A DNA stretch of 22,605 nucleotides, taken from Candidatus Moraniibacteriota bacterium (GTDB taxonomy: Bacteria; Patescibacteriota; Minisyncoccia; Moranbacterales; UBA11712). This document shows positions 1 through 22,605 of the stretch, one piece after another. The first letter of the stretch is position 1, and each line of letters begins with the position of its first letter. Location: the NCBI GenBank assembly GCA_003157295.1, contig PMJF01000036.1, positions 1 to 22,605 of the forward strand. Reading direction: 5' to 3'. The position numbers and the translations under genes were made by a program. The notes beneath the pieces are model-generated. The model was not told where the DNA came from and searched no databases. It was given only the letters and a program-made list of their open reading frames with translations.

Positions 1-63
1 CCATTGTCTGACCCCTTTCTGTTGGTAGCCCTTCGAGAGCAACTCGCCAACACCATTAAATAG
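1..63 (+). CDS. possible C-terminal end of a plus-strand gene (partial)
   Basis: Frame 1 is open from the window edge to a TAG at 61-63 and reads like the tail of a helical protein (DPFLLVALREQLANTIK). The other two forward frames stop within the first 30 bases. A hairpin followed by a T-run lies about 85 bases downstream in the same orientation, as expected for the end of a plus-strand transcript. Only 20 codons are visible, so family and function cannot be named. The open frame could be chance; the region is also GC-richer than the gene to its right. Confidence 0.35.
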   Translation, partial: PLSDPFLLVALREQLANTIK

Positions 64-146
64 CGGGAAAGAATAGCCGCCCGTTTCCAAGCCGCTCCTC
101 CCAGCTAAGAAAAATGGGCTGAACACCAGCCCCCAAAACCCAATCG

Positions 147-183
147 CCGGTCTGTGCAACATTGCAGGCCGGTTCTTTTTTAT
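147..183 (+). terminator. rho-independent terminator, plus strand
   Basis: CCGG at 147-150 pairs with CCGG at 169-172. The stem continues inward for about 8-10 pairs with two or three wobbles, and TTCTTTTTT follows on the plus strand. It would end a transcript entering from the left edge. The T-run overlaps the stop codon of the convergent M23 peptidase gene. Confidence 0.6.
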
Positions 184-893
184 TTGCAAACAGTTTCGAG
201 TAAACACGGATCCAACCACCCGGAAAGTTCTCCTTTTGATTGGACATAGCCCAGAATATCGATGCCGGCACCTTTATGGATCCCGAGATGCAAGTGCTTG
301 CGTTCGCCGCTGGTTTCCGCGCTGTAGGCTTTCCCCAAAATTCCAATCTCTTCGCCTTGTGCCAAGCTATCGCCCGTATTTTTTTTGATGCTGGCTAGCT
401 TCAAGTGGCCGTAAATCACGGTGACGGGTTCGCTGTTCAGCTCGCAACTTTCAACCAAAACGCCGCCATATCCGGTGGCTGTTTTTTTGAGCGCAATTCT
501 CCCACCGCAAACCGCCTTCACTGGAACATCCGAATTTAATTCCTCGGGAAAAATTTCAAAATCGGTTCCAGTGTGGTAACCCCGAAATTTTTCCGGCTGA
601 ACGGGCGAATTTTGGGGTGTGATGAATTGCCCAAAAGTTTTTTTGGTTATTCTTTCTGAAGCTCGATCAAGTGGAGGCGCATAAGCATTTTTGGGCGCGC
701 TTTGACTGCTCGCAGCGTTGCTGCTAGGCGTCTCAGTCACCGGCGTAGGGCTTGGAACGTTCTGGCTGGGTATCTGCGGCAGACTTACTGGTTTTTCGAT
801 GATATTGACGCTTTTTCTAAAAAGAATAATTCCCCATAATAATACAGCCGCCACTGTGATTGCTAAAATTATAAAAACGAATTTTTTATTCAT
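180..893 (-). CDS. membrane-anchored M23 family metallopeptidase (LytM-like)
   Basis: A 237-residue putative peptidoglycan endopeptidase. Residues 5-25 form one N-terminal membrane anchor. A Pro/Ser/Thr-rich linker (about 35-75) follows, then an M23 domain (about 100-235). The zinc-binding pattern is complete: H107 and D111 in HTGTD, then H200 and H202 in KHLHLGIH, with a further His at about 163 in VIYGHL. The fold suggests a cell-wall hydrolase acting outside the membrane; substrate specificity cannot be read. The frame is open further upstream, but the ATG at 893 gives the correct signal-anchor and avoids running into the neighbouring gene. No Shine-Dalgarno site precedes it. An extended -10 (TGGTAATAT) lies about 50 bases upstream. 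Confidence 0.85.
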   Translation of the reverse strand: MNKKFVFIILAITVAAVLLWGIILFRKSVNIIEKPVSLPQIPSQNVPSPTPVTETPSSNAASSQSAPKNAYAPPLDRASERITKKTFGQFITPQNSPVQPEKFRGYHTGTDFEIFPEELNSDVPVKAVCGGRIALKKTATGYGGVLVESCELNSEPVTVIYGHLKLASIKKNTGDSLAQGEEIGILGKAYSAETSGERKHLHLGIHKGAGIDILGYVQSKGELSGWLDPCLLETVCK

Positions 894-979
894 GTTTTTT
901 AATTCATCGTTTTTACTCTCCGCCCCGCTGAACTTGATTTTATGTTTTATATTACCACATCCCGACATTGGATATAAGT

Positions 980-1020
980 AAAAAAAGTGGGAGGCCTCTC
1001 CCGTTTTTGGAAAAGGCCTC
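980..1020 (-). terminator. terminator of the 78-aa orphan gene
   Basis: On the minus strand, GGGAG-AGGC-CTCCC is followed by AC and seven T. An alternative 7-bp stem (GAGGCCT at 991-997 with AGGCCTC at 1014-1020) overlaps it. It lies just downstream of the stop codon at 1039. Confidence 0.7.
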
Positions 1021-1038
1021 TGGGTGCGGTTACTGCTT

Positions 1039-1275
1039 TCAGATAAAATGGAAGTCTTGTGAAAACTTCTCAACAAGACGCGGATGCAATCCTCTGATCT
1101 GATGCTCATCGATCCTGTCTCCCCTCTTGAATCTCATGGAAAGGCAGTCACGTCCACATGATTCTGCCTCTAAAAAGGTATCCAGGCTAGTAAGATCCAG
1201 GAGCATTTCTAATGCCGTTTCTGAATCTACCTTAACTTTAACGCGTCCCTCTTTTAAAGTAACCTTTTTCGCCAT
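1039..1275 (-). CDS. hypothetical protein, 78 aa
   Basis: Not recognised. A small basic-acidic protein without membrane segments. The N-terminus is Lys/Val-rich (MAKKVTLKEGRVKVKVDSE), the middle is probably helical (ETALEMLLDLTSLDTFLEA), and two Cys sit in ESCGRDCLS. The ATG at 1275 was chosen because AAGGGGTG lies 7 bases upstream; the frame extends 25 codons further but without such a site. It is a single-gene unit: the pyrD terminator lies upstream and its own terminator downstream. The strong Shine-Dalgarno site contrasts with the conserved genes on both sides, which lack one. Confidence 0.7.
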   Translation of the reverse strand: MAKKVTLKEGRVKVKVDSETALEMLLDLTSLDTFLEAESCGRDCLSMRFKRGDRIDEHQIRGLHPRLVEKFSQDFHFI

Positions 1276-1382
1276 TTTTATACACCCCTTAAATTTTGGT
1301 TTCCCCCTCCCTGGATAAGATCCGTTCCTCTTTAAGATCCTATCTGACAATTAATACGCCTTATTTCTCCAAATAATTCCAC

Positions 1383-1416
1383 ATAAAGAAAATTCCGAGA
1401 GCTTGACTCTCGGAAT
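1383..1416 (-). terminator. terminator after pyrD
   Basis: A perfect 10-bp stem (ATTCCGAGAG with CTCTCGGAAT, 5-base loop, 1392-1416), followed on the minus strand by TTTTCTTTA. It lies 40 bases after the pyrD stop codon and has no T-run on the other strand. Confidence 0.85.
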
Positions 1417-1456
1417 ATAAAAAATGATAAAACTTAATCGGAGTTTAATCATATCT

Positions 1457-2521
1457 TCAAACTTTTTTTATCTCTTGCGCCAGCATCGGATTCCACATCG
1501 CACCGGTCGCGCTCATCACTGCGTCCGCTCCGGCTTCCCTGTATTTTTTGAAATCATCGGCGCTTGATACTCCGCCCACCCCAACGATCGTAAATTTCAT
1601 TCCCAGCTCCTCCCGCAAGTTTTTTAGCCGCCCTGTCATATCAAGTCCCGCCCATTTGATCGATTCTCCGCAAACACCGCTCACCAGCCGCCCCTCGCCG
1701 GGAAGAGCCTGCTCACCTTTTTCATTTCTCACCGCCGATCCGATCGTGTTTATGGCCGAAATTCCATCGACGATATTCCCCACATCCTGGATCAGTTTCT
1801 CGAGCGCTTCTTGGTTTTCATAATAGGCTATTTTTATAACGAGCGGCGTATTCCCAATTTCGTTTTTGATCGCTTCGCTCGTTCTTCGCACCATGGCCAC
1901 GTCAAAACACATAAGGTGCGCCGTCCCTTCATTGGGACAGGAAAAATTCACCTCGAGAATTTTCGCTCCGGTTTCTTTGACCAGCCGGGCCGCCAAAACA
2001 AAATCCGCCACGAACGCGTCAACGTCTCCATCCCCTTTTTTCGTTCCCTGAAAACTGCCGACCACGACTTGGCTGTTTCCCGCATGGGCCACCGCCTCTG
2101 CCAGGTCTTTTTGCCAAATCTGGGCGTCAAAAGACGGAACGCCAAAAGAATTAGTGATCGAAAGAGGCGCTTCATAACTATCTTTGGAAATTATACCGTT
2201 TTTAGCTTGTTCAAGAGTCAAATCACCGTTGAGATCGACCGCGACGACGTTCGGAAAAGCGTTGCAGGGATAGGCTTGGGTGCGGACGGTTTTATAGACC
2301 GCGATGTCAAAGCCGCTGTCGAGCGCCGCTTTTACGAAGCGCCCGTTGAGCAGCGGCCCGGCTGGGATTCCAAACGGCAGATAGACCTTATTCCCGAGAA
2401 AATCATATTCGGGTTCACCCGTGTTTTCATACTTTTTTGGATCCTTAAAGGCCCCAAACGGTCCATTTTCATAATTTTCTTCGTAACTTTTTTTCGGATC
2501 ATAAAATGGTTCGCGGATCAT
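1457..2521 (-). CDS. pyrD: dihydroorotate dehydrogenase family protein (class 1-like)
   Basis: 354 residues. FMN enzyme of de novo pyrimidine synthesis, dihydroorotate to orotate. The TIM-barrel landmarks are present: FGIPAGPLLNG (50-60), K77 in VYKTVRTQ, the catalytic loop VNFSCPN (191-197) with Cys195 as general base as in class 1 enzymes, INTIG (257-261) for orotate binding, and VGVGGV (313-318) for the FMN phosphate. Class 1 enzymes are usually cytosolic, and no membrane anchor is seen here. The N-terminal 45 residues (acidic, Tyr-rich) are longer than in class 1A enzymes. The gene lies 26 bases after the methyltransferase, probably in the same transcript, and ends at a strong terminator. 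No Shine-Dalgarno site precedes the ATG. Other FMN dehydrogenases of this fold cannot be fully excluded. Confidence 0.88.
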   Translation of the reverse strand: MIREPFYDPKKSYEENYENGPFGAFKDPKKYENTGEPEYDFLGNKVYLPFGIPAGPLLNGRFVKAALDSGFDIAVYKTVRTQAYPCNAFPNVVAVDLNGDLTLEQAKNGIISKDSYEAPLSITNSFGVPSFDAQIWQKDLAEAVAHAGNSQVVVGSFQGTKKGDGDVDAFVADFVLAARLVKETGAKILEVNFSCPNEGTAHLMCFDVAMVRRTSEAIKNEIGNTPLVIKIAYYENQEALEKLIQDVGNIVDGISAINTIGSAVRNEKGEQALPGEGRLVSGVCGESIKWAGLDMTGRLKNLREELGMKFTIVGVGGVSSADDFKKYREAGADAVMSATGAMWNPMLAQEIKKV

Positions 2522-2547
2522 AAATGTTTTATTATTAATTATCCAGC

Positions 2548-3111
2548 CTAAAAATCATAGACATAAAGTTTTCTGACCAGCAAAAACTCAGATCTTTCTA
2601 AATCGATCACGTCAGAGGGCTTCTTTATTTTCAAGGGAAAAGAACAGGTCACGAGGCGCGTTCCTGACGTAAGCTCCCGTTCAAATATTTCTTCAAGTTT
2701 GCCCATTTGTTTGGGCATTAGATAAGTGAAAATATGAGTGGCTTTTGAAAAATCCGCACCAAAAAAATTTTTCCTGAAAACTTTTATGGATCGGGATCTT
2801 TTCATCTTCAAAATTCTGATCCAGGCCAGAAGAAAAATGGCCAGACTTATCTCATATCCGACATATTTCGCTTTCGGCTGCGAACTCGCGCAAGCCATCA
2901 GCACTTTTCCGTCTCCGCAACCGAGGTCATACACCACGCTGTTCTCACTAATTCCCAGCGCTTTTGTTATTTCAGGCAGAATCGACGATGGAACCGGAAC
3001 AAAAGGCGCGTCACCTTTGAGCAGCCTATAAAAAGAAAAGAAATAGGCAATGGACAGAAACATCACCAAGATGCCAATGAAAGAGACAATGAATAAAAAA
3101 AATATAAGCAT
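2548..3111 (-). CDS. membrane-anchored class I SAM-dependent methyltransferase
   Basis: 187 residues. Residues 2-28 form an N-terminal transmembrane segment. A Rossmann-type methyltransferase core starts at about 45, with motif I at VVYDLGCGDGKVL (59-71) and the acidic end of beta 2 in YVGYEIS (about 85-90). TYLMPKQM (about 129-136) occupies the motif IV region. The substrate is unknown; the membrane anchor suggests a lipid or membrane-protein target or simple tethering. It follows tRNA-Pro by 16 bases and precedes pyrD by 26 bases. The ATG at 3111 has no Shine-Dalgarno site but is the only start that keeps the hydrophobic anchor. Confidence 0.78.
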   Translation of the reverse strand: MLIFFLFIVSFIGILVMFLSIAYFFSFYRLLKGDAPFVPVPSSILPEITKALGISENSVVYDLGCGDGKVLMACASSQPKAKYVGYEISLAIFLLAWIRILKMKRSRSIKVFRKNFFGADFSKATHIFTYLMPKQMGKLEEIFERELTSGTRLVTCSFPLKIKKPSDVIDLERSEFLLVRKLYVYDF

Positions 3112-3127
3112 ACTTGATAAAAAAATT

Positions 3128-3198
3128 TCGGGCTGCTGGGAATCGAACCCAGCCTACAAGACCCCCAGCCTTGCGTACTACCAATATACTACAGCCCG
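3128..3198 (-). tRNA. tRNA-Pro (anticodon GGG)
   Basis: Full cloverleaf: a 7-bp acceptor stem CGGGCTG/CAGCCCG with discriminator A, a D arm with GTAT/GTAC and a loop containing GGTA, an anticodon stem CAAGG/TCTTG with loop CTGGGGG, and a T arm CTGGG-TTCGATT-CCCAG. Anticodon GGG lies at 3164-3166. The C1-G72 pair with A73 is the identity feature of bacterial tRNA-Pro. CCA is not encoded: the 3' end runs into AATTTTTTT, so a CCA-adding enzyme is required. Confidence 0.96.
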
Positions 3199-3264
3199 AT
3201 TGTTTGATGGAGGATTGCTAATATCCTTTTCCTTAGGTTTTAAAAAATTACCTTAAACGACCGA

Positions 3265-3447
3265 TTATTTAGCCTGCTGCGCTTGCTTTTCAAGCTCCTC
3301 TATTTTGTCAGCCAGCGCATCCAATATCTGAGCGCGAGAATGAATTTTTTCGGCAATATCCTCCAACTCTCTTGATTTGTTTCTGATATCTTCTCTATAA
3401 TCGTCGACATCCTTTGCAATTTGCTTTATCGAATCCCTAAAGCTCAT
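3265..3447 (-). CDS. small coiled-coil protein, 60 aa
   Basis: The 60 residues are almost all charged or helical (DVDDYREDIRNKSRELEDIA) with heptad-like spacing of I/L, giving a single predicted coiled coil; it ends KQAQQAK. No membrane segment, Cys or enzymatic motif is seen. Function unknown; such proteins often oligomerise. It lies between the citramalate synthase terminator and tRNA-Pro. An extended -10 box (TGCTATGAT) lies about 30 bases upstream, so it probably has its own promoter. Only an A-rich stretch precedes the ATG. Confidence 0.72.
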   Translation of the reverse strand: MSFRDSIKQIAKDVDDYREDIRNKSRELEDIAEKIHSRAQILDALADKIEELEKQAQQAK

Positions 3448-3492
3448 TTTTTTCTTTTAATTATTACCTAGGCTAAATAAAACTTATCATAG

Positions 3493-3534
3493 CAAAAAGA
3501 AAAAGGGAAGGCACCAAGCGGGTGTCTCCCCTTT
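3493..3534 (-). terminator. terminator after citramalate synthase
   Basis: A 14-position stem (3502-3515 with 3521-3534) with one mismatch and one wobble and a 5-base loop, followed on the minus strand by TTTTTCTTTTT. It lies 28 bases after the stop codon. Confidence 0.88.
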
Positions 3535-3561
3535 CGAATTCAAACGTTATTGGTATTACGC

Positions 3562-5316
3562 CTATTTTTCCTCCTGTTGGCGACGATACCAGTCTAAAAA
3601 GTAATGGTAACCACCAATTAGCGCTTTGGTCGAGGCCTCCGTTACGGAGGATGACACCCAAGTGGTACCCCAGATGTCCCCGTTGCTTTTCCAATAAAGC
3701 GTCACCCGAACCTTTGCCGCAGTCCCGTTCTTGTCGATCAGGGCTTTGACGTTGTAATTAATCAGTTCGAGTTGGCGAAGTTCTGGAAAAAGAGCTGGGC
3801 GCTGACGACCGCCTCGTTCCTGCAGAGCGCTCCGAAGGGCCAGATCCAGAGCATTTACCAATCCATCCCCTTCGGCCGTTTTCGGTCCAATGATGCTGGC
3901 ACCTTCCATAAGTCGAACTTTGATTGTCGCCGTGTGATGTTGGCCAAGAGAATCCATGAGAATCCCATCCGCTTCTTGCTCAGGCAAACCATCAAACGGA
4001 GCGAAATTTTCATGCAAATCGCAGCGAACAACTTCAAACTTCGGTCGGAAAAGGCCAAAGTGGTTACGGATAATGAGTTCCAGGGTCGCTCGAGCATTCT
4101 GGAAAAGCCAGCCTTCAGACTCGAAACTTTGGATGATATCCAGCACTTCGGCGATCCGCGGATCCTTTCGACTAAGATTGGGCACAATTTTTTTCAAGCG
4201 GTTGTACATTGCCGCCCGGCCGATCTGATTCGAGACACCCAGCGAGGTCGTATTTCCCACTTCTCTGGCTGGCATATGTTCGATGCTCCCTGGATCTTTT
4301 AGCCAACAATCGATGTGGGTGCCCGCATCATGATGAAAAGCGCGTTCCCCAGCGATTGGTAGGTTGAATGGCATGGATATGCCTGCCAGTTCATACATCT
4401 GACGAGTTAACGGGGTCAATAGCTCAAGCTGATGCTTTTTCACGACGGGAATGCCCATCTTTGTTCTGAGCATCGCAATGATCGTCGTGAGATCCGCATT
4501 GCCGGCTCTCTCGCCAACACCGCCAAGCGTACCTTGGACCTGATCACAGCCAAGTTCGACGGCGAATAGAGAAAGATCTACGGCTACGCCTGAGTCATTA
4601 TGGATATGCACTCCCCAGGGCAACTTTCTCGCCTGAAGCCAGGGAAGCACGTCTGCCAGAAAGGCTATCCAAGTCGGAAGCAGCGTGTTGCCTCTGGTAT
4701 CACAAAGAACAATCCGCTTAGCTCCGCCTCTTGCCGCCGCGTCCATGGTCCGAAAAAAATATTCACGGTCCTCCAGCCAGCCGTCCACCGCATGTTCAGC
4801 GTCGTAGGTCACATGTCTTCCTTCCTTTGTGAGCGTGGAAATTGTTTCAAAGATCATCCGGAAATTTTCTTCTTCGCTTACCCCAAGAATTTCCTTGCTG
4901 TGCAACTTCCAGCTTTTACCGAAGATGACAATGTTCGGCACCTTGACGTCCAAGAGGCATTTAATCAGCGGATTTCTGGCGTTGATGATTCCTCCGTCCG
5001 CCTTGGCCGTAGAGCCAAAAGCATAGAATGTGACCCCGGCCTCCGCATAACTCCGGTCAGACATAATTTCCCTAAAAACGGCCGGATTTACTTTGTCTCC
5101 CGGAGTTGGCCATCCAACTTCGATATGCCTGATGCCAGCCTGAACGATAAGCTTGATTAAAGTGATTTTGTCTGCCACGGTCCAAGTAATTCCCTTGGTC
5201 TGGCCGCCATCGCGAAGAGTGGTGTCGAAAGGCCAAACCATTTCTGGCCTCTTCATGAAGAGCTCCAGAAACTTCAGAGAACCAAAAACCTCACCCAGAC
5301 TTTGTTGTTGTTTCAT
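3562..5316 (-). CDS. cimA: citramalate synthase-type alpha-acyltransferase (LeuA/CimA family)
   Basis: 584 residues. It condenses acetyl-CoA with a 2-oxoacid; the pattern best fits (R)-citramalate synthase (pyruvate to citramalate, first step of the pyruvate route to isoleucine). The HMGL-like barrel has FDTTLRDGGQT (30-40), FGKSWKLH (132-139), YDAEH (171-175), LCDTRGNTL (204-212), metal ligands HIHND (237-241) and GVGERAGN (266-273). FGKSW and YDAEH are typical of the CimA branch. A C-terminal LeuA-type regulatory domain (about 440-584) has GDGLVNALD, NGTAAKVRV and an SSVTEAST-type element, suggesting feedback control. The ATG at 5316 has GGGGAGGAG just upstream. It is a single-gene unit behind an Ile-codon attenuator, and no other branched-chain gene is in the window. 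It looks GC-richer than its neighbours, possibly transferred. 2-isopropylmalate or homocitrate synthase activity remains possible. Confidence 0.85.
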   Translation of the reverse strand: MKQQQSLGEVFGSLKFLELFMKRPEMVWPFDTTLRDGGQTKGITWTVADKITLIKLIVQAGIRHIEVGWPTPGDKVNPAVFREIMSDRSYAEAGVTFYAFGSTAKADGGIINARNPLIKCLLDVKVPNIVIFGKSWKLHSKEILGVSEEENFRMIFETISTLTKEGRHVTYDAEHAVDGWLEDREYFFRTMDAAARGGAKRIVLCDTRGNTLLPTWIAFLADVLPWLQARKLPWGVHIHNDSGVAVDLSLFAVELGCDQVQGTLGGVGERAGNADLTTIIAMLRTKMGIPVVKKHQLELLTPLTRQMYELAGISMPFNLPIAGERAFHHDAGTHIDCWLKDPGSIEHMPAREVGNTTSLGVSNQIGRAAMYNRLKKIVPNLSRKDPRIAEVLDIIQSFESEGWLFQNARATLELIIRNHFGLFRPKFEVVRCDLHENFAPFDGLPEQEADGILMDSLGQHHTATIKVRLMEGASIIGPKTAEGDGLVNALDLALRSALQERGGRQRPALFPELRQLELINYNVKALIDKNGTAAKVRVTLYWKSNGDIWGTTWVSSSVTEASTKALIGGYHYFLDWYRRQQEEK

Positions 5317-5393
5317 GCTCTCCTCCCCTAGAGACGTTGATTTTTTATTTTTTAGGTTTTTCATTTGTGTTGGAAATAATGCTGTCAAAGAAC

Positions 5394-5427
5394 AAAAAAA
5401 CCGGCTCGGCGTTGCCGAGTCGGTTTT
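5394..5427 (-). terminator. attenuator terminator of the citramalate synthase leader
   Basis: The stem CCGACTCGGC / GCCGAGCCGG (5401-5423, loop AAC, one A-C mismatch on the minus strand) is flanked by AAAA and by seven T. It lies between the leader ORF and the cimA start. Its 5' arm and loop (5411-5420, ACTCGGCAAC) can pair over 10 contiguous bases with GTTGTCGAGT at 5464-5473, inside the leader ORF, forming an antiterminator. Confidence 0.85.
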
Positions 5428-5448
5428 GATTTCAAGTCTGTTCTTTGC

Positions 5449-5529
5449 TTAAAACGAAAACTCACTCGACAACTCAAGTCGGGTAATAATAATGCTAATA
5501 ATAATTATAAAAATATTTTTGAGTTTCAT
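5449..5529 (-). CDS. isoleucine-rich leader peptide, 26 aa
   Basis: A regulatory peptide ORF: ATG at 5529, TAA at 5449-5451. Residues 6-16 read IFIIIISIIIT, so eight of 26 codons are Ile (seven ATT, one ATA). The gene downstream is a citramalate synthase, which feeds isoleucine synthesis, so the codon run matches the pathway product as in ilv leaders. No Shine-Dalgarno site precedes the ATG; the promoter places the expected transcript start 0-2 bases before it. The CGATGAAACTCA region over the start codon (5520-5531) can pair with TGAGTTTTCG (5455-5464), and region 2 can alternatively pair with the terminator arm. A ribosome stalled on the Ile codons would favour the antiterminator. No stable protein is expected. 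Confidence 0.85.
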   Translation of the reverse strand: MKLKNIFIIIISIIITRLELSSEFSF

Positions 5530-5537
5530 CGTTGATA

Positions 5538-5565
5538 ATTATATAGATTATCGAAAATTTGTCAA
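5538..5565 (-). promoter_or_regulatory. promoter of the Ile leader-cimA unit
   Basis: Consensus -35 TTGACA (5560-5565), 16-base spacer, consensus -10 TATAAT (5538-5543). The expected start lies at about 5529-5531, at or 1-2 bases before the leader ATG, so the mRNA is essentially leaderless. Confidence 0.88.
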
Positions 5566-5570
5566 TTTTA

Positions 5571-5617
5571 GGGGTTGTGGGGACGGATGCTCGCAAGCAC
5601 CCGGCCCCAGGGGTTGT
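5571..5617. repeat. 30-base hairpin flanked by an 8-base direct repeat
   Basis: GGGGTTGT occurs at 5571-5578 and again at 5610-5617. Between them lies an imperfect hairpin (5579-5608; GGGG/CCCC, CGG/CCG, TGCT/AGCA, loop CGCA). No T-run follows on either strand. It may serve as the 3' end of the minus-strand unit to the right, or be a tiny inserted element. Confidence 0.4.
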
Positions 5618-5685
5618 CATCTGCAGCTTTGATGAAAGGGGCAGCGCCGAGATTCCGGTACAAAACGGCGATTTCCTGTTTTCAT
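5617..5685 (-). CDS. possible 22-aa Cys-containing micro-ORF
   Basis: ATG at 5685 with AGAGG six bases upstream. The 22 codons end CPFHQSCR and stop at TGA 5617-5619. It lies downstream of the 70-aa gene in the same unit. Support is the ribosome site only; the length is too short for a family call, and it may be chance. Confidence 0.3.
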   Translation of the reverse strand: MKTGNRRFVPESRRCPFHQSCR

Positions 5686-5746
5686 AAATTTCCTCTGGCG
5701 GAAAGGAGTTTTGGGTCGTTGCCCCTTTGCCGCCTGCTGATGGACA

Positions 5747-5959
5747 TTAGCGAATGGTCTCATATTCTTGGCCAATGGTTGCTTCTCCTCCTGCATTACC
5801 GCACAGCAATGATAAATCAAATATATGCGGGTAAGTTTGAATCGTTTGCGGTCCAAAGTGTTGCATAACTCTTTCCATGCCCCACCTTTGGACAAGGGTT
5901 GTTACCCTTTTTTCCCTTGGGACACCCTTGGGCCTCTGAACTTTTTCCCCAAATTCCAT
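5747..5959 (-). CDS. hypothetical protein, 70 aa
   Basis: Not recognised. Basic N-terminus (GEKVQRPKGVPREKRVTTLV), then WGMERVMQHFGPQTIQ, and a C-terminus with a single Cys (LLCGNAGGEATIGQEYE). No membrane segment. The ATG at 5959 has a strong GGAGGG five bases upstream, which is the main reason for calling it; overlapping frames lack such a site. It is the first structural gene after leader ORF 2 and its terminator, so its expression may depend on readthrough of that terminator. A 22-codon micro-ORF follows. It resembles the other orphan genes here in being short, Shine-Dalgarno-led and alone. Confidence 0.65.
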   Translation of the reverse strand: MEFGEKVQRPKGVPREKRVTTLVQRWGMERVMQHFGPQTIQTYPHIFDLSLLCGNAGGEATIGQEYETIR

Positions 5960-5991
5960 TTGCCCTCCATACGAAATTATTTCCTAGCATA

Positions 5992-6029
5992 GAAATAAAA
6001 ATTCCCGTCGGGATCGATTCCTCGGCGGG
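5992..6029 (-). terminator. putative attenuator terminator of leader 2
   Basis: CCCG/CGGG outer pairs with inner CG/CG and GG/CT pairs separated by single mismatches (6004-6029), followed on the minus strand by AATTTTTATTT. It is weaker than the other three. Its 5' arm and loop (CGAGGAATCGA, 6014-6024) can pair over 11 bases, two of them wobble, with TCGGTTTCTCG in the leader ORF (6082-6092). Confidence 0.55.
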
Positions 6030-6063
6030 TGAAATATTCTAGAAAGATTTTTTTGCTTGAAGT

Positions 6064-6159
6064 TTAGAATACTTTACTCAACGAGAAACCGAAGTGGCTG
6101 ATAAACAGCACCTTCTTCCAAATCTTCACAATATAGTTTCTAGTTGGATTGTTTTTCAT
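6064..6159 (-). CDS. putative leader peptide 2, 31 aa
   Basis: ATG at 6159 and TAA at 6064-6066, with the expected transcript start only about 3 bases upstream and no Shine-Dalgarno site. Residues 9-23 (YIVKIWKKVLFISHF) lie between the two candidate pairing regions and contain three Ile, two Val, two Phe and one each of Tyr, Trp and Leu; the codon bias is mixed rather than a clean run. Region 1 (CTAGAAACT, codons 5-8) can pair with GGTTTCTCG at the ORF end in 8 of 9 positions. The layout copies the Ile, Leu/Val and aromatic leaders nearby, but the RNA alternatives are weaker. It could be a real small basic peptide instead. Confidence 0.5.
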   Translation of the reverse strand: MKNNPTRNYIVKIWKKVLFISHFGFSLSKVF

Positions 6160-6168
6160 CTTATTATT

Positions 6169-6197
6169 AGTCTAAAAACTTTTGGATATAATGTCAA
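6169..6197 (-). promoter_or_regulatory. promoter of leader 2 unit
   Basis: -35 TTGACA (6192-6197), 17-base spacer, -10 TAGACT (6169-6174; 4 of 6 consensus). The expected start at about 6162 is 3 bases before the leader ATG. Confidence 0.6.
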
Positions 6198-6257
6198 GTA
6201 ATTTCGAAAATTTAACAAATTTATATTTTATATTCAGCTTGTTGATTATAAATTGGA

Positions 6258-6286
6258 GGGGATGACGTTCTCAGAACATCATCCCC
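6258..6286. other. strong hairpin after the Cys-rich gene pair
   Basis: GGGGATGA/TCATCCCC (8 bp), one mismatch, then GTTC/GAAC around a 3-base loop. It lies 65 bases downstream of the 52-aa gene. Only a weak T-content region follows on the minus strand (TCCAATTTATAA), so it is a weak terminator or a 3' stabilising stem. Confidence 0.55.
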
Positions 6287-6351
6287 ATCGCAGCCCCCTT
6301 AGTATAAGATTGTTATGCTCAGGATTTTTTCCTTCTTTCCCCTGCCGCATA

Positions 6352-6510
6352 TCACTGCACGGCCTGTTCGTGCTGGATCATTTCTACGCCCTCTGGCTGA
6401 TTCTTCGGACACTTGAAAGGAACTACTCCATACTTGCAGCCCCTTCCCAAAGCCGCGTTGTCTTCGCAGCCAGCACATTCCATCCGCGGATCCTGATTTA
6501 CTTTGTCCAT
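6352..6510 (-). CDS. small Cys-rich protein, 52 aa
   Basis: Not recognised. The 52-residue soluble peptide has CAGC, then a single Cys in GRGCKYG and another in FKCPK, a spacing that could bind one metal ion, probably zinc. The C-terminus is Glu/Gln-rich. The ATG at 6510 was chosen because AAGGAG lies 7 bases upstream; 11 more in-frame codons upstream have no ribosome site. It follows the 90-aa Cys-rich gene by 26 bases and is probably co-transcribed with it under the Leu/Val leader. TGA is the stop, which argues against a recoded TGA. Confidence 0.68.
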   Translation of the reverse strand: MDKVNQDPRMECAGCEDNAALGRGCKYGVVPFKCPKNQPEGVEMIQHEQAVQ

Positions 6511-6536
6511 AGCGCCACTCCTTTGCCGCAGTTTGG

Positions 6537-6809
6537 TTAGCAAGTTTTTATTTCATGCGACCCGGAACAGATGAATCTTTGGGCGATCTTCCGATAAAAC
6601 TTATAACTCTCCTTCCAACAACGGAATCCGCAGAAGCAACTGTACTCATTCCTCCCGCTTTTTTCATTCTCTATAAGCAAAAGATCCCTTTGCTCCCCCC
6701 TGGCGATACAGCGGGGACAAACTACCTCAAGCTCAATTCTGAAGCCTCCGCACTTGCAAGGCTTGAGAAAAGTTTGGCAAAGAACCGGTCTTATTCCAAC
6801 TTGTACCAT
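6537..6809 (-). CDS. Cys-rich putative zinc-ribbon protein, 90 aa
   Basis: Ten Cys in 90 residues: KPCKCGG (18-20), VCPRC (31-34), SCFCGFRC (58-64) and three more near the ends. The paired CxC and CxxC elements fit one or two zinc ribbons. The region after 60 is Lys/Tyr/Phe-rich and could contact nucleic acid; that is inference. No known family is recognised. The ATG at 6809 has AGGGGAGGG 8 bases upstream, directly after the leader terminator. It is the first structural gene of the Leu/Val-leader unit and is followed by another Cys-rich gene, which suggests a joint role. Confidence 0.7.
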   Translation of the reverse strand: MVQVGIRPVLCQTFLKPCKCGGFRIELEVVCPRCIARGEQRDLLLIENEKSGRNEYSCFCGFRCWKESYKFYRKIAQRFICSGSHEIKTC

Positions 6810-6831
6810 GCAGGCATCCCTCCCCTAAAAT

Positions 6832-6859
6832 AAAAAACTCGGCGATGTTTTTCGCCGGG
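6832..6859 (-). terminator. attenuator terminator of the Leu/Val leader
   Basis: CGGCGA/TCGCCG stem with a 6-base loop (6840-6857), followed on the minus strand by AGTTTTTTATTTT. The sequence GCGAAAAAC (6847-6855), covering 5' arm and loop, is perfectly complementary to GTTTTTCGC (6925-6933) inside the leader ORF. Confidence 0.85.
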
Positions 6860-6892
6860 CGGAGGATTCCATAAGAAATTATTTATTTGAAG

Positions 6893-7006
6893 TTAGTTGG
6901 TGATCTTATCAAATACTCGGCTTAGCGAAAAACTGGCTCCCACTAGGAGGAGAGTAAACACCAGCACCAGCTGGATCATCATGTTTTTCGTTAAGCTTAT
7001 TTCCAT
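6893..7006 (-). CDS. Leu/Val-rich leader peptide, 37 aa
   Basis: ATG at 7006, TAA at 6893-6895; transcript start expected 3-4 bases upstream, no Shine-Dalgarno site. Residues 9-24 (MMIQLVLVFTLLLVGA) have five Leu, three Val and one Ile. This run lies between region 1 (GCTTAACGAAAAAC, codons 4-8, 6983-6996) and region 2 (GTTTTTCGCTAAGC, codons 25-29, 6920-6933), which pair at 13 of 14 positions. Region 2 can instead pair with the terminator arm. Slow decoding of Leu/Val codons would free region 2 and allow readthrough into the Cys-rich genes. The hydrophobic core could also form one membrane helix, so a small membrane peptide or toxin is the main alternative. Confidence 0.75.
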   Translation of the reverse strand: MEISLTKNMMIQLVLVFTLLLVGASFSLSRVFDKITN

Positions 7007-7016
7007 AACAGTTACT

Positions 7017-7045
7017 AATATAGTTTACTTGCCAATCCTCGTCAA
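7017..7045 (-). promoter_or_regulatory. promoter of the Leu/Val leader unit
   Basis: -35 TTGACG (7040-7045, overlapping the ROK gene stop codon), 17-base spacer, -10 TATATT (7017-7022). The start expected at about 7010 is 3-4 bases before the leader ATG. Confidence 0.78.
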
Positions 7046-7971
7046 GGGCGATTGTGGAAAACTGAGGCCGCCGCTCCCAAAAGCGGGGAACTCTCTCCCA
7101 AGGCAGTTATTTCTATTTTTGGCCATCGCAAAAATTTATCTATATATTTTTCCCCATATTTAAGAAAAATTTCACTATTATTCAGCGCCACCGCTCCGCC
7201 TAATATAACGACCTCTGGGTCATAGGCGGCGATTACATTCGAAATACCCCGCCCGTTAATCTTCCCTAGCTTTTCCATAAACATGAGGGCAGTCTTATCT
7301 TTCTTCCGCGCCAAGTCAAAAATATCGGCAGCCGTGGATATTGAATGTTTATTTTTGTTCCATGCTCTAAAAAATTTCGCGATATTATTTCCGGAAGCAT
7401 ACGCTTCCCAATGCCCGCGGCCTTTTCCGCAAGTGCAAGGCAGATTATATTCCGTATCGACTATCATATGCCCAATTTCTGCCGCATTTCCATCTTTTCC
7501 CAACAGCAAATTTCCATTGACGATCGCTCCCCCGCCAATGCCTGACGAAATAGTGATATAAACCAAATTGCTAAATTTCTTTCCCTCCCCGAAATATTTT
7601 TCTCCCAGCGCTCCTGCGTTGCAATCATTCAGAAAAAAGACGGGCAGTCCAAATGTTTTTCTGAGTGGCTCTACGATCGGAATAAATTTATACTTAATAT
7701 TCGGCGTATTCACAATAGCGCCTTTTTTCATGTCGATCGGACCGACTGCGCTCACGCCGATCCCTTTGAATTTCCTTGGGCTATTTTTCACAATTAGCTT
7801 TTTGATATCGCCGATCACTTGTGCCACAATAATATTTCCGCTCTTTCCTGTTTGAATAGTTTTCGTAACATTTTTTGCGATAATTTTCCCATCCTGATCA
7901 ATAATTGCCGTCCGTATGTTCGTCCCGCCAATATCGACCGCGATCGCCAAATTTTTTGCCTTTTTTGCCAT
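7042..7971 (-). CDS. ROK family sugar kinase (glucokinase-like)
   Basis: 309 residues. ATP-dependent sugar kinase, probably for glucose or an amino sugar, in the cytoplasm. The phosphate loop is AVDIGGTN (11-18), the catalytic Asp is D116 in LNDCNAG, and SSGIGGGAIVNG (142-153) is the second ATP element. The ROK zinc motif is H168 in EIGHM and CTCGKGRGHWEAYASG (179-194), where the usual third Cys is His187, a variant that still supplies a metal ligand. It lacks the N-terminal helix-turn-helix of ROK repressors, so it is an enzyme. The ATG at 7971 starts the domain directly; no Shine-Dalgarno site is seen. A 13-base palindrome lies just upstream. Exact sugar not readable. Confidence 0.88.
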   Translation of the reverse strand: MAKKAKNLAIAVDIGGTNIRTAIIDQDGKIIAKNVTKTIQTGKSGNIIVAQVIGDIKKLIVKNSPRKFKGIGVSAVGPIDMKKGAIVNTPNIKYKFIPIVEPLRKTFGLPVFFLNDCNAGALGEKYFGEGKKFSNLVYITISSGIGGGAIVNGNLLLGKDGNAAEIGHMIVDTEYNLPCTCGKGRGHWEAYASGNNIAKFFRAWNKNKHSISTAADIFDLARKKDKTALMFMEKLGKINGRGISNVIAAYDPEVVILGGAVALNNSEIFLKYGEKYIDKFLRWPKIEITALGESSPLLGAAASVFHNRP

Positions 7972-7991
7972 ATAATTGAATTTATCTAGCT

Positions 7992-8004
7992 GTAAACAGT
8001 TTAC
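7992..8004. promoter_or_regulatory. palindrome upstream of the ROK kinase (possible operator)
   Basis: GTAAACAGTTTAC is a perfect 6+1+6 dyad, 21 bases upstream of the ROK ATG and in the expected promoter zone. Size and place fit a repressor site. No regulator is encoded nearby. Confidence 0.4.
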
Positions 8005-8008
8005 CATA

Positions 8009-8050
8009 AAAAGAAAAGTCCTCCCAAGGTCGACTGACCCGGGAGGACTC
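8009..8050 (-). terminator. terminator of the three-gene orphan operon
   Basis: A 9-bp perfect stem AGTCCTCCC/GGGAGGACT (8017-8025 with 8041-8049), followed on the minus strand by TTTTCTTTTT. It separates the three-gene operon from the ROK gene. Confidence 0.88.
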
Positions 8051-8104
8051 TGCGAAATTTTTTTGCGCGCGTTGGCACATTACCTACCTGTCGATAGGTC
8101 GAAG

Positions 8105-8266
8105 TTATTTTTTAACCACGATATGGACGTGATCACCACGATCCTGGATTTCTATCACCGTGTTTTCTAAGGTTGCGTTTATTCCTGCGTCACACGCGCC
8201 AAAACCCAGCGCAACAGCAGCCTTTTTACCCTGAATCCTTTGCTCAACGATCTTAGCATCAGTCAC
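8105..8266 (-). CDS. hypothetical protein, 53 aa, GTG start
   Basis: An open frame of 53 codons with GTG at 8266 and TAA at 8105-8107. AGGAG lies 8 bases upstream, which fixes the GTG start. The protein is soluble. A central Gly/Ala stretch with one Cys (AAVALGFGACDAGIN) is followed by a beta-rich C-terminus (NTVIEIQDRGDHVHIVVKK). Not recognised. It is the last gene of the three-gene unit led by the aromatic leader, 17 bases after the 142-aa gene and just before the terminator. Regular codon use and the ribosome site make it a convincing gene despite its size. Confidence 0.68.
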   Translation of the reverse strand: MTDAKIVEQRIQGKKAAVALGFGACDAGINATLENTVIEIQDRGDHVHIVVKK

Positions 8267-8283
8267 CTTTCAGCTCCTCTCAT

Positions 8284-8712
8284 TTAGGCTATTTTCCTTT
8301 CAGCAAGATCCAGAATTTCAGCAATTTCTTTCAGTTGAGAATTTATTTTGCTTTTTTCCGCAGCCATTTTGATGCAATGCATGATTGCATCCACTGACAA
8401 TTCCGTGGCCACCGCCAGCACCTTTTCCGCAATTAACCTGATCAGAAAAGACATTTTCGGAGAATGGTTCAGCATAACGCTTAGCATCTCCACGAAATAT
8501 TGTTCCTTTCCTTCGATCAAAAAGATGAGAAATATTCTCCTGTCGCCAGAATCATCTTGCGAAAATTCGCCTCTTCTGACCCGCTCCATAAGGTATTCGC
8601 AAAAATTCATGGGGCTTTTTCGGGCCAAAATTCGAAGACTGTGGGCTGCGCTGGCAAATGTTTCTTTGCGCGCTACGGCTCCAGACAAACACCTTATTTG
8701 CTTTCCCAGCAT
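8284..8712 (-). CDS. hypothetical helical protein, 142 aa
   Basis: Not recognised. Almost wholly alpha-helical: basic N-terminus (LGKQIRCLSGAVARKETFAS), then repeated amphipathic helices (FCEYLMERVRRGEF, RRIFLIFLIEGKEQYFVEML, SFLIRLIAEKVLAVATEL, IMHCIKMAAEKSKI, LKEIAEILDLAERKIA). The pattern could be a small helical-repeat fold of HEAT or TPR type, but no repeat signature is clear. No membrane segment. The ATG at 8712 has AAGGGGTG 7 bases upstream. It lies 59 bases after the 68-aa gene and 17 bases before the 53-aa gene, in one operon under the aromatic leader. Confidence 0.7.
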   Translation of the reverse strand: MLGKQIRCLSGAVARKETFASAAHSLRILARKSPMNFCEYLMERVRRGEFSQDDSGDRRIFLIFLIEGKEQYFVEMLSVMLNHSPKMSFLIRLIAEKVLAVATELSVDAIMHCIKMAAEKSKINSQLKEIAEILDLAERKIA

Positions 8713-8771
8713 CTTTTTTCACCCCTTTTCTGCCGATGAGAACAGATTGATTACGATCCAGACGCAATGCA

Positions 8772-8978
8772 TTAGCCTAAAATTCGGGATTTTAGCAAAG
8801 TGCAACATACTGATACTGCCTTTGCGTAAATCGGGCTTATTTGCTTCATCCGCCTTTTAGTTTTCAGGGCTTTCTTAGCCCTTTCCAGTAAATCCTGATT
8901 TCCACCCTTAAGGCAGGAAGCAATGATAAATTGCAGATTTACTTCGGGATGACGACCCAATCCTTTTTCAACGAACAT
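8772..8978 (-). CDS. hypothetical protein, 68 aa
   Basis: Not recognised. A helical, basic protein: GRHPEVNLQFIIASCLKGG looks like a helix-loop unit, followed by LLERAKKALKTKRRMKQIS and a C-terminal Cys pair (SVCCTLLK). The ATG at 8978 was chosen for the AGGTG site 4 bases upstream (GCGAGGTGATT); the frame is open another 17 codons upstream with no such site. It is the first structural gene after the aromatic leader attenuator and starts the operon with the 142- and 53-aa genes. HPEVNL and LLERAKKAL resemble TPR-type helices, but one unit alone is not enough to call it. Confidence 0.65.
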   Translation of the reverse strand: MFVEKGLGRHPEVNLQFIIASCLKGGNQDLLERAKKALKTKRRMKQISPIYAKAVSVCCTLLKSRILG

Positions 8979-9051
8979 AATCACCTCGCTTATTTTTTCG
9001 AATTTTCGAAAATAAAGTGCTATTAACAACTTTGATGTCTTCGCTCGCTCT

Positions 9052-9075
9052 GAAATTAAAACAAGTTTTAATTTC
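9052..9075. repeat. AT-rich perfect palindrome between CGCTCG-rich arms
   Basis: GAAATTAAAAC and GTTTTAATTTC form an 11-bp perfect inverted repeat with two bases between. It is flanked by TTCGCTCGCTCT on the left and TCTCGCTTCGCTCG on the right. It lies in the 5' region of the three-gene operon, between attenuator and first gene. No T-run, so not a terminator. Confidence 0.5.
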
Positions 9076-9094
9076 TCTCGCTTCGCTCGACAAT

Positions 9095-9119
9095 AAAAAA
9101 CCGCGCCTTTGAGGCCGGT
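9095..9119 (-). terminator. attenuator terminator of the aromatic leader
   Basis: On the minus strand CCG-GCCT-CAA-AGGC-(G)-CGG (9101-9118, one bulge) is followed by TTTTTTATTG. The segment 9113-9129, covering the 5' arm, can pair over 16 bases (one bulge) with 9174-9189 in the leader ORF. Confidence 0.82.
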
Positions 9120-9149
9120 CTTTGGTTTGCTTATAATTTCTTGAGTAAT

Positions 9150-9251
9150 TTATCTTTTTGTCAAAATTCTACTCAAACCAAAACCGACCTGGCGCGTAAA
9201 CCAGAAAAAATAATAGCTGGAAGAAAAAGTTTTGGTTTGGTTAGCTTTCAT
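9150..9251 (-). CDS. aromatic-rich leader peptide, 33 aa
   Basis: ATG at 9251, TAA at 9150-9152; the expected transcript start is about 3 bases upstream and there is no Shine-Dalgarno site. Residues 9-18 read FSSSYYFFWF: four Phe, two Tyr, one Trp, three Ser. These codons lie exactly between region 1 (CAAACCAAAAC, 9229-9239) and region 2 (GGTCGGTTTTGGTTTG, 9174-9189). Regions 1 and 2 pair over 11 perfect bases; region 2 instead pairs with CAAACCAAAGACCGGCC (9113-9129) over 16. A ribosome stalled on aromatic codons would block 1:2 and favour the antiterminator; a ribosome at the stop codon or no ribosome would allow termination. It precedes the three-gene orphan operon. No stable product is expected. 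Confidence 0.82.
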   Translation of the reverse strand: MKANQTKTFSSSYYFFWFTRQVGFGLSRILTKR

Positions 9252-9260
9252 TACTTTTGT

Positions 9261-9288
9261 ATTTTAGCATCCAGATTTTTTTTGTCAA
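9261..9288 (-). promoter_or_regulatory. promoter of the aromatic leader unit
   Basis: -35 TTGACA (9283-9288), 16-base spacer, -10 TAAAAT (9261-9266). The expected start at about 9254 is 3 bases before the leader ATG. Confidence 0.82.
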
Positions 9289-9299
9289 GAATGTTTTCA

Positions 9300-9396
9300 G
9301 TCGCGTTTCAAAAAGTCCCAGCTTCGCATTCTAAGACACTTTGAAATGCGACGGGGCGAAATTTTTCATTCTCGATGGCCCCGTCAAGCATCGAGA
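9300..9396. other. nested and mutually exclusive hairpins after the 118-aa gene
   Basis: Three stems overlap. GTCGCGTTTCAAA (9300-9312) pairs with TTTGAAATGCGAC (9340-9352), 13 bp with one wobble. GACGGGGC (9350-9357) pairs with GCCCCGTC (9378-9385). TCTCGATG (9370-9377) pairs with CATCGAGA (9389-9396). The last two exclude each other. A further TCGCATT/AATGCGA pairing competes with the first. No T-run follows, so this is not a plain terminator; it could be a structured 3' UTR of the minus-strand gene. Confidence 0.55.
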
Positions 9397-9753
9397 TTAT
9401 TTGGCGGCAAGTTTGGCCAGAATAGCTTTCTCAAGCTCTCCGGCCTCTCTCAGCGCGTCCTGAAGCTCTTCATTTACTAAGAGCTGATCAGGTTTTTTGC
9501 GCCGCCGAGTAGAGAGTGGCAGATCCTTGAAGAGACCGATTTTCCTGCATGCCTCCTGGAAGCCCTGTACCCGCTGATCCGTTACTCCCCTCCTCCGGAG
9601 CTCTTTTGCAGCTGCCAAGGCCTCATCGTTGGGAAAATGAAGCCTTTTTTCACCCTGAACCATACAACCACTCCTCAGGGTTTCAATAAGCGCCTCGCCA
9701 CTTTTTTGGCTTAAAGGAGCATCTTTCTCGCGATTGGGTCGCAAGCCTGCCAT
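9397..9753 (-). CDS. hypothetical protein, 118 aa
   Basis: Not recognised. A basic, soluble, helical protein with a Lys/Arg-rich centre (ELRRRGVTDQRVQGF, LSTRRRKKPDQLLVN) and an acidic-helical C-terminus (EELQDALREAGELEKAILA). RRGVTDQRVQGFQEACRKIG resembles a helix-turn-helix-like stretch, so nucleic-acid binding is possible; that is inference only. The ATG at 9753 has AAGGGGGG 7 bases upstream. It has its own promoter, divergent from the M24 peptidase, and a structured region directly after its stop codon. Base composition is visibly GC-richer than in the neighbouring conserved genes. Confidence 0.7.
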   Translation of the reverse strand: MAGLRPNREKDAPLSQKSGEALIETLRSGCMVQGEKRLHFPNDEALAAAKELRRRGVTDQRVQGFQEACRKIGLFKDLPLSTRRRKKPDQLLVNEELQDALREAGELEKAILAKLAAK

Positions 9754-9809
9754 ACTAGTGCCCCCCTTAGACTTTTGATCTGATTTTGGTAATATTCTTT
9801 GAAAAATAA

Positions 9810-9838
9810 ATTATCAATCATTTATTTATATATGTCAA
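9810..9838 (-). promoter_or_regulatory. promoter of the 118-aa gene
   Basis: -35 TTGACA (9833-9838), 17-base spacer, -10 GATAAT (9810-9815). This gives a 5' UTR of about 50 bases ending in the AAGGGGGG ribosome site. No leader ORF or terminator lies in between, unlike the four attenuated units. Confidence 0.72.
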
Positions 9839-9875
9839 ATATCCCCATCATGAGTTCAACAAGAAAGTGCAACAC

Positions 9876-9896
9876 CTAATACAATATTAGTTGTAT
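9876..9896. promoter_or_regulatory. overlapping dyads in the divergent intergenic region
   Basis: CTAATA-CAA-TATTAG (9876-9890) and ATACAA-TATTAG-TTGTAT (9879-9896) are two overlapping perfect inverted repeats. They lie between the promoters of the 118-aa gene and the M24 peptidase. Possible operator; no regulator known. Confidence 0.35.
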
Positions 9897-9902
9897 GATA
9901 AC

Positions 9903-9932
9903 TTGATTAAATTGTGATATCATTGGTAATGT
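9903..9932 (+). promoter_or_regulatory. promoter of the M24 peptidase
   Basis: TTGATT (9903-9908), 18-base spacer, extended -10 TGGTAATGT (hexamer 9927-9932). The expected start falls at about 9939, on an ATG that opens an out-of-frame 10-codon ORF overlapping the peptidase start. Confidence 0.55.
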
Positions 9933-9955
9933 TAACACATGAATATTATAAATTT

Positions 9956-11092
9956 ATGGCTACTAAATTAATTTTCGCTTCCACTCTCGACTCCGATATG
10001 CGCTACGCGGTGAAAACAAAGATCACCAGCTCTTTTTTCTATCTGGAGATTGGAAAATCCTCCAAAGACGGATCCGCCGCGGGCGGAAAATACGCTCTAC
10101 TCGACAGAGTTGATCTGGGAATTATTCCGAAAAAAGCAAAAATTATCTCTGTGCCGCTCAATCCCCTTTCGGTGGAAGCAAAAAAATTGAAATTCAAAAC
10201 ATCCGATCGCAACAAGCTTGCCTATTATATCCTCAAAAAATACGGCTTAATGGGGAAAACTGTCGAAGTGCCGATCCACTTCCCGCTGGATATGGCTGAT
10301 TTTTTGCGTAAGTATGGCGCAAAACTCATTCCCACTTTCCCTTTATTTCCAGGAAGAGCGGTGAAGAAGAAAGAAGAAATTGGCTATATCAAAGAAAGCC
10401 TAGCCCATACAAAGTTAGTTTTTCAAACAATTGAGAATATTCTCCAGAAATCAAAAATCAGAGGAAACAGCATTTTTTTCAAAAAAAAAGTTCTTACCAG
10501 CGAATTTCTGAAGCAAGTTGCGGAAAAAACACTTTTCGAGAGAGGGATGTTTGATGTTCTAGGTATGATAATTTCTTCCGGCGCGCAATCGACTGTTCCA
10601 CACCATGCAGGCAGCGGCCCGATTCTCCCTCACCAGCCGATCGTCTGTGATATTTTCCCGCGCCACCGAAAAAACGGATATTTTGCCGATATGACCCGGA
10701 CATACGTCAAAGGCAAACCTTCACTTGAAATTCAAAAAATGTATAATGCTGTTCTCAAAGCGCAAAACGCGGTGATGAAAAAAATCTCTGCAGGAATTTC
10801 TGCGAAAGAAGTTTGCAACGTTGCCGCGGAGGTAATATTAAAAAATGGATATCATGTCGGAGATACTGGTTTCATCCACGGCCTCGGACACGGCGTGGGG
10901 CTCGACATCCACGAAAAACCCAGTCTCAAGCCCGGATCGGTTGATATTTTGGAAGTGGGAAATATTGTCACTGTTGAGCCGGGATTATATTATCCGAGAG
11001 TTGGAGGCATTAGACTTGAAGATATGGTTCTCGTCACCAAAAACGGCTGCCAAAATCTTACAAAATATTCAAAAAAATTAATTATCACTTAA
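9956..11092 (+). CDS. M24 family metallopeptidase (Xaa-Pro aminopeptidase-like)
   Basis: 378 residues. Cytosolic dinuclear-metal aminopeptidase or prolidase that removes N-terminal residues before Pro; it probably recycles peptides. A creatinase-type N-terminal domain (1-130) precedes the pita-bread domain, where all five metal ligands are present: D232 (VCDIF), D245 (ADMTRT), H312 ([12 protein letters not shown]), E341 (VEPGLYY) and E355 (IRLEDMV). The ATG at 9956 starts the domain cleanly; the frame runs 14 codons further, but those overlap the promoter. No Shine-Dalgarno site. It is the only complete gene on the plus strand here, divergent from the 118-aa orphan. Confidence 0.9.
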
Positions 11093-11123
11093 AATAAAAA
11101 GCCGAGATCCTCCAGTCCCGGCT
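11091..11123 (-). terminator. terminator of the 221-aa orphan gene
   Basis: AGCCGGGA/TCTCGGCT stem (8 bp, one wobble on the minus strand; 11100-11107 with 11116-11123), followed on that strand by TTTTTATTTT. It lies in the convergent gap between the M24 gene and the 221-aa gene. Confidence 0.75.
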
Positions 11124-11150
11124 CAAACGCAATAAATTTTGTGGCTCCGC

Positions 11151-11816
11151 CTAATCGTTCTCAGAAGGAGCTATTCTTCCGACTGTTTCCCCTAAGAGAT
11201 ACGTCCCCTTGAGGATCAGTGGCGAGTGGTCAGGAGCTTCGATGATTCCAGAAGCCAGAGTGAACACTCCGGGAAAACGGAGAAGGCGCGCACGCCAGAT
11301 TTCCCCCGTCAAGAAGTGCCGTGATCGGGAAACCCTGAGCTTGGTGACCTTGCTATGGGTGCCCTCCTCATAAAATATTTCCGGCCACTCCTCCGTCGTT
11401 CTGATGGCAATCGCCTCTCCTGTTGAGGGCGCAATCCACAGCGCTTGCACGTCTCCTTGGCGCTGGGATCTCTTGCCTAGAAGGCGTTCAAAGTGCTTGA
11501 TGTGAACGGGCTTGAGAAAGGCGTTCAGTCCGTCCTCTCCCCACTCCGCATTAGCTTGCAGAGCGCCCAGCTCCAGTTGATTCAGGAAAAGATTTTGCTC
11601 GTCCTGACCGAAAAAGAAGCAGAGCTCTTGTCCCCCCATCACTGTGAACAGGAGATACTTGCGCCCACCCTCAAGCGGGAACAGCCTGTTTTCAGGATGA
11701 AGAGGCAGAAAAATTTCCACTCCGCTCCGACAGGGAAATCTTCGACCGACAGGAACGATCTCCTGCCAAGACAGTCGTGCCATTCCCGCCTCTGCCGGCA
11801 AGTCTAAACCTGCCAT
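11151..11816 (-). CDS. hypothetical protein, 221 aa
   Basis: Not recognised. A soluble, mostly beta protein with many aromatic and hydrophobic strands: GRKYLLFTVMGGQELCFFFG (about 52-71), LGALQANAEWGEDGLNAFLK, GDVQALWIAPSTGEAIAIRT (about 120-140) and HFLTGEIWRARLLRFPGVFTL. No membrane segment or catalytic motif is evident. The ATG at 11816 has GGGAGGT five bases upstream. It is a single-gene unit between the fhs terminator and its own. It is GC-richer than fhs and the M24 gene, and it is the longest orphan in the window, so transfer from another genome is possible. Confidence 0.72.
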   Translation of the reverse strand: MAGLDLPAEAGMARLSWQEIVPVGRRFPCRSGVEIFLPLHPENRLFPLEGGRKYLLFTVMGGQELCFFFGQDEQNLFLNQLELGALQANAEWGEDGLNAFLKPVHIKHFERLLGKRSQRQGDVQALWIAPSTGEAIAIRTTEEWPEIFYEEGTHSKVTKLRVSRSRHFLTGEIWRARLLRFPGVFTLASGIIEAPDHSPLILKGTYLLGETVGRIAPSEND

Positions 11817-11835
11817 CGTTTACCTCCCGTAACGT

Positions 11836-11868
11836 AATAAAAATGCTTTAAGAAAAGCTTAAAGCATT
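11836..11868 (-). terminator. terminator after fhs
   Basis: An 11-bp perfect stem AATGCTTTAAG/CTTAAAGCATT (11842-11868, 5-base loop), followed on the minus strand by TTTTTATT. It lies 60 bases after the fhs stop codon and 20 bases before the start of the next gene, so it could also modulate that gene. Confidence 0.8.
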
Positions 11869-11927
11869 GTTTATCATTTAGCAAGTGCACACCCGCCAAA
11901 CAAATCCAAATTCTCAAATATTTTTTC

Positions 11928-13598
11928 CTAAAACAGCCCACTTATTTTTCCTTCTTCATCTACGTCGATCCGCTCCGCCGCGGGGGATTTGGGAAGGCCT
12001 GGCATGGTCATGATGTCGCCGGCGATGGCGACGATGAAGCCGGCGCCATTTGAGAGACGAAGCTCCTTCACGTTCAAAGTGAAGTTTTCCGGCCGGCCGA
12101 GTTTTTTCGGGTCGTCCGAAAGCGAATATTGTGTTTTGGCGATGCAAATCGGCACTTTGTCCAGTTTTTCTTTTTCGAGCATGGCGATTTGCTCTTTGGC
12201 TTTTTCGGAAAATTCGACCGCGCCCGCACCGTATATTTCTTTGGCGATCGTTTCAATTTTTTCTTCGATCGATTTTTTTTCGTCGTAGATCGAGGCGAAA
12301 GATGATCTTTCTTTTTCCAAGACCTCGAGAACCGCTTTGGCCATTTCCATTCCGCCTTCGCCGCCTTTTTCCCAAATTTCGGAACGGACAACACGAGCTC
12401 CCAACTTTCCGGCTCTTTCAACCACCAAATCAATTTCTTTTTCCGTGTCCGTGGGGAAAATATTCACCGCCACAATCGCCGGCACGCCGAATTTTTTGAG
12501 ATTTTCCAGATGTTTTTCCAAATTCACGATGCCTTTTGAGAGCGCATCAAGATTTTCCTCCGTGAGAGTCTCTTTGGGCACTCCTCCGTTGTATTTGAGT
12601 GACCGGATCGTCGCCACGAGCACAACCGCATCCGGCTTCAATCCTGCCATCCGGCATTTGATGTCGAAAAATTTTTCCGCGCCTAGGTCCGCGCCAAATC
12701 CCGCTTCCGTGATGATAAAATCCCCCAGTTTCAGGGCATATTTCGTCGCAAGGACGCTGTTGCATCCATGCGCGATGTTCGCGAACGGCCCACCGTGAAC
12801 AAGCGCCGGCGTATGCTCCAATGTCTGGACCAGATTGGGTTTGAGAGCGTCTTTCAAGAGAGCGGCCATAGCGCCTTCAGCTTTGAGTTCGCGGGCAAAG
12901 ATCGGTTTTCCGGAACGATCGAGACCGATGATGATCTTTCCCAGCCTTTTCTTGAGATCCGCAATATTTTCGGAAAGGCATAAAATCGCCATGATCTCCG
13001 AAGCAACAGTGATGTTGAATCCTTCTTCACGCGAATATGCGCCGGACTTTTTTTCAATTTTCAGGGTGATGCTCCGGAGTGCCCGGTCGTTGAGATCGAG
13101 ACACCTCTTCCAAAGAATTTTTTCAGGGTCGATCTCAAGAACGTTCCCGAAATAAATATGGTTGTCTATGAGTGACGCCAAGAGATTGTTGGCCGCAGTC
13201 ATGGCATGAATATCTCCTGTGAAATGGAGATTGATGTCTTCCATCGGCATCACCTGCGCGTATCCACCGCCCGCCGCCCCGCCTTTCATCCCCATACAGG
13301 GACCAAGCGACGGCTCACGAAGCGCCAAAACCGCTTTCTTTCCGAGCTTCACCATCGCTTGCGCCAATCCGATGGAAGTTGTCGTTTTTCCTTCGCCGGC
13401 CGGCGTCGGATTGATGGCCGTCACTAGAATAAGTTTCCCATCCGGTTTGCTTTTGATCTTTTCCCAAAGTTCCGGTTTTAGTTTCGCTTTGTAATCGCCA
13501 TAAAGTTCCAAATTTGTTTCTTCCACATCCAACATCCCCGCAATTTCCCGAATTGGTTTCATTTTCGCTTTTTGTGCTATTTCAATGTCGGATAGCAT
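11928..13598 (-). CDS. fhs: formate-tetrahydrofolate ligase
   Basis: 556 residues, the usual family length. It forms 10-formyl-THF from formate, THF and ATP, feeding purine and thymidylate one-carbon needs. The ATP loop [10 protein letters not shown] is at 65-74. The signature segment [20 protein letters not shown] is followed by [36 protein letters not shown] and NGGVPK are also conserved. It has its own unit, with a terminator downstream. No Shine-Dalgarno site; an AT-rich -10-like TATAAA lies 9 bases before the ATG, so the mRNA may be leaderless. THF-dependent thyA lies 2 kb away, so both belong to the folate economy. Confidence 0.97.
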
Positions 13599-13732
13599 AA
13601 ATTTTATTTTATATAATTAGCAATCGTTTGTAGATTAATCTTAGTTTATTGATAAAAATAGTCAAACATAAAACCATCCTAAATCATTGAATATTTTTTC
13701 ATTAAAATAACCCGCCTTCCCCCTATTGCAAA

Positions 13733-13755
13733 GCCGGTCCAACGATGGGACCGGC
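13733..13755 (-). terminator. hairpin terminator after the 77-aa gene
   Basis: GCCGGTCC/GGACCGGC, 8 bp perfect, 7-base loop, five bases after nothing but the stop codon region of the 77-aa gene at 13758. The minus-strand T-run is weak (TTTGC); the plus-strand side has CTTTAGTTTT. Confidence 0.6.
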
Positions 13756-13757
13756 CT

Positions 13758-13988
13758 TTAGTTTTGAGACAATCTTGGAGTGCTTTGTTTTTGCTTTTTT
13801 TCAGTCAAATAAAAGCATTCCAAAAGAGCTTTGTTCGGGCATTCGAAATTTTTGCCCCTCTTGCACAGGACAAAGGGACTAAACCCTTTTTTGTGCCCCC
13901 TAGACTTCTTCAGCAGCTCATCTCTTTCCTGCCTACCTAGAGGACATTCGTCCGGAAAATTAAACCCCTCCAGGATATCTTTCTTCAT
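13758..13988 (-). CDS. small Cys-containing protein, about 76 aa
   Basis: Not recognised. A highly basic soluble protein with four Cys, in DECPLG, VLCKRGKNFECPN and LECFYL; the C-(x)7-C pair with flanking Lys suggests a metal or nucleic-acid site, but no family is clear. The ATG at 13988 directly follows GGGGGAGG; an in-frame TTG five codons upstream would sit inside that site. It lies 38 bases after the HD gene and may be the last gene of the nucleotide cluster or have its own promoter. A hairpin overlaps its 3' flank. Confidence 0.65.
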   Translation of the reverse strand: MKKDILEGFNFPDECPLGRQERDELLKKSRGHKKGFSPFVLCKRGKNFECPNKALLECFYLTEKKQKQSTPRLSQN

Positions 13989-14026
13989 TTTCCTCCCCCT
14001 CAATCATTGATTGTATAAACCTTGGT

Positions 14027-14605
14027 CTAGTCCCAATATGTTTTTGATTTTTTTAGCAAATACCTGAAATATCTTCTTCCTGTTTTCGTGCGCCAGCGTT
14101 CGATCGGTCTTTCCACCTCCAAGTACTTTTTCATCCAGAGCAAACAATTCTTTTTGTCGAAATTAGGTGGAACTTCATGCCAGTTGATCTGCCCGAGACC
14201 GTCCGCTTCAAAGACCAGCTGTCGCTCATGTGAATCCAGGTTATCGTGTCGACTGTGATTTTTGACTAAAAACATTATTTTTTCTATCTCGCGATCGGTA
14301 TATCCGCCAATTTTTTCCAACATCACACCCGCCATTCTTGCTCCAACTTTCGCGTGATCGCAATTTTTTTTCACTTTTGTTACATCCTCGTAGCTATATC
14401 CCCTTGGAAGACTGAAGTATCCTATGTCATGAAAGTACATCGCGGTGACAAGGATCTTTTCATTGCCGCCTTCTTTTTCAATGAGTTTTTTCATCCACCG
14501 GACTGAATCAAGCGTATGAGGAAGATCCCAATCGGGTCTACCTTTTTCCAGCGCCTTCGAGACTTCCTTTTTCACTTTTTCCTCAAGTTTCTTGCCTAAT
14601 TTCAT
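14027..14605 (-). CDS. HD domain phosphohydrolase
   Basis: 192 residues. Metal-dependent phosphohydrolase of the HD fold. The expected ligands are in order: H30 (LPHTLDS), H59-D60 (YFHDIGYF), further His at about 84 and 117-120 (NHSRHD), and D134 in EADGLGQI. Substrate unknown; its position 4 bases after the dihydrofolate reductase gene and downstream of thyA and ndk suggests nucleotide metabolism or clean-up, but HD proteins of this size act on many phosphoesters. No Shine-Dalgarno site precedes the ATG; it is probably translated by coupling with the upstream gene. The C-terminus is strongly basic (RRYFRYLLKKSKTYW). Confidence 0.82.
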   Translation of the reverse strand: MKLGKKLEEKVKKEVSKALEKGRPDWDLPHTLDSVRWMKKLIEKEGGNEKILVTAMYFHDIGYFSLPRGYSYEDVTKVKKNCDHAKVGARMAGVMLEKIGGYTDREIEKIMFLVKNHSRHDNLDSHERQLVFEADGLGQINWHEVPPNFDKKNCLLWMKKYLEVERPIERWRTKTGRRYFRYLLKKSKTYWD

Positions 14606-14609
14606 GTGC

Positions 14610-15110
14610 CTATTTCAAAACTTGATATTTCACCACCACCGCATCGTCGTTGATCTTTTCCACGTTCAAAAGCTTCAAATCAACATTGGTGTCCCCACCG
14701 AAAAGACCAAGGCCGTCTCCGAATATTTTTGGCTCGATCGTGAGCCAGATCTCATCGATCAACTTCCTCTCAAGGAATTGTGTGTTCATATAGGTCCCGC
14801 CACCCAAAATTGCCGATTTGTATCCTTCTTTTTCAAGTTCCGCGAGAACTTTTTCCGGCTCACCTGTCACCCATTTCACATTTTCTGTTTCCGGCGGATC
14901 TTTTTCGAGCGTGAAAACAACATTGAGGCGCTCCGGCAGGGCTTTCGGAAAAGTGAAAAATGTTTTGTCGCCCATAATAACGACCCCGACCTCCTTCGTC
15001 ACTCTCATAAACATTTTTTTGTCTTCTTTTGAGGTCCAATCCGGAAAATGATCGCTGTTTTTGGCGATCTTTCCGTCAGCGGTCATAGCCATCATCAGAA
15101 TGATTTTCAT
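14610..15110 (-). CDS. RibD C-terminal/dihydrofolate reductase-like protein
   Basis: 166 residues. A NADPH-dependent reductase of the RibD_C/DHFR fold. Visible features: the N-terminal strand IILMMAMTADGKIA, MGDKTFFTFP (about 46-55), the nucleotide-binding strand SAILGGGTYMNTQFL (about 95-110) and DEIWLTIEPKIFGDGLGLF (about 119-137). No deaminase domain is attached, so this is not a full RibD. Its position between thyA and an HD hydrolase makes dihydrofolate reduction (recycling DHF made by thymidylate synthase) the likely role, although the sequence is closer to RibD_C than to FolA. No Shine-Dalgarno site. An 89-base hairpin separates it from thyA. Confidence 0.82.
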   Translation of the reverse strand: MKIILMMAMTADGKIAKNSDHFPDWTSKEDKKMFMRVTKEVGVVIMGDKTFFTFPKALPERLNVVFTLEKDPPETENVKWVTGEPEKVLAELEKEGYKSAILGGGTYMNTQFLERKLIDEIWLTIEPKIFGDGLGLFGGDTNVDLKLLNVEKINDDAVVVKYQVLK

Positions 15111-15123
15111 AAAGTCAGAAAAA

Positions 15124-15212
15124 GCAAAACATTAAAGTTTGAAAAGTATCGCGTTCTGCTCCGATACGAAATTGGAGCAGGTTAGCCTACTTTGAAAATT
15201 TTAATGTTTTGC
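15124..15212. repeat. 89-base extended imperfect palindrome between thyA and the reductase gene
   Basis: Outer stem GCAAAACATTAAA (15124-15136) with TTTAATGTTTTGC (15200-15212), 13 bp perfect. Then comes a symmetrical 6x6 internal loop, a 6-bp stem AAAGTA/TACTTT, a symmetrical 7x7 loop and a 7-bp stem CTGCTCC/GGAGCAG with an 11-base loop. An alternative GTATCG/CGATAC stem competes with the inner one. Minus-strand TTTTT follows. It could be an intercistronic processing or attenuation element or a small mobile repeat. Confidence 0.75.
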
Positions 15213-15219
15213 GAAAAAA

Positions 15220-16221
15220 TTAGGAACCTCCGACATTCACAATTTCCGCTTTGATCGCCGGATGGGGATCATAGTCAATAAGCGTAAAATCTTCGTATTT
15301 GAAGTCATCGATATTCTTCACTTCCGGGTTCAATTTCAATTTTGGAAAAGGCCTCGGCTCGCGCTTAAGTTGCTCCTTTACCTGTTCAAAATGATTGGAA
15401 TAGACATGGACGTCCCCGAAGAAATGGACGAACTCACCCGCCGGGATTCCGACAATCTGCGAAACCATCTGAAGAAGAAGGGCATAGCTCGCTATATTGA
15501 ACGGCACGCCTAAAAAAATGTCAGCGCTTCTTTGATACATTCCTAAATTCAATTTCCCGTCGACAACGGCCAGCTGGTAGGTCGTGTGGCAAAACGGCGG
15601 CACTTCATTTTTGTTCTGCGGCGAGGCCATGGCGTAGATAAAATCCGGATTCCAGGCCGAAACGCAATATGATTTTCGGTATGGCTTGTCTTTGAGGCCT
15701 TGGATGCAATATCCAAGTTGATCGATGAGATGCCCGTCCGCCGCCGGCCACTTGCGCCACATCCGGCCATAAATTGTGACAAGGTCGCCCCATTTTTTCA
15801 CGAATTCACTGTCCGCTGCTTCCGACTTTAGTTTCGCAATGAAATCTTTCTGCTCCATATCCTCTTCCGGCGCGTTCTCGAGACAATGTTTGTGATATTT
15901 TTTCCACGCCCATTCGTCCCAGATGTGAACATCCCGGTCAACCAGATATTTTATGTTCGATTCCCCGGTCAAAAACCAAAGCAGTTCTTCGAAAATTCCG
16001 CGATAGAAAACTTTTTTCGTGGTGAGAAGAGGAAATCCTTTTGAAAGATCGAAGCGGATCACCCGCCCGAAAACCCCGCGGATAAAGGGCAGCTCTTCGC
16101 CTTTCTTTCGATATTGCTCCTGAACTTCCGGCGTGAGAAAAAGAGGCTTGTCCGCGCCATTATCAAGAATATCTTGGATGAGATTCAAATATTGGTATTC
16201 GGGATGGGTTTTATTTTGCAT
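15220..16221 (-). CDS. thyA: thymidylate synthase
   Basis: 333 residues, somewhat longer than the about 264 of E. coli because of an insert at about 105-145. It methylates dUMP to dTMP with methylene-THF, releasing DHF. Landmarks: IRGVFGRVIRFDLSKGFPLLTTKK (47-70), ELLWFLTGESNI, YGRMWRKWP (151-159), the catalytic C211 in VPPFCHTTYQLAVVDGKL, QRSADIFLGVPFNIASYALLLQM and the C-terminal FFGDVHVYSNHFEQ. It follows ndk by 32 bases and precedes the DHF-reductase-like gene, so the cluster makes and recycles dTMP cofactors and products. No Shine-Dalgarno site. Confidence 0.97.
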   Translation of the reverse strand: MQNKTHPEYQYLNLIQDILDNGADKPLFLTPEVQEQYRKKGEELPFIRGVFGRVIRFDLSKGFPLLTTKKVFYRGIFEELLWFLTGESNIKYLVDRDVHIWDEWAWKKYHKHCLENAPEEDMEQKDFIAKLKSEAADSEFVKKWGDLVTIYGRMWRKWPAADGHLIDQLGYCIQGLKDKPYRKSYCVSAWNPDFIYAMASPQNKNEVPPFCHTTYQLAVVDGKLNLGMYQRSADIFLGVPFNIASYALLLQMVSQIVGIPAGEFVHFFGDVHVYSNHFEQVKEQLKREPRPFPKLKLNPEVKNIDDFKYEDFTLIDYDPHPAIKAEIVNVGGS

Positions 16222-16253
16222 TATTCTAGGCTAAGATTTAGCTTTAAAGATAT

Positions 16254-16862
16254 TTACTCCAATATTCCATCTAAATTCACATCATAAAGGATCTGCTCTT
16301 GAATTAGCCTGTAATCAACCAGCTCATTTTCGGAAAACCAGTGTTTGATCTCAATTTCCGCTTCTTCGATCGTCCCCGAAGCGTGGATGAGATTTCTTAC
16401 CGATCGTCCGTCCACATCGCCCATTTGATAAGAATCCAGAACATAGTCCCCGCGAATCGTTCCGACATCAGACGTAAGCGGCTCTGTCCCGCCAACCAGC
16501 TTTCGGACAATTTTCACTGAGTGCGCTCCTTCCCACACCATCGCAATGACCGGCCCGCTAGTAACATATTTTTTGAGATTATTGAGAATCTTTTGCGAAA
16601 TTTCCAACGGATCCTGTGAAGGCGGTTCAAGTCCCTTGTCGACATAGCCTTTGATGGTCTTTTCTCCTGTGAGAAGCCGCCATTTTGGGTCGAGGGTATA
16701 ATGCTTCTCCACAAAATCTTCCTCGGGAACAAGCATTTTTATGGCAGAAAGCTTGAGGCCAACCTGCTCAAAGCGCTTGATTATCTCCCCGATAAGGGAC
16801 CTTTGAACGCCGTCCGGCTTGATCACGATCAGCGTCCTTTCTTTTTTGAAATGTTTTTCCAT
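16254..16862 (-). CDS. ndk: nucleoside diphosphate kinase, extended form
   Basis: 202 residues against 130-150 for typical bacterial enzymes. It transfers phosphate from NTP to NDP through a phospho-His. LIVIKPDGVQRSLIGEIIKRF (11-31) is the N-terminal core strand and catalytic H160 lies in RNLIHASGT. A region of about 40-50 residues (about 47-100, with DPKWRLLTGEKTIKGYVDKG) is inserted or expanded before VTSGPVIAMVWEG, and a C-terminal tail (174-202) is added. Phosphate-site Arg and Thr lie around IRGDYV and SVRN. First gene of the nucleotide cluster, with its own promoter. No Shine-Dalgarno site. Confidence 0.95.
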   Translation of the reverse strand: MEKHFKKERTLIVIKPDGVQRSLIGEIIKRFEQVGLKLSAIKMLVPEEDFVEKHYTLDPKWRLLTGEKTIKGYVDKGLEPPSQDPLEISQKILNNLKKYVTSGPVIAMVWEGAHSVKIVRKLVGGTEPLTSDVGTIRGDYVLDSYQMGDVDGRSVRNLIHASGTIEEAEIEIKHWFSENELVDYRLIQEQILYDVNLDGILE

Positions 16863-16889
16863 TTTGTTGCTTTCTTATAATTTACAAAA

Positions 16890-16917
16890 ATATTAGCCTC
16901 CCCAGCTAACGATCCAA
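16890..16917 (-). promoter_or_regulatory. promoter of the ndk-thyA cluster
   Basis: -35 TTGGAT (16912-16917), 16-base spacer, -10 TAATAT (16890-16895). The expected start is about 20 bases before the ndk ATG; that short 5' UTR has no purine-rich ribosome site. Confidence 0.65.
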
Positions 16918-16946
16918 TTTTAGCAGAGAAAAAAATTTTGGGCAAG

Positions 16947-16979
16947 AAAAAACCGGGAACACGACTTGCCTGTCCCCGG
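16947..16979 (-). terminator. terminator of the two-gene membrane operon
   Basis: CCGGGGACA/TGTTCCCGG stem on the minus strand (9 bp, one wobble; 16953-16961 with 16971-16979), followed by TTTTTTCTT. It lies 20 bases after the stop codon of the 53-aa membrane gene. Confidence 0.85.
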
Positions 16980-16999
16980 CCTCAAAAATAGCTGTCGCC

Positions 17000-17161
17000 T
17001 CACGACCCAAGTGCCTGAAGCGCAATATTGACCTTCGTAAAAAGTTCGCGCATGGGCTGAATGACCAGATATGCCAATATTAGAAATATGGCGATCTTTA
17101 AAATCCATACGGCCCATGTGTTGATTTTCAAAATAGCGAGCTTGCTTTTCTCTTCATCCAA
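17000..17161 (-). CDS. small single-span membrane protein, 53 aa, TTG start
   Basis: Start TTG at 17161 with AAAAGGGG about 7 bases upstream; TGA stop at 17000-17002. An acidic N-terminus (DEEKSKLAILKIN) is followed by one transmembrane helix (about 16-35, WAVWILKIAIFLILAYLVI) and a short basic-amphipathic tail (MRELFTKVNIALQAL). Not recognised. It lies 16 bases after the 149-aa membrane gene and before a terminator, so the two are one operon and may form a membrane complex. A longer overlapping frame in this region has no ribosome site and no sensible composition. Confidence 0.66.
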   Translation of the reverse strand: MDEEKSKLAILKINTWAVWILKIAIFLILAYLVIQPMRELFTKVNIALQALGS

Positions 17162-17177
17162 AATTTTCCCCTTTTAT

Positions 17178-17627
17178 TCACGGCGCAATTTGGCCAGAAT
17201 TGATGCATTTCACCTCCTCAAGGTACTTTAGGCCTTCGTGGTACTTGTGCAGGACGCACCTAACTCTATGCTTATCACAGCCGCGCAGATCCCCTCTTTT
17301 GGAGAGGAAAAAAATTTCTTCTGTGGCTCGGGGACTGTCTTTGGCCTTGTAGACAGAGAACCCGTACCACTCTGGAGACTTGAGTAATTTCTCCGGATCT
17401 AAAGCGGTCAAAGTAAGATAAACAGTTTTCAGCTCTATGCCATCGCCATCTGAATACGTTGCGTATTCATTAACGAGTGCTTTGACAGTTGCCGACTTGA
17501 ATACCAAAAGCCCTGCTTTAGTCTCCTGGGTGATCGATGTAAGCCCACCGATTAACAACACGACGGCGAGTATAATTAATAAGGCAGTAATCACCCGACC
17601 TTCCACTGACTTTAGAAATCGCTTCAT
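17178..17627 (-). CDS. membrane-anchored hypothetical protein, 149 aa
   Basis: Not recognised. Short basic N-terminus (MKRFLKSVEGR), one transmembrane helix (about 12-32, VITALLIILAVVLLIGGL), then an outside or periplasm-like domain of about 115 residues with a beta-rich part (GIELKTVYLTLTALDPE) and three Cys near the end (RGCDKHRVRC, EVKCINSG). The Cys could form a disulfide if exported. The ATG at 17627 has GGAGAGG just upstream. A strong promoter with extended -10 lies 70 bases upstream. It is co-transcribed with the 53-aa membrane gene. Confidence 0.7.
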   Translation of the reverse strand: MKRFLKSVEGRVITALLIILAVVLLIGGLTSITQETKAGLLVFKSATVKALVNEYATYSDGDGIELKTVYLTLTALDPEKLLKSPEWYGFSVYKAKDSPRATEEIFFLSKRGDLRGCDKHRVRCVLHKYHEGLKYLEEVKCINSGQIAP

Positions 17628-17698
17628 GATCCTCTCCCCCAAGGAAATAAATTGTTAAACCTATCACGCCTCGCACCATGTGATCAGCGTAATGTGGT

Positions 17699-17727
17699 AT
17701 TTTATCATAAAAAAATAGCTGTGTCAA
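17699..17727 (-). promoter_or_regulatory. promoter of the two-gene membrane operon
   Basis: -35 TTGACA (17722-17727), 17-base spacer, extended -10 TGATAAAAT (hexamer 17699-17704). The 5' UTR is about 65 bases and ends in GGGGGAGAGG. No terminator lies in it. Confidence 0.85.
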
Positions 17728-17800
17728 TCAGCTGTGAAACATTGCGTAAATAAGCCTTAAATAAAGCTTTTTTAGATTTTACCAAAATCGAACTTTGTTT

Positions 17801-18772
17801 CTAGGGCCCGAACTTTGTTTGCCCTCTTCGGGTCATCTCGAATTTCAGCTCATTGTAATCCATCGAACGATCGGAATTGATTGTAACCTTCACCCCCAGA
17901 CCTTCCATCGTTTCTTTTTGAAAATATTGGTCAAAGATGAAGTTGCCGAGTGAATAATATATTTTTTTTCCGTTATAAACCTCACTATCTTCAACCACGT
18001 GTGGATGAGTGCCGATGATGAGATCCGCGCCTGCGTCGATGAATTGATGCGCCAGATTTCGGACGACCGGCCCCGGATCGCCGACTCTGTATTCCGTTCC
18101 CCAGTGAGTATAAAGAATCACGAGGTCCGCTTGGCCCTTGGCTTTTTTAATTTCTTCGATCGCTCTTTCGAGACTTCCTTCACTTGAATAGTTATAATTC
18201 ACAAAGCCGATTTTTGTTCCCTGCACATTCTCGATCCTACTCAGAAAATAATTTCCCGATTCTCCCGTATCGCCAAAATAACTTACACCCGCTTCGTCCA
18301 AATATTTTTTTGTCTGCTCTACGCCTCTTTCTTCCTGATTCAGGATATGGTTATTGCCAAGATTCACGAGCTTGATATTTTTTTCTGAGAGCACTTTCGC
18401 GACCACCGGATCGAAAGTAAACCTGAAATTGTTTTTTTCGTCCATTTTTGTGTCGACGCTCACCGACTGATTGTCAGTTATCGGGCCCTCAAGATTTCCA
18501 ACGACCAGATCATACTTGGCCAGTTCTTCCTTGATCGGTTCAAGAATATGGTCATAATTTCCGCTCCCGTATTTGTTCACCCCTTCGCGGATATACCGAT
18601 CAAACATCATATCGCCAACAAAAAGAATGCTTATTGGTTTTTTATTTTCGACGGTCATTTCCGAAGACTTCGACATTTTTTCTCCAGGATCGTCAGCGCT
18701 GTTATTCACAACTGTTGTTTTTCCGCAACCGGCTAAAAACATTGACAGAACAAACAAAAAAACAATTTTCAT
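17801..18772 (-). CDS. CapA-family lipoprotein (PGA synthesis-type metallophosphatase fold)
   Basis: 323 residues. A lipoprotein signal with lipobox LAGC (Cys16) is followed by a short linker and a CapA-type calcineurin-like domain: ILFVGDMMFDRYI (about 50-62), LVVGNLEGPITD, VNLGNNHILNQEERG, ILYTHWGTEYRV and IIGTHPHVVEDSEVYNGKKIYYSLGNFIFDQ. The Asp/His/Asn metal ligands of the fold are visible (GD, GNLEG, GNNH, HWG, THPH). CapA homologues take part in polyglutamate capsule formation, but many act on other envelope polymers; no capB/capC is present here. The ATG at 18772 overlaps the TGA of the upstream MBL gene (ATGA), implying translational coupling. Confidence 0.85.
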   Translation of the reverse strand: MKIVFLFVLSMFLAGCGKTTVVNNSADDPGEKMSKSSEMTVENKKPISILFVGDMMFDRYIREGVNKYGSGNYDHILEPIKEELAKYDLVVGNLEGPITDNQSVSVDTKMDEKNNFRFTFDPVVAKVLSEKNIKLVNLGNNHILNQEERGVEQTKKYLDEAGVSYFGDTGESGNYFLSRIENVQGTKIGFVNYNYSSEGSLERAIEEIKKAKGQADLVILYTHWGTEYRVGDPGPVVRNLAHQFIDAGADLIIGTHPHVVEDSEVYNGKKIYYSLGNFIFDQYFQKETMEGLGVKVTINSDRSMDYNELKFEMTRRGQTKFGP

Positions 18773-19629
18773 TTTTGCGTTATGAATTGGCATTTTGCGT
18801 TTTGGTTTCCGCACTTAAAGATTATATCTCCTTTTTCGTCCGTTCGTAAGATATCTATATTTCTCTCTTTTAACGCCTCCAAGACAACTTGCGTCGGATG
18901 GCCGTAGGAATTGTTTTTACCGACTGAAATAACTGCATCTTTCGGCGTTACCTTATCAAGAAACACACCTGATGTCGAATATTTTGACCCATGATGAGCC
19001 ACTTTCAGAACGTCCACGTCTATGTCCTCACCGCTCGCGATAATTTTATTTTCGGCGGGGGATTCGATGTCGCCCGTGAAAAGAAAAGAGTTCTCTCCAT
19101 AATCCAGCCGCGCAACAACCGATTCGTTGTTCGCCTCGCCGATCGCCGGATCAACCGGAGCCTCGGGATTCAAGATCTTTATTTCGGCGCCTTCAAAACT
19201 TATCCTGTCGCCCCGCAATGCTTCCAGCGTTTCGATCTTGTTATAGTCCAAAATATCTTTCCACTCCTTATAGACTTGTGTGTCCTTTCCCGCCGCCGTG
19301 GTGAGAACTTTTCCGATCCTATAGTTCCTCGCCGCTTCCACAAGCCCGGCAATATGATCCTTGTCCGGATGGGTCGCGATCACGACATCGATCTCGCGAT
19401 CAAAATAGGGCAGATATTTCCCCAGTTTTGCGAGCTCGACTTTTCCGCTTGGCCCGCCGTCAATCAAGATCTGCCGCGTCCCTTTTTGGATCAGAATCGA
19501 ATCTCCCTGCCCAACATCAAGAAAAACGACTTGTAGGCGGGAAGCGTCTGTATATATTTGGTAGGAAAAATAAAGCGAAAGGACGGCTAAAACCGCGAGT
19601 GTTATTAAGTAAAGTTTTCTATTGAGCAT
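18769..19629 (-). CDS. ComEC C-terminal-type metallo-beta-lactamase hydrolase with N-terminal membrane anchor
   Basis: 286 residues. One N-terminal membrane helix (6-24), then an MBL domain: VVFLDVGQGDSILIQ (34-48), ILIDGGPSG, THPDKDHIAGL (86-96) with H87, D89, D91 and H92, LFTGDIE and KVAHHGSKYST. This is the DNA-degrading-type domain that in classical ComEC is fused behind the channel. Here it is a separate gene 36 bases after the channel gene and in the same operon, so the two probably cooperate in DNA uptake, one strand being degraded outside. No Shine-Dalgarno site. Confidence 0.88.
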   Translation of the reverse strand: MLNRKLYLITLAVLAVLSLYFSYQIYTDASRLQVVFLDVGQGDSILIQKGTRQILIDGGPSGKVELAKLGKYLPYFDREIDVVIATHPDKDHIAGLVEAARNYRIGKVLTTAAGKDTQVYKEWKDILDYNKIETLEALRGDRISFEGAEIKILNPEAPVDPAIGEANNESVVARLDYGENSFLFTGDIESPAENKIIASGEDIDVDVLKVAHHGSKYSTSGVFLDKVTPKDAVISVGKNNSYGHPTQVVLEALKERNIDILRTDEKGDIIFKCGNQNAKCQFITQK

Positions 19630-19665
19630 TTTTTATTGGATAATTTTTTGAGCATCATTTGAGGT

Positions 19666-21102
19666 TTATCTGAATCTTTTTCTTTGGTAAAAATATAAAA
19701 GAGCCAACAGTCCCGCGTAATAAATTATCATATAAACCCAGCCGAAATTTTTTATCTCGAGCGCCGCCCAGGGCAGGTTCCCGAGCCACGCCACAGTGAA
19801 AAGTTCAATTTTGAGGAGAAGATACGGAATAAACCCCATCAGTGTTCCTAGTGGCACAAATATGAATCCCGCTATCCCCGCTGCAAATCCTCCGAGCATG
19901 ATGTAAGGTATGGCCGGTAAAATTAATAAATTGGCAAGAGGGGAGACGATCGAAAGTTTTTCGAAGGAGTTGAGAAGGATCGGCAAAACGAATATTTGAG
20001 CCGCCACGGATAATAAAATAGTTTCTTTGAGTATCCCGCTCCCCCAAATTTTTTTTTCAAAGAGGGGATAGAGCCAAACAATTCCGAGCGTCGCCAGAAA
20101 CGACAGTTGAAAACCGGCATCGTATCTCAATAATAACGGATTTATGGCCAGCATGATAGCGGCCGCCAAAATGATCGCGTTCGTGGAATTGGCCAGTCTC
20201 CCCTCTTTCATCGCCCAAATGACGAGACCCCCCATTATCCCCGCCCGTACCGCCGACGACGGCGCGCCGGTCATCAGGACAAAAAGTACAATGCCGATGA
20301 GCGCGAAAGAAAAAACCTGCTGGCGCCAAAGGCCGAGAGCAATTCCGAGCCACATCAGAAATGCCGCCACGATCGTCACATTGTATCCCGAAACCGCAAC
20401 CGTATGCGTCGTCCCGGTTTTCGAAAAAGCATCGTTCAAATCTTTAGTCATCCGCTTTCCCCCGCCCAGAATCAATCCTTTGAGATATGCCCCTTCCGGA
20501 TCAGGAAAGATCGCGGAAATCTTTTCTTCGAATTTGTTTTTGGCCGCCAGAATCGCAGTATAAAATTTATTTCCTTTATTGCTCGCGATCGCGGTTATTT
20601 GCGGCTTGTTGCAAATCCGGTATATTCCATCTTTCGCGAGATACATTTGATAGTCGAAATTGGAATCTTCAAAATTCTTGGGTTCCTGCAAATCGCATTT
20701 CACTTTCAACTCGTCGCCGTACTGATATTGGGGATAAATATCCGAATTGATCAGGATTTTATTTTTGGCGTTATCCTCGATAATAACTTTTTGATATTTT
20801 TCATCCGTTTCCGGTTCTTTTGTGACTATTCCCATAAATTCAACCGGGCCAATTTTACTTCCTGCCAAATTGTTCCTAGCGGCTTCAAACGAAATATTCG
20901 TCCGCCAAACCCCCAGCGCCAAAAACAAAATAGCCGCGCTGGCAACTACGGCTTTTCTATTTTTATAATTGATGACAAATATAATGATTGCCGAAACGGC
21001 AAGAACTAAGATAATATATTTTTCTATCTGAAAAAAAGACGCCAAAAAAACGCCGAGCAAAAAGAAAAAAGACAAAGCAAAAAATATTTTGGATTTGGTC
21101 AC
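19666..21102 (-). CDS. comEC: ComEC/Rec2-type DNA uptake channel protein
   Basis: 478 residues. Polytopic membrane channel for transforming DNA. Two or three N-terminal helices (to about 70), then an OB-like DUF4131 soluble part (about 85-170), then the competence domain with KTGTTHTVAVSGYNVTIV (about 235-252), TGAPSSAVRAGIMGG and about eight further helices to 475. The C-terminal MBL domain is absent because it is the next gene. The start is GTG at 21102: TATAAT ends exactly 6 bases upstream, which puts the expected transcript start on the GTG itself. First gene of the comEC-MBL-capA operon. Confidence 0.92.
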   Translation of the reverse strand: MTKSKIFFALSFFFLLGVFLASFFQIEKYIILVLAVSAIIIFVINYKNRKAVVASAAILFLALGVWRTNISFEAARNNLAGSKIGPVEFMGIVTKEPETDEKYQKVIIEDNAKNKILINSDIYPQYQYGDELKVKCDLQEPKNFEDSNFDYQMYLAKDGIYRICNKPQITAIASNKGNKFYTAILAAKNKFEEKISAIFPDPEGAYLKGLILGGGKRMTKDLNDAFSKTGTTHTVAVSGYNVTIVAAFLMWLGIALGLWRQQVFSFALIGIVLFVLMTGAPSSAVRAGIMGGLVIWAMKEGRLANSTNAIILAAAIMLAINPLLLRYDAGFQLSFLATLGIVWLYPLFEKKIWGSGILKETILLSVAAQIFVLPILLNSFEKLSIVSPLANLLILPAIPYIMLGGFAAGIAGFIFVPLGTLMGFIPYLLLKIELFTVAWLGNLPWAALEIKNFGWVYMIIYYAGLLALLYFYQRKRFR

Positions 21103-21108
21103 AAGATC

Positions 21109-21114
21109 ATTATA
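21109..21114 (-). promoter_or_regulatory. extended -10 box of comEC (leaderless transcript)
   Basis: TGATATAAT on the minus strand, with the consensus hexamer at 21109-21114. The seventh base downstream is the G of the GTG start at 21102. No recognisable -35; the upstream sequence is the terminator stem of the preceding unit. Confidence 0.7.
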
Positions 21115-21116
21115 TC

Positions 21117-21143
21117 AAAAAGGCAGGTCTTTTTCGACCTGCC
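21117..21143 (-). terminator. terminator of the ApbE-to-39-aa unit
   Basis: GGCAGGTC/GACCTGCC, 8 bp perfect, 6-base loop (21122-21143), followed on the minus strand by TTTTT. It lies 24 bases after the 39-aa gene, and its T-run adjoins the comEC -10 box. Confidence 0.85.
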
Positions 21144-21166
21144 CCGCACAATTTTTTGTACGCATA

Positions 21167-21286
21167 TTATTCTTCGTGTTCCTCCGTTTTTGATTCTTTC
21201 TTTTTTTGCTCAACATGGGCTTCTCTATGCACTAGAAATATAAGAAGCCCGATCAAAATAACAGTAATTTTATAACCCCATTCCAT
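21167..21286 (-). CDS. 39-aa single-span membrane peptide
   Basis: ATG at 21286 with AAGGAGGGG five bases upstream; TAA at 21167-21169. Residues 5-20 (YKITVILIGLLIFLVH) form one short membrane helix, and the remainder is a highly charged Lys/Glu/His tail (EQKKKESKTEEHEE). Not recognised. It lies 26 bases after the DUF167 gene and is followed by a strong terminator. The strong ribosome site and clean hydrophobic-charged layout support a real gene. Confidence 0.68.
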   Translation of the reverse strand: MEWGYKITVILIGLLIFLVHREAHVEQKKKESKTEEHEE

Positions 21287-21312
21287 GAAGCCCCTCCTTG
21301 AAATTTTGATCG

Positions 21313-21540
21313 CTACTCCTCTATATCAACATCTACTATTTTTATTCTCGCCGACTTTCCGGCGACAATATGCAAAGAACTTTTGGGCACCGCGAAATGG
21401 TACGCCAAAAGCCCGATCAATCTTTCATTGGCTTTTCCTTTCTCGGGAGGATCAACAACTTTCACTTTATATTCTCCTTCGGAAATTTTCGTCAATTCGT
21501 TTTTGCCCGCGCGCGGGATCACTTTGACGTAGATTCTCAT
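21313..21540 (-). CDS. DUF167 (YggU-like) protein
   Basis: 75 residues from ATG 21540 (77 from 21546). Family landmarks: MRIYVKVIPRAGKNEL, YKVKVVDPPEKGKANERLIGLLA with the conserved P-x-KGKAN segment, and the C-terminal HIVAGKSARIKIVDV (GxxSRxK-like). Biochemical role of the family is unknown. Its 5' end overlaps the last 70-80 bases of the heme membrane gene, which implies translational coupling; there is no Shine-Dalgarno site. Either ATG is possible; the second matches the usual family start. Confidence 0.87.
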   Translation of the reverse strand: MRIYVKVIPRAGKNELTKISEGEYKVKVVDPPEKGKANERLIGLLAYHFAVPKSSLHIVAGKSARIKIVDVDIEE

Positions 21541-22120
21541 TGGCATTTGGTATTTCGCAAATTACCGGCCGATTTTTCATTCTCGACCAAATTCGATAGA
21601 TCATATTGAAAATCAGAAGCAAAATCAAAACGCCATTCGCCCAAATGAAAATTTCACGCAGCAGTCCGCTTTTGAGATCGGTTCCGAGATAGAAGGAATG
21701 GATGACCGAGAAAATATAAAGGGCGATATTCAAAAAATGGACCGTCCGCCAGAATTTCTGGGAAATATATTTTCGGGCATAGGAAGTGGCAACCAAAATG
21801 ATCATCAGATATAAGCTGATCGTCCCCAGCGCAACAAGCAAAGGTTCATAGCTTGAGTGGAAAGGAATGAGAATGTCTGCCAGGCTGAATGAGATGAATC
21901 TGTGAAACAAGAGAGCGACACCATGAATCAAGGCAAAGATGAGCGCTTGCAGAGAAATCCAACAGTGAAAATTGAGACTGCGCAGACGCAAAAAATATTT
22001 CCGGATTCCCGGCAGACAGGAAACCGTTCCCATGAAAACGGAAATATAGAGCAGTAAAAATCCGACGAGAGCGCTCGCGCGGACAACGTACCAGTCCCAG
22101 GGAATTTGAGTATTTTGCAT
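21467..22120 (-). CDS. ferric-reductase-like transmembrane heme protein
   Basis: 217 residues with about six membrane helices. His pairs on two helices (H52, H66 and H73 in FHCWISLQALIFALIHGVALLFH; H128 and H141 in TVHFLNIALYIFSVIHS) fit b-type heme ligation as in the ferric reductase-like domain and MsrQ/YedZ. It probably carries electrons across the membrane. The upstream neighbour encodes ApbE, which attaches FMN to proteins, suggesting a small flavin-heme redox module. The basic C-terminal 30 residues are encoded within the overlap with the DUF167 gene. No Shine-Dalgarno site; a strong hairpin lies 9 bases upstream of the ATG. Confidence 0.82.
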   Translation of the reverse strand: MQNTQIPWDWYVVRASALVGFLLLYISVFMGTVSCLPGIRKYFLRLRSLNFHCWISLQALIFALIHGVALLFHRFISFSLADILIPFHSSYEPLLVALGTISLYLMIILVATSYARKYISQKFWRTVHFLNIALYIFSVIHSFYLGTDLKSGLLREIFIWANGVLILLLIFNMIYRIWSRMKNRPVICEIPNANENLRQSDPARGQKRIDENFRRRI

Positions 22121-22129
22121 AAGGCGCTA

Positions 22130-22168
22130 CAACATTCAATGTTGGGTCCGCCCTAACATTGAATGTTG
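22130..22168. repeat. strong intercistronic hairpin containing the ApbE stop codon
   Basis: CAACATTCAATGTT (22130-22143) is fully complementary to AACATTGAATGTTG (22155-22168). GGG/CCC adds three pairs inside with one bulged T, and the loop is TCCG. Each arm is itself palindromic (AACATTCAATGTT). The apbE TAG (22153-22155) lies in the stem, and the next start codon is 9 bases after it. Confidence 0.8.
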
Positions 22169-22605
22169 GGATAAACATATTTCTTTGCTTCCGGCGAGAC
22201 AAAGATATTCCCTTTATAATCCAAAAAAATAGCGGCGATTTTGTTTTCTTTCGCGAATTCCAGCCCCTTTTCTTTTCCCATCAGCACAAGCGTTTTGGCT
22301 CGCCCGTCGGCATTTTCGGTATTTTGAGCGATCACGGAAACGGTTCGCATTTCATAGGAAAAATTGTTCGGATCATTCGGGTTCACAAGATGATGGAATT
22401 TTTTTCCTTTGATCTGCCATTTTTTGCGGCTGATTCCGGAGGTCGCAATTCCCTTGCCTGAAATTTCCAGCATCAATTTCTCTTCGGGAACGCCCTCAAC
22501 CGCAATCCGCCATTTTTTTTCTTCGTCATTCGTGCCGGAAATGTTCATATCGCCGCCCGCATCGACCAGAAAATTTTTCCATCCCTGTCTTTTGAGATAT
22601 TGGGC
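22153..22605 (-). CDS. apbE: FAD:protein FMN transferase (ApbE), 5'-truncated by window edge
   Basis: About 150 C-terminal residues; the frame is open to the right edge. The visible part starts in AQYLKRQGWKNFLVDAGGDMNI, which holds the conserved AGGD motif of ApbE. It continues with ISGKGIATSGISRKKWQI and HHLVNPNDPNN (the usual ATSG and H-(x)-DP segments), then VSVIAQNTENADGRAKTLVLMG (the ADA-TA-like metal-site segment) with Asp in place. ApbE attaches FMN covalently to Ser or Thr of redox proteins outside the membrane. The signal peptide would be to the right of the window. It lies upstream of the heme membrane protein in the same transcript, separated by a strong hairpin. Confidence 0.87.
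   Translation of the reverse strand, partial: AQYLKRQGWKNFLVDAGGDMNISGTNDEEKKWRIAVEGVPEEKLMLEISGKGIATSGISRKKWQIKGKKFHHLVNPNDPNNFSYEMRTVSVIAQNTENADGRAKTLVLMGKEKGLEFAKENKIAAIFLDYKGNIFVSPEAKKYVYPNIQC

What the first reader, a model, noticed from the sequence alone, without database searches (positions are those of the whole stretch)
5394..9288. A family of leaderless-leader attenuators controlling mostly orphan small genes
Four units within 4 kb share one design: near-consensus promoter, transcript start 0-4 bases before a 25-37 codon ORF without a Shine-Dalgarno site, region 1 near the ORF start, biased codons, region 2 at the ORF end, terminator, then a strong Shine-Dalgarno gene. The ORF ends look alike (GFSLSKVF, SFSLSRVF, GFGLSRIL); the shared part lies over region 2, so similar RNA (TTTTTCG-type) rather than peptide may be what is kept. 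The codon sets differ (Ile; Leu/Val; Tyr/Phe/Trp; mixed). Inference: a starvation-sensing network in which each unit reads different charged tRNAs. I know of no description of such a network in Patescibacteria.
Basis: inference. Interest (0 to 1): 0.9.

Follow-up and report, generated by a model that had tools for sequence, protein, structure and literature searches.

The report
Amino-acid-sensing switches with swapped genes
A small bacterium of a mostly uncultured group carries a row of RNA switches, each apparently built to sense shortage of different amino acids through a short test peptide, and in close relatives the same switches sit in front of quite different, mostly unknown genes.

Summary
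The four units are real: minus strand, 9288-5394, on a Candidatus Moranbacteria contig. Each has a near-consensus promoter, an ATG 8-10 nt after the -10 box, a 26-37-codon ORF, a terminator, then a Shine-Dalgarno gene. Each ORF end pairs with the terminator's 5' side (23-29 bp, p<=0.007). The U3 leader recurs in six of seven other held genomes of the family, and an RNA model of U4 matches 49 of 120 genomes of the order (E<=0.1; 37 at E<=0.001). A model-free scan of hit-centred stretches gave 32 units against 1 in reversed sequence, with new runs such as LLLLLL and NNNQQQNN. In a ribosome-position folding model the terminator is blocked on the control codons and forms past them in 52 of 65 leaders, the reverse in 0; a strict version gives 42 of 65 against 1 of 520 shuffled. 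These are ribosome-mediated attenuators, probably leaderless. Between two species of one genus the switches are 81-91% identical but the 600 nt behind them unrelated. Limits: no RNA data; a local cluster, not genome-wide (0 units in 400 kb unselected); cargo mostly unknown. Leaderless attenuators are known in Actinobacteria and rhizobia; I found no description in Patescibacteria.

The parts
9261..9288 (-). U4 promoter TTGACA-16-TAAAAT
9150..9251 (-). U4 leader ORF MKANQTKTFSSSYYFFWFTRQVGFGLSRILTKR (Tyr/Phe/Trp)
9229..9239 (-). U4 region 1 (CAAACCAAAAC, pairs with region 2)
   Evidence: 2 p=0.044; position read by eye
9162..9195 (-). U4 region 2 (antiterminator 5' arm)
9104..9141 (-). U4 region 3 (antiterminator 3' arm)
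9095..9121 (-). U4 terminator hairpin (imperfect stem) and U run
8772..8978 (-). U4 cargo 1, 68 aa orphan
8284..8712 (-). U4 cargo 2, 142 aa orphan
   Evidence: no homologue in 127 other genomes of the order
8105..8266 (-). U4 cargo 3, 53 aa orphan
7017..7045 (-). U3 promoter TTGACG-17-TATATT
6893..7006 (-). U3 leader ORF MEISLTKNMMIQLVLVFTLLLVGASFSLSRVFDKITN (Leu/Val)
6983..6994 (-). U3 region 1
   Evidence: 2 p=0.003; position read by eye
6903..6934 (-). U3 region 2
6846..6877 (-). U3 region 3
6832..6857 (-). U3 terminator
6537..6809 (-). U3 cargo 1, 90 aa Cys-rich orphan
6352..6510 (-). U3 cargo 2, 52 aa Cys-containing orphan
6169..6197 (-). U2 promoter TTGACA-17-TAGACT
6064..6159 (-). U2 leader ORF MKNNPTRNYIVKIWKKVLFISHFGFSLSKVF (mixed codons)
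6064..6093 (-). U2 region 2 (runs to the end of the stop codon)
6013..6042 (-). U2 region 3
5993..6029 (-). U2 terminator (imperfect stem) and U run
5747..5959 (-). U2 cargo, 70 aa orphan
5538..5565 (-). U1 promoter TTGACA-16-TATAAT
5449..5529 (-). U1 leader ORF MKLKNIFIIIISIIITRLELSSEFSF (Ile)
5447..5474 (-). U1 region 2 (contains the stop codon)
5411..5437 (-). U1 region 3
5394..5425 (-). U1 terminator and U run
3562..5316 (-). U1 cargo: citramalate synthase-like (CimA) enzyme, 584 aa
   Evidence: TIGR00977 377.6 bits (cut-off 450), best of 22 families listed

Best explanation
Each unit is a ribosome-mediated transcription attenuator. RNA polymerase starts at or a few bases before the leader ATG (inferred from promoter spacing) and a ribosome begins on the 5' end without a Shine-Dalgarno site. 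If the tRNAs for the unit's codon run are charged, the ribosome passes the run, melts or covers region 2 at the ORF end, region 3 is left to the terminator, and transcription stops. If they are not, the ribosome halts on the run, region 2 pairs with region 3 into a long antiterminator (23-32 bp in the 16 leaders of the five-genome set), and the gene behind is transcribed. Several units of different specificity (aromatic, Leu/Val, Ile, mixed; elsewhere also runs of Leu, Asn, Asn/Gln and Cys) stand side by side, so a small set of genes would be switched on by shortage of particular amino acids. Shown by computation: the anatomy, its conservation, the codon runs, and the match between codon run and folding switch point. 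Inferred: leaderless initiation, stalling, and the starvation response.
For: 2:3 antiterminator beyond chance in 16 of 16 leaders of the five-genome set (U1 x4, U2 x2, U3 x5, U4 x4, U5 x1; p<=0.007 each) and at p<=0.05 in 47 of the 48 model hits examined elsewhere. Both arms keep pairing across orthologues (95.7, 87.8 and 89.1% of cells against at most 59.6% when slid). Model-free scan of 458 kb of hit-centred stretches: 32 units against 1 in reversed sequence; three of the 32 (G124 LLLLLL, G119 LLLL, G029 Asn) matched none of the RNA models. 45 of 66 distinct leaders have a clustered amino-acid class (p<0.05), mean 6.48 of 9 against 4.38 and 4.44 in the other frames. Ribosome-position folding: terminator probability <0.3 on the control codons and >0.7 at the stop in 52 of 65, the reverse in 0; switch point within 3 codons of the end of the run in 56 of the 60 with a clear flip. 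Strict version: 42 of 65 against 1 of 520 with the ORF shuffled; collapsed to 31 families p=0.0001.
Against: No transcript, ribosome or expression data. Region 1 is not significant in U1 (0 of 4), U5, three of five U3 and one of two U2. For U4 the folding model gives the terminator at the stop codon only if RNA 5' of the ribosome is kept from re-pairing; without that, 3 of 4 U4 leaders show no terminator at the stop. 13 of 65 leaders fail the switch criterion, most plainly U1 of G006, U5, G039, G115, G117 (C13) and the Asn leader of G029; U2 of G006 had no terminator in my finder and misbehaves. U2 and U5 have no single dominant amino acid. U4 and U2 show no excess of synonymous change. Covariation is thin: 4 of 77 pairs with a change on both sides, not above shuffles. 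Most genes behind the units have no evident link to the sensed amino acid; the Ile unit's CimA sits in an assembly (90% complete) without a detectable dihydroxyacid dehydratase. 16 of 48 model hits lack a good promoter close to the start.
Confidence: 0.87

Rival explanations
1. The same ribosome-position switch reads translation inhibitors or general ribosome slowing rather than individual amino acids, as in antibiotic-responsive leaders.
For: The folding switch responds to a stall at many codons upstream of region 2, not only the run. The mixed-codon units U2 and U5 have no clear single amino acid. Antibiotic-sensing attenuators exist (PMC4191407, title and start of abstract seen).
Against: Runs such as LLLLLL, NNNQQQNN, IIISSIII and YYFFWF end within a codon of where the fold switches, which a general sensor would not need.
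Confidence: 0.1
2. The short ORFs encode functional small hydrophobic peptides (for example membrane or toxin-like peptides) and the RNA structure is an ordinary 3' end.
For: U1, U3 and U4 peptides are hydrophobic; U3 and some Ile/Leu/Val groups prefer synonymous change.
Against: Asn/Gln-, Cys- and Lys/Asn-containing leaders with the same anatomy are not membrane-like. The conserved C-terminus coincides with the antiterminator arm. Shuffled ORFs almost never reproduce the switch (1 of 520).
Confidence: 0.04
3. Translation-independent RNA switch (riboswitch or protein-bound antiterminator); the ORF is incidental.
For: Long conserved pairing, and the antiterminator is favoured in the free RNA in some units.
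Against: A leader ORF is present in 48 of 48 examined R2/R3 hits of the order and class; class-specific codon runs; no Rfam family but a tRNA at gathering score in the window, and no plausible one at E<=1 in 5300-9400.
Confidence: 0.04

Closest known systems
Leaderless leader-peptide attenuators of Actinobacteria (C. glutamicum ilvBNC; S. lividans leuL, trpL, ilvL)
   Same: Leader peptide with codons of the sensed amino acid, transcript starting at or next to the leader ATG, hairpins after the leader (passages of PMC11857589 and PMC8079986).
   Different: In those passages they precede biosynthesis, import or tRNA-synthetase genes for the amino acid. Here several specificities stand in a row before mostly orphan and exchangeable genes.
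S. meliloti trpL and mycobacterial poly-cysteine leaderless short ORFs
   Same: Leaderless short ORF acting as attenuator (PMC7298713 passages; PMC9031893 passages citing Canestrari 2020).
   Different: Single specificities; no tandem series with swapped cargo in the passages I saw.
Enterobacterial trp/his/ilv attenuators (recalled)
   Same: Region 1/2/3/4 logic with stall-dependent antitermination.
   Different: Those leaders start from a Shine-Dalgarno site (recalled). Here region 2 lies inside the ORF and region 1 is optional.

Membership tests
Ribosome-mediated transcription attenuators (mechanistic class) | Short leader ORF followed by an intrinsic terminator before the gene | tested here: met
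Ribosome-mediated transcription attenuators (mechanistic class) | Antiterminator that excludes the terminator and overlaps the leader ORF end | tested here: met
   16 of 16 family leaders and 47 of 48 examined model hits beyond chance
Ribosome-mediated transcription attenuators (mechanistic class) | Control codons placed so that a stall frees region 2 | tested here: met
   52 of 65 in the folding model, reverse 0; strict version 42 of 65 against 1 of 520 shuffled
Ribosome-mediated transcription attenuators (mechanistic class) | Measured response to charging of the cognate tRNA | not testable with these tools
   needs RNA or reporter data
Four-region trp-type attenuator | Region 1:2 protector hairpin | tested here: inconclusive
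   p<0.05 in 2 of 5 U3, 4 of 4 U4, 1 of 2 U2; in 0 of 4 U1 and 0 of 1 U5
Leaderless leader peptides | Transcription start at or within a few nt of the leader ATG | tested here: inconclusive
Biosynthetic-operon attenuators (cognate gene behind) | Gene behind makes, imports or charges the sensed amino acid | tested here: not met
   Only U1/CimA in this genome could fit, and IlvD was not found. No other window cargo has a family match above cut-off; of 10 larger cargo elsewhere two pass a Pfam cut-off, DUF2079 and a HAD-like hydrolase
Rfam leader, T-box and riboswitch families | Covariance-model match above gathering score | tested here: not met
   Only a tRNA at 3128-3198 in the window; no leader family even at E<=1 in 5300-9400

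The most novel reading that the evidence does not exclude
Moranbacteria carry a modular starvation-response island: a row of amino-acid-specific leaderless attenuators is kept as a set of fixed switches, while the genes behind them are replaced or diverge beyond recognition between species of one genus. The switches serve as conserved control slots for quickly changing, lineage-specific cargo, and include runs (Asn, Asn/Gln) that I do not recall from leader-peptide attenuators.
Probability: 0.5. Interest if true: 0.9.

Novelty: new variant of a known kind. Interest (0 to 1): 0.83.

Why it matters
Patescibacteria are mostly uncultured and have few characterised regulators (general knowledge). 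A self-contained sensor that can be read from sequence suggests which amino acids these cells watch and which otherwise nameless genes they turn on when supply fails. Switches conserved at 81-91% in front of unrelated sequence reverse the usual pattern, in which the gene outlasts its control region, and give a handle on fast-changing orphan genes. The switches can be tested by reporter in laboratory bacteria without growing the host.

Tried and rejected
Rejected: chance (0 units in 400 kb of unselected sequence; 32 against 1 in reversed sequence, where stretches were chosen around hits). Genome-wide network: not supported; in the four best-covered genomes of the family the same scan recovers 13 of 15 known units, so it is not blind. 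Phage or defence cargo: 10 cargo proteins gave no PHROGs match at E<=0.01 and one weak PADLOC match, E 0.0044. Spread beyond the class: 4 of 379 genomes in a phylum search, the own and three others; of the three, two have no leader ORF and the third no terminator and no pairing. Isoleucine synthesis as the purpose of U1: PF00920 is not found in the own genome although it rings in 14 of 14 controls; the assembly is 90% complete.

Led nowhere: swapping region 3 between orthologues showed no clear preference for the cognate partner; region 2 is G/U-rich and pairs widely. Covariation counts did not exceed shuffles (4 or 5 sequences each). Static folding with only the ribosome footprint blocked was ambiguous for U4. 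The ROK-kinase search in named genomes returned 52 loci; three correspond to G001, G004 and G006 and gave organism names, and I did not examine the other 49, which are 42% identical or less. The function of most cargo was not found. The 189-aa cargo of U4 in G002/G006 is predicted all-helical but for one short strand, pLDDT 82; I did not search that fold.

Rows not examined: weaker model hits (R2 above E 2.2e-4, R3 above 7.2e-5), except G011 and G292, G299 and G338. The nine R1 hits and three phylum hits read were not put through the switch test as such (two of them, G010 and G027, entered through the scan). U2 of G006 was dropped from the 66 leaders because my finder saw no terminator. U5 was left out of the second correlation (r 0.37 with it, 0.77 without). 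My second notebook entry says 205 against 26; the correct sum for G001-G007 is 185 against 26.
Full report
WHAT IS THERE. The window is contig C27 of a 1.02-Mb genome (G000). Its closest relatives in named collections are Candidatus Moranbacteria. Between 9288 and 5394, minus strand, four units repeat one design: promoter matching 10-12 of 12, ATG 8-10 nt after the -10 box, leader ORF of 33, 37, 31 and 26 codons, terminator, then a gene with a Shine-Dalgarno site. Codon runs are YYFFWF (U4), LVLVFTLLLV (U3), a mixed stretch YIVKIWKKVLFI (U2) and IFIIIISIII (U1). The strict promoter-ATG pattern occurs 20 times in the own genome against 3 for the reversed pattern, and 185 against 26 in seven genomes of the family. 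Of the 20 own sites, 4 are these units, 2 are shorter leaders with a terminator, and 14 are other short or long ORFs.

ANTITERMINATORS. The last part of each leader ORF pairs with the stretch that includes the 5' arm of its terminator. In the window the helices have 23-29 pairs and energies of -26.6 to -33.2 kcal/mol, p 0.001-0.007 against 1000 dinucleotide shuffles; all 16 leaders of the five genomes with the locus pass at p<=0.007, with 23-32 pairs. This explains why the ORF ends look alike. Region 1:2 pairing reaches p<0.05 in U4 (4 of 4), U3 (2 of 5) and U2 (1 of 2), not in U1 (0 of 4) or U5. In U1 and U2 the stop codon lies inside region 2, so a ribosome at the stop would cover it directly and region 1 would not be needed (inference from positions).

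CONSERVATION. The same leaders occur in the same neighbourhood, beside a ROK-family kinase, in G001 (U4, U3, U1), G002 (U4, U3, U1), G006 (a fifth unit U5, then U4, U3, U2, U1) and G004 (U3, at a contig end). G003 and G005 carry relatives too (U3 model, E 1.9e-13 and 1.0e-17), so six of the seven other genomes of the family held here have the U3 leader. Both antiterminator arms keep pairing in alignments: 95.7% (U1), 87.8% (U3) and 89.1% (U4) of cells against at most 59.6% with the partner slid. Changes on both sides are few (4 of 77 pairs) and not above shuffles, so conservation rather than covariation carries this.

SPREAD. Covariance models were built from U1 (R1), U3 (R2) and U4 (R3). In 120 genomes of the order, own included, R2 matched 24 and R3 49 at E<=0.1 (37 of them at E<=0.001), and R1 13 at E<=0.01. 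In the class R3 matched 12 of 383 at E<=0.01, three of them outside the order: G292 with a good promoter, G299 and G338 without. In the phylum it matched 4 of 379; the three outside the class did not hold up. I examined 48 hits of R2 and R3: 48 of 48 have a leader ORF of 15-60 codons and 47 of 48 have 2:3 pairing at p<=0.05. R3, built from aromatic leaders, also caught leaders such as MKNMQTKISFILSVIILLVFETGLGLREMKKA, with an Ile/Leu/Val run and a related region 2, in genomes that also have an aromatic one (G111, G112, G110, G040, G108, G109): the sensing part differs while the switch part is alike. 32 of the 48 have a promoter of 9 or more of 12 within 15 nt of the start; 16 do not.

MODEL-FREE SCAN. 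Asking only for promoter, ATG at 4-12 nt, 18-60 codons, terminator and 2:3 pairing, 24 stretches (458 kb, chosen around hits) gave 32 units against 1 in reversed sequence. It found MRNQINNLLLLLLTQHPVVVFRIS (G124), MLNKVQNNQAQLLLLDLSNPAVILKRA (G119) and MKQRNNNNQNNNNTAKAALFEF (G029), which no model matched, and MKNSFPLNNNQQQNNWPFRQLVF (G027) and MDKSKNLLIIISSIIIGRRGQSVFAG (G010), which were also R1 hits. R1 hits elsewhere include Ile leaders with IIIDIII (G124) and IIMDIII (G125). In G124 an Ile, a Leu and an aromatic unit lie within 1.4 kb. In 400 kb of unselected sequence from G006 and G027 the scan found 0 units and 0 controls: the units are clustered, not genome-wide.

CODONS AND SWITCH POINT. 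45 of 66 distinct leaders have a 9-codon window enriched for one class (FYW, ILV or NQ) at p<0.05 against shuffles; mean 6.48 against 4.38 and 4.44 in the other frames (leaders are related, so these are not independent). I then placed a ribosome at each codon, kept all RNA up to its leading edge unpaired, and computed the probability of the terminator. It is <0.3 on the control codons and >0.7 at the stop in 52 of 65 leaders, and reversed in 0. The codon where it flips lies within 3 codons of the end of the run in 56 of the 60 leaders with a clear flip; mean distance 1.48 codons against 3.23 with permuted runs, p 0.0002. Collapsed to 31 families: 1.89 against 3.45, p 0.0001; correlation 0.37, or 0.77 without U5. 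A stricter three-codon version holds for 42 of 65 real leaders and 1 of 520 with the ORF shuffled. The codon run and the RNA switch point are separate features that agree, which is what attenuation predicts. Weak spots: if RNA behind the ribosome may re-pair, 3 of 4 U4 leaders lose the terminator at the stop, so that unit needs either region 1:2 or a trailing ribosome. 13 of 65 leaders fail, most plainly U1 of G006, U5, G039, G115, G117 (C13) and the Asn leader of G029, whose terminator never opens in the model.

TRANSLATION. Synonymous changes exceed expectation in U3 (0.55 observed, 0.24 expected) and in Ile/Leu/Val groups of two other genera (0.50), more weakly in most others, and not in U4 (0.19, 0.20) or U2 (0.17, 0.19). 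So the peptide or codons are kept in some groups; in U4 the test is silent.

SAME SWITCH, OTHER CARGO. Between G000 and G001, placed in one genus and with ROK neighbours 81% identical, the leaders from ATG to U run are 90% (U4), 91% (U3) and 81% (U1) identical, yet the 600 nt after the terminator show no similarity by blastn or tblastx (E<=0.001) in any of the three, apart from an 18-nt match in U4. G002 and G006 share U4 and U3 cargo. In other genera some cargo is related and diverging and much is not. Whether genes are swapped or diverge very fast is not settled.

LITERATURE. Leaderless attenuators are known: C. glutamicum ilvBNC, start one nt from the leader ATG (PMC11857589, passages); S. 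lividans leuL, trpL and ilvL (PMC8079986, passages); S. meliloti trpL (PMC7298713, passages); mycobacterial poly-Cys ORFs (PMC9031893, passages). Full-text searches in open PMC papers for leader peptide + attenuation + Patescibacteria and for transcription attenuation + candidate phyla radiation returned 0; leaderless + CPR + Shine-Dalgarno returned 1 and Parcubacteria + leader peptide 3, seen as listings only. Papers outside that library were not searched.

VERDICT. The most unusual part is the different cargo behind conserved switches.

Noticed in passing
L031:11944-11988 (G000:C32), L090:6701-6657 minus (G001), L091:2803-2844 (G006): A second, shorter leader design before aspartate carbamoyltransferase (TIGR00670, 277 bits, for G001): 13-14 codons, peptide variable, stop codon a few nt before a conserved terminator. 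It resembles E. coli pyrBI attenuation (recalled), where a close ribosome disrupts the terminator.
   Followed up: partly
L031:13173-13217, L090:5470-5426 minus, L091:4085-4129, L092:4486-4530: Another 14-codon leader with a stop just before a conserved terminator, following pyrB in G000, G001 and G006. The Cys-containing ORFs behind it look related in G001 and G006 and different in G000.
   Followed up: partly
G299:C109:473-615 (L191): Leader MKQSQIKNRNCCCCFYELDGFDLFLFKN with four Cys codons in a row, from outside the order; it passes the switch test, but has no good promoter and no gene was found behind it in the stretch.
   Followed up: partly
L218:393-1985 minus (G055): 531-aa cargo of a unit found with R3, with a weak match to DIT1_PvcA (Pfam, E 0.0068, below cut-off), pyoverdine/dityrosine biosynthesis.
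   Followed up: no
L208:597-1811 (G101): 405-aa cargo with a weak NCBIfam match to an amino-acid ligase (LdmS, E 9.7e-6, below cut-off), a second ligase-like cargo.
   Followed up: no
window 3562-5316: CimA-like enzyme in a genome where dihydroxyacid dehydratase was not found; only 2 of 53 other genomes searched have a match, both weak.
   Followed up: partly
G001-G007: Promoters placed 6-12 nt before an ATG are about seven times commoner than the reversed pattern (185 against 26), suggesting leaderless genes are common in this family.
   Followed up: partly
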